In this document: positions 1 to 64,000 of the stretch, in pieces | Layout of the letters: every line of letters begins with the position of its first letter | Numbering within the stretch: the stretch's first letter is position 1 | Origin: an uncultured beta proteobacterium | Lineage (GTDB): Bacteria > Pseudomonadota > Gammaproteobacteria > Burkholderiales > SG8-41 | Reading direction: 5' to 3' | NCBI GenBank assembly: GCA_902825845.1 | Contig: CADECM010000003.1 | Location: 75,028-139,027 of the forward strand | Length of the DNA: 64,000 bases | Notes under the pieces: generated by a model | Databases searched by the model: none | Told to the model about the DNA's origin: nothing | What the model saw: the letters and a program-made list of their open reading frames with translations, nothing else | Position numbers and translations under genes: made by a program

Positions 1-30
1 GAAGCCTTGGTCAAGCGCTACCGCATGTGA
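1..30 (+). CDS. C-terminal end of an upstream gene (partial)
   Basis: An open frame enters from the left edge, reads EALVKRYRM and stops at TGA (28-30). Only nine residues are visible, so the product cannot be named. It lies 35 bases upstream of the next start, in the same direction, which suggests one transcription unit with the TcuA-like gene. Confidence 0.4.
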   Translation, partial: EALVKRYRM

Positions 31-65
31 TAAAACGGTTTGCCATTTCAAGGAGGAGAACAGGA

Positions 66-1547
66 ATGAAAGTGTACGATGTGGTGGTGGTAGGCAAAGG
101 CAATGCCGCGCTGTGCGCGGCGCTGTCGGCGCGCGACAAGGGTGCTACCGTAGCGATGCTGGAAGCAGCAGCCGTGGACGAGTCGGGCGGCAATAGCCGC
201 TTCGCGGGCGGGGTGATGCGATTTGCCTATAGCAAGGTCGAGGAATTGCAGCAGATCACTGAAATTCCGGAGGACGAAGCCAAAAACACCGACTGGGACA
301 GCAATACCATCGACGAGTTTTACGACGATCTGTACCGCGTCACCGCATTTCGCACCGATCCGAATCTGAGCGAAGCGCTGATCACCCAAAGTCACGCCGG
401 CATGGTGTGGCTGCGCAGCCAGGGCGCGTCATTCGTGCCGAATTATGGCGCGCAGTCGGCCATCGTCAACGGTAAGCGCAAGTTTTTCGGCCGTTTTCCC
501 CTGACCGTGAATGGCGGCGGCGCGGGGCTGGTGGAAGATCTGACCAAGACCGCGGGTAAAAAAGGCATCGAGATTTTTTACGAAACGCGCGCGATCTCGC
601 TGATTTACGATGGGGTGAAGGTCCAGGGTGTGCGCGCCAAGCAAAAGGGCGTGCCAGTCGAGTTCGGCGCCAAGGCGGTGGTGCTTGCCTGCGGCGGCTT
701 TGAAGCCAATCCCGAATGGCGCACGCGCTACCTGGGGCCGGGCTGGGAGCTGGCGAAAGTGCGCGGCACGCGTCACAACCTGGGCGAGGGCCTGAAGATG
801 GCGCTGGAGATCGGCGCCTGTCCGTACGGCAACTGGTCGGGACGGCATGCGGTGTCGTGGGAACGCCATGCGCCGGAATTTGGCATCGTTGAAAAATCGC
901 ATGACCCGTATCGCCATAGCTATCCGCTGTCGATCATGATCAATGCCGAGGGCAAGCGTTTCGTCGATGAAGGGCAGGATTTTTACAACTACACCTATGC
1001 CAAATACGGGGCCGAGGTGCTGCGCCAGAGCGGGCAGTATGCCTATCAGGTGTTCGATGCGAAGACCAAGCCGCTGCTGAAAAAGGAGTACAGCGGCCGC
1101 GAGGTGACCAGGTTCACGGGGAACACGCTGGAAGAACTGGCGGCCAAGCTGGAGGGCGTGGATGGCCAGCAGTTTCTCAAGACCGTGCGCGAATACAATG
1201 CCGCGGTGAAAACCGACGTGCCCTTCAGCCATGCGGTGCGCGACGGGCGCTGCACCGTGGGCATCGAACCGGTGAAGTCGAACTGGGCGAATGTGCTGGA
1301 TACGCCGCCATTCGAGGCCTATGGCGTGACCTGCGGCATCACCTTTACCTTCGGCGGCCTGCGCATTGATCACGAAACCGGGCAGGTGCTGGACCTTGGT
1401 TATCAGGGGATTCCGGGACTGTACGCGGCAGGTGAAATGGTCGGCGGCATTTTCTACTTCAACTATCCGGCGGGCACCGGACTGGTGTCGGGCACGGTGT
1501 TCGGGCGTATCGCGGGCAATGGTGCGGGGGATGCGGTAAAGCGCTGA
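66..1547 (+). CDS. FAD-dependent dehydrogenase, TcuA/fumarate-reductase flavoprotein family
   Basis: A flavoprotein of 493 residues. The N-terminus carries a dinucleotide-binding fold (VVVVGKGNAA, residues 6-15), followed by NSRFAGGVMRFAY, which resembles the substrate-side segment of tricarballylate dehydrogenases. The C-terminus has the FAD-closing motif GLYAAGEMVGGIFYFNYPAG typical of the fumarate reductase/succinate dehydrogenase flavoprotein superfamily. The start at 66 is preferred over an in-frame ATG at 27 because AAGGAGGAG lies at the right distance upstream and the fold begins at once. TcuA oxidises tricarballylate to cis-aconitate; the actual substrate here is not known. The next gene, a dehydrogenase, is co-directional. 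Confidence 0.85.
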   Translation: MKVYDVVVVGKGNAALCAALSARDKGATVAMLEAAAVDESGGNSRFAGGVMRFAYSKVEELQQITEIPEDEAKNTDWDSNTIDEFYDDLYRVTAFRTDPNLSEALITQSHAGMVWLRSQGASFVPNYGAQSAIVNGKRKFFGRFPLTVNGGGAGLVEDLTKTAGKKGIEIFYETRAISLIYDGVKVQGVRAKQKGVPVEFGAKAVVLACGGFEANPEWRTRYLGPGWELAKVRGTRHNLGEGLKMALEIGACPYGNWSGRHAVSWERHAPEFGIVEKSHDPYRHSYPLSIMINAEGKRFVDEGQDFYNYTYAKYGAEVLRQSGQYAYQVFDAKTKPLLKKEYSGREVTRFTGNTLEELAAKLEGVDGQQFLKTVREYNAAVKTDVPFSHAVRDGRCTVGIEPVKSNWANVLDTPPFEAYGVTCGITFTFGGLRIDHETGQVLDLGYQGIPGLYAAGEMVGGIFYFNYPAGTGLVSGTVFGRIAGNGAGDAVKR

Positions 1548-1706
1548 TGATCGTGCGACGTGAGGTGTGCGTCGCAACACCGGGGTCGCGGCGCAGTTGC
1601 ACACCGTTGGCTGGTGAGGTTGGTATTGGACGCGGTACTCACCCGCAATGAAACCGCGCCTTACGTTACACGCGTCATAGAGAATCAAACACTACGGAAA
1701 ATTGCC

Positions 1707-2744
1707 ATGAATCAAGCAACACCACCCAGCGACAAACTGGATGCCGACGAACCCGACACCATGCGCCTGACCGAGGCCGATGCGCGCGCCATCGGCGAAA
1801 CCGCGGTGCAGCGCATCGGGTATGGCGCGGAAGATGCGCGTATTGTTGTCGATCAGTTGATCGACAACATGCTGTGCGGCTACAAGTTTGCCGGACTGCC
1901 GCGTATTCTCGCGATGGCGGGTGATAAAAAACTCAAGCAAGGCCGCACACCCATCAAAGTGGTCAAGGAAACGCCGGTATCCGCGCTGATGGATGGCGGC
2001 AATAACGTCGGCTATGTGGCGTGCTATCACGCCGCGCACAAGGCGCTGGAAAAGGCCAGGGCACATGGCATCGCCTGCGTTGGCGTCTACAACAGCTATT
2101 ACAGCGGCCGCAACGCGTATTTTGTCGAGCAGATCGTGAAGCAGGGCTATGTGGCGATGCACTCGGCCAGCGCGCAGCCGCACGTGGTGCCGCCCGGCGC
2201 GACCCAGCCCGCGCTGGGCACCAATCCGATCTGCTTTGGTTTTCCATCGGAAGAAGGGCCGATAACCTTCGACATCGGCACCGCGTCGCTGATGTGGGGC
2301 GACATCATGCTGCACGCCCATCTTGGCGAACCGTTGCCTGAAGGCGTGGGCATCGATGCCCAGGGCAATCCCACGCGCGATGCCGCGGCGGCGCTCAAGG
2401 GCGGGGTGACGCCGTTCGGCGGCAAGGATTATGTCTACAAGGGCTACGGCCTGAGCTTTGCAATTCAGGCACTCGGCCTGCTGGCAGGCTCGTTTATCGC
2501 GCAAGGCGCGGTGCGTGACTATGGCTTTTTGTTCTGGGCGGTGAATCCGGACATCATGCTCCCCGGCAATGATTTCAAACAGCGCATGTCGCAGTACGTG
2601 CGAGAGATGAAAGCGCTGCCCAAACAGGCCGGCGTAAAGGAGATCCGCATCCCGTCAGAGCGGGCCAACAAGGAGCGCGAACGCCGCCGTGTCGAAGGTA
2701 TCGTGGTCAAGCGCAAGGTGATCGAGTCGCTGAAGGCGCTCTGA
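1707..2744 (+). CDS. Ldh_2 family (malate/L-lactate/sulfolactate dehydrogenase-like) oxidoreductase with altered active site
   Basis: A protein of 345 residues with the overall pattern of the Ldh_2 (YlbC/YiaK/DpkA) NAD(P)-dependent 2-oxoacid reductase family, for example the block PHVVPPGATQPALGTNPICF. The usual GHDSHGV-R motif appears here as GYKFAGLPR (residues 58-66), so the conserved His is Ala. The SNHFG-like motif reads NSYYSG. These changes suggest a divergent chemistry or substrate. The longer frame from 1560 is rejected because its first 49 codons do not resemble the family. The C-terminal tail is basic (RANKERERRRVEG). It follows the TcuA-like gene after 159 bases. Confidence 0.8.
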   Translation: MNQATPPSDKLDADEPDTMRLTEADARAIGETAVQRIGYGAEDARIVVDQLIDNMLCGYKFAGLPRILAMAGDKKLKQGRTPIKVVKETPVSALMDGGNNVGYVACYHAAHKALEKARAHGIACVGVYNSYYSGRNAYFVEQIVKQGYVAMHSASAQPHVVPPGATQPALGTNPICFGFPSEEGPITFDIGTASLMWGDIMLHAHLGEPLPEGVGIDAQGNPTRDAAAALKGGVTPFGGKDYVYKGYGLSFAIQALGLLAGSFIAQGAVRDYGFLFWAVNPDIMLPGNDFKQRMSQYVREMKALPKQAGVKEIRIPSERANKERERRRVEGIVVKRKVIESLKAL

Positions 2745-2793
2745 TGGATGCCGATGCGGGCGACCTCAAGGTTAAGGTCAACCGTTTTTTGAC

Positions 2794-2879
2794 TCAGATT
2801 TACGCAGATAAGATCAGGTGCGACACTCAGGATTTGCACGGTTTAATCTGCGTTCATCTGCGTAAATCTGCGTTGAACG
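2794..2879. repeat. Inverted repeat of CAGATTTACGCAGAT units
   Basis: The left arm contains CAGATTTACGCAGAT (about 2795-2809). The right arm (about 2843-2877) contains its reverse complement within several tandem ATCTGCGT-type units. The arms can form a stem around a loop of about 35 bases. It sits between the Ldh_2 gene and the exonuclease gene. A related but distinct element occurs at 44440-44520. Confidence 0.7.
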
Positions 2880-2910
2880 AACTTGATCTTCCTCGATGGA
2901 CCACGGATAA

Positions 2911-3501
2911 ATGACACAAACCGACCAACCCGAAATCTACGTCAGCACCGACGTCGAAACCGACGGGCCGATACCCGGTCCGCACTCCATGCTGTCGATG
3001 GGCTGCGCGGCGTATCTGCCGGACAAGACGCTGGTGAGTACCTTCAGCGTCAATCTCGAAACACTGCCCGGCGCCACCGGCCATCCGCGTACCATGGCGT
3101 GGTGGGAAACACAACAGGAAGCCTGGGCGGCGCACCGCCAGAATTGTGTGCCGCCGGAAAAAGGCATGGCTGAATGTGTGGCGTGGCTCAACGCGCTGCC
3201 TGGTCTGCCGGTGTTTGTGGGTATACCGGTGACCTTCGACTTCCTGTTCGTGCAGTGGTATCTGTTCAAGTTCACCCACAGCAGTCCGTTCCGGCATTCC
3301 GGCATCGATCTGCGCACGCTGGGCATGGCGCTCACCAATTCCAACTGGCAGAGTACGACCAAGGAGCGTCTGCCGCGGCGCTGGTGGGATCCGCTGCCGC
3401 ATACGCACGTGGCGCTGGATGATGCGCTGGAGCAGGGCGCGGTTTTTTGCAACATGCTGGCGGAACTGAAGCAGATGCATAAAAAGCTGGGTACCCGGTG
3501 A
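2911..3501 (+). CDS. DEDDh-type 3'-5' exonuclease family protein
   Basis: A protein of 196 residues that looks like a single RNase-T/DnaQ-like exonuclease domain. Exo I is visible as [12 protein letters not shown] near the N-terminus (acidic Asp and Glu of DxE), and [11 protein letters not shown] near the C-terminus matches the ExoIII HxAxxD motif. The family removes nucleotides from 3' ends using two metal ions. It is too small to carry a polymerase or partner domain. The function may be RNA or DNA trimming; the sequence does not decide. The start codon at 2911 is the first in frame; a weak GGA lies upstream. Confidence 0.75.
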
Positions 3502-3523
3502 GCGGATGGCATGTCTTTGTAGG

Positions 3524-3546
3524 TATATGTTTTTAAACAATAATTT
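3524..3546 (+). repeat. AT-rich dispersed element, copy A
   Basis: TATATGTTTTTAAACAAT followed by AATTT, directly abutting the ATG of the next gene (3547). It shares the 14-base core TGTTTTTAAACAAT with the copy at 44371. The gene has no Shine-Dalgarno sequence, so this element forms its whole immediate leader. Confidence 0.7.
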
Positions 3547-4476
3547 ATGAAAATATTGGTAATGGGTTCAGGCGGCGTGGGCGGCCTGTTTGGCGGGCGT
3601 CTGGCGCACAGCGGCTGCGACGTCACCTTTGTCGCGCGCGGCGCGCATCTGGCGGCGATGCGCGAACACGGTTTGCTGCTGGAGAGTGAGGCGCACGGCG
3701 ATACGCTGCTGAATCCCGTCAAGGTCACTGACGATCCCTTGTCCGCAGGCACGCCCGATCTGATCCTGTTCGCGGTCAAGCTATGGGATACCGAAGCGGT
3801 GGCGCGCTCGCTGCAGCCCATCGTCGGCCCGGATACCGCGGTGCTGTCGCTGCAGAATGGCGTGGTTAAGGATGACATTCTGCGCGGCGTATTCGGCGAA
3901 AAAGCGCTGATGGGCGGCGTAGCCTATGTCGGCACGCATATCGCGCGCCCCGGTGTGATCCATCAGGTCGGCCCGCTGCAGCGGCTGGTGTTCGGCGAAT
4001 ATGATGGCGGCCGATCCGCGCGCGCCGAGGGGTTGCTGGCAGCCCTGCTCCGAGCCGGCATACAGGCCGAATTGTCGGCTGACGTGCGTGTTGCCATTTG
4101 GGAGAAGTACGCGTTTCTGGTCGGCTTGTCGGGTGCCACGGCCAGCATGCGCAGCACCATCGGTCCGGTGCGCGAGCATCCGCAGACGCGCGCTTTTTTG
4201 CACGATCTGATGCGGGAGGCGGTGGCCGTGGGGCGCGCGTTGGGCGTCGCGCTCCCCGAAAACTATGCCGACGAGCGCTTGAAATTTGCCGACAGCGTGC
4301 CGGCGACCATGGATTCCTCGCTGCACCACGATCTGCGAAACGGCAATCGGCTGGAAGTTGAATGGCTTGCGGGCGGCGTGGTGCAACTGGGCCGCAAGGC
4401 GGGCGTGCCCACGCCCTGCAATCGCGCGGTGTGGGATGTGCTGGCGCTGCATGCGAATGGACGCCGAGCCGCGTAA
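3547..4476 (+). CDS. 2-dehydropantoate 2-reductase (ApbA/PanE) family protein
   Basis: A protein of 309 residues with the complete ApbA/PanE layout: an N-terminal NADP-binding Rossmann fold (GSGGVGGLFGGRL, residues 7-19), AVKLWDTEAV, LQNGV, and a helical C-domain with the catalytic-lysine block WEKYAF (Lys187). The family reduces ketopantoate to pantoate, but many bacteria carry paralogues acting in catabolism, so pantothenate synthesis is not certain. The start is fixed by the fold beginning at residue 2. There is no ribosome-binding site: the ATG is preceded by an AT-rich dispersed element. Confidence 0.85.
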   Translation: MKILVMGSGGVGGLFGGRLAHSGCDVTFVARGAHLAAMREHGLLLESEAHGDTLLNPVKVTDDPLSAGTPDLILFAVKLWDTEAVARSLQPIVGPDTAVLSLQNGVVKDDILRGVFGEKALMGGVAYVGTHIARPGVIHQVGPLQRLVFGEYDGGRSARAEGLLAALLRAGIQAELSADVRVAIWEKYAFLVGLSGATASMRSTIGPVREHPQTRAFLHDLMREAVAVGRALGVALPENYADERLKFADSVPATMDSSLHHDLRNGNRLEVEWLAGGVVQLGRKAGVPTPCNRAVWDVLALHANGRRAA

Positions 4477-4522
4477 GCACGCGACTTAGGCCGCGATCAA
4501 TGCACGCGGCGGCCAGCGCGAA

Positions 4523-5374
4523 TCAGCCGCCGCCTTTTCTGCGCTGATTCGCGATGACCAGCGCAATGCCGCCGAGGATGGCCGTGGATGCCAATATCAG
4601 GCGCAGACTTAACGGTTCGCCGAGAAACAGGATGCCGCCAGCCGCGGCTATCGCCGGCACACTGAGTTGCACGGTGGCGGCGGCGGTGGATTTCAGCGCA
4701 GGCAGGGCGCTGTACCAGATCGCATAGCCCAGTCCGGAAGCGAGTGCGCCGGATGCGATGGCATATCCAAATCCCGCTGCATCGAACGTGGCTGCGTGCA
4801 GGTTCAGCACGCTCAGGGCAAGCGCTATCGGTACCGTGCGCAAAAAATTGCCCGCGGTGACGCGTGTTGGATCGCCGGCGCCCTTACCGCGCAGCGAATA
4901 GACACCCCAGGCCATGCCGGCGCCGATCATGAGCAGCGCCCCCGTTAGCGGCGGCGCGGACACGCCCGGCAGCAGCAGGCCGATCAGGCCCGCGAGTGCC
5001 ATCGCCAGACCCGCCAGTTGCAGCCCGTGCAGCCGTTCGCCGCTCCACATGCCGTAGCCGATCATGGTTGCCTGCACCGCGCCGAAAAGCAGGAGCGCGC
5101 CTGTGCCGGCCGACAGGCTCACGTAGGCAAACGAAAATGCCGCGGCATAGGCAAACAATGCCAGTGCCGATAACCAGTTGCCATGGCCTGCCGCCGAGGC
5201 GCGCGTCAGGCGCACCACCAGCCACAGCATCAGTGCACCCGATGCAAGGCGCACCGTGATGAAGCTCGCGGGGTCGATGCTGGTGTGCTTGAGCGCGACG
5301 CGGCACAGCAGCGAATTTCCGGCGAAGGCAATCATCGCCAGCGTCGTCAGGACAATGATACGTGCTGGGGTCAT
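4523..5374 (-). CDS. EamA/DMT-superfamily transporter
   Basis: A membrane protein of 283 residues with about ten hydrophobic segments in two EamA repeats. The first begins RIIVLTTLAMIAFAGNSLLC; the second ends with LFLGEPLSLRLILASTAILGG, the GEP-type loop typical of EamA proteins. Such proteins usually export metabolites or amino acids. The longer frame to 6193 is rejected because it runs antisense through the Bug receptor gene; the ATG at 5374 begins the first membrane helix. It is convergent with the PanE-like gene and divergent from the Bug gene. Confidence 0.85.
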   Translation of the reverse strand: MTPARIIVLTTLAMIAFAGNSLLCRVALKHTSIDPASFITVRLASGALMLWLVVRLTRASAAGHGNWLSALALFAYAAAFSFAYVSLSAGTGALLLFGAVQATMIGYGMWSGERLHGLQLAGLAMALAGLIGLLLPGVSAPPLTGALLMIGAGMAWGVYSLRGKGAGDPTRVTAGNFLRTVPIALALSVLNLHAATFDAAGFGYAIASGALASGLGYAIWYSALPALKSTAAATVQLSVPAIAAAGGILFLGEPLSLRLILASTAILGGIALVIANQRRKGGG

Positions 5375-5527
5375 GTTGAGTGTCCCGGCCACACGCGTGC
5401 GGCCTGGCGCGTTTGCCGGTCGTCGGTGTGGCACGGGCAATTGTGCCACGTGATTTGACCCTGCGCGCAATGACACCGATACTACGGTGCAACAAAAATC
5501 GTTGAAAAGACCATGAGAGGAACCGGT

Positions 5528-6517
5528 ATGGATGTTCCCGTGAAGGATGGTGTACCCGGTGCTGCCGCAATGGCCATCGCGGTTCTGGTGATGATGCCGT
5601 GCGCGCTGCACGCGCAATCCTGGCCGGTGCGTCCGATACGCTACATCGTGCCGTTTCCGCCGGGCGGCGGCACGGACGTTTCGGCGCGCGCGTTGGGTTC
5701 GTCGATTTCGGCTGCGCTGGGGCAGCAGGTGGTGATCGAAAATCGCTCGGGCGCCGGCGGGCTGATCGGTTCGGAGGTGGCGGCCAAGTCGCCGCCCGAC
5801 GGCTACACCCTGCTGCAGGCGACCGTGGCGCAGGTGTCCATTGCCCCGCATCTGGGGCTGAAACTTGCCTTCGATCCGCCGAAGGATCTGGCGCCGGTAA
5901 CGCTCACCGGCGATATTTTCAACGTGCTGGTGGTGCACCCGGCGTTGCCGGTGCGTTCGGTGGCCGATTTGGTGGCACTGGCGAAAAAGCGTCCGGGCAG
6001 TCTGAATTTTGCGTCGTCCGGCGTTGGCGTGCCCGATCATCTGGCCGGCGAGTTGTTCCAGATCGTCACCGGCACGAAAATGGTTCATGTGCCGTACAAA
6101 GGCGGTCCACTGGCGATGGTGGATCTGGTGTCCGGCAATGTGCAACTGATGTTTTCCACCGTGGCATCGGGGATCGGCATGGTGCGTGCGCAAAAATTGC
6201 GCCCGCTGGCCATCACCAACAGCTTGCGGTTTTCCGGCTTGCCGGATTTGCCGACGATCGCGCAGGCCGGCTTGCCGGGCTGCGAAGTCAACAACTGGAC
6301 CGGCGTGTTCGTGCCGGCAGCGACGCCACGGGCCATCGTGACGCGCCTGAACGGTGTATTGGTGAAGGCTGCGGCCGTGCCCGAAACGAAGTCACTGTTG
6401 CTGCAATCCGGCATTGGCGCCCGAACCAACACGCCCGAACAGTTTGCGCAATTCGTGCAGGCAGAGTCGGCCAAGTGGCAAAAGGTGATCCGCGATGCGA
6501 AGGTGACGGCGCGCTGA
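5528..6517 (+). CDS. Bug/TctC-type periplasmic solute-binding receptor
   Basis: A protein of 329 residues. A hydrophobic signal peptide ends near ALHAQSWP, followed by the Bug hallmarks RYIVPFPPGGGTDVSARAL and GAGGLIGSEVAAKSPPDGYTLL, then HVPYKGGPLAMVDLVSG and a C-terminal FAQFVQAESAKWQKVI. Bug receptors bind carboxylates in the periplasm for tripartite tricarboxylate transporters. No TctA or TctB gene is in the window, so it is an orphan receptor. The start at 5528 is chosen because AGAGGAA lies 5 bases upstream; the ATG at 5513 overlaps that site. Confidence 0.9.
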   Translation: MDVPVKDGVPGAAAMAIAVLVMMPCALHAQSWPVRPIRYIVPFPPGGGTDVSARALGSSISAALGQQVVIENRSGAGGLIGSEVAAKSPPDGYTLLQATVAQVSIAPHLGLKLAFDPPKDLAPVTLTGDIFNVLVVHPALPVRSVADLVALAKKRPGSLNFASSGVGVPDHLAGELFQIVTGTKMVHVPYKGGPLAMVDLVSGNVQLMFSTVASGIGMVRAQKLRPLAITNSLRFSGLPDLPTIAQAGLPGCEVNNWTGVFVPAATPRAIVTRLNGVLVKAAAVPETKSLLLQSGIGARTNTPEQFAQFVQAESAKWQKVIRDAKVTAR

Positions 6518-6616
6518 ACGTACTCACGGCGTCTTGAAGGCGTGATAACTCCGGCCCATGATCCATCAATCCTGTGCCGGCGCGATGAAACCGGTCGTGC
6601 GCCGAAGCACCAGAGA

Positions 6617-6652
6617 TATTTTATAAACTATTGATTTTAAACAATTTATTTT
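6617..6652 (+). repeat. AT-rich dispersed element, copy B
   Basis: It contains ATTGATTTTAAACAAT (6630-6645), identical over 16 bases to the copy at 39461-39476. It lies 18 bases upstream of the signal-less Bug gene at 6671, in the same orientation. Confidence 0.75.
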
Positions 6653-6670
6653 CTTGGGGGCGATGCCGAT

Positions 6671-7621
6671 ATGAGCGCCGAAAACACAGCATCCAACGCC
6701 ATCGGCGCCTGGCGCCCGTCGCGCGAGGTGGAGATGATCGTGGGCACGCCAGCCGGCGGCGGACAGGACCGGCCTGCGCGCATGTTGATACGGATACTCG
6801 CCGACGCCGGCATCGTGGATGTGCCGATGAAGGTTACCAACATCGGCGGCAAGGGCGGCGGCAATGCGTGGGATGCATTGCGCGCCCGCGGGGCAGACGG
6901 GCATGTGTTGTCGATCAGCGCGCCGCCATTGGTGAACAACCGCATCCTGGGTGTGAGCGATTTCGATTACGAGGTGTGTCCGCCGCTGGCGAATCTCTAT
7001 ACCGAGTACCTGGCGTTTATCGTGCGTACGGATTCGCCGCTCAATGATGCGAAGGCGTTGCTGGCACAGTTGAAGGCGAACCCGGCCGCGCTGACGGTGG
7101 CGTTGGCCACCGCCGTGGGCAGCACCAATCATCTGGCAATGGGCAAGATCGTGCAGCATCTGGGCGGCGATCCGCGGCAACTGCAGTTGCGCGTGTTCGA
7201 GTCGGCGCTGCACGCGGTTGACGATGTGGTGGCGGGCAACGCGCCACTGGGCGTGATCTCGGCGGTGAGTACGCGCAAGGCGCTGGCGGAGGGCACAGTG
7301 CGGCTGCTTGCGGTGTCATCGCCCGAGCGCATGGCCGGCGAATTTGCGGCCGCGCCCACATGGCATGAACTGGCCGTGCCGTGCGTCATGGGCCAGTGGC
7401 GTGGCGTGCTGGGCACGCCGGGCATCACTGCCGCGCAGACCGCGTACTGGCAACAGGCGCTCGCCGCAGCGGTCAACCAACCGGCGTGGAAGGCGGAGCT
7501 TGCCGCGAACAGCTGGTCGGATCAATTTCTGACCGGCGCGCCGCTGCGCGCTTTTCTCGATGGCGAACGCGCGCTGACGGCGGAATTGTTGCGTGTGTTG
7601 GGACTGCTCAAAGCGGCGTGA
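6671..7621 (+). CDS. Bug/TctC-family protein lacking a signal peptide
   Basis: A protein of 316 residues with the receptor fold of the Bug family (EMIVGTPAGGGQDRPARML, then NIGGKGGGNAWDAL and GADGHVLSISAPP). Unlike normal family members it starts MSAENTASNAIGAWRPSREV with no hydrophobic leader. In-frame extension upstream meets a TAA at 6638 inside an AT-rich repeat, so a hidden signal peptide is excluded unless there is a sequence error. A GGGGG run about ten bases before the ATG can serve as ribosome-binding site. The protein may be cytoplasmic, non-functional, or truncated when the repeat arrived. It follows another Bug gene directly. Confidence 0.8.
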   Translation: MSAENTASNAIGAWRPSREVEMIVGTPAGGGQDRPARMLIRILADAGIVDVPMKVTNIGGKGGGNAWDALRARGADGHVLSISAPPLVNNRILGVSDFDYEVCPPLANLYTEYLAFIVRTDSPLNDAKALLAQLKANPAALTVALATAVGSTNHLAMGKIVQHLGGDPRQLQLRVFESALHAVDDVVAGNAPLGVISAVSTRKALAEGTVRLLAVSSPERMAGEFAAAPTWHELAVPCVMGQWRGVLGTPGITAAQTAYWQQALAAAVNQPAWKAELAANSWSDQFLTGAPLRAFLDGERALTAELLRVLGLLKAA

Positions 7622-7759
7622 CGCCGCAGCGGACGCGCTGGATTTTGGTGTAGCATCAATGCGATAACACCAACACCGTGAATCGCCTGCAATCGCAATC
7701 GCGAGCCACGGGACTTGCCCCGACAATCCGAACGACACGTTGCAACGACGGAGCTGGAA

Positions 7760-9295
7760 ATGAATAAACCTGTTGAAAATCAATCTGTTACAAATATACC
7801 ACTGTGGATCAACAACAAGCCGGCAGCAGCCCGCAGCACGCGCACGGGCGATATCACCAATCCGGCCACCGGTACGATTACCGCGCGCGTGCCGCTGTGC
7901 AATGAGGCGGATATCGACACCGCGGTAGCGGCCGCAAAGGCGGCGTTTCCGGCGTGGCGCGACACGCCGCCGCTGCGCCGCGCGCGCATCCTGATGAAGT
8001 ATCGTGAATTGATCGACGCGCATCGCGACGAGCTCGCTGCACTGGTGACGGCCGAGCATGGCAAGACGCTGGCGGATGCCGGCGGGTCGGTGCAGCGCGG
8101 ACTCGAGGTGGTGGAGTTCGCGATGGGCATCCCGCATCTGATCAAGGGCGAGCACAGCGAGGAAGTCGGCACCGGTGTCGATTGTCATTCGCTGCGGCAG
8201 CCGATCGGCGTGTGTGCGGGCATCACGCCGTTCAATTTTCCGGCGATGGTGCCGCTGTGGATGTATCCGGTGGCGATTGCCTGCGGCAACACGTTTGTGT
8301 TGAAGCCGTCGGAGAAGGTGCCGTCGACAGCCATGCGACTCGCGGAATTGTTCAAGGAAGCCGGCCTGCCCGATGGCGTGTTCAACGTGGTTCATGGCGA
8401 CAAGCAGGCGGTGGATGCAATCCTGAACCACGCGGACATCAAGGCCATTTCGTTCGTGGGCTCAACGCCCATCGCGAAGTACATCTACGAAACCTGCGCC
8501 AGGAGCGGCAAGCGCGTGCAGGCGCTGGGCGGCGCGAAGAACCACGCGGTGGTGCTCCCGGACATGAACAGCGATGCGGATATCGACTTTGTTGCCGATT
8601 CGCTGATCGGCGCGGGCTACGGTTCGGCGGGCGAGCGCTGCATGGCGATTTCGGCGGTGGTGGCGGTGGGCGACATCGGTGACAAGATCGTGGCCAAAAT
8701 CCGGGAAAAAGGCGCGGCACTGAAAATCGGTGCCGGTACCAGCAAGATCGACGGCAAGGAACCGGACATGGGGCCGCTGGTGACGCAGGCGCATCGCGAC
8801 AAGGTGGCGGGCTACATCGACAAGGGTGTCGCCGAAGGCGCGACGCTGGCGCTCGATGGACGCACGTTCAAGTCAAAAGAGGGCTACTTTCTGGGCGCCT
8901 CACTGTTCGATCACGTGAAGCCGGAGATGAGCATCTACCGCGATGAAATCTTCGGCCCGGTGCTGTCGGTGGTGCGGGTGAAGACGCTGGACGAGGCGAT
9001 CGCGCTGATCAATGCCAATCCCTATGCCAATGGCACGGCGGTGTTCACGCGTTCCGGCGGCGCGGCACGCAAGTTCGAGCGCGAAATCGAAGTCGGCATG
9101 GTCGGCATCAATGTGCCGATTCCGGTGCCGGTGGCGTTCTTCTCGTTCGGTGGCTGGCGCTCGTCGCTGTTCGGCGATACTCATGTGCACGGCATGGAAG
9201 GCGTGCGCTTCTACACTCGCGGCAAAGTGGTGTCCACACGCTGGCCGGATGCCAATGCGGTGCCGACCGGGTTTAATATGCCGACGCTGGGGTGA
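7760..9295 (+). CDS. mmsA: Methylmalonate-semialdehyde dehydrogenase (CoA-acylating)
   Basis: A protein of 511 residues of the aldehyde dehydrogenase superfamily, MmsA branch. Visible signatures are GVCAGITPFNFPAMVPLWM, the family-specific VQALGGAKNHAVVLPD (in place of the usual ELGGK motif), the nucleophile in GYGSAGERCMAIS (Cys294), and FFSFGGWRSSLFGD near the end. The family converts methylmalonate semialdehyde (valine, inositol or thymine catabolism) or malonate semialdehyde to propionyl-CoA or acetyl-CoA with NAD and CoA. The start at 7760 has GGAG upstream; the frame from 7715 adds residues without family similarity. An HIBADH-like gene lies at 20181 but is not adjacent. Confidence 0.92.
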   Translation: MNKPVENQSVTNIPLWINNKPAAARSTRTGDITNPATGTITARVPLCNEADIDTAVAAAKAAFPAWRDTPPLRRARILMKYRELIDAHRDELAALVTAEHGKTLADAGGSVQRGLEVVEFAMGIPHLIKGEHSEEVGTGVDCHSLRQPIGVCAGITPFNFPAMVPLWMYPVAIACGNTFVLKPSEKVPSTAMRLAELFKEAGLPDGVFNVVHGDKQAVDAILNHADIKAISFVGSTPIAKYIYETCARSGKRVQALGGAKNHAVVLPDMNSDADIDFVADSLIGAGYGSAGERCMAISAVVAVGDIGDKIVAKIREKGAALKIGAGTSKIDGKEPDMGPLVTQAHRDKVAGYIDKGVAEGATLALDGRTFKSKEGYFLGASLFDHVKPEMSIYRDEIFGPVLSVVRVKTLDEAIALINANPYANGTAVFTRSGGAARKFEREIEVGMVGINVPIPVPVAFFSFGGWRSSLFGDTHVHGMEGVRFYTRGKVVSTRWPDANAVPTGFNMPTLG

Positions 9296-9638
9296 CACGG
9301 CCAGCGTAATAGGGAACCCGATGCCGCGGCTGACCGGTTGGCGCTTGCGCCGCGTGGCGTCAACAGGTGTCAAGAAAAGGTCAATGCGGGCGGCTTCCCG
9401 TGTGCAACCGGGTGCGCCGCACGCAGGGTGTACGGCGCCTGCGCTTGCGTGGGTTTATCGGCGCCGCTTTTATCTTGCTTTGGCCTGATTAACCCGCTAC
9501 CATAAATCTTCGCTGCGGTCCGCGATCGCGTCTTCTTTGAAGTATAAAAACAAGTGCCTATTTGAGCAGGTCGCCGCCAAGCCCGTGCCGCTCCCCTGGC
9601 GTCAACGGTTCTTTGTTCGAAAATCTTTGGAGGAAGCA
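9296..9638. other. Intergenic region before the TRAP operon
   Basis: No gene is supported here. Short frames in the stretch are low-complexity shadows. The AT-richer part (9475-9560) probably holds the promoter of the TRAP operon, but I cannot assign clear -35/-10 boxes. Confidence 0.5.
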
Positions 9639-10844
9639 ATGCCAGACAAGAATATTGCAGTACCAACAGATACCCAAAGCGACACCACGCGCCGGAAGTT
9701 TCTGACCGGTGCGGCGGCCATGTCCGCGGTCGCGCTGGCGGCCTGTGGCAAGACCGAAACGCCGAAACCTGCGGCAACGTCGGCGGCAACGCCGGCGGCT
9801 CCGGCGGCCATCGTCAAGCCATCGACCGTGGTAATCAAGATGCAAGGCTCCTGGGGCGCCAAGGACATCTTCAATGAGATGGCCGAGGAGTATGTGAAGC
9901 GCGTCAATGAAATGTCGGAAGGGCGCCTGCGCATCGATTATCTGGTGGCCGGTTCCGTGGTAAAGCCGTTTGAAGTCATGGATGCGGTAAATAAAGGCGT
10001 GCTGGACGCCGGGCACTCGGTGCCGGTGTATTGGTATGGTAAGAGCAAGGTGGCGTCACTGTTCGGCTCCGGCCCGATCAACGGCTGCGACGCGCAGCAG
10101 ACGCTGGCGTGGATTTACCGTGGTGGCGGTCTCGAGCTGTATCAGGAACTGCTGAAAAAGCTCAACCTCGATGTGGTCGGTTATTTCGCGATGCCGATGC
10201 CCACCCAGCCGCTGGGCTGGTTCAAGAATCCGGTGAAATCCGCTGCAGACATCAAGGGCCTGAAATACCGCACGGTGGGGCTGGCGGCCGACCTGATGCA
10301 GGAAATGGGCGCGAAAGTGACGCAGTTGCCCGGTGGCGAAATTATCCCTGCGCTGGAAAAAGGCGTAATCGACGCATTCGAGTTTAACAACCCGACCTCC
10401 GACATGCGTTTTGGCGCCCAGGACGTGATCAAGAATTACATGATGGGCAGTTTCCATCAGGCGATGGAGTTTTTTGAGATTATATTCAACCGCAAGAAGT
10501 TTGACGCCTTGCCCAAGGATTTGCAGGCGATCCTGCGCATTGGGGTCGAGGCGGCCAGTTCGGCCAACTTCTGGACCGCAATGAAGAACTACTCCGACGA
10601 CCTGGAAACCCTGCGCACCAAGTTCAAGGTCAATGTGCTGCGCACCCCGAAATCGGTCTTCGAGGATCAGCTCAAGGCATGGGACGTACTGACCAAGAAG
10701 TTGTCGGACGAAGATCCATTCTTCAAGAAGGTGGTCGATTCGCAGCGGGAATGGGCGAAGAAGGTGGCCTACTACTGGTTCGTCAACGATGCCGAGTACC
10801 GGATGGGTTACGAACACGTTTTCAAAGAGAAGATCCCGTCCTGA
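9639..10844 (+). CDS. dctP: TRAP transporter substrate-binding protein (DctP type), Tat/lipoprotein-like signal
   Basis: A protein of 401 residues. The N-terminus has a twin-arginine motif (TTRRKFLTG) followed by a hydrophobic stretch ending in a lipobox (ALAAC, Cys36), then an Ala/Pro linker. The body matches the DctP family of the mannitol/chloroaromatic/2-oxoacid branch: GRLRIDYLVAGSVVKPFEVM, GLKYRTVGLAADLMQEMGA (conserved Arg) and LEKGVIDAFEFNNPTSDM. It captures an organic-acid-like ligand outside the inner membrane and delivers it to DctQM. The start at 9639 has GGAGGAAGC directly upstream; the longer frame to 9537 has no leader features. A hairpin separates it from the permease genes. 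Confidence 0.92.
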   Translation: MPDKNIAVPTDTQSDTTRRKFLTGAAAMSAVALAACGKTETPKPAATSAATPAAPAAIVKPSTVVIKMQGSWGAKDIFNEMAEEYVKRVNEMSEGRLRIDYLVAGSVVKPFEVMDAVNKGVLDAGHSVPVYWYGKSKVASLFGSGPINGCDAQQTLAWIYRGGGLELYQELLKKLNLDVVGYFAMPMPTQPLGWFKNPVKSAADIKGLKYRTVGLAADLMQEMGAKVTQLPGGEIIPALEKGVIDAFEFNNPTSDMRFGAQDVIKNYMMGSFHQAMEFFEIIFNRKKFDALPKDLQAILRIGVEAASSANFWTAMKNYSDDLETLRTKFKVNVLRTPKSVFEDQLKAWDVLTKKLSDEDPFFKKVVDSQREWAKKVAYYWFVNDAEYRMGYEHVFKEKIPS

Positions 10845-10882
10845 TACAAGCGGGCCCGTAGTCACGGGATTTGCGATGCTAT

Positions 10883-10918
10883 GGGGCGGTACCTGACAGG
10901 TGCCGCCCCTTATTTTTT
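10883..10918 (+). terminator. Intercistronic hairpin between dctP and dctQ
   Basis: GGGGCGGTACC (10883-10893), a five-base loop and GGTGCCGCCCC (10899-10909) form an 11-bp stem with one G-U pair, followed by TTATTTTTT. It has the shape of an intrinsic terminator, yet the permease genes continue 18 bases later. It may act as a partial terminator or mRNA stabiliser that keeps receptor expression above permease expression. Confidence 0.75.
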
Positions 10919-10935
10919 GGGGGGCTACGCGAACG

Positions 10936-11517
10936 ATGAATCGCTTCATTTATGGCGTCGACCAACTGAGCAAATCGGTGGGCCATGCGTTCGCGTGGTG
11001 CATCGTGACGCTGACTCTGGGCACATGCTACGAGGTGTTCGTGCGCTACGCGCTCAATAATCCCACCAGTTGGGCGTTTGACCTGAGCTATCTGATGTAT
11101 GGCGCCGTGTTCTATATGGCGGGTGCCTATACCCTGTCGCGCGGCGGCCACGTGCGAGCCGATATGTTTTACCGGCTGTGGAAGCCACGCACGCAAGCCG
11201 GCGTGGAGCTGGTGTTGATCATGCTTTTTTTCTTTCCCGGCGTGCTGGCGCTGGTCTACGCCGGCTGGAGTTATGGCTACGAATCCATGCGCATCCACGA
11301 AGTCAGCGTAAACAGCCCGGCAGGAGTGCCGATCTGGCCGCTGAAAATGATGATTCCTTTCGGTGCCGGGCTGCTGGCGTTGCAGGGCGTCGCCGAATTT
11401 CTGCGCTGTGTTCAATGCATCAAACAGGGTCATTGGGAGCCGCGTTTGCACGATGTGCAGGAGTTGGCCGATCAGATACTGGAAGAAGTCGCCAGGCAGC
11501 CGAAAGCCAAGGAATAA
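10936..11517 (+). CDS. dctQ: TRAP transporter small permease subunit (DctQ)
   Basis: A membrane protein of 193 residues with four hydrophobic segments, including AFAWCIVTLTLGTCYEVFVRY, LSYLMYGAVFYMAGAYTL and LVLIMLFFFPGVLALVYAGW. The HVRADMFY block after helix two is typical of DctQ. It pairs with DctM in the inner membrane and helps couple the receptor. The start at 10936 is used because the frame from 10900 begins inside the upstream hairpin. DctM starts 4 bases after its stop, so the two are translationally linked. Confidence 0.9.
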   Translation: MNRFIYGVDQLSKSVGHAFAWCIVTLTLGTCYEVFVRYALNNPTSWAFDLSYLMYGAVFYMAGAYTLSRGGHVRADMFYRLWKPRTQAGVELVLIMLFFFPGVLALVYAGWSYGYESMRIHEVSVNSPAGVPIWPLKMMIPFGAGLLALQGVAEFLRCVQCIKQGHWEPRLHDVQELADQILEEVARQPKAKE

Positions 11518-11521
11518 TGCC

Positions 11522-12862
11522 ATGAGTGATCCCGTTATCGCGCTGGCCATGCTGGGCATACTGGTCGCCACCATCATGATCGGATTCCCGGTCGCGTTCA
11601 CGCTGATGGCGCTGGGCGTGGGATTTGGCTATTACGCCTACTTTCAGCCCGCTCAGGCTTTTTTCGACAACAGAGTGTTTTACCTGCTGACTCAGAACAC
11701 CTTTACGGTGCTCAACAACGATGCGCTGGTGTCGATTCCGTTGTTTCTGCTGATGGGCTATTTGATCGAACGCGCCAACATACTCGACAATCTGTTTCGC
11801 AGTCTGCAGATTGCCACGCGGCATGTGCCCGGCTCGCTGGCCGTGGCAACCCTTGCCACCTGTGCGCTGTTCGCGACGGCAACCGGCATCGTCGGCGCGG
11901 TAGTGACGCTGATGGGGCTGCTGGCAATGCCGCAGATGGTCAAGGCCGGTTACGATAACCGGCTTGCGTCCGGCGTGATCTGCGCCGGCGGCTGTCTCGG
12001 GATACTGATTCCGCCGTCGATCATGTTGATCGTGTACGCCGCGCAGGCGGGCATATCCGTGGTGAAGCTTTACGCTGCGGCGTTCTTTCCGGGATTTTTG
12101 CTGGCGGGCCTGTATATCGTGTATGTGATTGTAATCGCCATCGTGAAGCCCAGCCTCGCGCCGCCGCTGAAAGAGAAAACAACTTACACCCTGGCGGAAG
12201 TGTCCAGGTTGCTGATGATCTCGTTTTTCCCGCTGGCGCTGCTGATTATATCGGTGCTGGGGGCGATCATGTTCGGTCTGGCGACGCCGACCGAAGCCGC
12301 GGCAGTGGGCGCGCTGGGCGGATTTCTGCTGGCCCTGGCTTATCGCTCGCTGACCTGGGAACGGCTTCGCGAAGCGGTGTTTCTGACCGCGCGCACCTCG
12401 GCAATGGTGTGCTGGCTGTTCGTGGGTTCGGCGACATTTGCCTCCATCTTCAGCTATCTCGGGGGCGAAGGCATCATCAAGGATTTCGTGCTCGGCATGG
12501 ACCTGAACGCAATCACTTTCCTGATTGCCTCGCAGTTCATCATTTTCCTGTTGGGCTGGCCGCTGGAATGGACCGAGATCATCATTATTTTTGTGCCGAT
12601 CTTCCTGCCGCTGCTGCCGCACTTCAACATCGATCCGATTTTGTTCGGCGTGCTGGTGGCGCTGAATCTGCAGACGGCGTTCTTGTCGCCGCCGATGGCC
12701 ATGTCGGCGTATTACCTGAAGGGCGTGTCGCCGCCATCGCTGCTGTTGACGCAGATCTTCCGCGGTTGCATGCCGTTTCTCTACATTGTGCTGCTGTGCA
12801 TGCTGCTGATCTATGTGTTCCCGGGCGTTGCGTTGTGGCTGCCCGGCAGGATGTACGGATAG
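11522..12862 (+). CDS. dctM: TRAP transporter large permease subunit (DctM)
   Basis: A membrane protein of 446 residues with about a dozen hydrophobic segments. Family signatures include FLLMGYLIERANILDNLFRS, ICAGGCLGILIPPSIMLIVY and FGLATPTEAAAVGALG. It is the ion-coupled translocation subunit of the TRAP system. The ATG at 11522 gives the usual DctM N-terminus (MSDPVIALAMLGILVATIMI); the frame upstream to 11363 overlaps dctQ and is a shadow. The next gene, an amidase, starts 9 bases downstream, so it is probably co-transcribed. Confidence 0.93.
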   Translation: MSDPVIALAMLGILVATIMIGFPVAFTLMALGVGFGYYAYFQPAQAFFDNRVFYLLTQNTFTVLNNDALVSIPLFLLMGYLIERANILDNLFRSLQIATRHVPGSLAVATLATCALFATATGIVGAVVTLMGLLAMPQMVKAGYDNRLASGVICAGGCLGILIPPSIMLIVYAAQAGISVVKLYAAAFFPGFLLAGLYIVYVIVIAIVKPSLAPPLKEKTTYTLAEVSRLLMISFFPLALLIISVLGAIMFGLATPTEAAAVGALGGFLLALAYRSLTWERLREAVFLTARTSAMVCWLFVGSATFASIFSYLGGEGIIKDFVLGMDLNAITFLIASQFIIFLLGWPLEWTEIIIIFVPIFLPLLPHFNIDPILFGVLVALNLQTAFLSPPMAMSAYYLKGVSPPSLLLTQIFRGCMPFLYIVLLCMLLIYVFPGVALWLPGRMYG

Positions 12863-12871
12863 ACGCGGCCC

Positions 12872-14209
12872 ATGGAACCGGAAAACCTGAACCAGCTGTC
12901 TGCACTCGATGCCGCGAGCGCCATACGGGAGGGAGCCATCAGCGCGGAGCAGTTGATGGCTGCGTGTCTGGCGCGCGTGCGCGAGGTGGATGGCCAGGTG
13001 CAGGCGTGGGCGTATCTGGATGCCGATCACGCCCTGCAGCGTGCGCGCGCACGGGATGACTTGCGCAAGGAGGGCGTGCCGACCGGGCCGCTGCACGGGG
13101 TGCCGGTGGGCATCAAGGACATCATCGATACCGCGGACATGCCGACCGAGGACGGCACTGTGTTGCACGCGGGACGAACGCCCGCGGCGGATGCGTCGCT
13201 GGTCAGCACGCTGCGTGCGGCCGGCGCCGTGATCATGGGAAAAACGGTAACCACGGAACTGGCTACCTATGCGCCGGGCAAAACCCGCAATCCGCACAAC
13301 CCCGAGCACACGCCGGGCGGCTCTTCCAGCGGGTCGGCCGCAGTGGTTGCCGCGGGCATGGCACCGCTGGCGGTCGGCACGCAAACCAACGGCTCGGTGA
13401 TCCGTCCCGCCGCGTACTGCGGCGTCTATGGATTCAAGCCGTCATATGGCTTGATTTCGCGTGGTGGCGTGCTCAGGCAGTCACGGTCGCTGGATCAGAT
13501 CGGCGTTTTCGGCAGGACCCTGGACGATGTGGCCCTGTTGGCTGAACTGCTGATCGGCGGCGATGCGGCGGACCCCGATACCGCGCCGCGGGCGCGTATG
13601 CCGCTGTGGGAAACGGCGCGCCAGGCGCCGCCGCTGACACCGAGTATTGCATTCATCAAGACGCCGGTGTGGGATCGCGCGGAGCGTGAAACGCACGAGG
13701 CCTTTGCCGAAGCGGTGGCCCATCTGGGCGATCGTGCCGAAGAACTTGAGTTGCCGGTATCGGCCGCGCAGGCCTGGGAATGGCACCGCATCGTGATGCA
13801 GGCGGAGATGGCGGCCAATTTTGATGCCGAATGGGAGCGTGGCCGAGAGCGCCTGTCGGATTCCCTGCGTGAGCAACTGGCGCGAGGCCGCGCCATTTCG
13901 GCACTCGATTACCAGAAGGCTTTGGCGCGCATGTCCCTGGTGAACGAGGCATTGGGCGAAATCTACGCCAGCTACGATGCGATACTGACGCCTGCCGCGA
14001 CCGGCACCGCGCCGCGGGGGCTGGATTCGACGGGGGATCCCGCTTTCTGCACGCTGTGGACGTACTGCGGCATGCCCGCGCTCAATCTGCCGCTGATGCG
14101 CGGTGCCAATGGCCTGCCGCTGGGCGTGCAACTGGTGGGGCCGCGCATGGGCGATGCGCGTTTGTTGCGCACGGCACGCTGGCTGATCGGCGCGCTGGCT
14201 GAAATATAA
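12872..14209 (+). CDS. Amidase-signature family amidohydrolase
   Basis: A protein of 445 residues with the amidase-signature fold: GVPVGIKDIIDTADMPTEDG (catalytic Lys82), the glycine/serine loop GGSSSGSAAVVAAG, and TQTNGSVIRPAAYCGVYGFK carrying the nucleophile Ser175. This Ser-cisSer-Lys family hydrolyses amides such as nitrile-derived amides, carbamates and indole-acetamide. It could also be a GatA-like protein, but no GatB or GatC is nearby. The position right behind dctM suggests that it acts on the compound imported by the TRAP transporter. Confidence 0.88.
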   Translation: MEPENLNQLSALDAASAIREGAISAEQLMAACLARVREVDGQVQAWAYLDADHALQRARARDDLRKEGVPTGPLHGVPVGIKDIIDTADMPTEDGTVLHAGRTPAADASLVSTLRAAGAVIMGKTVTTELATYAPGKTRNPHNPEHTPGGSSSGSAAVVAAGMAPLAVGTQTNGSVIRPAAYCGVYGFKPSYGLISRGGVLRQSRSLDQIGVFGRTLDDVALLAELLIGGDAADPDTAPRARMPLWETARQAPPLTPSIAFIKTPVWDRAERETHEAFAEAVAHLGDRAEELELPVSAAQAWEWHRIVMQAEMAANFDAEWERGRERLSDSLREQLARGRAISALDYQKALARMSLVNEALGEIYASYDAILTPAATGTAPRGLDSTGDPAFCTLWTYCGMPALNLPLMRGANGLPLGVQLVGPRMGDARLLRTARWLIGALAEI

Positions 14210-14235
14210 TTGGAACCTGGACTGGAGTTTCCAAC

Positions 14236-14403
14236 ATGGGCATGAAATATCTGGCCGCGGCAATTGCGGTGGGTCTTTTCCTGGTGTTCAACGTGGCCAT
14301 CGCCTGGAAGTTGAAGCAGGTATCGCTGTCGATTGTGATTCTGATCGGGCTTGTACTGATGGCGGCAGACCTCTATCAGTCGCTGAAAGCCAGGGTCGAT
14401 TGA
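14236..14403 (+). CDS. Small two-helix membrane protein (55 residues)
   Basis: A 55-residue frame beginning MGMKYLAAAIAVG. It consists of two hydrophobic helices (roughly 5-23 and 30-44) separated by a short polar loop (WKLKQVS), with a charged tail ending KARVD. GGAG lies 9 bases upstream of the ATG, and the codon use resembles the neighbours. It starts 26 bases after the amidase stop. I do not recognise it; the layout fits a small inner-membrane protein or accessory subunit. Confidence 0.6.
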   Translation: MGMKYLAAAIAVGLFLVFNVAIAWKLKQVSLSIVILIGLVLMAADLYQSLKARVD

Positions 14404-14595
14404 CGCGCCGTCCGGTTGTGATCATGGAGCATCGGGCATGCTTCGATCTGCGGGAACCGTGTCCAGCCCGCGTATTGCTGCAAACGACGCGGGAGCTGCG
14501 CGCGAGCGAGGGCCGCATGCCCGGCGTTGTATTTGGTACGTGCTGTCCTCATCGCCGCGCCATCCGCTGAATATACCTATAGAAGGTCCGTAAAC

Positions 14596-15588
14596 GTGAA
14601 TCCTCCAAAAAAGCCGCGGGTGGTGGTCACACGCGAAGTTTTCGATGACGCAATTGATTACCTGAGCACGCATTGCGAAGTCCACGCCAATCAGGTTGAT
14701 GCGCCCTACTCGCCGGAGGCACTGGCTGCCGCGCTTGCGAACGCGCAGGGACTGATGTGCGCGCTGACCGATAAGGTCGATGCGGCGCTGCTCGCAAGCT
14801 GTCCGCAATTGCAGGCAGTGGCGAATATCGCGGTCGGCTACAACAACATCGATGTACCGGCGTGCACCGCGCGCGGCATTCAGGTGACCAATACGCCGGG
14901 CGTGCTGGACGACAGCACCGCCGATCTCGCTTTTGCGCTGATGCTGGCCACGGCGCGGCGCATTACGGAAGTCGAATCGTATATACGCCAGGGCGCGTGG
15001 ACCGGCTGGAAGCTCAAGCAATGGCTGGGCGTGGACGTGCACCACGCCACGCTGGGTATCGTCGGCATGGGGCGTATCGGACAGGCGATCGCGAAGCGCG
15101 CGCAGGGCTTTGACATGAGAGTGATCTACCACAATCGCAAGCGTGTCGCTCCCGACATCGAGCAACGCCTCAGTGCCGCCTTTGTGAGCCTGGGGGATCT
15201 GCTGGCGCAATCGGACTTCATCATCCTGCAGGTACCCTATGCGCCGGAAACGCACCATCTCATCGGCGCGGCCGAACTGGCGATGATGAAGCCCGGCGCC
15301 ATACTGGTGAATTCAACGCGCGGCGGCGTGGTCGACGACAAGGCGCTGGTCGAGGCGCTGAAGAAGGGTGTAATACGCGGTGCGGGACTCGACGTGTACG
15401 AGGGTGAACCCAAGCTGGATGCAGGCTTTCTGTCGTTGAAGAATGTGGTGCTGGTGCCGCACATCGGCAGTTCGACCGAGGCCACGCGCCGCGCGATGGC
15501 GATGACGGCGGCGCGCAACCTGGTTGCGGCGTTGTCAGGGGAAAGGCCACCCAATCTGGTGAATGGCGAGGTGCTTGCGTTACGCTGA
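14596..15588 (+). CDS. D-2-hydroxyacid dehydrogenase (GhrB-like glyoxylate/hydroxypyruvate reductase)
   Basis: A protein of 330 residues starting with GTG, with AGAAGG nine bases upstream. The sequence has NIAVGYNNIDVPACTARGI, the NAD(P) motif LGIVGMGRIGQAIAKRA, the catalytic arginine in VNSTRGGVVDDKALV, the glutamate region YEGEPKLD, and the catalytic histidine in VPHIGSSTEATR. This is the complete active-site set of the family, which reduces 2-oxoacids such as glyoxylate or hydroxypyruvate. The alternative start at 14527 adds residues with no family support. Confidence 0.9.
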   Translation: MNPPKKPRVVVTREVFDDAIDYLSTHCEVHANQVDAPYSPEALAAALANAQGLMCALTDKVDAALLASCPQLQAVANIAVGYNNIDVPACTARGIQVTNTPGVLDDSTADLAFALMLATARRITEVESYIRQGAWTGWKLKQWLGVDVHHATLGIVGMGRIGQAIAKRAQGFDMRVIYHNRKRVAPDIEQRLSAAFVSLGDLLAQSDFIILQVPYAPETHHLIGAAELAMMKPGAILVNSTRGGVVDDKALVEALKKGVIRGAGLDVYEGEPKLDAGFLSLKNVVLVPHIGSSTEATRRAMAMTAARNLVAALSGERPPNLVNGEVLALR

Positions 15589-15712
15589 GCGGCGTTTGTC
15601 ACGGGCGCCCGCCACGGGCCATGTTGCGCCGCAAGGCGACGTGACATTGTGCCTTCGGAGTGCGCAGTTGCCGCGATACCATGCGCCAACTTAACTTGAA
15701 TAAGCGCAGCCA

Positions 15713-16852
15713 ATGGAAATCCGCCAGGTGCAAATGGGTGCCGCCACTGACGCCGTTGCCCTGGCGCCGCTGGCGCAGATCGCGCCGCAGCTGGTATTTG
15801 TATTCGGTTCGGCGCACCGGTTAACCGAACCGCATCTGGGCGCACAACTGCGCGCTTGCGTGGGCGAGACCGCACACTTGGTGGGATGCAGTACTTCGGG
15901 TGAAATTACCGATCAAGGTGTCGTTGACGACAACCTCGTGGTAACGGCCGTGCACTTTGCCGAACCCGCGTTTCGTGTTGTAAGCATTGCCTATGGTGGC
16001 ATGACAGACTCGGCCGGCGCGGGGCAGCGTCTGGCGCGACAGCTCGCAGGACATGGCTTGCGTTCGATCCTGGTGCTGGGTCAGGGTGTCAACATCAACG
16101 GCAGCGCGTTGGTGGCCGGCATTGCGCAGGTTGCCGGCGATGCGGTCACGGTCAGCGGCGGACTCGCGGGTGACGGCGGATTGTTCCAGCACACCTGGAC
16201 GCTGTGCGATGGTGTGGTCAGCGACAGGCAAGTGGTGGGCATCGGCTTTTACGGCGACGCCATTCAACTGACATTCGGTTCGTTTGGCGGGTGGCAGCCG
16301 TTTGGCGTCACGCGTCTGGTGACGCGTGCGCGAGCCAACATTCTGTACGAGCTTGACGGCGAACCCGCACTCGAAATCTACCGGCGCTATTTGGGTGATT
16401 ACGCCAGCGATTTGCCGGCATCGGGTTTGCTGTTTCCGTTCGCAATGATCGGACCGGACCGCGGCGAAACGGGGCTGATTCGTACCATCCTCGGTATCGA
16501 TGAAACCGCTGGAAGCCTGACGCTCGCGGGAGACATTGTCGAAGGCGGATACCTGCGCCTGATGACCGCCAGCACTGATGCCCTGGTGGATGGTGCCGAG
16601 GCGGCGGCCGGCGCGGCGCGTCCCGCAACCCGTGCCGATGACGCTTGTCTTGCGTTGCTGGTCAGTTGTGTGGGCCGCAAACTGGTGATGGGCGGGCGCG
16701 TCGAGGAGGAAGTGGAAGCGGTCAAGGCGGTGCTCGGCGACAACACGGTGGTGACGGGCTTTTATTCCAACGGCGAGATCAGTCCCTACGCGGGCGCCGC
16801 GCCGTGCCAGTTGCATAACCAGACCATGGCCATCACATGCATCCGCGAGTGA
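15713..16852 (+). CDS. FIST-domain sensor protein (NosP-like)
   Basis: A protein of 379 residues made of FIST_N and FIST_C domains without signal peptide or membrane helix. Typical segments are LVGCSTSGEITDQG, VTVSGGLAGDGGLFQHTWTL and the C-terminal GFYSNGEISPYAGAAPCQLHNQT. FIST proteins bind small ligands; the NosP branch binds haem and nitric oxide and controls a co-encoded histidine kinase. The next gene is such a kinase, 14 bases downstream. The haem ligand cannot be assigned from this sequence alone, so the nitric-oxide role is inference from context. Confidence 0.85.
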   Translation: MEIRQVQMGAATDAVALAPLAQIAPQLVFVFGSAHRLTEPHLGAQLRACVGETAHLVGCSTSGEITDQGVVDDNLVVTAVHFAEPAFRVVSIAYGGMTDSAGAGQRLARQLAGHGLRSILVLGQGVNINGSALVAGIAQVAGDAVTVSGGLAGDGGLFQHTWTLCDGVVSDRQVVGIGFYGDAIQLTFGSFGGWQPFGVTRLVTRARANILYELDGEPALEIYRRYLGDYASDLPASGLLFPFAMIGPDRGETGLIRTILGIDETAGSLTLAGDIVEGGYLRLMTASTDALVDGAEAAAGAARPATRADDACLALLVSCVGRKLVMGGRVEEEVEAVKAVLGDNTVVTGFYSNGEISPYAGAAPCQLHNQTMAITCIRE

Positions 16853-16866
16853 GCCCTGCCGGATCC

Positions 16867-20079
<3,213 letters not shown>

Positions 20080-20180
20080 TCACCGCGATCCGCGGGGGCG
20101 GCGCGCCGATTCTGCTGTAACATCCCGGCTTTCCGTGACTTGCGCGCCGTCCGGCGCGCGCCACCCAAGCGAGTGTGTGT

Positions 20181-21053
20181 ATGGATCTGGGATTTATCGG
20201 CCTGGGCGTGATGGGACGCCCGATGGCAATGCATTTGATGAAACACGGGCATGCGATGGGCGTCTACGCGCGCCGCAGTGAATCCACGGCGCCGCTGGTC
20301 GCGGCGGGCGCCACGCGCCATGCGTCACCGGCCGCGTTGGCGGCGCGGTGTGATGTCATCTTCACCATGGTGACAAATTCGCACGATGTGGAGCAGGTGG
20401 TGCTTGGCAGCGACGGGTTGATACATGGCATGCGCCCCGGCAGCGTTCTGGTGGACATGGAAACGATATCGCCGGCCGTGGCGCGCCATGTCGCGGCGGA
20501 ACTCGCACCAAAGGGTGTGGAGATGCTGGATGCGCCGGTGTCCGGCGGACCGGCGGGCGCCGAACAAGCGACGCTTGCCATCATGGCCGGCGGCAAACCC
20601 GAGGTTTTCGAGCGCATCAAGCCGCTGTTCGCCTGCATGGGCAAGACCATCGTGCGCGTGGGCGACAGCGGCGCCGGACAAATCACCAAGGCCTGCAATC
20701 AGCTCCTGTTGCTGGTGACCGCGCAGGGCGCGGCGGAAGCGCTGGCGCTCGCCGCGCGTTGTGGCGTTGACAGTACAACCGTGCGCGAGGTGATGATGGG
20801 CGGCATTGCATCGAGCCGCGTGCTCGACGTGTTCGGCAAGCGCATGATCGAACGCAATTTCGCCAACGGTATCGATACCCGTCTTTACCACAAGGATCTC
20901 GCCATCGCGCTTGGACTGGCGCATGAGCATGGCGCAGCGGCGCCCGCGGCATCGGTGGCCATGCAGCACATCAACGCCGCGATCGGGCGCGGCGAGGGAT
21001 CGAGCGATCTCGCGGTGTTGATAGAGGTGCTCGAAAGCATGAGTCGGAAATAA
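20181..21053 (+). CDS. NAD(P)-dependent beta-hydroxyacid dehydrogenase (3-hydroxyisobutyrate dehydrogenase family)
   Basis: A protein of 290 residues: the Rossmann motif LGFIGLGVMGRPMAMHLMKHG at the N-terminus, DAPVSGGPAGAEQATLAIMAGG in the substrate region, and AGQITKACNQ with the family's catalytic lysine. It oxidises a beta-hydroxyacid such as 3-hydroxyisobutyrate, or reduces tartronate semialdehyde (GarR/GlxR). The substrate is not decided by sequence. The ATG at 20181 is used; a GTG six bases earlier is in frame but less likely. The CitE-like gene follows, separated only by an AT-rich element. Confidence 0.9.
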   Translation: MDLGFIGLGVMGRPMAMHLMKHGHAMGVYARRSESTAPLVAAGATRHASPAALAARCDVIFTMVTNSHDVEQVVLGSDGLIHGMRPGSVLVDMETISPAVARHVAAELAPKGVEMLDAPVSGGPAGAEQATLAIMAGGKPEVFERIKPLFACMGKTIVRVGDSGAGQITKACNQLLLLVTAQGAAEALALAARCGVDSTTVREVMMGGIASSRVLDVFGKRMIERNFANGIDTRLYHKDLAIALGLAHEHGAAAPAASVAMQHINAAIGRGEGSSDLAVLIEVLESMSRK

Positions 21054-21057
21054 CCGT

Positions 21058-21088
21058 AATTTATTGTTTTTATTGAATATTTTTAATT
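21058..21088 (+). repeat. AT-rich dispersed element, copy C
   Basis: AATTTATTGTTTTTATTG followed by AATATTTTTAATT, abutting the ATG at 21089. It shares TGTTTTTATTG with the copies at 27368 and 56240. There is no Shine-Dalgarno sequence between the element and the start codon. Confidence 0.65.
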
Positions 21089-22066
21089 ATGAGTTTCACC
21101 CAGCCTGAGCCTGCGAGGGCACGCCTGCATCGCAGCGAACTGGCGGTGCCGGGGTCCACGCCGGCGCTGTTCGCCAAGGCGGCGCGCTCGGCCGCCGATG
21201 TGGTGTTTCTGGATCTGGAAGACGCCGTTGCCGCCGGCGACAAAGATACGGCACGTGCCAACGTGATCGAGGGCATCAACACCGTTGACTGGGGCAGCAA
21301 GGGCGTGAGTGTGCGCATCAACGGCGCTGACACCCACTACATGTATCGCGACGTGGTCGACATTGTCGAGAACTGTCCGCGCCTGGACATGATCATGATG
21401 CCGAAGGTCGGCGTGCCCGCGGATATCTACGCGCTCGACATGCTGGTGACGCAGATCGAACAGGCGAAAGGACGCAGCAAACGCATCGGCTTTGTCGCGC
21501 TGATCGAGACCGCGCTCGGGCTGGCCCAGGTGGAGGCGATTGCGCAGTCGTCACGGCGGCTGGAAGCGATGTATTTCGGCGCCGGTGATCTTGCGGCGTC
21601 ACTGCGCATGCGCACTACCTCGATCGGCGGCATGCATCCCGAGCACGGCGTCCTCAGTGACGCGAATGCGGCGGGCGGGCGCGTCTATATGCAAACCGAT
21701 CCCTGGCACGCCGCGCAACAGCGGCTGGTGGTGGCCTGCCGCGCTTACGGCTTGCGCCCGCTCGATGGCGCATTCGGCGATATCCGGGATGCCGATGGTT
21801 TCCTGGCCGCCACCCGGCGTGCCGCGGCGATGGGGTTCGCGGGACGCATGGCGATTCATCCGTCGCAAATTGCGCCCTCGAATGACGCCTTCAGTCCCGG
21901 CGCCAAAGAAGTCGCTGATGCGCGGCGCGTGCTGGCGGCGATGGATGAAGCCGCGCGCGAGCAGCGTGGCGCGGTGCAGATCGACGGCCGTCTGATCGAC
22001 ATGGCCAATCTGCGCATGGCGCAGAACATCGTGTGGATGGCGGACGCCATCGCGGCCGCGCAGTAG
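21089..22066 (+). CDS. HpcH/HpaI aldolase/citrate lyase family protein (CitE-like)
   Basis: A protein of 325 residues of the CitE/malyl-CoA lyase superfamily: RSELAVPGSTPALFAKA, the metal-binding VVFLDLEDAVAAGDK, IALIET-type FVALIETALGL, and GRMAIHPSQI near the end. Members cleave beta-hydroxyacyl-CoA esters such as malyl-CoA, citramalyl-CoA or citryl units using Mg2+. No CitF or CitD partner is present, so a stand-alone CoA-ester lyase is more likely than citrate lyase. The leader is an AT-rich element with no ribosome-binding site. A role downstream of the preceding dehydrogenase is plausible. Confidence 0.88.
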   Translation: MSFTQPEPARARLHRSELAVPGSTPALFAKAARSAADVVFLDLEDAVAAGDKDTARANVIEGINTVDWGSKGVSVRINGADTHYMYRDVVDIVENCPRLDMIMMPKVGVPADIYALDMLVTQIEQAKGRSKRIGFVALIETALGLAQVEAIAQSSRRLEAMYFGAGDLAASLRMRTTSIGGMHPEHGVLSDANAAGGRVYMQTDPWHAAQQRLVVACRAYGLRPLDGAFGDIRDADGFLAATRRAAAMGFAGRMAIHPSQIAPSNDAFSPGAKEVADARRVLAAMDEAAREQRGAVQIDGRLIDMANLRMAQNIVWMADAIAAAQ

Positions 22067-22255
22067 CCGCGCCCGCCGCTGCGCGGATACCGACTGTCCC
22101 TGTCCGTTTTCGCGCCGCAGCGTATTTTGCCGGCCATGCAGGGGGATCAGCGTGTAACGAAGGCCGGTGCTTTATCTGCGTCGAAAACGGGGCTACACTG
22201 TTTGCCGCAGTCGTTTCGCGGCAGTTTCTCGACAGGCCAACGCCAGGGGGCAGCG

Positions 22256-22684
22256 ATGAAAACAGTGAAACAGTTGTTGCAGGCGAAGGGTGGTACGGTG
22301 CATGCCGTTGCCGCCGATGCCAGTGTGCTGGAGGCCATCAAGTTGATGGCGGCAAAGGGCATTGGCGCGCTGGTGGTGCTCGATGCGGGACGGATGGCCG
22401 GCGTGGTGTCGGAACGCGACTATGCGCGCAAGGTGATTTTGCTGGGCCGTTCATCGCAGGATACCGCAGTGCGCGAGATCATGACGGACGAGGTGGTCAC
22501 CGTCAGGCCGGAGCAGACGGTGGAGGAATGCATGGCGCTAATGACTGAACGGCGCATACGGCATCTGCCGGTGGTCGATGGCGGCAAGCTGGCCGGTGTG
22601 GTTTCGATTGGCGATCTGGTGAAAGAGGTAATTGCTGATCGTGAGGAGACCATCAAGCAGCTGGAGTCCTACATCCACCAATAG
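22256..22684 (+). CDS. CBS-pair domain protein
   Basis: A protein of 142 residues consisting of two CBS motifs: MAAKGIGALVVLDAGRMAGV with SERDYARKV, and MTERRIRHLPVVDGGKLAGV with SIGDLVKEVI. The ending REETIKQLESYIHQ is typical of stand-alone proteobacterial CBS proteins. Such proteins bind adenine nucleotides and modulate partners; no partner is obvious here. The start at 22256 follows a GGGGG-type ribosome-binding site; the frame to 22127 is a shadow. Confidence 0.92.
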   Translation: MKTVKQLLQAKGGTVHAVAADASVLEAIKLMAAKGIGALVVLDAGRMAGVVSERDYARKVILLGRSSQDTAVREIMTDEVVTVRPEQTVEECMALMTERRIRHLPVVDGGKLAGVVSIGDLVKEVIADREETIKQLESYIHQ

Positions 22685-22767
22685 CCGCGGAATGAGCGGG
22701 TCCCGCGCCTGTCGGCGGACAGGCCAAGGCTCTTTGTACGTCGGGATGCAACCGGAAAGGATTTTGA

Positions 22768-23529
22768 ATGAAGTTTGGCGCAATCATTATTGGCGATGAA
22801 ATTTTGTCGGGCAAGCGGCAGGACAAGCACATGGCGAAACTGATCGAAGCCCTGTCGTCGCGCGGTCTGGAACTGGCGTGGTCGCAATACGTGGGCGACG
22901 ATCCGTCCCTGCTGACTGACACCATCCGGCGCGTGCTGACGCTGCAGGATGTGGTGTTCAGCTTCGGCGGCATCGGTGCGACGCCCGACGACCACACGCG
23001 GCAGTGCGCGGCGGACGCGGCGGGGGTGGGCCTCAAGCTGCATCCCGATGCCGAGGCCGAAATTCGGGCGCGCTTCGTGGACGATCCCAAGGGCGTCACC
23101 CCGCAGCGTCTGGAAATGGGCACATATCCGATCGGCTCGAACATTATTCCCAATCCCTACAATCGCATTCCCGGGTTCAACTACCGCAATATTTATTTTG
23201 TGCCCGGATTTCCGCAGATGGCGTGGCCGATGGTCGACTGGGTGCTGGACACGCACTACAAGCATCTGTTCGACGCCGGCCGCATCGGCGAAGCGGCGAT
23301 CATCGTGCGCGAAGCGGGCGAAAGTTTGCTGATCGATCTGATGAAGGCGGTGCAGGGCAAGTATCCACCGCTGAAAATCTTCAGCCTGCCGCGGGTGCAG
23401 CCGGAGCGGTCTATTGAACTGGGCGCGCGCGGCGATCCCGGCCTGGTGGCAGCGGGGATCGCGGAACTCAAGCACGGCGTGACGGCGATGAATTGTCCGT
23501 GGACGGACGCGCCAAAATTCGGCGTGTAG
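22768..23529 (+). CDS. CinA N-terminal (molybdopterin-binding-like) domain protein
   Basis: A protein of 253 residues with the MoaB/Mog-like COG1058 domain of competence/damage-inducible protein CinA: MKFGAIIIGDEILSGKRQDKH, FSFGGIGATPDDHTRQCAADA and IPGFNYRNIYFVPGFPQM. In full-length CinA this half hydrolyses ADP-ribose or related dinucleotides; the C-terminal NMN deamidase half is missing here. A CinA-C-like domain is found instead fused to a nucleotidyltransferase at 58449-59627. AAGGA lies 10 bases before the ATG. A shared hairpin separates it from the convergent phasin gene. Confidence 0.9.
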   Translation: MKFGAIIIGDEILSGKRQDKHMAKLIEALSSRGLELAWSQYVGDDPSLLTDTIRRVLTLQDVVFSFGGIGATPDDHTRQCAADAAGVGLKLHPDAEAEIRARFVDDPKGVTPQRLEMGTYPIGSNIIPNPYNRIPGFNYRNIYFVPGFPQMAWPMVDWVLDTHYKHLFDAGRIGEAAIIVREAGESLLIDLMKAVQGKYPPLKIFSLPRVQPERSIELGARGDPGLVAAGIAELKHGVTAMNCPWTDAPKFGV

Positions 23530-23539
23530 TGTAACGATA

Positions 23540-23569
23540 AACGCCCCTCGGCTTGCGCCGCGGGGCGTT
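23540..23569. terminator. Bidirectional terminator-like hairpin
   Basis: AACGCCCCTCGGC, the loop TTGC and GCCGCGGGGCGTT form a 13-bp stem with one mismatch between the convergent CinA-like and phasin genes. There is no good U-tract on either side. Confidence 0.55.
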
Positions 23570-23590
23570 GTCAACTATCGATCGAAAGCC

Positions 23591-24130
23591 TTACTTTTTC
23601 GCTTTTTTCGCAACCGGCGCGGCGCGCTTGGCGGCGGCCTCGAGGTTGCTCCTGGCGGTCTCGTTAAACTGCTTGGCAGCCTTGGACAGATTCTCGTAGG
23701 CGGCACTGCCGCCGGCGATGGCTGTCTTCAACGCCGAGATTCCCGCTTCCGAACCCGCCGGCGCACTTTCCGCGAACTTGTCGAGGGCAACCACGAACTG
23801 GCGGTTGAAACCGGCCATTTGTTCCTCGATCAGCTTGCCGAATTCCGCCTGCGTTTCGCTGGTGACTTCGTAGATGCTTTTCACATAGTCGGCGGCTTTC
23901 TCGAACGCCGGCTGGGTAACGCTATCCTTGACTTCAGCGAACTGTTGCAGGTCTTTCACCGTAGACAGCGTCTTGACGCTTTCCACGCTGTCGCTGAGGA
24001 CGTCTTTCGCCGCTTTTAACTGGATTTCGAGCAGGCGTTCCGCGCCACCAAGGGCGACGCCGGCAAAACGGGTGGCAGCTTCCAGATTGGCTTTGTTCAG
24101 TGCCGCGAACTGCTCTTGCGCTGGGTGCAT
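23591..24130 (-). CDS. phaP: Phasin family protein
   Basis: A protein of 179 residues that is mostly amphipathic helix with the Phasin_2 pattern: EQFAALNKANLEAATRFAGV at the start, LLEIQLKAAKDVL, and a C-terminal Ala/Lys-rich tail (RAAPVAKKAKK). Phasins coat polyhydroxyalkanoate granules. AAAGGAGA lies upstream of the ATG inside an AT-rich dispersed element. A near-consensus sigma-70 promoter and two TTGTGC-N3-GCAGCA boxes lie further upstream, suggesting strong, regulated expression, possibly by a PhaR-like repressor (inferred). Confidence 0.93.
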   Translation of the reverse strand: MHPAQEQFAALNKANLEAATRFAGVALGGAERLLEIQLKAAKDVLSDSVESVKTLSTVKDLQQFAEVKDSVTQPAFEKAADYVKSIYEVTSETQAEFGKLIEEQMAGFNRQFVVALDKFAESAPAGSEAGISALKTAIAGGSAAYENLSKAAKQFNETARSNLEAAAKRAAPVAKKAKK

Positions 24131-24167
24131 TTAATAATCTCCTTTAAAAACAATGGTTTATTAAAAA
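24131..24167 (-). repeat. AT-rich dispersed element, copy L (phasin leader)
   Basis: On the minus strand it reads TTAATAAACCATTGTTTTTAAAGGAG and continues into ATTATTAA before the phasin ATG. It is the same layout as copy B, with the AAACAAT part changed to AAAGGAG, which is the phasin ribosome-binding site. Confidence 0.6.
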
Positions 24168-24201
24168 CCCATGGATGAGACAGTAGGGTTTTCGGTAAAT
24201 T

Positions 24202-24216
24202 TGCTGCATCGCACAA
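24202..24216 (-). promoter_or_regulatory. Operator candidate, TTGTGC-N3-GCAGCA box 1
   Basis: The minus strand reads TTGTGCGATGCAGCA, just downstream of the phasin -10 box. It matches box 2 (24268-24282) at 12 of 15 positions. The position is that of a repressor site. Confidence 0.5.
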
Positions 24217-24221
24217 TTCTC

Positions 24222-24249
24222 ATTATAAGGGCCAAGAATGCAATGTCAA
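24222..24249 (-). promoter_or_regulatory. Sigma-70 promoter of the phasin gene
   Basis: On the minus strand TTGACA (24249-24244) and TATAAT (24227-24222) are both perfect consensus hexamers, separated by 16 bases. They point at the phasin gene, about 95 bases upstream of its ATG. Confidence 0.8.
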
Positions 24250-24267
24250 GGGGTTTGACCACTTTTT

Positions 24268-24282
24268 TTGTGCACAGCAGCA
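24268..24282 (+). promoter_or_regulatory. Operator candidate, TTGTGC-N3-GCAGCA box 2
   Basis: TTGTGCACAGCAGCA lies upstream of the phasin -35 box. It overlaps the inverted repeat TGCACAG...CTGTGCA (24271-24292). Together with box 1 it brackets the promoter. Confidence 0.45.
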
Positions 24283-24414
24283 TTCCTGTGCATTTTGGGG
24301 TATTTTGACTTCGCCCGGGGTTGTGGATAGCATCCAAAACACCCTTTTAATCAGAACGTTCGGTCATGCGCCCTGCGCACTTGGCGGCGTTCTGGCCCAC
24401 CCGCCAAAGGCAAC

Positions 24415-25560
24415 GTGGAGTTTTCCGAAGCAGCGGACCATCCGACGCCCGCACTCAGCATTGGCCGCGCGCCCGACGGCGGGCCGGCGGTAACGGTTAC
24501 GGGCGCCTGGAATTTGCGCGCGATTCAGCCGGTGGCGGGCGTTCTGCGCGACCAGCTTGCCGCCCAGGCGCGTGGCACACGGGATGCGCATTGGGATCTA
24601 TCGGGTGTCACCCGCATGGACCACGCCGGGGCCCTCATGCTGTGGCGCGCCTGGGGCAGGCGGCGCGCAATGCACCTGCGTCTGAAAGCAGAGCACGAAA
24701 ATCTGTTCACTCATTTGCAGGCCGACACGCCGGTGCCGCCCGCGGCCGTGCCGTGGCGCTGGATGGCGCCGATGCTGGCGGCGACACGCCCATTGATGAC
24801 GCTGGGCGCGCACATCGAGGATGTGATCGCCCTGCTGGGCCAGGTGAGCCTGGCGTTGCTGGAGGTGCTGCGCCATCCATCGCGCATGCCGTGGCGGGAA
24901 ATATCCGCCAATGTGTATCGCACCGGCGCGCAGGCCATGGGCATTACGGCATTGGTTGGATTTCTGATCGGCGTGGTGTTGTCGTATTTGTCGGCCCAGC
25001 AATTGAAGTCGTTTGGCGCCGGGATCTTTATCGTCAACCTGCTGGGGATTTCGATCATCCGCGAGCTGGGGCCGGTACTGGCGGCAATCCTGGTGGCGGG
25101 CCGTTCCGGCTCTGCAATGACCGCGCAGCTCGGCGTGATGCGCGTGACCGACGAGATCGATGCGATGTCGGTCATGGGCATACCGTACGTCCTGCGGCTG
25201 GTGCTGCCGCGCATTGTGGCGCTGGCGATATCGCTGCCGTTGATTGTGTTGTGGACCAACGCCATCGCGCTGGTCGGCGGCATGGTTTCCGCGCGTTATG
25301 AGCTGGATGTCAGCGTGGCGTATTTCCTGTCGGAGTTACCCAATGCCGTGCCGGTGGCGAATCTGTGGCTGGGCCTGGCCAAGGGCGCGGTGTTCGGCAT
25401 GCTGATCGCGCTGCTCGCCTGTCACTTCGGCCTGCGTATCGAACCCAACACCGAAAGCCTTGGCATCGGCACCACCAACTCGGTGGTGGCCGCAATCACC
25501 ACGGTGATTCTGGTCGACGCGATTTTTGCGGTATTGTTCTCGAACGTCGGGGTGCCCTGA
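24415..25560 (+). CDS. MlaE-type ABC permease with N-terminal STAS-like domain
   Basis: A protein of 381 residues. Residues 1-95 resemble a STAS domain (VTVTGAWNLRAIQPV, WDLSGVTRMDHAGALMLWRA), as in MlaB. Residues from about 110 form the MlaE permease with five to six membrane segments and the signature IIRELGPVLAAILVAGRSGS followed by LGVMRVTDEIDAMSVMGI. Together they act as the inner-membrane core of an MCE phospholipid transport system. The GTG start has AAAGG upstream. Its stop overlaps the next start by one base. Confidence 0.93.
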   Translation: MEFSEAADHPTPALSIGRAPDGGPAVTVTGAWNLRAIQPVAGVLRDQLAAQARGTRDAHWDLSGVTRMDHAGALMLWRAWGRRRAMHLRLKAEHENLFTHLQADTPVPPAAVPWRWMAPMLAATRPLMTLGAHIEDVIALLGQVSLALLEVLRHPSRMPWREISANVYRTGAQAMGITALVGFLIGVVLSYLSAQQLKSFGAGIFIVNLLGISIIRELGPVLAAILVAGRSGSAMTAQLGVMRVTDEIDAMSVMGIPYVLRLVLPRIVALAISLPLIVLWTNAIALVGGMVSARYELDVSVAYFLSELPNAVPVANLWLGLAKGAVFGMLIALLACHFGLRIEPNTESLGIGTTNSVVAAITTVILVDAIFAVLFSNVGVP

Positions 25561-26342
25561 TGAGTGAGTGCATTATCGACGTGCGCAATGTGTGGACACA
25601 GTTCGGCACGCACGTGGTGCATCGCGACTTGAACCTGTGCGTGCGCGCGGGTGAGGTGATGTCGCTGGTGGGCGGTTCCGGCAGCGGCAAGAGCACGCTG
25701 CTGCGGGAAATCCTCGGGCTGGAGCAGCCCGCGCGCGGCGAAATCACGGTGCTGGGAGTGTCCTTGCAACAGGGCACGCCGGAGCAACTGCAGCAGCTGC
25801 GCAACCGTTGGGGCATGCTGTTTCAGGAGGGCGCGATGTTTTCCGCGCTCACGGTTTTCGAAAACGTGGCGCTGCCGCTGCGCGAATTGAAGACGCTCGA
25901 CGACGGCCTGATTCGGGATCTGGTGATGTTGAAGCTCAAAATGGTCGATATCCAGCCGCGCGATGCGTCGAAGATGCCGTCTTCGTTGTCCGGGGGTATG
26001 ATCAAGCGCGTCGCGTTGGCGCGGGCGCTGTCACTGGAACCGGAGTTGCTGTTCCTGGATGAACCCACCGCCGGGCTCGATCCGGAACGCAGCGAAAGCT
26101 TTTGCAGGCTCATCGCAAACTTGAAGCGTGAACTTGGCCTCACCGTGGTGATGGTGACCCACGATCTGGATACCATCGTGTCGATTTCGGACCGCGTGGC
26201 GGTGCTGGCCGACCAGCGCATTGTCGCGCTCGGCAGCGTGGCGGAAGTGGCGCGGCATGCGCATCCGTTTATCGTCGAGTATTTTCAGGGTGAACGCGGC
26301 CGGCGCGCGCTGGGCGGATTAAATCCGCTGGCGGCCGCGTAA
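25560..26342 (+). CDS. MlaF-type ABC transporter ATP-binding protein
   Basis: A protein of 260 residues with Walker A (GGSGSGKSTLLREILG), the Q-loop in GMLFQEGAMFSALTVFENV, the signature SSLSGGMIKRVALARAL, Walker B (LLFLDEPTAGLDPERS) and the H-loop VMVTHDLD. The GAMFSALTV sequence is typical of MlaF. It powers lipid movement with the MlaE-like permease. The start at 25560 overlaps the permease stop (TGATG), indicating translational coupling; the longer frame to 25365 is a shadow. Confidence 0.95.
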   Translation: MSECIIDVRNVWTQFGTHVVHRDLNLCVRAGEVMSLVGGSGSGKSTLLREILGLEQPARGEITVLGVSLQQGTPEQLQQLRNRWGMLFQEGAMFSALTVFENVALPLRELKTLDDGLIRDLVMLKLKMVDIQPRDASKMPSSLSGGMIKRVALARALSLEPELLFLDEPTAGLDPERSESFCRLIANLKRELGLTVVMVTHDLDTIVSISDRVAVLADQRIVALGSVAEVARHAHPFIVEYFQGERGRRALGGLNPLAAA

Positions 26343-26357
26343 CAGGAGAATTGCTTC

Positions 26358-27350
26358 ATGGAAAGTCGCGCACACGCCATCGTCGCCGGTTTGTTCACGG
26401 TGCTGCTCGGCGCCGGTATTGTGCTGGCCGCCTTGTGGTTCAGCCGCGACAGCTACGACCGTGTCACCTACGTGCTCGAATCGAAGTACGCGGTCACCGG
26501 ACTCAATCCCCAGGCGCCGGTCAAATTGCGCGGTGTGCAAATCGGCAAGGTGAACAGCATCGATTTCGATGGCGAAGATGCCACCCTGATTCTGGTGACG
26601 ATTTCGGTCAAGGCGGGGTCGCGGATCACGCGCGGCACCACGGCGCAGCTGGGCGCACAGGGGATCACCGGCACCTCGTACGTCAATCTGGAAGATGACG
26701 GAAAACAGCCGGATTTTTTGCCGCCGAATATCGACAAGGCAAGCCGCATTCCCGTCAAGCGCGCGTTGTTCGACGAGTTCGCCATGTCCGGACAGGAAAT
26801 CCTGTTCGAGGTCGGCAAGCTGCTCAAGCAGGCCCAGGTATTGTTGAGCGACGCCAATCAGACGCAACTGGTCAACATGTTCAACGCGGTTCAAGGCGCA
26901 TCGGAGCGCATGGACAAACTTGCGCAGGCGCTGGAGCCGGGCGCGAAGAGCATGCCCGTGCTCGCGGGTGACGCACGCAAGCTGTTGGCCGGCGCGGACC
27001 ATGCCGTGCGTGACGTCGGCCCGCTGCTGAAGGATGCGAGGACCGCGCTGGTGAGCATCGACAAACTCGCGCAGGAGTACTCGCGGCGCGCCGGTACCCT
27101 GGACCGCGTTGCAAAGAATGCCGACGAAGTCGGCAGTGCATCGCAAAGCGTCACCGGCGCCGCGGGCAGCATGGCGGGCGATCTGGTGCCGCGCATGAAC
27201 GTGTTGCTCGAAGAACTGGTGCGCAATTCGCGCAAACTCGATCGGTTCCTGGACGATTTGCACGATCAGCCTCAGGGCCTGGTGTTCGGTCGGCCTGCGC
27301 GCAGGCCGGGGCCAGGCGAGTCCGGGTTTGCAGTTCCGCAAAAGCAATAA
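26358..27350 (+). CDS. MCE/MlaD-domain protein
   Basis: A protein of 330 residues: one N-terminal membrane anchor (IVAGLFTVLLGAGIVLAALW), an MCE domain near residues 35-118 (YAVTGLNPQAPVKLRGVQIG, QLGAQGITGTSYVNLED), then a long helical region rich in KLLxGAD- and KLA-type heptads, and a proline-rich tail. The length and helical extension are greater than for MlaD (about 180) and resemble PqiB/YebT-related or other long MCE proteins that bridge the periplasm. AACAGGAGAA provides the ribosome-binding site. It belongs to the same operon as the permease and ATPase. Confidence 0.92.
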   Translation: MESRAHAIVAGLFTVLLGAGIVLAALWFSRDSYDRVTYVLESKYAVTGLNPQAPVKLRGVQIGKVNSIDFDGEDATLILVTISVKAGSRITRGTTAQLGAQGITGTSYVNLEDDGKQPDFLPPNIDKASRIPVKRALFDEFAMSGQEILFEVGKLLKQAQVLLSDANQTQLVNMFNAVQGASERMDKLAQALEPGAKSMPVLAGDARKLLAGADHAVRDVGPLLKDARTALVSIDKLAQEYSRRAGTLDRVAKNADEVGSASQSVTGAAGSMAGDLVPRMNVLLEELVRNSRKLDRFLDDLHDQPQGLVFGRPARRPGPGESGFAVPQKQ

Positions 27351-27365
27351 CCCAAGGTGTGCCGG

Positions 27366-27989
27366 ATGAAAAAATATAAGTATCTGTTTTTATTGGGTAT
27401 TTTATTAAATCTGCTAAGCGCTTGTACGCTACTGGGTCCGGAAAAGCGTGATGCGCCCACCGCCTATGATCTTGGGCCGGCGCGTTCCCATGCAGCGAAT
27501 GCGGGTGGAGCGCCCGCCATAAACGCGACGCTGCTGCTGCCGCCGATCAGCGCCAGCCCCTGGCTCGATAACACCGGCATCCAGTATCGCCTCGCGTATG
27601 AGGACGCGATCCGGCCCCATGCCTATGCGCAAAACCGCTGGGTGGTGGTGCCGGCGCTGCTGTTGACGCAACGCCTTCGCGCGCGCTTTGCCGGCGCCAC
27701 GCGCGGTGTGATTACAGCGCTCGACGGCGCGAAGGCGGATTATGTGCTGCGCGTTGAACTGGACGATTTCAGCCAGTTGTTCACTGCCGCGCAGTCGAGC
27801 AAAGTCGTGGTGCGCCTGCGCGCATCCCTGATTGATGTCAATACGCGGGCGTTGCAGGGACAAACTACCCTTAGCCTGGAGCGCGGCGCACCGCCGAACG
27901 CGCCGGGCGCGGTACAGGCGCTTGCCGCGGCCAGTGATGCGGCCATTGATGAACTGTTGGCGTGGGCCGCACAGACGTTGAAAAAGTAG
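27366..27989 (+). CDS. ABC-transport auxiliary lipoprotein (PqiC-like)
   Basis: A protein of 207 residues with a lipoprotein signal peptide ending LLSAC (Cys20) and a domain of the ABC_trans_aux/PqiC type (YRLAYEDAIRPHAYAQNRWV, LRVELDDFSQLF). It is probably an outer-membrane partner of the MCE operon. The signal peptide codons are extremely AT-rich and coincide with a dispersed AT-rich element, unlike the rest of the gene. The ATG at 27366 (AAGG upstream) is preferred over the GTG at 27357. Confidence 0.88.
   Translation: MKKYKYLFLLGILLNLLSACTLLGPEKRDAPTAYDLGPARSHAANAGGAPAINATLLLPPISASPWLDNTGIQYRLAYEDAIRPHAYAQNRWVVVPALLLTQRLRARFAGATRGVITALDGAKADYVLRVELDDFSQLFTAAQSSKVVVRLRASLIDVNTRALQGQTTLSLERGAPPNAPGAVQALAAASDAAIDELLAWAAQTLKK
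27368..27410 (+). repeat. AT-rich dispersed element, copy M, inside a signal-peptide coding region
   Basis: It includes TATCTGTTTTTATTG, 15 bases identical to the reverse complement of the copy at 56240-56280. It encodes most of KKYKYLFLLGILLN of the lipoprotein leader. Confidence 0.65.
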
Positions 27990-27998
27990 GAGCCGAAC

Positions 27999-28337
27999 AT
28001 GAGCACGATCTTTACCCGAATCATCAGCCGGGAAATTCCCGCCGACATTGTCTATGAGGACGAGCTGTGCCTGGCGTTTCGCGACATCAACCCGCAGGCG
28101 CCGATCCACCTGCTGCTGATCCCGAAGCAGGAAATGCCGCGGCTCATCGATGCACAACCAGCGGATGCGGCGTTGCTCGGCCACTTGTTGCTCACGGCCA
28201 ATACCATTGCGCGTCAGATGGGCGTCGGCGATGCCTACCGGCTGGTGGTCAATAACGGCGCGGATGCGGGGCAGAGCGTGTTTCACCTCCATCTGCATAT
28301 CCTCGCCGGACGCGCCTTCAAGTGGCCGCCGGGCTGA
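27999..28337 (+). CDS. HIT-family (HinT-like) purine nucleotide phosphoramidase
   Basis: A protein of 112 residues, the typical size for HinT. It has FTRIISREIPADIVYEDE at the start, DINPQAPIHLLLIPKQ, and the histidine triad QSVFHLHLHILAGR (His96, His98, His100). The family hydrolyses AMP-linked phosphoramidates. AGGAG lies upstream of the ATG. It starts 9 bases after the lipoprotein gene and may be co-transcribed with it, although no functional link to lipid transport is known. Confidence 0.95.
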   Translation: MSTIFTRIISREIPADIVYEDELCLAFRDINPQAPIHLLLIPKQEMPRLIDAQPADAALLGHLLLTANTIARQMGVGDAYRLVVNNGADAGQSVFHLHLHILAGRAFKWPPG

Positions 28338-28372
28338 ACCGTCGGCGCTGAGTGCCGTACTCCCCCTTGGGC

Positions 28373-29788
28373 ATGCGAAAGCCTGGCCGTGTTCTGCTGG
28401 CCGCGGTACTGGCCCTTGGCGCGATCGCCGCGGCGGGCGCATGGACCGCGTACCAGGAACTGGGTCGAACCCCCGGCGAATTGATTCGTTACGCCGAGCG
28501 CAGACTGCAGGGCCACAGCACGCTGCAGCGCGCCGCTTTGCCTGTTCTGGGCGCCCTGCGCGGCTGGCTGGGCGAGGTGGGTTATGGTGAGCAACCGCCG
28601 CCGTTTGCGGTGCCGGCGCTGACCAGGATCACGCCAGCCGCGCCGCGGGCAATCGGCGCCGCCGCTGTCGTGCGAGACAATCCGCGACCGGCGCCGGCAA
28701 GCGATACGCGGCGCATTATTCGCGTCGGCCCCGGACGCCCCGTCGTGTCCATCGCCATGGCAGCGGGGCTTGCGCGTGACGGCGATATCGTCGAAATCGA
28801 TGCCGGCGAGTATTACGCCGATGCGGCGATCTGGGATCGCGCCGAACTCACGATTCGCGGTGTCGGCGGCCGCGCGCGACTGATCGCGGCGGGCGCTGCT
28901 GCCGAAGGCAAGGCGATCTGGGTGATCCGCCGCGGGCGAATAACCATCGACAACATCGAATTCATCGGCGCGCGCGTGGGCGACCGCAACGGCGCAGGCA
29001 TACGCTTCGAACAGGGACATCTTGTCGTCAGAAACTGCCTGTTTTTCGACAATGAGAACGGCCTGCTCGCGACCGGCGGCGATGGCGTGCTGGAGATCGA
29101 AACCAGCGAGTTCGGCTACAACGGCGCCGGTGATGGCCAGACCCACAACCTGTACGCCGGCAATATCAAGTCGCTGAAGGTGACCGGCAGCTATTTTCAC
29201 CATGCCAATACCGGGCATTTGCTGAAAAGCCGCGCCGCGCAAAACGACATTGCCTACAACCGACTGTCGGACGAAAGCGGCGGGCGCGCGAGCTATGAAC
29301 TGGAATTTCCCAATGGCGGCGTAGCGCGCGTCGTCGGCAACATCATTCAGCAAACCGCGCATGGCGGCAACTCGACGCTGATTTCATTTGGCGCCGAAGG
29401 CTATGCGTGGCCGCTCAACGCGCTGTACCTCGCGCATAACACGCTGGTCAACGACGAACCCGCCGGTGGCGCGTTCTTGCGCGTGGCGCCGGGCGCGCAG
29501 GTGGTCAGCACGTTCAACAATCTGCTGATCGGCAGTGGGAAATTCCATACGCCCGCACTGCGCCAGTCGAGCGGCGATGTGCGGGCCGGCTGGGACATTT
29601 TTGCGGCCGCCGCGCGTTACGACTATCGCCTGAACACCGCGGGCCGGCAATGGCGTGCCGTGTCCGCGAACGCCGCCGGGCAATCCGATCTCGTGCCGCG
29701 CAGCGAATATGTACACCCTCGGCGGCACAAGCCACTGCAGGTGGCGCCGTTATTTCCCGGCGCACTACAGACAACGGGCGCCGACTGA
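28373..29788 (+). CDS. Secreted right-handed beta-helix repeat protein
   Basis: A protein of 471 residues. The hydrophobic N-terminus (RVLLAAVLALGAIAAAGAWTAY) suggests a signal anchor. From about residue 115 the sequence has the rungs of a parallel beta-helix: VSIAMAAGLARDGDIVEIDAG, RGRITIDNIEFIGARVGDRNG, and FRNCLFF/YNRLSDE-like repeats. Such folds occur in pectin lyases, glycan epimerases and surface proteins; no catalytic set is evident, so the role is open. The ATG at 28373 is used; an upstream GTG at 28352 is possible. Confidence 0.8.
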   Translation: MRKPGRVLLAAVLALGAIAAAGAWTAYQELGRTPGELIRYAERRLQGHSTLQRAALPVLGALRGWLGEVGYGEQPPPFAVPALTRITPAAPRAIGAAAVVRDNPRPAPASDTRRIIRVGPGRPVVSIAMAAGLARDGDIVEIDAGEYYADAAIWDRAELTIRGVGGRARLIAAGAAAEGKAIWVIRRGRITIDNIEFIGARVGDRNGAGIRFEQGHLVVRNCLFFDNENGLLATGGDGVLEIETSEFGYNGAGDGQTHNLYAGNIKSLKVTGSYFHHANTGHLLKSRAAQNDIAYNRLSDESGGRASYELEFPNGGVARVVGNIIQQTAHGGNSTLISFGAEGYAWPLNALYLAHNTLVNDEPAGGAFLRVAPGAQVVSTFNNLLIGSGKFHTPALRQSSGDVRAGWDIFAAAARYDYRLNTAGRQWRAVSANAAGQSDLVPRSEYVHPRRHKPLQVAPLFPGALQTTGAD

Positions 29789-29789
29789 T

Positions 29790-30635
29790 CTAGTCGAAGA
29801 AGGCGAAGGTTCTGGTTTCGATGCTTTCGCGCGGCGGCGCATCCGCCGGCGCGGCGGGATCGTCGAAAGCGCTGTGCGCGGTGAAGCGCGAAGGTTTACT
29901 GGTATCCGAATCGAACACCTTGAACACCAGTGCCTCGTGCCGCTCCATTTGCGGAAAGTGAAACCAGATGTGTGACGGATGGTGGGCGATGTGGTAGACC
30001 TCGCCGGTGCGGTCCTTGTAACGCCGCTCGACCTTGATGAAGCCCTGCTGCGGAATGCTGCGCCCGTCGCAGATGCCCAGCGGATCGATCATCACGCTGC
30101 CGCGGATCGGGCGCCACACCTGAATGATGGCCCAGCGCTTGTTGAAGCGGCGTTCGGCCTCCGCATCACCGAGGACGTCGCGCAGGCGCCGCGGCGCGGA
30201 AGCCTCGGTGTAGTCGTTGTGCACACCCTTGACGGTGGGCCGCGCGTTCAGATTTTGCTGACCCTGCTCGTCGCTCACGCGCAGGGTGTGGTCAAACACC
30301 AGCACGTCGGCCGCGCCCGAATGTTTCTTGATCAGCGCCTTCACTTCGGCGTCATATACGTTCTTGCGCTGCGCGTCGTCGGTGAAGTCCCTGACCTGGG
30401 TGTGGTGATCCACGAAGACGAAACCGTGGGTATCGAGATCGAATGTTTGGCGCAGCGGCCTGCCGTTGCGCACGTTCATTTCGTGCTGCCGGTACTGCGG
30501 GGCTATCGCCTTGTGCGCCATTTCCGGCCAGTCGATGTAGCGCACCGGCGGTATGCCGGTGTCGACCACGTAGTTGAATTGTGCGCGGATGGTATCGGCC
30601 GCGCTGGCCGGCGGTTTTTCGGCAATGAGTGTCAT
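29790..30635 (-). CDS. CmcJ/NvfI family oxidoreductase
   Basis: A protein of 281 residues matching the CmcJ-like family: FNYVVDTGIPPVRYIDWPE, VFDHTLRV, the conserved VKGVHNDYTEASAPRRLRD, IIQVWRPIRGSVMIDPLGICD and HPSHIWFHFPQMERHEALVFK. Relatives are known from fungal and actinomycete secondary metabolism (for example CmcJ in cephamycin synthesis) and are proposed to be Fe(II)/2-oxoglutarate-type enzymes; bacterial homologues are mostly uncharacterised. Start choice: AAGGAAG lies upstream of the ATG at 30635. It is convergent with the beta-helix gene. Confidence 0.85.
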   Translation of the reverse strand: MTLIAEKPPASAADTIRAQFNYVVDTGIPPVRYIDWPEMAHKAIAPQYRQHEMNVRNGRPLRQTFDLDTHGFVFVDHHTQVRDFTDDAQRKNVYDAEVKALIKKHSGAADVLVFDHTLRVSDEQGQQNLNARPTVKGVHNDYTEASAPRRLRDVLGDAEAERRFNKRWAIIQVWRPIRGSVMIDPLGICDGRSIPQQGFIKVERRYKDRTGEVYHIAHHPSHIWFHFPQMERHEALVFKVFDSDTSKPSRFTAHSAFDDPAAPADAPPRESIETRTFAFFD

Positions 30636-30709
30636 GGCATCTTCCTTGAGCGGGTGCGTGCGCGTGATCATAGCGCTTTTCACCGTGTTGCGTTGCCTGG
30701 TGCGATGGC

Positions 30710-30744
30710 AAAAAAAAACGCCGCAAGCTTCGCAGCTTGCGGCG
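30710..30744 (-). terminator. Intrinsic terminator of the secreted Ala/Pro-rich protein gene
   Basis: A perfect 11-bp stem, CGCCGCAAGCT (30719-30729) with AGCTTGCGGCG (30734-30744), and a TCGC loop. On the minus strand it is followed by a run of nine T. It lies 72 bases beyond the stop of the gene at 30816-31358. Confidence 0.85.
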
Positions 30745-30815
30745 CCCGGCGGACTGTTACAGGAATTCGCGGGGAGGAGAAGGAATTGCCGTATCAGCCC
30801 TGTGGCCGATAGTGC

Positions 30816-31358
30816 TTACTGGCGGGTCAGCGCGGCCTGCACCGTGGGTTGCACTGGTTGCGGCGCGGCCTCAACGGGGGCGGCAACCGCGGATGGCAAA
30901 GTATCGAGGGCCGCCACCGGCGTGCTGGCTGCCTGCTGCGCGGCGGCGAGGCGCGTGGCTTCCAACTGATCGAAATACGCAATGGTCGAGGGTTGCGGAT
31001 CCGGGGTTTCCTGGAACGAACTCGGGAAGGTGGGGTTGGTCACCGTCACGTAATAGTTGGTGAACGGTATGCGCACCATTTTCACGTCGTCGTTCGCATT
31101 CGCGGCAGGCACTGGCGGCGCCGTGGTCGTACGCACGGGTTGGGCCGCGGCGGTTGCCGTCTGCACCTGGGTGGTGGTTGCTTCTTCTGTTTGCGCAACG
31201 GCCGGTGCTTCGACAGGCGCCTGTACTTCGGCAACCGGTTGTGCTGCAACCGCTTCGGCGGCAGGCGTAACCTCACTGTTGATGGCGGCAATGCCGGCCG
31301 TTGTGCCGGCGATAACACCGGCGAGGACTAAGGCGATGGTGACAGGACGCTTATGCAT
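30816..31358 (-). CDS. Secreted Ala/Pro/Gln-rich protein of unknown function
   Basis: A protein of 180 residues: a signal peptide or anchor (VTIALVLAGVIAGTTAGIAA), a low-complexity Ala/Pro/Val/Gln/Thr-rich middle (about 30-85), a short ordered segment MVRIPFTNYYVTVTNPTFPS, and another low-complexity tail. The ordered segment is the only likely folded part. CAGGAGAAC precedes the ATG, and an intrinsic terminator follows, so it is a real monocistronic gene. I do not recognise a family. Confidence 0.7.
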   Translation of the reverse strand: MHKRPVTIALVLAGVIAGTTAGIAAINSEVTPAAEAVAAQPVAEVQAPVEAPAVAQTEEATTTQVQTATAAAQPVRTTTAPPVPAANANDDVKMVRIPFTNYYVTVTNPTFPSSFQETPDPQPSTIAYFDQLEATRLAAAQQAASTPVAALDTLPSAVAAPVEAAPQPVQPTVQAALTRQ

Positions 31359-32065
31359 TGCTGGTTCTCCTGGGTTGGGGTCAAGCTCTTGTTGAAAACG
31401 GGAACGAAACCGAAAAGCATGCGTTACTGGCGAGTCTGACCCTGGCGCCGCGGCACGGTTCGGTATATTTTTTGGTCAGCAACAGTTAAGAAAAACTAAG
31501 TAAGTTGTTTTACAAAAACTCTTTAAAAACATATAGTTATAAAATTTCATCAAGCGCGCCGCAAAAGCGCACAGTGTCTTGTTGAAGGTTAGTGTCACGG
31601 TGCTGCAATGAGAGAAACATCCGCGGCGCGAGCGCGCGGATGGCGGCAATCGCTGCTGCCGCTTTCACGTCCTCGATGCATGGCGCCTGTTTCGCGCGAT
31701 CCCGGCGGCATATCGGCGCGCACTCGAGCGCGGCGGCAGGCCTTCATTTGCATTTCGACGCCCACGAATCCACGGCTGTTCGATCTGTGTTTTTGAAATT
31801 GCGCGTCGACATGTTCATGCGGCATCGCGAGGTCGGGGAGGGGGCGTCGCCTCGCCGCTGAAAACGACAATGAAAATTTGCCATCGGCCAGTGTGGCAAG
31901 TATCGCGGCGCGGGTGTTGACGACGAATTCGGCGATGGGCGCGGTTGAGCCTCATGGGTTCCTTTCACGATCGAATCGCTTGCTTGCTTCAGTCTGGTTG
32001 TAGGAACATACATGAAAGAATACACAGCACCATTGCACCAACTCATCACAAAAGGATCGCAGATC
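31359..32065. other. Intergenic region with no supported gene
   Basis: About 700 bases. Short frames here are low-complexity and run in conflicting directions, so none is called. The first part (31440-31550) is AT-rich and includes a dispersed element at 31501-31547. Confidence 0.5.
31501..31547 (-). repeat. AT-rich dispersed element, copy D
   Basis: On the minus strand it reads TAACTATATGTTTTTAAA followed by GAG, 17 of 18 bases identical to copy E (36801-36837). It is 143 bases upstream of the secreted-protein gene and points the same way. Confidence 0.7.
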
Positions 32066-33073
32066 ATGGCAAGCACAAACGGCTGGGGACTCATCGGCAC
32101 CGGCAGGATCGCGGAAGACCGCGTGCTGCCCGCGATCAATTCGTACGACGGCAACCGGCTGGTCGGCGTGGTGAGCCGCACGCAGGCGCGCGCCGACGAT
32201 TTTGCAAGGCGCTTCAACGCGCGGCACGCGTATACCGATTATGGCGGCCTGCTGCGCAATCCCGATGTGACGGTGATTGCCATCCACACCCCGAATGCGC
32301 AGCACGCCGAACAGGCGATTGCCGCCGCGCGTGCCGGCAAGCACGTGTTCTGCGACAAGCCGATGGCCACCTCAGCGGCGGATGCCGAACGCATCGTGCG
32401 CGAATGCGAAAAGGCCGGCGTCACGCTGGGCGTCAATTTTCACAACCGCCATATGCCGTGCTTTGTCGAGACGCGGCGCGTGGTGCAAAGCGGCGAAATC
32501 GGCGACGTGCTGATGGTGCAGCTTGAGGCGGGCGCGGGCCGCGGCGCGGCGAGCGTGGCACAAACCTGGCGCCAGGATCCCGCGATGGCGGGCCTCGGCA
32601 CCACCATGAACGTGGGCACCCATGTCTATGACATTCTGCGTTACATCCTGGGATCAGAAATCATCACCGTGACGGCGATGTTCGATACCGCACCCGGCGT
32701 GATGGAAGCCACGTCGCTGGCCACCTTCAAGTTCGCCAACGGCGCCATGGCGCAAGTGAATGTGAATCAATCGACCCCCAATCCGTACAATGACTTTGTG
32801 ATCTATGGCAGCAAGGGGCGCATTACCGGCCGCGCCCTCACCCGCAGCCGCGCCGGCGGCGAACTGCTGGTGCGCCTGAACGACGGCAACGAGCGCAAGA
32901 CCGAATACCCGGCGATCAACGCGCACGCGGCGTGCGTGGTGGCGTTCAGCAAGGCGTTGCTGGAAGGCGGCGCGCCAGCCGCATCGGGAATCGACGGCCT
33001 GCGCAGCGTGCAGCTCACCGACGCGATGGGCAAGTCGGCGTGGGAAGGCGTGCACGTGCGGCTGGCGGGATAG
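32066..33073 (+). CDS. Gfo/Idh/MocA family oxidoreductase
   Basis: A protein of 335 residues: N-terminal Rossmann fold (NGWGLIGTGRIAEDRVLPAI), the family's EKP-like motif as FCDKPMATSAADAERIV, and the C-terminal alpha/beta domain with GTTMNVGTHVYDILRYILG. The catalytic-His region of the family is seen as GTHVYD. Members oxidise or reduce sugars, inositols and related compounds with NAD(P). AAAGG lies about ten bases before the ATG at 32066, preferred over the ATG at 32012. This is the first of three family members in the window. Confidence 0.9.
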   Translation: MASTNGWGLIGTGRIAEDRVLPAINSYDGNRLVGVVSRTQARADDFARRFNARHAYTDYGGLLRNPDVTVIAIHTPNAQHAEQAIAAARAGKHVFCDKPMATSAADAERIVRECEKAGVTLGVNFHNRHMPCFVETRRVVQSGEIGDVLMVQLEAGAGRGAASVAQTWRQDPAMAGLGTTMNVGTHVYDILRYILGSEIITVTAMFDTAPGVMEATSLATFKFANGAMAQVNVNQSTPNPYNDFVIYGSKGRITGRALTRSRAGGELLVRLNDGNERKTEYPAINAHAACVVAFSKALLEGGAPAASGIDGLRSVQLTDAMGKSAWEGVHVRLAG

Positions 33074-33309
33074 TGGCCTGCGGTTTGCGAGGGATTGACC
33101 ACCCTGTAGCGCGGGACAAGTGAATCAGGTCTCACCGTACCCGGAAAGCAGCGTGCGTCATTGAGATGCACTGCGCGCGCATGGCCGGGGCCTGTTGCGG
33201 CCAGGCAACTGACTGCCGCGGGCGCCGCTGTCCGGCAGCGGCGCTTACGGTAAGGTTAGGGAGTTCGGCTTTACCAAGGCAGGCGAAGAGCCGCGGCGTA
33301 AGGCGTGTT

Positions 33310-34182
33310 TCAGGCGGAATGCGCCTTCTCGTCCGCCGGCGCCGCGGTGGACGGCGCATCCTGCGGCTCGTGATAGAAGTAGATGCCGAAGGTCATGCGC
33401 GCGAACTGCTCCGGCGCGGATTCGCGCGTCGCCGCCAGGGCCTCGGCGGCCCTGGAATTGACGCCGCGCAGCGCGCGCATGCCGAGCTTCACCGCGGCTT
33501 CGCCGATCCTGTTCACCGCGGCGGCGTCCAGTCCGTCGTAATGAACGCAGCGTTCCAGCATCGGCGGCCTGCCGCCGGTGACGTTGTGCGCGATGGCGGC
33601 GGCATGGTCATGCAGGTCGAGGCCGAAGTAAAACATTTTTTCGGCGTAACCTTTTTCGGGAATGAAAGCGTCCGTCTGCAGACAGACTTCGTTGTCCATA
33701 TTGATCGTGGCGATGCCCCGGCGCAGCCATTCATCGAGCAGTGCGCGGGGATGAATGTCGGTGCTGATGCTTTTGACCAGTGCTTCGAACGACATGTCGC
33801 CACCGTCCTGCGCGAATCGCGCCAGCGGTTTCGGCACGCCTTCTTCATCCACCAGCGCCGGATTGGCGTTCCACGCGGCAATGATCTGCGCGCCCAGTGA
33901 CACGTCGGCCGGAATCGCCGCGCGCGCCTCGGCTGGCGCATGGCGCAGGCGTTTCACATCCTTGCGGTGGACCCCGGAAATCAGGCTCACGCGCGAATCG
34001 GTCTGGCGCTTGGTGTTCAGGGCAAATTCGCGGTCGGCGACTTCGACATACAGGCCCTTCAGCATCTCGGCGGCGGCGGGGTAGTGCAGGCCGCGTGTCA
34101 GCATCAGCCGCACCAGCGGCAGCATCACCCGACGCAGCGCGCGTGCGAAAGCCGTTTGCATATCGTTACTGTCATGATCCAT
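33310..34182 (-). CDS. DUF6502 family protein, possible winged-helix N-terminus
   Basis: A protein of 290 residues. The N-terminal third (ALRRVMLPLVRLMLTRGLHY, then RQTDSRVSLISGVHRKDVKR) looks like a winged helix-turn-helix: the SRVSLISGVHRKDVKRL stretch fits a recognition-helix pattern. The remainder (LDEWLRRGIATINMDNEVCL, FYFGLDLHDHAAAIAHNV) matches uncharacterised proteins annotated DUF6502. An imperfect dyad lies upstream of its start, consistent with autoregulation, but this is inference. Confidence 0.75.
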   Translation of the reverse strand: MDHDSNDMQTAFARALRRVMLPLVRLMLTRGLHYPAAAEMLKGLYVEVADREFALNTKRQTDSRVSLISGVHRKDVKRLRHAPAEARAAIPADVSLGAQIIAAWNANPALVDEEGVPKPLARFAQDGGDMSFEALVKSISTDIHPRALLDEWLRRGIATINMDNEVCLQTDAFIPEKGYAEKMFYFGLDLHDHAAAIAHNVTGGRPPMLERCVHYDGLDAAAVNRIGEAAVKLGMRALRGVNSRAAEALAATRESAPEQFARMTFGIYFYHEPQDAPSTAAPADEKAHSA

Positions 34183-34765
34183 GGCGGTATTCGTGGCTCA
34201 GGTTCGTGCCGTAAGGTGCGACAGACGATGGTAACATTTTATGGGAAATATTACCTTTCCAGAGGGCCGAATGGATTGCATTTAATCCGTCTTGCAGCGC
34301 GCACCAAGCGATACCGCGCGCGCGGTAGGCAGCAGGACCGTGCGGCTCAAGCCACGGCGCCGGCGCAGCGGACTCCGGTAACGAGCGCAAGCAAATGCGA
34401 GCGCGTGCCGGCGCCGGTGTGGGTCGCGCTCGAACGCCGGGCGCTGGGGCCGGCAGTAGGTGCAATCGCCGGACTTCGGGCGCTTCGCCGCGCAAACGGC
34501 CCGCTGAACCATGCGCCACAGCAGCGGTGAATCGTTGGTGTCCCGCCATTAGCGGGAGTATCTCGATCTCGGCGCACGCCAGGGCCTGCTGCGCGAGATT
34601 GCGAAAATCACGGGCGGTCGCATGCTGCCGCTATCGTCTGCCGGCGTGAAGCGCGCGAGCGTGCGCGGCACTACCGGACGCGGCCGCGGCAGCCGTTTCG
34701 CCGTTGGCGCGCCGTCTCTTTCTGCAGGTCAGACATTGGCTTTGGCAGTGATCGTGGGCTGACGG
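34183..34765. other. Intergenic region, possible gene remnant
   Basis: No intact gene is supported. An upstream dyad lies at 34230-34255. A stop-free stretch of 69 codons (34553-34762, plus strand) reads REYLDLGARQGLLREIAKIT and so on, with no start codon; it may be the tail of a lost gene, but I cannot name it. Confidence 0.45.
34230..34255 (-). promoter_or_regulatory. Dyad upstream of the DUF6502 gene (operator candidate)
   Basis: GGTAA-C-ATTT, six bases, AAAT-A-TTACC form an interrupted palindrome in a GC-rich context, about 48 bases upstream of the DUF6502 start. This is the spacing expected for an operator or -10/-35 overlap. Confidence 0.45.
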
Positions 34766-35749
34766 CTACGGCAGCGGCACGCACGCGTCCGCTTGCCACT
34801 GGGTAGCGGAGGGGCATACGCAGCCGGTGTCCGCAGGCCCCGGCGCTTGTCCACCCGGGCATGTCGGATCGGCTTTGGGCCGGGCAGCGGGCTGCATCGG
34901 CTGGGACGGTTTAATGATCAGTTGTGATCCGTCTCCCTGCGTGCGGGGTGGGGATGGTGCCGGCCCCTCGGCTGGCGTTGCTCTTGCGGCGCCCGGCGGC
35001 GCGCCCAGATTGGTTGGCAACGGCGCTTGCGGCGAGGGCGTCGGTGATGGCGCTGCCGCCGGTGCGGGTGTCGGCGGCAGTGCCGGTGGTGGCACGGGCG
35101 TTGGCGAAGGCGTCGACTCAGGCGTCGACTCAGGCGCGGCCGTGGGCGCTGAAGCAGGTGCCGGCCCAGCGGAGGGCGCAGGCGCCGGCGCGGGGGGTGC
35201 AGGCGTTCCCGTGGCGGGCGCCGCAGCCGGGTCGGCGCAGGGATCCGGCGTACTGCTCAATGGCACCACACACTGTGGACCGCCGCCCGCGGTCAAGGGC
35301 AGGGCAAAGCGCACCACGTCGTTGCGGATTTCCGCACCGGGTTCCACTTGATTTTCGCGGCTTAGAATTTTGAACGCTTCGCGGGCAGCCTCCACGCCTT
35401 GTGATCCGTGGCGGTCGGCGCGCGCGCACACCACCAGCACGGGACGCCACCCGGATGCGGGGTCGCCCTGGACCGCCGCCATGGCGATCGACAGCCGCGC
35501 AATGAGGGTGTCAATGGCAGCGCCCGCCTGCCCCGCAAGATCATTGCATTTGCCGGCGCCGCCCTGTGCCAGTGTCGTGCTCATGCGGGTGCGCGCGGCG
35601 TCGTACTGGACCAGGATTTCCGCCGCGCGTGCGCGGTCGGCATACTGCCGATAGGTCACGATCGCGATCGCACTGAGAATCCCGACGATGGCCAGCGCCA
35701 CCATGATTTCCGTAAGCGTGAATCCGCGCTGGCGGGGTAGCTGTTTCAT
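34766..35749 (-). CDS. Prepilin-like protein with Pro/Ala-rich region and Cys-containing tail
   Basis: A protein of 327 residues. The N-terminus is a type IV prepilin leader and helix: RGFTLTEIMVALAIVGILSA, with the cleavage site after Gly and Glu at mature position 5. A small globular domain follows (about 40-155), then a long Pro/Ala/Thr/Ser linker (about 165-265), and a tail with four cysteines (CPGG, GCVCPS, ACVPLP). The linker and Cys tail are unusual for a pilin. No other pilus genes are nearby, so it is an orphan pseudopilin-like protein. The ATG at 35749 is used because it puts the leader at the N-terminus. Confidence 0.8.
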   Translation of the reverse strand: MKQLPRQRGFTLTEIMVALAIVGILSAIAIVTYRQYADRARAAEILVQYDAARTRMSTTLAQGGAGKCNDLAGQAGAAIDTLIARLSIAMAAVQGDPASGWRPVLVVCARADRHGSQGVEAAREAFKILSRENQVEPGAEIRNDVVRFALPLTAGGGPQCVVPLSSTPDPCADPAAAPATGTPAPPAPAPAPSAGPAPASAPTAAPESTPESTPSPTPVPPPALPPTPAPAAAPSPTPSPQAPLPTNLGAPPGAARATPAEGPAPSPPRTQGDGSQLIIKPSQPMQPAARPKADPTCPGGQAPGPADTGCVCPSATQWQADACVPLP

Positions 35750-35807
35750 GGCAGAGCGTGGCCGGGTCACGATCCGTGCCGGCGCCAATCCTGGCGCCGC
35801 AGCCGGC

Positions 35808-36785
35808 TTACTCGACCTTGGCGCCCGACAGCGTCACCACCTTTTGCCACTTGGCATACTCCGCGTTGATGAACGTGGTGAATGCTTCGGGCGTTACCGG
35901 CGCCGCCGAAACGCCGTTGTCAAAAAAGCGCTTTTTGAGGTCGGGCTGGGCAAGGGCTTTCAGCATCGCCGCATGCACGTTGGCCAGAAGCGCCTTGGCG
36001 GTGCCTTTGGGCATGGCATAGCCCTGCCACACGGTGACTTCAAAATCCGCTACTCCGGATTCCATGATGGTCGGTATCTGCGGTAATTGTTCCGCGCGTT
36101 TGGCCGAGGTGACGGCCAGCGCGCGCAGCCGGCCCGATTTGATGTGGGGCAGGGGGCCGGGCAGGTTGAAAAAGAACGATTGTATTTCGCCGGATATGGT
36201 GTCGGTGTAGCCCTGTGACGAGACCTTGTACGGCACATGGATCATGTCGACCCCGGTCGCGGTCTTGAAGAATTCCATGGTCAGATGCGGCGAGGCGCCC
36301 ACGCCGGAGGAGGCAAATTTGTACTTGCCCGGGTTCGCCTTGGCGAGTTTGATGAATTCGCCGACGGTCTTGACCGGCAATTTCATGTTGACACACAAAA
36401 TGTTGGGCATGGTCGCGTAGAGTGACACCGGTGTGAAGTCGCGGCGCGGATCGTACGGGAGCTTCTTGTACAGCTGGGGCGTGATGGTCTGGTTGATGCC
36501 GTAGGTGAGAATCGTGTAGCCGTCGGGCGCGGCTTTCGCGGCCATGTCGGTGCCGAGTATGCCGCCCGCGCCGGGCCGGTTGTCCACGATCAACGGTTGT
36601 CCCCACGCTTCGCTGAAACGCTGCGCAAAAATGCGGCCGACGATATCGGTGGAGCCGCCGGCGCCAAACGGCAGGATCAGGCGGCCCGGTTTGGAGGGGT
36701 ACGTGTCGGCTGCGTGCGCGGCACCCGCGCACACCGCGAAAATCGTGGTAATGCCGGCTTGGAACAAAGAACGGTTGCAAAACAT
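35808..36785 (-). CDS. Bug/TctC-type periplasmic solute-binding receptor
   Basis: A protein of 325 residues with a cleavable signal peptide ending near AGAAHAAD. Receptor signatures are LILPFGAGGSTDIVGRIFAQ, NRPGAGGILGTDMAAKAAPD, GVDMIHVPYK and a C-terminal FINAEYAKWQKVV. It binds a carboxylate or similar ligand in the periplasm. No TctAB genes occur nearby. An AT-rich dispersed element lies 16 bases upstream of its ATG in the same orientation. The flavin reductase gene follows upstream on the same strand. Confidence 0.92.
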   Translation of the reverse strand: MFCNRSLFQAGITTIFAVCAGAAHAADTYPSKPGRLILPFGAGGSTDIVGRIFAQRFSEAWGQPLIVDNRPGAGGILGTDMAAKAAPDGYTILTYGINQTITPQLYKKLPYDPRRDFTPVSLYATMPNILCVNMKLPVKTVGEFIKLAKANPGKYKFASSGVGASPHLTMEFFKTATGVDMIHVPYKVSSQGYTDTISGEIQSFFFNLPGPLPHIKSGRLRALAVTSAKRAEQLPQIPTIMESGVADFEVTVWQGYAMPKGTAKALLANVHAAMLKALAQPDLKKRFFDNGVSAAPVTPEAFTTFINAEYAKWQKVVTLSGAKVE

Positions 36786-36800
36786 GGTCGGTCGTCTTTC

Positions 36801-36837
36801 AAAAAGTTGTTTAAAAACATGTAGTTATGTAAATTTT
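36801..36837 (-). repeat. AT-rich dispersed element, copy E
   Basis: On the minus strand it reads TAACTACATGTTTTTAAA followed by CAAC. It lies between the flavin reductase gene and the Bug gene, directly upstream of the latter. Confidence 0.7.
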
Positions 36838-36878
36838 CTGCGGCGGGATCGGCACCGGCCGCAGGTGTTGTCGCGGTG

Positions 36879-37559
36879 TCAGCGCTTGACTGCGCGCGGC
36901 ATTTTTTCCTGGCCCTGGGTGCCCTGCACGTCCTTCCAGAACGGGCGCGCGACATTCACCAGCTCACCCAGTTGCGCATAACCGGAGCCGGACAGGCGGC
37001 ATACCGGGTCGAGCAGTCGCGGATCGATGCGTCCGTCTTTCCAAACGCCTGGCGTGACATGCGTGTGCACGATGCGGCCCAGCACGATGTTGGTGTTGTG
37101 GTCGGTGATGATCTGTTTCACTTCGCATTCGATGTGCGCGCGCGCTTCGAGTACGCGAAACGGCTTTACCTTGGCCGACGGCGCGGCGGTCAGGCCCGCC
37201 CAGCCGAATTCGCTTTCATCGTGCGGAAAATCGGTGGAGGTGAAATTCATTTTCTCCAGCACGTGCATGGTGACGATATTGGCGACGAACTGCGGCACCT
37301 CCCGCAGATTGCGCAGGCTGTCCTTGATGCCGGTCGACGCAAACGCCACATATGGCGGATCATTGCCCATCATGTTGAAGTACGAATACGGCGCCACGTT
37401 ACTGACGCCCTTGGCCGAAATCGTCGAAATCCAGCCGATGGGGCGCGGAATCACCAGCGCGGTCATCAGGTGATAAAACTGTTGCGCCTCCCAGTCGTGC
37501 GGTCCGACTTCCAGATCGCGGTCGAGTGTCTGTGGGGGGCTGCTGTGTGATGCGGTCAT
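36879..37559 (-). CDS. Flavin reductase family protein (FMN-binding split barrel)
   Basis: A protein of 226 residues with the flavin_reduct domain: FYHLMTALVIPRPIGWISTI, SNVAPYSYFNMMGNDPPYVA and KDSLRNLREVPQFVANIVT. It binds FMN and may supply reduced flavin or act as an oxidoreductase itself. AAAGG lies upstream of its start. The Bug receptor gene follows on the same strand, so a joint role is possible. Confidence 0.9.
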   Translation of the reverse strand: MTASHSSPPQTLDRDLEVGPHDWEAQQFYHLMTALVIPRPIGWISTISAKGVSNVAPYSYFNMMGNDPPYVAFASTGIKDSLRNLREVPQFVANIVTMHVLEKMNFTSTDFPHDESEFGWAGLTAAPSAKVKPFRVLEARAHIECEVKQIITDHNTNIVLGRIVHTHVTPGVWKDGRIDPRLLDPVCRLSGSGYAQLGELVNVARPFWKDVQGTQGQEKMPRAVKR

Positions 37560-37684
37560 TGTGTTACCTTTCTGTTGTGCAGCAAAAATAGTAGCACGAA
37601 GGCACGCAGCTGCGTCGCGCCGGAGCGTGGCGGGTGACGCGCTGCGCCGCGGGATCGTCAGAACTTTTTTTCAGGGAGAAAATC

Positions 37685-39421
37685 ATGGCTGGCGAATTCC
37701 AGGTGAGCGGCAGGAATGCCGCGGCGCTGTTCACGTTGAAACTGCATCGCGGCGACGGCATGGTGCTGCTGGCGATGAACTGGAAGCAGGGCAAGCCGCC
37801 GACCGATTTCGTCGGCTTCGCCATCGAATATAAAGAGCCCGGCGGTGACCGCTTTTATGCGCTGAAGAACCGCCTGGCCTTTCTGGGCGCCGGCGACAAG
37901 ATCAATCCAAATACCCTGTCGACGCGATTGTCGCCGATTCAGAAATTCCGCTGGGTGCACTTTCCGCGCAATGCCGAGTTGCCGGGCGAATTCGTCTATA
38001 AGGTAACGCCGGTTTTCATGAATGCCGGCGATGAGCTCAGCTATGGCGAGCCGCAGGAGGCGCCCATTGCGCTGCAGCGTGAAACGTATCCCGGCAAACT
38101 CAATGTGTCGTTTACGCGGGGCTTTGTGTCGTCGCAGGCGTTTGTCGACCGCTACGGGGCGAAGTCAATTCCCACACTATTGCCGGGCACCGCAGACGAG
38201 GGGCTGGCGTTCGTGCCGACGTTGCCCAAGGCGGAGGAAGCACTGGCGTGGATGGGTTTCGAGGCGCGCAGCGCAATACTCGAAGTGCTGGATCTGTCCA
38301 TCGCCGACAAGAGCGCGCAGGTACGCGCGGTGATTTACGATCTCAATGAACCGGGCATTGTGTCGCGTCTGGAAAAGCTGGGCACGCGCCTGAAGATCAT
38401 CATTGACGATCAGGGAGGGCACGGCAAGGCGACATCCGCCGAGAGCAAGGCCGCGGCGCGGCTGGTGTTGTCTGCGGGTGCGGAGAATGTGAAGCGCCAG
38501 CATATGGGCAGTCTTCAGCACAACAAGACCTTTGTGGTGAACGGTTCCAAGGTCAAGGCGGTCGTGTGCGGATCGACCAATCAGTCCTGGCGCGGCTTAT
38601 ATGTGCAGAACAACAGCGCGATCATCTTGCGCGGCGCGAATCCGGTCAAACGGTTCACCAACGCCTTTAACGATTACTGGGCGAACGACAATGCCGCCGG
38701 ATTCGGCGCCACCAGTTCTGCCAAGTGGCATGGCCTTGGGCTGACGGGTATCAGTGCCAAGGTGGCTTTTTCACCGCACGCCGCGGGCAACGCCGTGCTG
38801 CAAAGCATCGCCGACGATATCGCCGGCAAAACCACATCCAGCCTGTTTTTCTCGCTGGCGTTTTTGTACCAGACGCCGGGCCCGGTGCTCGATGCGATCC
38901 GGAAAATCAAGCAGGACGCAAAGGTGTTTTCCTACGGCATTTCCGATCACCAGGTGAAGGCGCTCGACGATACGCAGGTGGCCGGCGTCGATCTGCAAAA
39001 ACCGAACGGCGTGGTTAAAGTGATCAGCCCGGCGGCGCTGTCGGCCAATGTGCCGGAGCCGTTCAAGTCGGAACCGGTCGGCGGCGGCGGCACGCGCATG
39101 CATCACAAGTTCATCGTCATCGATTTCGACAAGCCCACGGCGCGCGTGTACATGGGTTCCTATAATTTCTCCGGCGCGGCGGATCTCAGCAACGGGGAAA
39201 ATCTGTTGTGCATCCGAGATCGTCGCATCGCGGTGTCCTACATGATCGAGGCGTTGCGCATCTTCGATCATTATCATTTTCGCGCCAACCAGGCCGACGC
39301 CAAAACGGCGAAGAAGCAACTCTTTCTGGCCAGGCCGCCACGCAAACCCGGCCCGCACCCGTGGTGGTCCGAGGACTATTCCAACGCGCGAAAGATTCGC
39401 GATCGCGAGTTGTTTGCATAG
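37685..39421 (+). CDS. Phospholipase-D-like protein with two HKD motifs
   Basis: A protein of 578 residues. The N-terminal part (1-120) looks like a beta-rich domain (GFAIEYKEPGGDRFYALKNR). The PLD domains carry QHNKTFVVNGSKVKAVVCGS (His279, Lys281, but Asn where the HKD Asp is expected) and MHHKFIVIDF followed by VYMGSYNFSG (His473, Lys475, Asp480). So only the second motif is canonical. The family hydrolyses phosphodiesters, including phospholipids and nucleic acids. No signal peptide is visible. GGGAGAA lies upstream of the ATG. Confidence 0.88.
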   Translation: MAGEFQVSGRNAAALFTLKLHRGDGMVLLAMNWKQGKPPTDFVGFAIEYKEPGGDRFYALKNRLAFLGAGDKINPNTLSTRLSPIQKFRWVHFPRNAELPGEFVYKVTPVFMNAGDELSYGEPQEAPIALQRETYPGKLNVSFTRGFVSSQAFVDRYGAKSIPTLLPGTADEGLAFVPTLPKAEEALAWMGFEARSAILEVLDLSIADKSAQVRAVIYDLNEPGIVSRLEKLGTRLKIIIDDQGGHGKATSAESKAAARLVLSAGAENVKRQHMGSLQHNKTFVVNGSKVKAVVCGSTNQSWRGLYVQNNSAIILRGANPVKRFTNAFNDYWANDNAAGFGATSSAKWHGLGLTGISAKVAFSPHAAGNAVLQSIADDIAGKTTSSLFFSLAFLYQTPGPVLDAIRKIKQDAKVFSYGISDHQVKALDDTQVAGVDLQKPNGVVKVISPAALSANVPEPFKSEPVGGGGTRMHHKFIVIDFDKPTARVYMGSYNFSGAADLSNGENLLCIRDRRIAVSYMIEALRIFDHYHFRANQADAKTAKKQLFLARPPRKPGPHPWWSEDYSNARKIRDRELFA

Positions 39422-39450
39422 CATCGCCAGGAACACGGAATGGCAGTATC

Positions 39451-39487
39451 TATTTAACTAATTGATTTTAAACAATAAATTATATAA
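39451..39487 (+). repeat. AT-rich dispersed element, copy F
   Basis: TTTAACTA-ATTGATTTTAAACAAT-AAATTAT. The 16-base core at 39461-39476 is identical to copy B. It lies 29 bases after the PLD gene stop, between convergent genes. Confidence 0.75.
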
Positions 39488-39496
39488 CGAGTCGAT

Positions 39497-39529
39497 AAAA
39501 AAACGGCTGCCAAAATGCACGGCAGCCGT
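39497..39529 (-). terminator. Intrinsic terminator of the class II aldolase gene
   Basis: ACGGCTGCC, a nine-base loop and GGCAGCCGT form a 9-bp stem. On the minus strand it is followed by seven T. It lies 30 bases beyond the aldolase stop. Confidence 0.8.
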
Positions 39530-39559
39530 TGCGTGGGCAGGAACCGCGCCCGCAGGCGT

Positions 39560-40348
39560 TCAGTCCATATAGCCCGGATCGACCTGCAGCATCCAGCGCC
39601 GCACGGCTGCCCACAGCAGCGCCGGGCCGTCGGAGGTGTCGATGTTGTCTTTCTTCACGATCTGCGTGGTTTGCGTTGCGGTCTTGCGGATGACGTCCAT
39701 CGGCGGGTAGATCAGTTCCGCGCCGCCGGCCTGCGCCATCACCTGCGTCTCGCACGCACTTTCGATGCGCCGCATCAGGTGGAACGCATGGCCCATGGTC
39801 GGGCCGCAGGTCAGCAGGCCGTGATTGCGCAGGATCGCCACGTTCTTGTTGCCGAGGGCTGCCGCGATCTGGTCGCTTTCTTCGGTGTCGTTGGTCACGC
39901 CCTGCACGTCGTAATAGGCGATCTTGTCGTGCAAATGCATCGCGCCGAGGTTGATCGGCAGCAAGCCCTGCTTCTGGCAGGCCACCGCGACGCCGGCTCT
40001 GGAATGCGTATGAATTACGGCATGCGCGTCCTCGCGTGCCATGTGAATCGAGCGGTGTACCACGAAGCCCGCCATCAGCACCGGATACTGCGACGGCGTG
40101 AGCTTGTTGCCGTCGATGTCGACCTTGAGCAGGTTGGAGGCGGTGATCTCGTTGTAGAGCAGGCCGAACGGATTGATCAGGAAATGCGACTGGGTGCCGG
40201 GCACGCGCGTCGAAATATGGTTGTAAATAATGCTGTGGTGCCAACCCATCGCCGCCACCGCGCGGTAGGCGCAGGCGAGGTCGACGCGGGCTTCCCATTC
40301 TTCGGGCGAGCATTCGATTTTGGGGGCGGATGTGAGCGGGGCGTTCAT
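39560..40348 (-). CDS. Class II aldolase/adducin family protein
   Basis: A protein of 262 residues with the class II aldolase fold: YNHISTRVPGTQSHFLINPF, AVIHTHSRAGVAVACQKQG (metal-binding His pair), and the final His region NHGLLTCGPTMGHAFHLMRR. The family uses a divalent metal for aldol cleavage or decarboxylation of sugar phosphates or sugar acids. AGGGAGA lies upstream of the ATG at 40348. It is divergent from the enolase-superfamily gene at 40603, and the two probably act on related substrates. Confidence 0.88.
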   Translation of the reverse strand: MNAPLTSAPKIECSPEEWEARVDLACAYRAVAAMGWHHSIIYNHISTRVPGTQSHFLINPFGLLYNEITASNLLKVDIDGNKLTPSQYPVLMAGFVVHRSIHMAREDAHAVIHTHSRAGVAVACQKQGLLPINLGAMHLHDKIAYYDVQGVTNDTEESDQIAAALGNKNVAILRNHGLLTCGPTMGHAFHLMRRIESACETQVMAQAGGAELIYPPMDVIRKTATQTTQIVKKDNIDTSDGPALLWAAVRRWMLQVDPGYMD

Positions 40349-40602
40349 GCGAGTCTCCCTGGGAACGATTGTTAAGGGTTGTGGGTGCCGGGGTCGACGC
40401 CATGACAAGCCGCCGCAGCCGGGGCGTATTCTACGCTGAAGCGGGATGGCGTCACGGCGCGCAGCGGTAATTTCGCCGCAATGGCCAGATGCTGGAATAG
40501 CGCATCCCGCATGGGCGGAAAAGCGCTGGCATGGCGGGCGTTGCTCGGTTATCGTTTGATCATGTGAGCGTCCACCACCGTCAACAGGACTGATCCGCGC
40601 CA

Positions 40603-41733
40603 ATGAAAATCACCGAAGTCAAAGCCTGTGCCCTGAGTTTCAAACTCGACAACGCCCCGCGCCGCGGCGTCGGCCAGCCGATTAAGAAAGACACGGTGGT
40701 GGTGCGCGTGAAGACCGAAGATGGCATCACCGGCTACGGTGAAGCGCATCATGCGCTGGCACCGACGCTGGTGGCTGAACTGGTGAATCAGAATCTGGCC
40801 CCCATCGTGGTTGGCTCCAATGCAATGGAAGTCGAGGACATCTGGAATCGCATTTATCTCAAGCAGGGGCAGACGCATGGTCCCGGCAACGCGCTCTACA
40901 AGGCGCTGTCGGGCGTGGACGTCGCGTTGTGGGATGTGCGCGGCAAGGCGCTGAAGCAGCCGGTGTACCGCCTGCTGGGCGGTGCGCGCAAGAAAATCCG
41001 CGCCTATGCCGGCGGCGTGTGCATGGGCTTCAAGCCGCCGCCCGCGCTGCTGGAGGAAGCGCAAAGCTTTGTCGCCAAGGGCTATACCGCGATCAAGCTG
41101 CGCATGGGCGACACGGTGGACAACGATCTCGCGCGCGTGCGCGCGGTGCGCAAGGGGCTGGGCGAGGGTATCGATATCGCGGTCGACATCAACACGCGTT
41201 ACAGCTATCTCGACCTGCAGCGCGCGCTGCCGGGTTTTGAGGAGTGCCGCGTGTTCTGGATCGAGGAGCCGTTCGCGCCGGACGCGATTGCCGACTACGC
41301 ACACTTCAACGCGCGCACGCGGGTGCCGCTCGCCGGCGGTGAAAACCATTTTCTGCGCTATCAGGCGCGCGAACTGCTGGAGCGCAGGGCTGTGGATGTG
41401 ATTCAGCCCGATCCATGCAAGGCGGGCGGTATTACTGAAACCAAGAAAATCGCCGATCTCGCAGCCGCCTTCCGCCGCGCGTTCGCGCCGCATGTGGGCA
41501 TGAGTGCCATCGATGCGGCGGCTTGCGTGCACCTGCTGTGCGCCGCTTCGAACGCGCTGATCTACGAGAGCGATTGTTCGGCGTTCAATCCGTTTCGTGA
41601 TGAACTGTGCAGCGGGCACCCGCAGGTGATCGACGGTTATATCCAGCCGTCGGAAGCGCCGGGCCTCGGCTTCGAGGTGGATGAATCGTTGTTCGACAAG
41701 CTGCCCGGCATCGCCGGGCCGTGTTACGTTTGA
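40603..41733 (+). CDS. Mandelate racemase/muconate lactonizing enzyme family protein
   Basis: A protein of 376 residues of the enolase superfamily. The capping domain is followed by the barrel motifs GYTAIKLRMGD (KxR), AVDIN (Asp), FWIEEPFAPD (Glu), AGGENHF (Glu) and PDPCKAGGITETKKIADLAA; HVGMSAIDAAA closes the barrel. Members dehydrate sugar acids or racemise and cycloisomerise aromatics. The exact reaction is not resolved. First gene of a likely operon: 24 bases to the next gene. Confidence 0.9.
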   Translation: MKITEVKACALSFKLDNAPRRGVGQPIKKDTVVVRVKTEDGITGYGEAHHALAPTLVAELVNQNLAPIVVGSNAMEVEDIWNRIYLKQGQTHGPGNALYKALSGVDVALWDVRGKALKQPVYRLLGGARKKIRAYAGGVCMGFKPPPALLEEAQSFVAKGYTAIKLRMGDTVDNDLARVRAVRKGLGEGIDIAVDINTRYSYLDLQRALPGFEECRVFWIEEPFAPDAIADYAHFNARTRVPLAGGENHFLRYQARELLERRAVDVIQPDPCKAGGITETKKIADLAAAFRRAFAPHVGMSAIDAAACVHLLCAASNALIYESDCSAFNPFRDELCSGHPQVIDGYIQPSEAPGLGFEVDESLFDKLPGIAGPCYV

Positions 41734-41757
41734 GCCGGCATCCGGAGGCATGACACC

Positions 41758-42882
41758 ATGAAGGCATTGGTCATTGGCGGCACCGGGCCCTCGGGGCCGT
41801 ACATTGTCAACGGGCTGCTCGCGCGCGGGCACGACGTTACCATCCTGCACGGCGGGCAGCACGAAGTCGAATTCGCGCAACCGGTCGAACACATCCACAC
41901 CGATCCGCATTTCGAAGAAACCCTGGCGCCGGCGCTGGCCGGGCGCAGCTTCGACATCGTGCTGGCCACCTATGGGCGCATGCGCATCATCGCGCAGCTG
42001 CTCAAGGGCAGGACGGGACGCTTTATCGGCGCCGGCGGATCGAGCGTCTACGCGCCGCCCGACGATCCGCGCTGGGGCCCGCTGGGCCGGCCGCTGCTGC
42101 TGCCGGAAGACGGTCCGCGCTGCGACGATCCCGTGGGACCGAAATTCAATCACCTGATGTGGGTGACCGAGGAAGCGGTGATGCAGGCCCACCGCGAGGG
42201 ACACTACAACGCGACCTATTTCCGCTACCCGCTGCTGTATGGCCCGCACGCGCCGGGCAATGCCGACTGGAGCCTGGTGCGAAGGATATTGGATGGCCGC
42301 AAGCAGGTGGTGATCCCGGCCAACGGCTTGTTGAAGCGCCGCGGCTATGCGCAAAACGTCGCGCACGCGCTGCTTCTGGCGGTGGATCAGCCTCAGGCAT
42401 CGGCGGGGCAGATCTACAACATTCGTGACGAGCAGCAGTACACGCAACGCCAGTATGTCGACTTCATCGCGCGCCACCTGCGGCATGACTGGGCGGTGTT
42501 CGAAGTGCTGCCGGCGCTGGCGCAGCGCGTGTACAAGGGCGGCGCCGCGCCGTTTCGCGACGCGGTGATTGAATTCGACATCAGCAAGATCAAGACGCAA
42601 CTGGGTTATCGCGATATCGTCACGCCCGCAGAGGCACTCGCCGCAACCGTGGACTGGCTGGCCGCGAATCGCCCGCCCGCGGGCGGCGAGATTGAGCGCC
42701 AGCTCGGCGACCCGTTTGCCTATGCCGCCGAAGATGCGCTGATCGCCGCGTTTCGATCCGGCACTGAGGCGATGGAGCGCGTGGTGTTTCCGGAGATGAA
42801 GCTCGGCCACATGTACCGCCATCCGAAAAAGCCCGGCGAAGCGTGGTCGCCGCCCGCGCGCCAGCACGGCCAGCCGCATTGA
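41758..42882 (+). CDS. NAD-dependent epimerase/dehydratase (extended SDR-like) protein
   Basis: A protein of 374 residues with an N-terminal Rossmann motif MKALVIGGTGPSGPYIVNGL and IGAGGSSVYAPP. The classical YxxxK region reads PKFNHLMWVTEE, with Phe at the Tyr position, so the active site is atypical. The C-terminal part (VIEFDISKIKTQLGYRDIVT, PAEALAATVDWLA) is conserved in epimerases. It lies between an enolase-type enzyme and a D-hydroxyacid dehydrogenase. Confidence 0.85.
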   Translation: MKALVIGGTGPSGPYIVNGLLARGHDVTILHGGQHEVEFAQPVEHIHTDPHFEETLAPALAGRSFDIVLATYGRMRIIAQLLKGRTGRFIGAGGSSVYAPPDDPRWGPLGRPLLLPEDGPRCDDPVGPKFNHLMWVTEEAVMQAHREGHYNATYFRYPLLYGPHAPGNADWSLVRRILDGRKQVVIPANGLLKRRGYAQNVAHALLLAVDQPQASAGQIYNIRDEQQYTQRQYVDFIARHLRHDWAVFEVLPALAQRVYKGGAAPFRDAVIEFDISKIKTQLGYRDIVTPAEALAATVDWLAANRPPAGGEIERQLGDPFAYAAEDALIAAFRSGTEAMERVVFPEMKLGHMYRHPKKPGEAWSPPARQHGQPH

Positions 42883-42900
42883 AGTCGAAGGAGTCCTGCG

Positions 42901-43863
42901 ATGAAATTCCTTATGTTGCCGCCACAGACCGAATTCACCCGCGCGTGGGCGGCGCGGCTGTCCGCCACGCTGCCGGAGGCGACCGTCACCGTGGCCGAAG
43001 ACCTCGCGCAGGCGCAAGGTGCCGTCGGTGACGCCGATGCGGTGTTCGGCACGCTGACTCCGGACCTGCTGCCGCTGGCACGCAAGTTGCGCTGGATACA
43101 GGCGCCCCATGCGGCGCCGCCGGCGGGTTACTACTACCCAGAGTTGATTGCGCATCCGGTGGTGGTGACCAATTTCCGTGAAATCTACAACGACCATATC
43201 AGCGCGCACATCATGATGTATGTGCTCAATTTTGCGCGCGGCATGCAGCGCTTTATCCCGCAGCAGCAGCGGCGTGAGTGGTCGCGTCCGCCGCGCGACA
43301 CGGGTGTGGTGGCGCTGACCGAAGCGACCGCGCTGATTGTGGGCGTGGGCGGCATCGGCAGCGAAACGGCGCGGCTCGCCAGCGCCTTTGGCATGCGTGT
43401 GATTGGTTTGGATGCGCGCCGCGAAAGCGCGCCGCCGGGTGTCGCAGAATTGCATCCGCCGGAGTCGCTCGATGCCTTGCTGCCGCAGGCGGACTTTGTC
43501 ATTCTGACGGTTCCGCATACGCCGGCCACCGAGGGATTTTTCGGTCGCGAACGCTTTCGCCGCATGAAGCCGACCGCGTTTTTCATCAACATCGGCCGCG
43601 GCAGGACCACGCGGCTCGATGACCTGACGCAGGCGCTCAGGGATGGCGTTATCGCCGGTGCCGGACTGGATGTGTTCGAGACCGAACCGTTGCCCGCCGA
43701 CCATCCACTGTGGACCTTGCCGGGCGTCATTCTCACGCCGCATATGGCGGGTTTCGGCCCGCATGTGAACGAACGCCGTTACGACATCATTCTCGACAAC
43801 TGCCGCCGCTTCATGAGTGGCAAGACCTTGCGCAACATTGTCGACAAACAGAACTGGTTCTGA
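42901..43863 (+). CDS. D-2-hydroxyacid dehydrogenase
   Basis: A protein of 320 residues: KLRWIQAPHAAPPAGYYYPE, the NAD(P)-binding LIVGVGGIGSETARLASAFG, the catalytic Arg in NIGRGRTTRLDDLTQAL, the Glu region VFETEPLPADHPLW and the catalytic His in LTPHMAGFGPHVNERR. It interconverts a D-2-hydroxyacid and a 2-oxoacid. GAAGGAG lies upstream of the ATG. Its place in the operon fits the step after a sugar-acid dehydration or similar reaction. Confidence 0.9.
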   Translation: MKFLMLPPQTEFTRAWAARLSATLPEATVTVAEDLAQAQGAVGDADAVFGTLTPDLLPLARKLRWIQAPHAAPPAGYYYPELIAHPVVVTNFREIYNDHISAHIMMYVLNFARGMQRFIPQQQRREWSRPPRDTGVVALTEATALIVGVGGIGSETARLASAFGMRVIGLDARRESAPPGVAELHPPESLDALLPQADFVILTVPHTPATEGFFGRERFRRMKPTAFFINIGRGRTTRLDDLTQALRDGVIAGAGLDVFETEPLPADHPLWTLPGVILTPHMAGFGPHVNERRYDIILDNCRRFMSGKTLRNIVDKQNWF

Positions 43864-43932
43864 CGGCGGCGCGTTTGACCGCGTGGCGCACGGGTGATAG
43901 CGTCAGTTTTTCCCCGGATCAAGGAGCGTCCC

Positions 43933-44370
43933 ATGGCCGAATACATACCCAGTCCCAGGGATTGGGTGCGCGAGCAGGTTGAGTTGTACGAAAGCAGCGG
44001 CGGCACCCAGGGCACCACGCTGCGCGACACCGGCTTGCCGGTGATCATCGTCACCAACACCGGTAACAAGACCGGCGGCATCCGCAAGACGCCGCTGATG
44101 CGGGTCAAGGTGGGCGCGAACTACGTGCTGGTTGGGTCGCAGGGCGGCGCGCCCAATAACCCGGTGTGGGTGTACAACCTGCGGGCCAATCCTGAGGTCG
44201 AGATACGCGATGGCACCGTGGTGCAGTCGATGCGGGTGCGTGAAATTGCGAGCGACACCGAGCGCGCGCCGCTGTGGGATGCAGCGGTTGCCGCCTATCC
44301 GCCATATGCAGATTATCAGAAGAAAACGTCGCGCAAGATTCCAGTGTTCATCGCGGAGCCGCGGCGGTAG
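43933..44370 (+). CDS. Nitroreductase/deazaflavin-dependent oxidoreductase (DDN-like) family protein
   Basis: A protein of 145 residues: YESSGGTQGTTLRDTGLPVI, the family-specific KTGGIRKTPLMRVKVGANYV, and GGAPNNPVWVYNLRANPEVE. This pattern belongs to the split-barrel family that includes mycobacterial Ddn, which uses coenzyme F420. In a proteobacterium the cofactor could be F420 or a substitute flavin. The ATG at 43933 with AAGGAG upstream is used. Last gene of the apparent operon starting at 40603. Confidence 0.88.
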   Translation: MAEYIPSPRDWVREQVELYESSGGTQGTTLRDTGLPVIIVTNTGNKTGGIRKTPLMRVKVGANYVLVGSQGGAPNNPVWVYNLRANPEVEIRDGTVVQSMRVREIASDTERAPLWDAAVAAYPPYADYQKKTSRKIPVFIAEPRR

Positions 44371-44407
44371 TATATAAGTTATTGTTTTTAAACAATTTTT
44401 TGATATT
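44371..44407 (+). repeat. AT-rich dispersed element, copy G
   Basis: TATATAAGTT followed by ATTGTTTTTAAACAAT and TTTTTTGATATT, starting directly after the stop codon of the DDN-like gene. The core is an imperfect palindrome and shares 14 bases with copy A. Confidence 0.75.
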
Positions 44408-44439
44408 CGGTCAGCGGGAAAACTACAACCTGAAGTTCA

Positions 44440-44520
44440 TTAACCACAGATGAACACAAATACACACAGACAAAACCATGCTTCGGTCTATCCGTATTTA
44501 TCTGTGTTTATCTGTGGTTA
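44440..44520. repeat. Inverted repeat of CACAGAT-type units
   Basis: The left arm is TTAACCACAGATGAACACA and onward to 44470. The right arm (44487-44520) ends ATCTGTGTTTATCTGTGGTTA and is nearly its reverse complement. The loop is about 16 bases. It resembles widespread short tandem CACAGAT repeats in many bacteria. It lies between convergent genes. Confidence 0.75.
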
Positions 44521-44535
44521 AAAAGGGGTTGTGAA

Positions 44536-44578
44536 ATCGCCTCGCCGCCGCGGGCTGAACCCACGGCAACGAGGCGAT
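44536..44578. terminator. Terminator-like hairpin between convergent genes
   Basis: ATCGCCTCG (44536-44544) pairs with CGAGGCGAT (44570-44578), with additional inner pairing of CCGC/GGG segments. No U-tract follows. It lies just before the amidohydrolase stop. Confidence 0.5.
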
Positions 44579-44616
44579 GGCGTGATGAAGTGACGCGGCG
44601 TCTGGCGCTCAGGCGC

Positions 44617-46083
44617 TCAGGCCACTTTTGCCAGCGGCACTTCAGCCTGAGCCGTGATCACTGCGGCTGCTTCCTTCTCCACCACCGTGCCTTTGAAAAA
44701 GTCGGCGTTTTGCTTGCCCCACAAGCGCACGGCATTGGCGAACACGAAGTCGCGGAAGTTGTCCTCAGTGATGTGGCCGTCTTCCACCAGTTCGTAGGCC
44801 TCCGGCAGCGGATCGCGATAATCGATCACGTCGAAGTGGCCGATGTCCGAACTGTAGATGGCATTCAACTTCGCGTTGAACGGGTTGCCTTTGCCGAAGG
44901 CCACCGAGTTCATGCGGTCATCCGCTTCGCAGCCAAAATAGTACGGCTTGGCGTAGAGATCGACCCAGTCTTCCTTGCGCGTGATTTTGCACGCGGCATA
45001 GTCGTCGAGCTCAGTACGGCCGCCGGTCAGGCGCATGGTCTCCGGATTGTCGGGCCAGCCGTCGCGTGATTTCAACGCATCCGCGATGGCGGTGTAGCCA
45101 TGCTTTTCAACCAGATTCGCCAGGAGCTTGCGGTCAAGCCTGTCGGGGTTCATGCGCACCAGCGCCGGCGCCCCCTTGCGTTCCCAGTGTTCGATCAGGT
45201 CGCCAAAGAGTTGCGCGGCCCAGCCCACGCCGCCTTCAAGGAAGGCGAAATTAAGTTCGGGGAAGCGCCGCGTCACGCCGCCGAGGAAAATACCCTTGGC
45301 CGTTGCGTGCCCGGCGGCCGCGAAGTGGCCGATGTGGTTATACACAAAGTTGCTGGGCGAATTGCGCAGCCCGAAGTTGTTGCCCGAACTGTGAAAGGTC
45401 GGCGCCATTTTGAGATCGCTGCAGGTCTTCCACACCGCGTCGTAGTTGTAAGGGCTGTCGATGCCAAATGTGTCATACCATACGCTTTCCGTACCCGGCC
45501 CGGCCTTGGGCTCCGCCACTGCGCGCGCGATGTTGCTGCCGAACATGCCGACCTTCAGGCCCAGTTGCTTGACCACGAACTCGAGTTCCTCGCACGCCTC
45601 TTCCGGCGTGTGCATCGGGATGATCGCTGCCACCGTGAGACGATCCTCCAGCCCGCGGAAGTAATCCGCGGTGACGATGTTGTACGCGCGTATCACCGCA
45701 CGGCGTGTGTCATTATCCTTGATGCGCGGCAGACGCAACCCCAGCGTCGGATACACAATGGCAAAGTCGGTGCCGATTTCGTCCAGCCGTTCATATAGCA
45801 ATTTGGGCATCATAGCCGTGGCGCGGTCGAGTGTGTTCTCGGCCTGGCGATTCCAGAACCCGGGCATCGAAACGCGTTGCAACTCACGCTCGCGCGGCGT
45901 CATTTTCAACGTGGTGGTGGTGGTCTGCAGCGCGGCGAGAAAACCATCGGCCGCTTTATTGCCATGCGCCTTGCGCATTTGTTCGCTGAACACTGGTGCA
46001 TATTCCAACCAGTGGCCATCGGCGTCAACGACAGGATGTTTCAACCCGGAATGGATTTTCGCGGGACTCAGATGTGCACTCAT
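44617..46083 (-). CDS. Amidohydrolase family protein (ACMSD-like)
   Basis: A protein of 488 residues of the amidohydrolase-2 (ACMSD/LigW-like) family, with LKHPVVDADGHWLEYAPVFS at the start, EIGTDFAIVYPTLGL, and FAFLEGGVGWAAQLFGDLIE. The metal site is DADGH rather than the usual HxH, as in the longer family members. SSDIGHFDVIDYRDPLPEA near the C-terminus carries the Asp/His of the active site. It probably decarboxylates or hydrolyses a ring acid. GGGAGAA lies upstream of the ATG. No regulator is adjacent. Confidence 0.85.
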   Translation of the reverse strand: MSAHLSPAKIHSGLKHPVVDADGHWLEYAPVFSEQMRKAHGNKAADGFLAALQTTTTTLKMTPRERELQRVSMPGFWNRQAENTLDRATAMMPKLLYERLDEIGTDFAIVYPTLGLRLPRIKDNDTRRAVIRAYNIVTADYFRGLEDRLTVAAIIPMHTPEEACEELEFVVKQLGLKVGMFGSNIARAVAEPKAGPGTESVWYDTFGIDSPYNYDAVWKTCSDLKMAPTFHSSGNNFGLRNSPSNFVYNHIGHFAAAGHATAKGIFLGGVTRRFPELNFAFLEGGVGWAAQLFGDLIEHWERKGAPALVRMNPDRLDRKLLANLVEKHGYTAIADALKSRDGWPDNPETMRLTGGRTELDDYAACKITRKEDWVDLYAKPYYFGCEADDRMNSVAFGKGNPFNAKLNAIYSSDIGHFDVIDYRDPLPEAYELVEDGHITEDNFRDFVFANAVRLWGKQNADFFKGTVVEKEAAAVITAQAEVPLAKVA

Positions 46084-47164
46084 GCTGTTCTCCCATACGT
46101 TCGTTGTGGAAACCCGTTACCGCCGCGCGAAAGCCTGCGCCTGAGCCACGGGGTTGTCAACTGCTTCGGTCTGCCGGAAAAGTCCATCGATCGGACGCAC
46201 GCTAATGCATTGTCCGGCAAGAGGTTTCGGATAGCCGCCAGACCGGCTGGCGTCAATTTGCGGCAACCTCCATGTGCAAATGGCTAGTGTCGATTAAACA
46301 CGCGTACTCGCGCCACCGCATGTGTTTATGGCGGACGGGTGCATCGCGCGCGGCCTTTCGACAAGCTTCAGCCTGCATATGCGAGTGCGCCGTGAAGCCG
46401 AAGACCGTCAACGATTTGAACCACTGTTCTGCTCAATTCTCCGCCGGGCTGTCGGCAAAGAGTGTCAAAACATCAATGCCCACTCGCGGGTGGAAATTAA
46501 GATCACTTCAGTCGGGATGGTCCAAGGGACATCGTTCAGGAAAATACCATCACATAATCCCTGGGCAGGTGCAATTTGTGCAACAGGCCATGTCCTGTCG
46601 TGCGGCGCGTATTTTGTCCCGGGAATTTTACTTGTGCGACTCGTGCGTCGATCTTCTCAAGTCAATAAATCCGGCGTGTTGGGTGTGGGTCATGTTGGCC
46701 CGCGCCTGTGTATGTCTTCGTATCGCCGCGATTGGTTGGCCGCCAACATGTTTGGCTCGCCGAGAGGCGCTTTACGGCACTACTCTCGTACGCGCAACGA
46801 CGCGAGCGTCCAATGTCAGTACATTCTTGAGGGATTCGCGATGACGGCGGTAAGCGCATCGATTCCGGGCCTCCTTATGCTCGCCGCAGGTAACGCCAGC
46901 GTCAATCTTGCGGCTGATAGCACGGTCCTGCCGAACAATTACATTCACGCTGTCGCGTCCGACGCACCACGCGCAGGCCTTTTCCCGCCGTGCCGCGAGA
47001 CTTGCATCCGCAGCCGGGGCGCGCGTTCCTTGGAGGTGGAACAAAGAAGCGATCCAAAATCGCGGCAAAGCGCATACCCGCATGAATGAGCCGGGTGATG
47101 CGCCAACACAACGGTAGGCGACGAAGCATCACCAGGCACTGCATCGATACCAGGACAAACCACG
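46084..47164. other. Region without recognisable gene (decayed DNA)
   Basis: About 1.1 kb. Two long frames (46272-46844 and 46322-47089, plus strand) overlap each other, use codons unlike neighbouring genes, and match no family I know. The DNA is less GC-rich than its surroundings and precedes a broken Bug gene, so I read it as a decayed region. Confidence 0.5.
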
Positions 47165-48203
47165 ATGAGCATGCATAATTTTCGCAGGCATTGGCGCTGC
47201 GCCTCGCCAGGTGGCCTGCTGAATTCGACGGCTGTGGTGAAAAGGTGGATTTTCTTTGCTTGCATTATGGTTGCGTGCATACCGATTTTTGTGGAAGCAG
47301 CTCGTGCCGCCGCGTGTCCCGAGCGTCCCGTGCGGCTCATCATTCCTTTCGGACCGGACGGTGTTTCAGATGTCGGCGGGCGCGTCGTGGCTGCGGGACT
47401 GCCCGACAGCCTGGGCCAGCAGGTTGTAGTCGACAATCACGGCGGTGCCTCCGGGCTTATTGCGACGGAGATCGCCGTCCACTCGCAGCCGAACGGTTAC
47501 ACGCTCTTGCTTGGCAACGTCAACGTGATGGCGATCAATCCGCACATCCAGCGGATGAAGATTGAGCCGGTCAAGGATCTTGCCGCCATTGCGCCGGTGA
47601 TGTGCATTCCCACCGTGGTTATGGGTCATATCAGCTTGAAGGGAACCACGCTCAAGGAATAAGGTGTTGCGCTCAAAACGCGAGATTCGTTATGGCACCG
47701 CGACACTTTCGTCGCCGGGACGATTCATCATGATCGCGTTTCTCAAGTGACTGGGTTTCAAAATACTCGAAGTGCCTTATAACGGGGCTGGCGCGGCGAC
47801 TACAGCATTACTCGCCAGCGAAATGGATATCCTGCCAGTGACTGCGGCCTCGATCGCCGGCCGGGTGAAGGCGGGCAAGTTAGAGGGCCTAGCCGGGGCA
47901 ACGGTTGCACGCGTATCCATGCTGCCTGATGTGCCGACCGTGCGGGAACTCGGTTATGCGGATATCGTCATGAGCCAGTGGAACCGCGTAGTCAGACTGG
48001 CCTACTTGCCACGGCCCCTGATATCGACGCTGCACAAGGCCGCGACCAGCGCAATGAAACAAAAGCGGGCCATTGCGCGCGTGCAGACGGCGGTTGCAGG
48101 GACCGTCTTCAGTGAGTCGCCGGATGCGTATGCGAAGTACGTCCGCGAAGGAAAAGCACGCTGGGCAAAGATTGTTCGCGATGCGGGGGTGGTCGTGAAA
48201 TAA
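47165..48203 (+). pseudogene. Broken Bug/TctC receptor gene
   Basis: The first part (47165-47662) encodes a signal-peptide region, PERPVRLIIPFGPDGVSDVG, GGASGLIATEIAVHSQPNGY and then a stop at 47660-47662. The family match continues in another frame: REIRYGTATLSSPGRFIMIA, an in-frame TGA at 47748-47750, then EVPYNGAGAATTALLASEMD to the natural C-terminus (YAKYVREGKARWAKIVRDAG). At least one frameshift and one nonsense mutation are therefore present. Confidence 0.9.
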
Positions 48204-48523
48204 CAGGCGCCTTCAATTGCAACTCGTGTGCATCGGATGGCGCGCGTTGCTCCCGGGGATGCGCGGTCCAGGCACTGCGCAATGGAAGAAAACATAATAA
48301 GTTAAATCAATAAGTTATGGACATTTGGCGCTGCGTGGTTGGCGTCAGCTGCGCGGCGTCCTGGCGGCAAGCTGGTTGTTTGAGTGCATTATGCGGCGGT
48401 AGCGCGAGGCGCGCGCCGGATGGGCGTCCGCTGAGGTCCATGGAGCGCGTCGGTAACTTGCGCCATTGCTGCAGACGGCCACGGTAGAATGCGGGTTCAA
48501 CGTGATGAAAACATCATAAATTC
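48204..48523. other. Intergenic region with an AT-rich element
   Basis: Contains the element at 48291-48318 and no supported gene. It separates the Bug pseudogene from the SMP-30-like gene. Confidence 0.5.
48291..48318 (-). repeat. AT-rich dispersed element, copy H
   Basis: On the minus strand it reads ATAACTTATTGATTTAACTT and continues ATTATGTT. It matches the outline of copies B and F, with a shorter core. Confidence 0.55.
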
Positions 48524-49477
48524 ATGACGTATTGCCGTCGTTCGATTGCTGTCATGCTCGTAACCGGGGCGGTGTCCGGCCTCTTCTTTGGTGTATTGTG
48601 CCAGAGTGCGGACGCCGCGCCGGCTATTGTCGCCGTAGGTCACTACCCCGAGGGGCTGCTGTGGCACGGCGGGCGCATGCTGTTCGCGGAAATGGGGGCA
48701 GATCGCGTCAGCGTCATTGATCGCGCGCACGATCAACCTGTCAAGCTTGAATTCTGGCGCGATGAAGGCTGCGGGCCGACTGCCATTGCGCCATTCGGTG
48801 CATCAGGGTTTCTGATCAACTGCCATCTTGGTCGCCATGTCGTGGAAGTATCGGCCTCTGGGGTCACCGGACGCCGCTTTGGCGTAGCACCAGGCGGTGA
48901 GCAATTGCGCGATCCCAATGCATCATGCGGCGATGGACGGGGCGGCGTGTTTTTTTCCGACTCCGGCGTCTTCAGCACGAGTGCGCCGGCGTCGGGTCGC
49001 GTCTACCACCTGTCCGCCGCCGGCACCCTGACGGAAGTGGCCCGCAATCTGCGCTATGCCAATGGTGTGGCGTTTGATGGCACCAGCCGCACCCTCTACG
49101 TTTCCGAGCATTTGGCCCGCCGCATCCTGGCATTGCGGCTCGATGGGTCGGGACGTGTGATAGCCTCAAGCGTATTTGCGGATTTTTCGCGGCTTCCCGC
49201 TGCGCGGGCGTTCAGTTATCCGCTGGCCGGACCGGACGGCATTGCCCTTCGCGCCGACTTGCTGGCCGTTGCGGAATATGGAGAGGGGCGAGTGCATCTG
49301 TTTGATCGCGCCGGTGGCCATCGCAACACCCTTCGCGTGGCGATGCCGTTCATAGACACCGTGGCATGGGATGCCGAGGACAACCTGTACGCCGGCGGTG
49401 CATATTCGAACAGCGAACCGCCGTTTGAAGGAGTGGTGGTGCGATTCGCGCCGCATCAATGGCGGCCTCCGCGGTGA
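48524..49477 (+). CDS. Secreted SMP-30/gluconolactonase-like beta-propeller protein
   Basis: A protein of 317 residues with a signal peptide (about 31 residues, ending near SADAAPA) and a six-bladed propeller of the SMP-30/LRE family. Likely metal ligands are in HYPEGLLWHGG, LRYANGVAFDG and LAGPDGIALRAD. The family includes lactonases; the reaction here is unknown. The start at 48524 lacks a strong ribosome-binding site. The next gene overlaps its end by 19 bases. Confidence 0.82.
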   Translation: MTYCRRSIAVMLVTGAVSGLFFGVLCQSADAAPAIVAVGHYPEGLLWHGGRMLFAEMGADRVSVIDRAHDQPVKLEFWRDEGCGPTAIAPFGASGFLINCHLGRHVVEVSASGVTGRRFGVAPGGEQLRDPNASCGDGRGGVFFSDSGVFSTSAPASGRVYHLSAAGTLTEVARNLRYANGVAFDGTSRTLYVSEHLARRILALRLDGSGRVIASSVFADFSRLPAARAFSYPLAGPDGIALRADLLAVAEYGEGRVHLFDRAGGHRNTLRVAMPFIDTVAWDAEDNLYAGGAYSNSEPPFEGVVVRFAPHQWRPPR

Positions 49478-50355
49478 GGCGGGCGGCAGGCATTCGGCTG
49501 GACGTGGCCATCGCGCTGGCCGGCTGTGTGTTCCTGCTCGCGTGGTCGACGCAGACGTCTGCCGCGGAGGCACCGCGCGAAACCGCAGCGGGCGTGCTGG
49601 AACTCGACACGAAATCGGCGTATTCCCACATACGCGTGCGCAGGCGGGAAAATCTGCGTTCGATGATGTTCGTCCGCGATAATGGCGACGAGGTCTTTGA
49701 AAGCCGGATCGACGTCACGCAGCCTCACGTCCTGCAGCTCGAATACCCGCGATTTCTCGCGGCCAGCTTCCTGCTGCGCCCGAGTCCTAAATCCGTGTTG
49801 ATGGTGGGGCTGGGCGGCGGCATGATGGTGCACTTCCTGCGGCACGTCGCGCCGGCGCTGCCGATCGACGTGGTCGAAATCGACCCACTCGTCGTGCGTC
49901 TGGCCGGCGAGTACTTCGGTATCCGCGCCGGCTACGGCGTCAAGATCATTACCAGCGACGGTTTGAAGTTCATCAATGAGACCGGTAAACGCTACGACGT
50001 CATCTACCTCGATGCATTCCTCGCGCCATCGGCCGCGACGGATGCCACGGGCGCGCCGCTGGATCTGCGCGCAAGGCAGTTTTACAAGTCCGTGCAGGCG
50101 AAACTCAACCCAGGCGGGCTGGCCGCATTCAATATTAACCGGCACGCGCGCGATGCGGAGGACTTGCGCATCATCCGTGAATCCTTTGCGCAGGCCTACA
50201 TCTTTGCGATACCGGGCGAGTATGTGGTCCTTGCCTCGAACGACGCTGCGCGCGTTGATGCTGCCGAACTGGAACGGCGTGCGCAGAATCTCGACTGGCG
50301 GACCGGCGTGCCGGGAATCAGTTTTCGCGCGGTGACAACGTTTCTGCAACCTTGA
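49459..50355 (+). CDS. Spermidine-synthase-like methyltransferase-fold protein with signal sequence
   Basis: A protein of 298 residues. A hydrophobic N-terminus (LDVAIALAGCVFLLAWSTQT) suggests export or a membrane anchor. The core is the spermidine synthase/methyltransferase fold: SVLMVGLGGGMMVHFLRHVA, DVVEIDPLVVRLAGEYFGI, IITSDGLKFINETGKRYDVI and YLDAFLAPSAA. Polyamine synthase folds are normally cytoplasmic, so the leader is unusual. The start overlaps the previous gene by 19 bases, indicating coupled translation. Confidence 0.8.
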   Translation: MAASAVRRAAGIRLDVAIALAGCVFLLAWSTQTSAAEAPRETAAGVLELDTKSAYSHIRVRRRENLRSMMFVRDNGDEVFESRIDVTQPHVLQLEYPRFLAASFLLRPSPKSVLMVGLGGGMMVHFLRHVAPALPIDVVEIDPLVVRLAGEYFGIRAGYGVKIITSDGLKFINETGKRYDVIYLDAFLAPSAATDATGAPLDLRARQFYKSVQAKLNPGGLAAFNINRHARDAEDLRIIRESFAQAYIFAIPGEYVVLASNDAARVDAAELERRAQNLDWRTGVPGISFRAVTTFLQP

Positions 50356-50367
50356 AGGCGGAGATTT

Positions 50368-51957
50368 TCAGGAGGCAGGAAGCCCGGCGACCCGCTGCAG
50401 GAGCGCCGTCGCATCCGCTGGCGGTTGATCTCCGGTCCACGCGACATACTGATCCGGCCGCACCAGAACGAATCTTGACGCGTACGCTTCACGTCCGTCG
50501 TGGTATCCGTCGCGCACCACCTTGAGCGGCACCTGCAGGCAGCGCGCGGCCGATTTGAAGGCAAGCAAGTCGCGCGCATCCGCGCCAAAGGCGAGCAGCG
50601 TGTAACCGTCACTCAATTCTTCAAACACATTGCGTCCCGACGACAGCATGTTCGGCGGCAGGTGGTGCCCGGCTCGCGCAGTGAAGGTGTGTTGGCCGTG
50701 CGCACTGCATACACCGCCCGGCGAGCCTGCGATCACCGGGGAGCCTTCGTAGTGCGGTTCGTACACCTGGGCCCTGCCGCTGACGCGTTCCATGCGCGCC
50801 TTCCACGCGCGCTCGAACTCGGCGTAATCGCGCTGGGGGCTGTAGCGGGCGAGAAACTGCCGGTCTTCCTCGATGCGCGCGGCGATGAAATCACGGCCGA
50901 TGTCGACGAACACCGGTCGCCGTTCCAGCGTATAGGCATTTAGCAGGGCCTCGCCGCCCCAGCCGTCGAGTCGTGCCGCCAGCTTCCAGCCGAGGTTGGC
51001 AGCGTCTTCCAGTCCATTGTTCAGGCCAAACCCGCCGTACGGTGGATGGCTGTGCGCCGCATCGCCGGCGAGAAAAAAGCGTCCCGCCCGGTAGGTATCG
51101 GCGACCGCAACACGCAGATCCCAGAACCCCACGTGTTCGAATTCCACATCGAATTCGAATCCGGCTGCACGGTGCAGCAGCCCGCGAAAGTCGCAGGTTT
51201 CCGTGGTGGCATTGTTGGCTACCGGCGCGTGAAAGAAAAAATGATCGACCATGTCCACGCGCCCGAAAAACAGCCAGTAGCCGTTCAGATCGGGATGCAT
51301 GATGTTGTAAGTCGATTTCAGCGGAAAGCGCTTGAGTCCTTCCTGCAGTCCCTTTGAGCGGAACACCATCAACACCATTTTCTGGTCGAACTCAGCGCCG
51401 CTGCGGCCGATGCCGGCTTGCTCGCGCACCAGCGAGTGGCCACCGTCGCAGCCGACGACGTAGTCCGCTATCAGAATCTGTTGTGCGCCGCCGCGGTTGG
51501 TGACCGTGACGGTCCCGGCGCACTCATCCTGTTGCACGGCGTCGGCGCTCCAGCCGAACAAGGTCTTGACCGTCGGCAACGCGGTCAGGCGCGCGCGCAA
51601 TACCGCTTCCACACAGTACTGCGGCAGACGGTCGTAGGCCTGAAAATAATACTGCTGCACCAGTTCGCGCTGCTGCGGCGCGCTCCAGAAATCGCTCAGC
51701 AGGTTGCCGTACACGTTGACGCCGCTGGTCGGCACATCCGCCGGCATGATGCGCGCGGCACGCAGTTCGTCCACGCAGTGCCAGAAATAAAAATGCTCCA
51801 GCGTGCGCTGCGTGAGGTTTTGCCCCTTGGGTATGCGTTGCGGTTCCAGTCGGCGCTCCACCAGCGCGCAGGTGACGCCACGCTGCCCCAGTTCCACCGC
51901 GAGGGCCACGCCCACAGGGCCGCCGCCGACAACGACCACCTGAAATTTTTCCGGCAT
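50368..51957 (-). CDS. FAD-dependent aromatic monooxygenase (MhpA/TfdB type)
   Basis: A protein of 529 residues of the flavin-dependent aromatic hydroxylase family: FAD motif VVVVGGGPVGVALAVELGQR, VVGCDGGHSLVREQAGI (DG motif), and the second FAD motif RFFLAGDAAHSHPPYGGFGL with LNNGLEDAANLGWKLAA. The C-terminal thioredoxin-like domain (about 430-529) fits the phenol hydroxylase/MhpA group. It hydroxylates a phenolic or related aromatic acid using NAD(P)H and O2. AGGAAG lies upstream of its ATG. Confidence 0.9.
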   Translation of the reverse strand: MPEKFQVVVVGGGPVGVALAVELGQRGVTCALVERRLEPQRIPKGQNLTQRTLEHFYFWHCVDELRAARIMPADVPTSGVNVYGNLLSDFWSAPQQRELVQQYYFQAYDRLPQYCVEAVLRARLTALPTVKTLFGWSADAVQQDECAGTVTVTNRGGAQQILIADYVVGCDGGHSLVREQAGIGRSGAEFDQKMVLMVFRSKGLQEGLKRFPLKSTYNIMHPDLNGYWLFFGRVDMVDHFFFHAPVANNATTETCDFRGLLHRAAGFEFDVEFEHVGFWDLRVAVADTYRAGRFFLAGDAAHSHPPYGGFGLNNGLEDAANLGWKLAARLDGWGGEALLNAYTLERRPVFVDIGRDFIAARIEEDRQFLARYSPQRDYAEFERAWKARMERVSGRAQVYEPHYEGSPVIAGSPGGVCSAHGQHTFTARAGHHLPPNMLSSGRNVFEELSDGYTLLAFGADARDLLAFKSAARCLQVPLKVVRDGYHDGREAYASRFVLVRPDQYVAWTGDQPPADATALLQRVAGLPAS

Positions 51958-52084
51958 GAGCTTCCTGCAAAATTAGGCAGCCGGCACCTTATCCGCCGCT
52001 CGCCGGGCGGTCAACCGTGCGAAAATCGGCCGTGGCGCTCCGTGTTTCCCTCGACGGCGTCGTATCCGGAAAGTCCTCCAGCTT

Positions 52085-53269
52085 GTGAACCACCTCCTGC
52101 TTGCCCTCGGGTCGATGTTCCTGCAGCAGACGTTTGTTGCGCTCGGCCGCTCGCTGCCCGCCGTGATTGCGCCCGCGATCATCACCGATCTGCGCATTGC
52201 GCCGGCGTGGATCGGCGTGTACTTCGGCGTGACTGCGGCTGCGTCGCTGGTGGTGCAACTGGGCTGCGGCAGCTTTATCGTGCGCTACGGGGCGATGCGC
52301 ATGAGCCAGATTGCCCTGGTGTTGCTGACCATCGGTACTGCGATGGCGACGCTGGGTACACCCGTCGCCCTGTTCCTGTCCGCGGTCATCGCGGGCGGCG
52401 GCGGTGCGGTGTCGACGCCGGCAAGTTCGCATCTGCTCGCGCGTTGCGCCTCGCCGCGCTACCTGCCGCTGGTGTTTTCCATCAAACAGACGGCGGTGCC
52501 GGCGGGTTTGCTGGTGGCCGGCGTGTTCGCGCCGCAGTTCACCGAATGGATGGGCTGGCGCAGCACCATGCTGGCGTCCGCGGGCGCATGTCTGATCTTT
52601 GCGGCGATGCTGCAGCCGCTGTGCCGCATCTTCGATACCGACCGCGTGCCCACGCGCACGTTTCGCCTGTCAGATTTCCGCGCGACGATAGTGTCAGTAA
52701 TGGGCACCGCGGAGCTACGCGCGCTGTCGTGGGCCTGCCTGGCCTTTAACGGACTGCAGGCGACGGTCACCGCGTATTTTGTCGTCTACCTGACCACCAT
52801 CGGCTATACCCCGGTCGCCGCCGGCTTTCTGTTTTCCGTGGCGGTCGCGGTAGCGGTGCCCGGGCGTATTCTGTGGGGATGGCTCGGCAGCACGCGGGTG
52901 TCGCCGCGCGCGATTCTGGCGGGACTGGCCCTCGGGATGGTAGGTAGTTCCGCGCTGCTTGCGCTGTGCGGTCCCGGCTGGCCGACACTGTTGGTGGGCC
53001 TGATTGCCTGTGTATTGAGTGCCACCGCATTGTCGTGGCACGGTATCGTGCTGGCGGAAACCGCGCGGGCGGCGCCCGAAGGCATGCGCGGCGGCGTTAC
53101 CGGCGGGGTGCTGTCGTTCGGGCAGGTGGGCGCGCTGTCTCTGCCGGTAATCTATTCAACGTTGCTGGAGACAACCGGCAGCTACGGCGCCGGATTCGTA
53201 GCCTGCGGTCTGCCGGCACTGCTGGTGGGGATTTTGCTGGTGCGCCAGGGCCGTGCTGCAAAAACGTGA
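52085..53269 (+). CDS. MFS transporter
   Basis: A protein of 394 residues with about 12 hydrophobic segments. It belongs to the MFS superfamily as judged from the helix layout, PLVFSIKQTAVPAGLLVAGV, and RATIVSVMGTAELRALSWAC at the central loop. It starts with GTG at 52085; an ATG at 52115 is possible. It is divergent from the aromatic monooxygenase, so it may import or export the related aromatic compound. Confidence 0.85.
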   Translation: MNHLLLALGSMFLQQTFVALGRSLPAVIAPAIITDLRIAPAWIGVYFGVTAAASLVVQLGCGSFIVRYGAMRMSQIALVLLTIGTAMATLGTPVALFLSAVIAGGGGAVSTPASSHLLARCASPRYLPLVFSIKQTAVPAGLLVAGVFAPQFTEWMGWRSTMLASAGACLIFAAMLQPLCRIFDTDRVPTRTFRLSDFRATIVSVMGTAELRALSWACLAFNGLQATVTAYFVVYLTTIGYTPVAAGFLFSVAVAVAVPGRILWGWLGSTRVSPRAILAGLALGMVGSSALLALCGPGWPTLLVGLIACVLSATALSWHGIVLAETARAAPEGMRGGVTGGVLSFGQVGALSLPVIYSTLLETTGSYGAGFVACGLPALLVGILLVRQGRAAKT

Positions 53270-53285
53270 GCGGCACTATCGCCGC

Positions 53286-54248
53286 CTACGCGCGGCCCTC
53301 TTCAAAGAACAGCTGAACCTCTCTGAATAGCTGCATGCGGTTTTTCTCGTTTTGCACCACGTGCGTGCCTTCGCCGATCACCACCATGCGTTTTGACGGC
53401 GCGTTCACCAGCAGGGGAAACAAGGTCTGTGCCATATAGAGCGGCGTGTCGGCATCCCATTCGGCGAGGATCAGCAACGTGGGCACGCGGATGTCCGCCG
53501 GGTTGTAGCGCGGCTTGCCGGCGTTCGCGTATTCGCGGCTGTCGAGCACCACGCCGTTGGGCGCGCGAAACGCGCGCGGGTTTTGCGTGGCCGACCAGGG
53601 ATCGGCGGCAAACGCGGCTTCGAGGTGGGCCTCAAACCAATGCGGGGGCATGAGCTCTTCCTGCTTGCCGGGCGGCAGGCCGGTGGCGCGGCGTTTCTGG
53701 ATCATATCCGCTGTGACAATGCGATAGGCGCCCAGCGGCCCGCCCGCATCCGTGAGCGAGCGTCCCTGTGTGCGCAGCCAGCCCGGCGCATACAGCGCGA
53801 GCCGGTGCACCCCGGCGTTGTGCTGCGTGGTGTACAGCGCCATGATGGTGGTGCCCCAGGAGTGGCCGAGCAAACTGATCTTGTCGATACCCCGGCGCCT
53901 GCGGACAAAGTCGGCTGCGGCGCCCACGTCGCGCGCGGCGGTGTCGGTGCGCACGATCGGCGGGTTGTCCAGCGGCGGCGCATCCATCTCGCGCGGCCGC
54001 GTCGAGCGGCCGTAACCGCGCACGCTGACGAAGTAGACATCGTTGCCGCGCTCCGCCATCCAGTCCATCCACGACAGGCCGTCCAGATTGAGATCGAAGC
54101 TGCTGTCGGGCGAGCCGGTTGCGCCGTGCACGAACAGGATCACGTTGTCCGGCGCAAAACGCGTGAGGTCCGCCGGGCGCTTGTTGCGCACGTGCAGCTG
54201 CGCGCCGGCATCGGCGGCGGGCACCATGAAATCTTCAGTGATCAGCAT
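53286..54248 (-). CDS. Alpha/beta hydrolase
   Basis: A protein of 320 residues with the alpha/beta hydrolase fold: VILFVHGATGSPDSSFDLNL (oxyanion loop), the nucleophile elbow LLGHSWGTTIMALY (Ser), and the likely catalytic His in GEGTHVVQNEKNR near the end. GGAGGCAGC provides a strong ribosome-binding site before the ATG. There is no signal peptide. It may hydrolyse an ester or C-C bond of an aromatic ring-cleavage product, as suggested by the neighbouring monooxygenase; that is inference. Confidence 0.88.
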   Translation of the reverse strand: MLITEDFMVPAADAGAQLHVRNKRPADLTRFAPDNVILFVHGATGSPDSSFDLNLDGLSWMDWMAERGNDVYFVSVRGYGRSTRPREMDAPPLDNPPIVRTDTAARDVGAAADFVRRRRGIDKISLLGHSWGTTIMALYTTQHNAGVHRLALYAPGWLRTQGRSLTDAGGPLGAYRIVTADMIQKRRATGLPPGKQEELMPPHWFEAHLEAAFAADPWSATQNPRAFRAPNGVVLDSREYANAGKPRYNPADIRVPTLLILAEWDADTPLYMAQTLFPLLVNAPSKRMVVIGEGTHVVQNEKNRMQLFREVQLFFEEGRA

Positions 54249-54306
54249 GCTGCCTCCTCGGAGCTTAACCAGGGCGCGCGTGACATTTCACGCGCGCCCG
54301 ACCGGG

Positions 54307-54801
54307 TCAGGGCAGCTTGACGGGATGGGTGAAGACCCAGTCGCGATCCTTGACCGGCGTATGGCAGCCAACGCATTCCTGCACAAAATTCGCGTCCTTA
54401 CCATAGGGCTTCTGTTCGGCGCCCAGCCAGCGGGCGTAGCCCCAGCCGCCGGTATCCTTGAAGCGCTTGCTGTCCTTGATCATGAATTCGGCATGCACAA
54501 ATGCCGCCGGTTCAGTGGCGGTCGGAAAGCGGTCATGCTGTTTGCCCTTGAACACCGTCTTGCCGAGTATTGCGCCGTCCGGCCAGGGATTGGTTTTGCC
54601 TTCGCGCGCGGCCTTGATCGCCACGTCATTGCCCAGCACGGCGCGCAGCGTGCCGTTGTCGCTGCGATGGTGAACGGACAACACGCGCCAGTCCTTGTAG
54701 CCTGCGGGCAAGGTAATCCCGTTGGGCGCGGGGTCCGCGCCGAATGCCGAAGCGGCCACCAATCCCAGTCCTGCCAATCCCATTCTTAGCAATCCGTGCA
54801 T
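54307..54801 (-). CDS. Cytochrome P460 family protein
   Basis: A protein of 164 residues: a signal peptide (GLAGLGLVAASAFGAD), the cytochrome P460 domain (LPAGYKDWRVLSVHHRSDN, HAEFMIKDSKRFKDTGGWGY) and the c-type haem motif CVGCH near the C-terminus. P460-type cytochromes oxidise hydroxylamine or related N compounds or act as haem proteins in detoxification. AGAAGGAAA precedes the ATG. A perfect palindrome, TTTATCGATAAA, lies 32 bases upstream. Confidence 0.9.
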   Translation of the reverse strand: MHGLLRMGLAGLGLVAASAFGADPAPNGITLPAGYKDWRVLSVHHRSDNGTLRAVLGNDVAIKAAREGKTNPWPDGAILGKTVFKGKQHDRFPTATEPAAFVHAEFMIKDSKRFKDTGGWGYARWLGAEQKPYGKDANFVQECVGCHTPVKDRDWVFTHPVKLP

Positions 54802-54832
54802 CCGATTTCCTTCTGATGTGCGTAATCTGAGG

Positions 54833-54844
54833 TTTATCGATAAA
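54833..54844 (-). promoter_or_regulatory. Palindrome upstream of the cytochrome P460 gene
   Basis: TTTATCGATAAA is a perfect 12-base palindrome, 32 bases upstream of the ATG, in otherwise GC-rich DNA. It is a candidate operator; no specific regulator can be named. Confidence 0.4.
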
Positions 54845-54995
54845 ACGTGAATCAGCAGTGTTACCTTGCCGAAAACAGCGAGAGCAGTTGAATTATTCCA
54901 ATCGCTGCGGTATTGCGTCGTGACGACGGCTGTCATGTGGATGCTGACAGTCCCGGCGATTGTCGCGATGACGGTGATCGCCGTGCGAGCGGCTG

Positions 54996-56045
54996 CTAAG
55001 CAAGCGGCAGGTAAACGCGTCGCCCCTCACGGCTGGAGACATGCACGGCCTCGGTAAATTCCATGTAATTCACCGCGTCGAGGAACGACGTGCGGCGGAC
55101 GGTTTCCTGTCCGCGGATGGCGCCGATGAATTCTTCTTCCACGCGCCAGCTGTAGGTCTTGTCGGCAGGAATGGCGATCGGTGCCATTTCCTTGTCGCCG
55201 CGGCGCGCGCCGCTCAGCACGAGATTGTCGCGGCCCCGCTGTTCGAGCCGCAGCGTGCCTTCGCTGCCATACAGCCACACTTCCGGGCCGGGCATGAAAC
55301 CGGCGACCGAACTCCAGTGCAGGCGCGCAATGGCGCCGTTGGCCAGATCGGTCAGCACCTCGACGTGATCGGGCACATCGATGGAGCGCCGTTCGCCGTG
55401 CTCCTTGTCCATGCGGTAGGGGGTGGCGACGCGCGTGCGTGCCATCACCGCCCGGGCCGGGCCCACCCAGCGCGAAATGCACTCGTACCAGATGCCCATC
55501 GACAGAATGTTGAAGCCGGAAAAATCGCGGTTCATGCGCCAGTGGAACGGCGCATCGTGATTCATCATCCCGGTCGATACTTTGAGATCCATCGATTGCA
55601 GTTCGCCGATGTAGCCGTCCGCCAGCAGGTGCATGATCATCGGATCGGCAGCGAACGTGGTGGGGCCGGGCACCACCTGGGTCACCAGATCAGGCCGCGC
55701 GCGCGAAGCGGCGAGCATTTGCCGCGCTTCGGCCGCATTCATGGCGAGCCGCGCTTCGGTGAGCACATGCTTGCCGGCAGCCAGCGCCGCCAGCGTAATC
55801 GGGCAATGCAGATAGGGCCAAGTGCCGATCATCACCGCGTCAATGGCCGGATCGTTGACCAGTTGCTGCCAGTGGTCGTGCACGCGTTCGATGCCGAATT
55901 CCTGGGCCACGCGTTCCGACGACGCACGCGAACGGTTCACCACCGCCGCGATTTCGACACCGGGGATTTTTTTCAGTTTTGGGATGTGGTGCAGGCGTGT
56001 ATTGGCGCCGGCACCGACGAAACCGACGCGAATGGTATTGGTCAT
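54996..56045 (-). CDS. Gfo/Idh/MocA family oxidoreductase
   Basis: A protein of 349 residues: Rossmann fold (IRVGFVGAGANTRLHHIPKL), MIGTWPYLHCPITLAALAAG followed by KHVLTEARLAMNAAEARQML (the EKP-like motif reads TEAR), and the C-terminal GFNILSMGIWYECISRWVGP. The EKP lysine is replaced by Ala (EARL), so the activity may differ from typical members. GAGAGA lies upstream of the ATG. Second family member in the window. Confidence 0.88.
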   Translation of the reverse strand: MTNTIRVGFVGAGANTRLHHIPKLKKIPGVEIAAVVNRSRASSERVAQEFGIERVHDHWQQLVNDPAIDAVMIGTWPYLHCPITLAALAAGKHVLTEARLAMNAAEARQMLAASRARPDLVTQVVPGPTTFAADPMIMHLLADGYIGELQSMDLKVSTGMMNHDAPFHWRMNRDFSGFNILSMGIWYECISRWVGPARAVMARTRVATPYRMDKEHGERRSIDVPDHVEVLTDLANGAIARLHWSSVAGFMPGPEVWLYGSEGTLRLEQRGRDNLVLSGARRGDKEMAPIAIPADKTYSWRVEEEFIGAIRGQETVRRTSFLDAVNYMEFTEAVHVSSREGRRVYLPLA

Positions 56046-56537
56046 GAATGCTCTCTCCACGAAGGGTGAATGGTTTGACGGGGTTGTCGGCGAGGCCGGG
56101 TCCGGTCGTCGCGATGTTTGCCGCGGATACATCGTGTGCAGCACGGCGCGGACCGGCGACAAGTGGCTTTCGCTGTGCGGCGAGCATAGCAGAAGTGAGC
56201 GGCAGTGGTTCGCGGCCGAACGTGGGGTGCATCGCATGGTTTTTTTAAAAAAGTCAATAAAAACAGATATTTATGTGATATCCGTAATCATCGCATCAAT
56301 GCGGATCCGGTTGCCGCAGTGAACTCAAAAATGCGCGAAGTTTTTTCTTCCGCGCTATCGCGTTGACTGAAATGCGTTGGTGCGGGGCGGGCGCAGCTTG
56401 CTTCGTCCGGAGGCATGGAATAGATTCGACGGTCAAGGCGATCACGCAATCGATTCTTGCGGTTCGCAAAATTCTTCACTAGCAATGAGGGCAAGCATGG
56501 GCCAGACGGCAGCAAAGATCACGGGCAGGAAGGCGCG
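56046..56537. other. Divergent intergenic region with an AT-rich element
   Basis: The promoter region between the Gfo/Idh/MocA gene and the hydrolase gene. The element lies at 56240-56280. No gene is supported. Confidence 0.5.
56240..56280 (-). repeat. AT-rich dispersed element, copy I
   Basis: On the minus strand it reads ACATAAATATCTGTTTTTAT and continues TGACTTTTTTAAA. It shares TATCTGTTTTTATTG with copy M. Confidence 0.65.
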
Positions 56538-57401
56538 ATGAGCAACGGCATCGCAGAGGCAGACGTACTCGCGCCCGTGCGCAAGCTGGATGCCGAAGCA
56601 CAGCGAACCGAATCGGCCTGTGGCGACGGCGCCATGGTGTGGCGCAGCTGGGGCGACGGACCCGTGCTGGTGCTGCTGCACGGCGGGGCCGGCTCGTGGC
56701 AGCATTGGGTATACACGATACCTGCCTTCAGCCGCACGCACCGCGTGCTGGTGCCGGATTTGCCGGGTCTCGGCGAATCGGCGGATCCGCCCGTGCCGCC
56801 AGACATGGCCACGGTTGCGGCGATCATCGCGGCGGGCATCGATGGCTTGATCGGTCCGCAAGCACGCTATGACCTCGTCGGCTTCTCTTTTGGCGCCTCC
56901 GCGGGCGGGCACGTTGCGCTGCTGCACCAGGAGCGCGTGCGGTCGCTGACGCTGCTCGGCGCAGGTGGACTGGTGCGGCCGCACACGCCGATGACGCTCG
57001 AACGCGTGCGTGGCAAGACCGGCGCCGAATTGATGGCGGCGCATCGCACCAACCTTGCGCGCACCATACTCGCCGACCCGTCACGCATCGACGCACTGGC
57101 GCTGGCGATCCAGGACTGGAATGCGCGCCATTCGCGGCTGAATACGCCGGCGCTGATCCAGTTGCGACCGCTGGCAGTGTCACTGCCGCAACTGCGCATC
57201 CCCGTGAACGCGATCTGGGGCGAACGCGACCAGATCGCGTATTACACGCTGGAAGACCGCATTGCCGCGCTGCGCGTGCTGCGCCCCGGTATTGAGCCGC
57301 ACATTATTCCAGGCGCGGGCCACTGGGCCATGTATGAAGCGCCGGAAGCCTTTAACGCAGCGCTCGCCGGATTTTTGCGCCGCACTGCCAACGCTGCATA
57401 A
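56538..57401 (+). CDS. Alpha/beta hydrolase
   Basis: A protein of 287 residues with a full alpha/beta hydrolase pattern: VLVLLHGGAGSWQHWVYTIP, VPDLPGLGESADPP, the nucleophile elbow LVGFSFGASAGGHVALLH (Ser), and the catalytic His in IIPGAGHWAMYEAPEAF. It resembles carboxylesterases or meta-cleavage-product hydrolases. AAGGCG lies upstream of the ATG at 56538. It shares an operon with the double-hotdog gene 26 bases downstream. Confidence 0.9.
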   Translation: MSNGIAEADVLAPVRKLDAEAQRTESACGDGAMVWRSWGDGPVLVLLHGGAGSWQHWVYTIPAFSRTHRVLVPDLPGLGESADPPVPPDMATVAAIIAAGIDGLIGPQARYDLVGFSFGASAGGHVALLHQERVRSLTLLGAGGLVRPHTPMTLERVRGKTGAELMAAHRTNLARTILADPSRIDALALAIQDWNARHSRLNTPALIQLRPLAVSLPQLRIPVNAIWGERDQIAYYTLEDRIAALRVLRPGIEPHIIPGAGHWAMYEAPEAFNAALAGFLRRTANAA

Positions 57402-57427
57402 ACGACGATCTGTCGCGGGAGACGAGC

Positions 57428-58429
57428 ATGTCAACGCAACTTCAGGAAAGGCTCTGGGACTACGATGTGGTCGAGCCCGGCCAGACGGGCAACACCACGG
57501 CGGTCACGCTGGACGCCGACAATATTGCCGCCTATTCACGCGTGGCGCAGAATCCCGATCCGCGGTTTCGGTCGGCGGCGGCGAACGCCGAGTACGGCGG
57601 CGCGCTGGTGGCGATGCCGACCATGGTGCTCACCTATGCGCCGTTGCTGCGCGAGGAAATTGCTTCGCACCAGGGCTTTCTCGCGCTGGAAGAATCGAAG
57701 ACCGCGCGCCGCCAGACCCCTTTCGCCAAATGCGAAGTGTGCTGGTTCCGGCCCGTGTTTGCGGGGGACACGCTCACCGGCACCCGCCGCGTGCTGGAGA
57801 AATACGAACGGCGCGGCAGCCGCTTTGTCACCTTCCGCGTCGAAGCCAGCAACCAGCGCGGCGAGGCGGTCGCGCATTACGACTACACCTGCATCTTTTC
57901 CTATGCCAAGGGGCAGCGCGAGGTGCCGAAGGATCCGGGCGCAGCGCAGCCGGAAGTCGTTGCCGCGGCAGTGCCGCCACCGCGCCGAGACCGCTGGATG
58001 ACATTCGATGCAGTAACGGTCGGCGACAAACTGGCGCCGCTGACCTTGTCGGAAAGCGTGGAAATCATGCTGCGCAAGAACGACCAGCGTCTGGCGGGCA
58101 AACACAAGCCGAGCAACATCCACACTGACGAAGAATTCGCGCGCAAGAATATTTTCGCAGGCATGGTCAATTCCGGTCCGGCAACGCTATCCTACGTCGA
58201 TCAGATGCTGGCCCAGTCCTTCCCGCTGCGCGCCTTCTACGACGGCGGTCGCATTCTGATGCGCGCAATCACGCCGTTTCGGGCGGGCGATACCGTGACG
58301 TTCGAGGGCGAGGTGGCCGGCAAGCGTATCGAGGATGGCAAGCGCCTCATCGACTGCAAGGTACGCGGCGTCAATCAGCGCGGCGAACTGGTGTGCCTCA
58401 GCGATGCGACGATGGTGATGCCGGCGTAG
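57428..58429 (+). CDS. MaoC-like double-hotdog protein (dehydratase family)
   Basis: A protein of 333 residues with two hotdog domains, the second MaoC-like: SNIHTDEEFARKNIFAGMVN (His232). In (R)-hydratases an Asp sits five residues before this His; here Lys227 occupies that place, and the usual AHG reads NSG. It may therefore be a thioesterase-like or catalytically altered member rather than an enoyl-CoA hydratase. The first half (AYSRVAQNPDPRFRSAAANA) fits the FAS1-like dehydratase N-domain. It lies downstream of the alpha/beta hydrolase gene. Confidence 0.85.
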   Translation: MSTQLQERLWDYDVVEPGQTGNTTAVTLDADNIAAYSRVAQNPDPRFRSAAANAEYGGALVAMPTMVLTYAPLLREEIASHQGFLALEESKTARRQTPFAKCEVCWFRPVFAGDTLTGTRRVLEKYERRGSRFVTFRVEASNQRGEAVAHYDYTCIFSYAKGQREVPKDPGAAQPEVVAAAVPPPRRDRWMTFDAVTVGDKLAPLTLSESVEIMLRKNDQRLAGKHKPSNIHTDEEFARKNIFAGMVNSGPATLSYVDQMLAQSFPLRAFYDGGRILMRAITPFRAGDTVTFEGEVAGKRIEDGKRLIDCKVRGVNQRGELVCLSDATMVMPA

Positions 58430-58448
58430 CGGCCAACCTGCGTGCCGC

Positions 58449-59627
58449 TCAGTCCCCGTCGCGCTGGGCCGCTCTGCGCAGCGCGGTGGAGGATACATCA
58501 GCACGAAACCGCGACTCCGGAATGCTGGTGAAAAGATCGCCGTAGGCGGCGAGTCCGGGCAGGTCGTCGGCGATTTGAAAGCCGGCACCGGTGAGGCGGC
58601 CGGCCACCAGAAAGCGCGCGCCCAGCGCGCGCAGTTCCCCGATTGCCGCTTGCATGCGCGCTTCGGAGTCGCCGTAAAAGCGCGGGTCGATCAGCCGTGC
58701 CGCAGTGTCGAAGCCCACCACAAACGTCGTGCCGGGAAACAAGCGCGCCTTGTCGACAAACAGCGGCGCGCAGGTGATGGCCAGCAGCCCATCGTGAAAT
58801 TGCGCGATGCGTTCTTCGATGGAATGAAAATCCAGGCGTGGTTTGTCCGCGTTGGCGATGGTCAGTTCAAACGCCACGGGCCCGCCGAGCATCGTTTCGG
58901 CTACCTCGCGCAATTCGCGATGACCGGCGTGCACCGGGTTGAACGAGCCGGGTATCAACCCCAGTGGCCGCTCGGCCAGATGCGGCAACACCTCGCCGTG
59001 AGGGAGCAGCCATACATGCGAGCGGTGGCCTGTCCACACCTCGCGGATCAGCGCGCGCGGGCGCACCACTTTGTGGTGCACTGTTTCACCGGGGAGAAGG
59101 GCATGCGACGGTGCCGGGTCGAGCGCGGCAGCGTCGAACAAGGCCTCAAGCGCAAGATCTGCCACCAGTGTTTCCTCGGCCACGCGGGATCGCGCACCCT
59201 TCGCGAGGGTAAGGTGTGTCAGGCGCGTCTCGTGATCGGTCTGCGTGGCGATCCAGCAGCGATGCGCGCCACGCTTGGGCGTATCGCTGGCGAGCGACGC
59301 GGTGCAGGCAACGCCGATCAGGTCCCTTGTCTCGCCCGCAAGCCGCGCCGCGCGTTGCCATGCCACGGCGGCCATCATCAATGCGGTCTCGGACGAGCAG
59401 AACGAATCCGGCTCGCGCGAGAGCCACTGCGCGAGCGACGCGCCGGCGTACGGCACGATCGCCTCAAGCACCGAACGCGATCCGCCCGGAACCGCGAGTA
59501 AGCGCGAAATCGCCGCCGATCCGCCGCCGGTTATGGCAAGCACCGCTTGCCTGCCGCTGGCGTGGAAGGCGCGGATGCGAGTTTCCCAATGGGTCACGCT
59601 GCCGCTTGCAATGCTGGATTCAGTCAT
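58449..59627 (-). CDS. Fusion of CinA-C-like (NMN deamidase) domain with NadD-like nucleotidyltransferase
   Basis: A protein of 392 residues. Residues about 25-165 resemble CinA C-terminal NMN amidohydrolase (TGGGSAAISRLLAVPGGSRS, DLIGVACTASLASDTPKRGA). Residues about 220-392 form a nucleotidyltransferase of the NadD/TagD type (LIPGSFNPVHAGHRELREVA, with the HxGH motif near 233-236, and DVSSTALRRA near the end). A combined deamidation of NMN to NaMN and adenylation to NaAD is possible. The gene is divergent from the TA region; the start codon at 59627 lacks a strong ribosome-binding site. Confidence 0.85.
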   Translation of the reverse strand: MTESSIASGSVTHWETRIRAFHASGRQAVLAITGGGSAAISRLLAVPGGSRSVLEAIVPYAGASLAQWLSREPDSFCSSETALMMAAVAWQRAARLAGETRDLIGVACTASLASDTPKRGAHRCWIATQTDHETRLTHLTLAKGARSRVAEETLVADLALEALFDAAALDPAPSHALLPGETVHHKVVRPRALIREVWTGHRSHVWLLPHGEVLPHLAERPLGLIPGSFNPVHAGHRELREVAETMLGGPVAFELTIANADKPRLDFHSIEERIAQFHDGLLAITCAPLFVDKARLFPGTTFVVGFDTAARLIDPRFYGDSEARMQAAIGELRALGARFLVAGRLTGAGFQIADDLPGLAAYGDLFTSIPESRFRADVSSTALRRAAQRDGD

Positions 59628-60222
59628 GAGAAACGTAGGGTGCCACGCGGCGCTTCAACGTATGTGCCACTGCCCTGTGCGGTCGACGACGCGATTGTCG
59701 GCAGCATGGATCCATCGCGTGATGTGGCAGGGTCGAGGATGGCGTCGCGCGGCAAAAGTGTGCATGGAGAAAAGTGGGCAATGGAAAATAAATACAATAA
59801 AATCAATAACTTAAGTAGATAATTCCCCGGCTGTGCCGGGTAGGCATACCAAGCTTTGGTTTTTACGACGTTCGGCGTGACTTTCTGACCTCTGCCAAGG
59901 GAAAGGAAATTCAAGATGAAAGAATACCAGAGCTGAATCATACGAGATGGGAGCGCGAATGTTAGGTAGTGTTTAGCCCAAAGCAGCGAATCATTATCCT
60001 TAACGGTAATTGGAATGCCGAGTCACCAACGGCCGCAATGTGCGGGTAGTCAGCGGGCGCAGACGGGAACCGGTGGCACGCGTTTTGCCGTCAATGAATG
60101 ATCAGATACCGGCCCGCGAGTACGACGGCACTGTGGTGCGCGCTTGGGCAGGCGGCATTTGGGGCAACTGCCAGTCATTGAGTTGTCCGGTAACACCTGA
60201 ATCGGGTTCCGAGTTCCGCCGT
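59628..60222. other. Intergenic region with an AT-rich element
   Basis: No supported gene in about 600 bases. The element at 59785-59818 lies here; the remaining sequence shows no terminator, tRNA or clear coding pattern. Confidence 0.5.
59785..59818 (-). repeat. AT-rich dispersed element, copy J
   Basis: On the minus strand it reads TTAAGTTATTGATTTTATTG and continues TATTTATTTT. It matches copies B, F and G in outline. It is co-oriented with the CinA-C fusion gene. Confidence 0.6.
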
Positions 60223-60645
60223 TCAAGTACCGATCCAGGGGTTTAGCGTTGGCACGCCGGTCAGCTCAAAATCAACGATGTTACGCGTAACCACGGTCAT
60301 GCCGTGCACCAGCGCTGTCGCCGCGATGAGTCCGTCGCGAACCGGGCGTGGGTCAGGCACGTGGAGATTTGCACTTCGCAGTGCCACCGCGGTATCGATT
60401 GCCAAAATGCGGCCCGCGAAGGCTGGCAAGACGTGGCTGTTGAGCCACGTGCGAAATAACGCGCCTTGTGACGGATGGCGCCGTTCGACGAGTAACACGC
60501 CGATCTCCAATTCCTGAATGCTGATCACGGACAGATACAGATCGCCGGCGTCCCTGTCGCCAGCCCATGCCGCAACGCCAGCATCCGCCTTTCCGGCGCG
60601 AATCTTGCGCAATTCGGAGACGACATTGGTATCGAGCAAGTACAT
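60223..60645 (-). CDS. vapC: PIN-domain toxin (VapC family)
   Basis: A protein of 140 residues of the PIN ribonuclease family: MYLLDTNVVSELRK (first acidic residue), ISIQELEIGVLLVERR (second acidic), and LHVPDPRPVRDGLIAATALV (later acidic residues). It is the toxin of a type II toxin-antitoxin pair and cleaves RNA. Its start overlaps the antitoxin stop by one base (TGATG). The TTG three bases earlier is a less likely start. Confidence 0.93.
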   Translation of the reverse strand: MYLLDTNVVSELRKIRAGKADAGVAAWAGDRDAGDLYLSVISIQELEIGVLLVERRHPSQGALFRTWLNSHVLPAFAGRILAIDTAVALRSANLHVPDPRPVRDGLIAATALVHGMTVVTRNIVDFELTGVPTLNPWIGT

Positions 60646-60899
60646 CAATAGAGCGCTGCCGCTTGTGCGCGATCGCGCAGGGACGGGAGTTCCAATTCAA
60701 TGTCTTCGATGCCCGGCATCGCCAGCAGATCGGCGATCTTTGTACGCCGGCGGGTGATCTTTTTGTATTCATCAAACGTCAATAGCACGTGCGCCGGCTT
60801 GCCGCGATCCGTAATGAATACCGGGCCGGCCTTGGCCGCTTTCTTGGCCTTGCTGGCGTCCTGATTGAATTGGCGACTCGAAAGCGTCGTGATGGTCAC
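60645..60899 (-). CDS. Phd/YefM-family antitoxin
   Basis: A protein of 84 residues starting with GTG: SRQFNQDASKAKKAAKAGPV followed by FITDRGKPAHVLLTFDEYKK is the DNA-binding Phd/YefM fold, and IEDIELELPSLRDRAQ is the toxin-binding tail. It neutralises the PIN toxin and represses its own operon. The start at 60899 is preferred over 60941 because AGGTGAT lies upstream and the homologous region begins here. Confidence 0.93.
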   Translation of the reverse strand: MTITTLSSRQFNQDASKAKKAAKAGPVFITDRGKPAHVLLTFDEYKKITRRRTKIADLLAMPGIEDIELELPSLRDRAQAAALY

Positions 60900-60962
60900 A
60901 GTATCACCTGGTATTAACGGAGAATGTAGGTACGTTACCACAAAGATTATGGGTAGACCAAT

Positions 60963-61028
60963 GATTGTATATACATATGTACAATAATTTATAAATATAT
61001 GTTTTAAAAAGAAAATTATTATTTTATT
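60963..61028 (+). repeat. AT-rich island, copy K of the dispersed family
   Basis: A 66-base AT-rich stretch including TATATGTTTTAAAAAG, related to copies A, D and E. It is the longest and most degenerate member. It is 64 bases upstream of the antitoxin start. The rest of 60900-61198 holds no gene. Confidence 0.5.
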
Positions 61029-61198
61029 CGGTCAACGACCTGTTGGCCATTCAAGGCAAATGGGTGGGTCGTCCATGTGACAGCACGTGGCCGACTGCCC
61101 AAGTCCTGATCCTTAAAACACTCGCCTGGCAGTTCCCGCGTCGTTAGATCGAATTCCACGCCGCCAGTCTGGCTTCATGGCGACTTCTGCAACTGACG

Positions 61199-62293
61199 TC
61201 AGCCAAGAACAACTTCGCTGCCGGTATCGGAAGACTGTCGCAGCGCGTCGATAAAGCGATGCAGATCGACCGCGGTGTCGAATGTCGGTTGGCGGTTTTC
61301 GCCGCTGCGAATCGCATGTGCAAATGCGCTGTACATCTGCCCCACGTTGTAGGGTTCGACCTGCGGCATCTGCGGCGGCACATAGATGACACTTGCTGGA
61401 ATTTCCAGTTCGCTCAAAGTATTGCCGCCGCGCGCGCCGAACAGGCGCACTTCACACAGTTGTGGGGAGTCCTCGCCCGTGGCAACCAGCGTGCCTTCGC
61501 GCCCGTAGACTTCCATGCGGTAGCCGCTGCCTGCCCATGGAATGGCCGCGACATGCAGTGACGCCACTGCACCGCTCGCGAGCTGGCCGTTCACCAGCAC
61601 GTTGTCCGGCGACGTGACGTCGACCATGCGCTTCGTGTCGCTTTCATGCCATTGCCGCACCTGGGTGGTGATGCGGCATGACACCCGTGTGAAATCGCCC
61701 GCAACAAATCGCAGTGCGTCGATGGTGTGTCCGTTGGCGATGGTGAGAGTGTTGGCGCCGAGCGTGATGTCGCGCTGCCAGGTGCGGCTGGCGGTGCGTT
61801 GGAGCACGCCGTCGCGCATCAGGCTGACGCGGCACGCGATGACTTCACCCACGTAGCCCGCGGCGATTTGCGCCTTCATGTGCATCAACGGCGGGCTGAC
61901 CCGTGATTGCAGCCCGATCGCAGTGCGCACGCCTTTGGCTTTTGCCAGCGCGGCCAGTTCTTCGGCTTCGGCGGTGGTTCTGCCCAGCGGCCATTCGGTA
62001 TACACGTGCTTGCCCGCTTCCAGCGCCGCTTTGGTCGGTTCGTAGTGCGAGGGGACGCGCACCACCACGGCCACCGCGTCGATTTCCGGCGACGCGGCCA
62101 TCGCGCGGAAATCGTGGAAGGCGAGCTTCGCGCCGAATTTGAGCCGCGCGGCCTCCGCGCTTTCCGCGCGCGTGGTGCATACCGCCGTCAGCTCGAAATC
62201 CGGACTGAACGGCAGCGCCGGCAGGTGCGCGCGATTGGCCCAGGTGGGCCCCACGCTGGCGCCGACGATGCCCAACCGAATCTTGTTTGCCAT
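61199..62293 (-). CDS. Gfo/Idh/MocA family oxidoreductase
   Basis: A protein of 364 residues: Rossmann fold (IRLGIVGASVGPTWANRAHL), KHVYTEWPLGRTTAEAEELA (EKP-like motif as TEWPL), and the C-terminal domain with TLTIANGHTIDALRFVAGDF. It is similar in layout to the family members that act on galactose-type sugars, but the lysine of EKP is replaced, so the reaction is uncertain. AGGAGAC lies upstream of the ATG. It is divergent from the flavin monooxygenase gene. Third family member. Confidence 0.9.
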   Translation of the reverse strand: MANKIRLGIVGASVGPTWANRAHLPALPFSPDFELTAVCTTRAESAEAARLKFGAKLAFHDFRAMAASPEIDAVAVVVRVPSHYEPTKAALEAGKHVYTEWPLGRTTAEAEELAALAKAKGVRTAIGLQSRVSPPLMHMKAQIAAGYVGEVIACRVSLMRDGVLQRTASRTWQRDITLGANTLTIANGHTIDALRFVAGDFTRVSCRITTQVRQWHESDTKRMVDVTSPDNVLVNGQLASGAVASLHVAAIPWAGSGYRMEVYGREGTLVATGEDSPQLCEVRLFGARGGNTLSELEIPASVIYVPPQMPQVEPYNVGQMYSAFAHAIRSGENRQPTFDTAVDLHRFIDALRQSSDTGSEVVLG

Positions 62294-62421
62294 GCTGGCG
62301 TCTCCTGAAAATGTTCTGTGCCCTATTGTCCCAGAGATTACGCCGCCGGTTGCCACGCAATTGACGGGCTGCCAGACAGGCGATAGATTGCCGGCTGACC
62401 ATTGACCCACACGGAGTGCGC

Positions 62422-64000
62422 ATGGACAACGTCGAAGACGCGGTTTTGGCCCAGAACGCGGCTGCGCAGGCGGCAGCGACAGCGAAGCACTGGCTGGAAT
62501 CACTGGAAGCCGCACTGCGTGACAGCAAGGCGGCATCCCTTGCCGCACTGTTTGTGCCGGACAGCCACTGGCGCGACCTGCTGGTGTTTACCTGGAATCT
62601 GACGCCGCACCTTGGCGTGGAGCAGATTGTCGCGGCGATGCGCACGGCACAGCCACTGGTGCAGGCAAAGGGCTTTGTGATTGCGCAAAACCGCACCCCG
62701 CCGCGCCGCACGCGCCGCCATGGTGTTGACGTTATCGAGGCGATTTTTGAATTCGAAACCGCGGTGGGGCGCGGCAACGGCGTGCTGCGGCTGCTGGCGG
62801 ACCAGCCGGACAAGGCGTGGGTCTTGCTGACCGCGCTCGATGCATTGCGCGGGTTCGAGGAAAAGACCGGCCGGCTGCAACCCAAGGGCGAGCCTTATTC
62901 GCGTGATTTCGGCGGTGACAATTGGCTTGACCAGCGCAACAAGAGCCAGGCCTACACCGACCGCGATCCGGTAGTGCTGGTGGTGGGCGGTGGACAGGCG
63001 GGGTTGTGTATTGCGGCCCGTCTCGGACAACTCGACGTCGATACGCTGGTGGTCGACAAGTTTGAGCGCGTTGGCGACAACTGGCGCAAACGCTATCACT
63101 CGCTGGCGCTGCACAACCAGATTCAGGTCAATCATCTGCCGTACATGCCGTTTCCGCCGACCTGGCCGAAATACATTCCCAAGGACATGCTCGCCAACTG
63201 GTTCGAGGCCTATGCGTTCGCGCTGCAGATCAATTTCTGGACCGGCACGGAATTTACCGGCGGCACCTATGACGACGCCACCGGACGCTGGACGGCAACC
63301 GTGCGCAAGGCGGACGGCAGCACGCGCACGCTGCATCCTCGCCACGTGATCTTTGCCAACGGCGTCAGCGGTATTCCGCGCATTCCCGCGCTGACCGGAC
63401 TGGGGAATTTTGGCGGCAAGGTGATCCACTCGCACAGTTTCACCACCGGTGCCAACTGGCGCGGCAAGCGGGCGCTGGTGCTGGGCACCGGCAACAGCGG
63501 TCACGATGTGACGCAGGACCTGCATAGCCATGGCGTGGCAACCACCATCATTCAGCGGGGGTCGACCACGGTGGTGAGTGTCGATCCCAGCGCCAAGCTT
63601 AACTATGCGCTCTACGATGAAATACCGACGCTGGACGACGGCGATCTGATCGCGACGGCGTCGACTTATCCGCTGGTGGTCAAGGGCTATCAGCTGGCGG
63701 TCGAGAAGATGGCGCAACTCGACAAGGAACTGATTGCCGGGCTGATCGCGCGCGGTTTCAAGTACGATCTGGGCGAGGACAAGACCGGTCATCAGATGAA
63801 GTATCGCCGCCGTGGCGGTGGTTACTACCTCGACGTCGGCTGTTCGGGACTGATCATCAAGGGCGAAGTCGGGCTGATGCAATTCGACCAGATTGAGCGT
63901 TTTGTGGCAGAGGGCGTGCGCCTGAAAGATGGCACCACGCACAAGGCCGATCTGCTGGTGCTGGCAACCGGCTACCACACGCAGCGTGAACTGGTGCGCC
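62422..64000 (+). CDS. Flavin-containing monooxygenase (partial, runs off the window)
   Basis: The frame is open to the right edge (526 codons visible). After a helical N-terminal region of about 185 residues with an SnoaL-like appearance, the FAD motif VVLVVGGGQAGLCIAARLGQ begins, followed by the FMO-type GDNWRKRYHSLALHNQIQVN and the NADP motif KRALVLGTGNSGHDVTQDLH. This is the layout of FMO/NAD(P)-binding monooxygenases acting on small amines, sulfides or ketones (Baeyer-Villiger). GGAG precedes the ATG at 62422. Confidence 0.88.
   Translation, partial: MDNVEDAVLAQNAAAQAAATAKHWLESLEAALRDSKAASLAALFVPDSHWRDLLVFTWNLTPHLGVEQIVAAMRTAQPLVQAKGFVIAQNRTPPRRTRRHGVDVIEAIFEFETAVGRGNGVLRLLADQPDKAWVLLTALDALRGFEEKTGRLQPKGEPYSRDFGGDNWLDQRNKSQAYTDRDPVVLVVGGGQAGLCIAARLGQLDVDTLVVDKFERVGDNWRKRYHSLALHNQIQVNHLPYMPFPPTWPKYIPKDMLANWFEAYAFALQINFWTGTEFTGGTYDDATGRWTATVRKADGSTRTLHPRHVIFANGVSGIPRIPALTGLGNFGGKVIHSHSFTTGANWRGKRALVLGTGNSGHDVTQDLHSHGVATTIIQRGSTTVVSVDPSAKLNYALYDEIPTLDDGDLIATASTYPLVVKGYQLAVEKMAQLDKELIAGLIARGFKYDLGEDKTGHQMKYRRRGGGYYLDVGCSGLIIKGEVGLMQFDQIERFVAEGVRLKDGTTHKADLLVLATGYHTQRELVR

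Follow-up and report, generated by a model that had tools for sequence, protein, structure and literature searches.

The 64,000-nucleotide window analysed here encodes a two-domain protein, P0001, which associates an N-terminal half related to CinA/PncC with a C-terminal nucleotidyltransferase (Table 1). The earlier note reported this ORF without naming its strand; our analysis confirms that it is real and places it on the minus strand. The C-half matches CTP_transf_like (residues 224-279, 25 bits, above the Pfam cut-off of 21). The N-half matches CinA (PF02464; residues 32-159) with 21 bits, just below the gathering score of 23.5, and with 23.6 bits when P0001 is scored together with its neighbours in frame. 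Both domains are kept together in relatives sharing 29-83% identity. Furthermore, purifying selection on the N-half is as strong as on the C-half: among members from Burkholderiales, dN/dS estimated by the Nei-Gojobori method, with partly saturated synonymous sites, is 0.11-0.22 for the former and 0.09-0.23 for the latter, and the linker is far more variable than either half. The domain matches, the joint conservation and the dN/dS values of both halves therefore indicate that the ORF did not arise by chance. Since the relatives of P0001 begin at its residue 11, a GTG codon, and since its first ten residues are predicted to be disordered (pLDDT below 50 in the AlphaFold model), the protein likely comprises 382 amino acids and this GTG may be its true start.

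Table 1. Features of P0001 and of other genes of the window
Feature	Position in window	Strand	Residues of P0001	Basis
Two-domain protein P0001, 392 aa	58449..59627	minus		ORF translation
P0001 from alternative GTG start, 382 aa	58449..59597	minus		start of relatives, disorder in model
N-half, CinA/PncC fold	59118..59600	minus	~10-170	fold and residue comparison
Variable linker	58971..59117	minus	~171-219	lowest identity between relatives
C-half, NadD/NMNAT-type nucleotidyltransferase	58452..58970	minus	~220-392	Pfam, fold, conservation
GSFNPVHAGH			227-236	C-half motif
NADKP			259-263	C-half motif
GxDTxxR			305-311	C-half motif
SSTxLR			379-384	C-half motif
Stand-alone MoCF (COG1058-type) protein, separate from P0001	22768..23529	plus		PF00994, E 5e-24
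VapBC-type pair (PIN toxin, Phd/YefM antitoxin)	60223-60941	minus		
Cytochrome P460 family protein	54310-54936	minus		E 3e-39

The AlphaFold model of P0001 is confident (pLDDT 86.7, pTM 0.82) and contains both folds, which confirms the fusion of a CinA-C-like domain to a NadD-like nucleotidyltransferase that had been proposed from the sequence. The N-half aligns with CinA/PncC structures with Z 15-16.5 and a Foldseek E of about 1e-5, the closest fit detailed being to 2a9s (Z 16.5, rmsd 2.8 over 152 residues). The C-half aligns with NadD and NMNAT structures with Z of about 8-12, for instance 11.8 for NadD of Mycobacterium tuberculosis and 11.2 for human NMNAT1; CoaD reaches 7.2, CCT 5.7, and cytidylyltransferases all remain below 6. 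The structural check suggested by the earlier note thus places the C-half with nicotinate/nicotinamide mononucleotide adenylyltransferases and not with cytidylyltransferases. Judging from the predicted model, it belongs with the nicotinate branch of the NadD/NMNAT superfamily, ahead of CoaD and cytidylyltransferases. A search of the PDB by sequence with P0001 gave no significant match.

The two ATP-binding motifs of NMNATs, HxGH and SxxxxR (within GSFNPVHAGH and SSTxLR), are nearly invariant across the family. The C-half shares with NadD its fold and the HxGH and SxTxxR motifs. However, NxDKP and GxDTxxR, which are typical of the P0001 family, are the C-half's own, and NadD coexists with the fusion in many carriers, including the genome of the window. 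The NadD model TIGR00482 scores 16.4 bits on P0001 for a curated cut-off of 112.45, the CoaD model of NCBIfam is far under its cut-off, and no NadM model is matched in NCBIfam with E values of up to 1 allowed. The NadM-Nudix proteins (PRK05379), which are found in Deinococcota genomes devoid of P0001-type proteins, combine a one-step route from NMN to NAD with a fusion to a domain of NAD-recycling type, as we propose for P0001. However, the two show no convincing sequence match (hhalign probability of 0.8% with a NadM-Nudix), the partner domain in P0001 is CinA-like instead of Nudix, and the domain order is opposite. We take yeast Pof1 (YCL047C) to be a possible relative of the C-half. Pof1 is known to form NAD from NMN (PMC13191266) and carries T/HxxH and SxxxxR motifs, as does the C-half. 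The papers on Pof1 that were consulted make no mention of CinA. Our literature search found no paper on this CinA-like/nucleotidyltransferase fusion and no match for Arabidopsis At2g01220, which presumably is a CinA-like domain plus a nucleotidyltransferase.

The N-half shares the fold of PncC/CinA-C deamidases (A. tumefaciens 2A9S, T. thermophilus CinA 4CT8/4CTA), together with the Tyr and Arg that bind phosphate and a Thr corresponding to T105. By contrast, it lacks their catalytic Lys and, in most members, their Ser; their GxAGP loop is replaced, a new SDxPKRGxHR motif is present, and the partner domain is a nucleotidyltransferase instead of the MocF/COG1058 domain of CinA. In A. tumefaciens CinA, the S31A, K63A and R145A mutants are inactive and Y58F is nearly inactive (PMC5384747). 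In an alignment with E. coli PncC, the positions of the Ser31/Lys63 dyad are occupied in P0001 by Thr33 and Leu65, and hhalign with the same protein gives an identical register. The dyad Lys is missing in all of the about 50 aligned degenerate members, being replaced by Leu, Met, Phe, Val or Gln. Most of them have Thr or Ala in place of the Ser (Ala in all Deinococcota members), which is retained in only three rows of the alignment (L032, L033 and L059); the copies from two genomes discussed below, G090 and G342, have this Ser and have lost the Lys. The NMN deamidation that the earlier note attributed to P0001 is thus not supported. The equivalents of Tyr58 and Arg145, both ligands of the NMN phosphate, are kept in nearly all members (with L150 as an exception); P0001 itself retains Tyr60, T109 and Arg146 or Arg148. 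Two family motifs, SDxPKRGxHR and KGARxRxxEE, are strongly conserved beside the old pocket. The N-half is thus maintained by selection, though, judging from its residues, not as a canonical deamidase.

The genome of the window encodes a stand-alone PncC with an intact dyad, a canonical NadD and, furthermore, a 426-aa frame whose CinA domain is weaker. Since it keeps PncC and NadD, P0001 is an addition in this organism and NAD there does not depend on it. This genome also carries a second CinA-C paralogue whose catalytic Lys is replaced by Leu (L024, G000:C144:3011-3469). The CinA N-domain protein noted elsewhere in the window is real, being a MoCF protein; the further claim that the usual CinA is split here does not hold, the PncC, the CinA paralogue and the 426-aa CinA frame being encoded elsewhere in the genome.

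Scanning genome contigs and searching selected genomes revealed full-length relatives in the genus and family of the window (Burkholderiales), in Gammaproteobacteria, Acetobacteraceae, Planctomycetes and Deinococcota. In most groups the P0001-type protein occurs only sporadically: three of the 369 genomes of the class sample encode it (that of the window included), as does a single one among the 385 sampled from the class to which the Acetobacteraceae member belongs, namely that member itself. By contrast, it is encoded by 31 of the 111 genomes sampled from the phylum group that includes the Deinococcota member. In the nucleotidyltransferase tree, many branches of which are weak and from which we claim no order of fusion events, the Deinococcota members form one group (SH-aLRT 93). 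This distribution suggests horizontal spread and one long-established lineage, Deinococcota. Clustering of the ORFs around 35 loci revealed no conserved NAD-related neighbour gene. A VapBC-type pair lies upstream of the fusion gene in the window, and a PIN and Phd/YefM pair also adjoins the relatives in L010 and L011; the window also carries a gene for a cytochrome P460 family protein. Four proteins from Planctomycetes (L060-L063) carry a P0001-type nucleotidyltransferase whose N-terminal domain is either of another kind or not recognisable at all.

In Deinococcota, none of the 11 fusion-bearing genomes tested has a NadD, their best matches reaching 25-38 bits for a cut-off of 112. Above the cut-off for CTP_transf_like, these genomes yield a short CoaD-like frame, the fusion itself and a third protein, which is RibF in the nine genomes typed; the third frame of G831 was outside this typing, and G811 also encodes HldE. 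No NadM was seen in the fusion-bearing Deinococcota tested. All five fusion-free genomes examined for these enzymes encode NadD or a NadM-type protein: two have no NadD and carry a NadM-type protein recognised by NCBIfam in G734 and, in G732, by eye from its GRFQPLHNAH start. In the latter genome, the NadM-type frame (L170) adjoins a frame that resembles, by eye, nicotinamide phosphoribosyltransferase. Furthermore, no CinA match exceeds 60 bits in any of the 16 fusion-bearing genomes sampled, vs all of the 10 fusion-free ones (each at 85 bits or more), in counts that ignore shared ancestry. Genes absent from draft genomes may correspond to missing sequence.

Another pattern emerges from Pirellulaceae, 149 genomes of which were searched with L020 as query. 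In eight of them, PncC is fused to the P0001-type nucleotidyltransferase, the Ser/Lys dyad being kept in the seven fusions aligned (L103-L107, L109 and L110). The eighth PncC-nucleotidyltransferase fusion, a frame of 384 aa in G1341 (L108), stands outside the dyad alignment. In six others (L133-L138), PncC and the nucleotidyltransferase are encoded by adjacent genes on the same strand. In about 22 genomes the nucleotidyltransferase lies in a long frame, and the 16 frames checked all have the degenerate two-domain form. A canonical PncC is found in two of the 22 long-frame genomes vs 18 of the 24 with a short nucleotidyltransferase (Fisher p 6e-6; these counts were taken manually from a single table, include all 22 long frames although 16 were checked, and ignore ancestry). 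Hence, the degenerate protein tends to occur without PncC and the bare nucleotidyltransferase with it. Both the fusions with PncC and the gene pairs would be equally compatible with a nucleotidyltransferase using NaMN.

The nature of the substrate was addressed with G090, a gammaproteobacterial assembly of 0.9 Mb that is 97% complete, was read whole and encodes the fusion protein. NadD and PncC were not found in it by family model. NadA, NadC, PncA, PncB and NadE were not found in the whole assembly with single E. coli queries, which detected no NadK either, so that their sensitivity may be limited and distant homologues can escape. The only SGGxDS proteins of G090 are Rho, TilS and MnmA. A NadB-like match was rejected, being the succinate dehydrogenase SdhA. 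Since no NadE is seen in G090, NaAD would be a dead end there, which favours NMN. We therefore infer that NMN rather than NaMN is the substrate, a choice for which sequence alone gives no preference; the NaMN proposed by the earlier note appears the less likely of the two. The second genome, G342, was read over about 0.8 of its 1.3 Mb, and absences there were not counted. Its PnuC-family gene (in L271:1982-5605), considered as a nicotinamide riboside importer, was dropped as evidence: genes for a TonB-receptor-like protein and an APH-like kinase adjoin it, and the transporter may import thiamine instead.

Two routes of NMN recycling have been described in bacteria, PncC followed by the deamido pathway or direct adenylylation by the NMN adenylyltransferase NadM (PMC3680494). 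The explanation that we favour, and hold to be reasonably probable, is that P0001 is an NMN adenylyltransferase carrying a pseudo-deamidase domain. The C-half would convert NMN and ATP to NAD and PPi. The N-half would be a former PncC/CinA deamidase that lost its dyad and kept its ligands of the NMN phosphate, and whose present role is probably to bind NMN, be it for capture, oligomerisation or regulation. NMN, released for instance by NAD-dependent DNA ligase, would thus yield NAD in one step, so that neither its deamidation nor the deamido pathway would be required. The organism of the window would possess this route in addition to PncC and NadD, whereas in some lineages it appears to replace both. 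The genome patterns fit such a direct route; we infer both the catalysis and the role of the N-half.

Other explanations share part of this evidence. P0001 could be a NaMN adenylyltransferase with a non-catalytic N-half, i.e. a replacement of NadD that still needs NadE. The C-half model lies equally near NadD and NMNAT1, and in Deinococcota the protein takes the place of a missing NadD, but this explanation is unlikely: no NadE is seen in G090, replacing NadD alone leaves the anticorrelation with PncC unexplained, and the genome of the window already has NadD. The bifunctional chain initially proposed, in which the N-half would convert NMN to NaMN and the C-half NaMN to NaAD, agrees with the folds of both halves, with the intact-dyad PncC fused to or next to the same nucleotidyltransferase in Pirellulaceae, and with the absence of canonical PncC from most genomes carrying the degenerate form, as expected after a replacement. 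It is nevertheless quite improbable, since both residues needed in A. tumefaciens CinA are substituted in P0001, with Ala at the Ser position in Deinococcota and the Lys in no member, and since the NadE that would complete the deamido route is not seen in G090.

A further explanation would be that the N-half now catalyses another reaction, for instance on a damaged or alternative nucleotide, which the C-half would serve instead of ordinary NAD synthesis. The new motifs SDxPKRGxHR and KGARxRxxEE beside the old pocket and the purifying selection are consistent with such a function, but genomes lacking NadD and NadM would be left without any recognised NAD-forming adenylyltransferase, which makes it very unlikely. 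Returning to the NMN adenylyltransferase that we favour, there is about an even chance that it constitutes a distinct class apart from NadD, NadM and NadR, with a pseudo-deamidase NMN-binding domain. Such a class would have spread by horizontal transfer and taken over from NadD and PncC in much of the Deinococcota, and some streamlined gammaproteobacteria would have no other enzyme that forms NAD.

Cells that make or recycle NAD from mononucleotides all need an adenylyltransferase. If true, our proposal would explain genomes that apparently lack nadD, and the CinA domain would have turned from a deamidase into the partner of an enzyme thanks to which deamidation is no longer needed. The two states found in Pirellulaceae, with an intact-dyad PncC fused to or beside the nucleotidyltransferase, make this functional link testable. 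P0001 is of interest mainly because proteins of its type have apparently taken the place of NadD and PncC; it seems to represent a variant, so far undescribed, of an enzyme of core metabolism.
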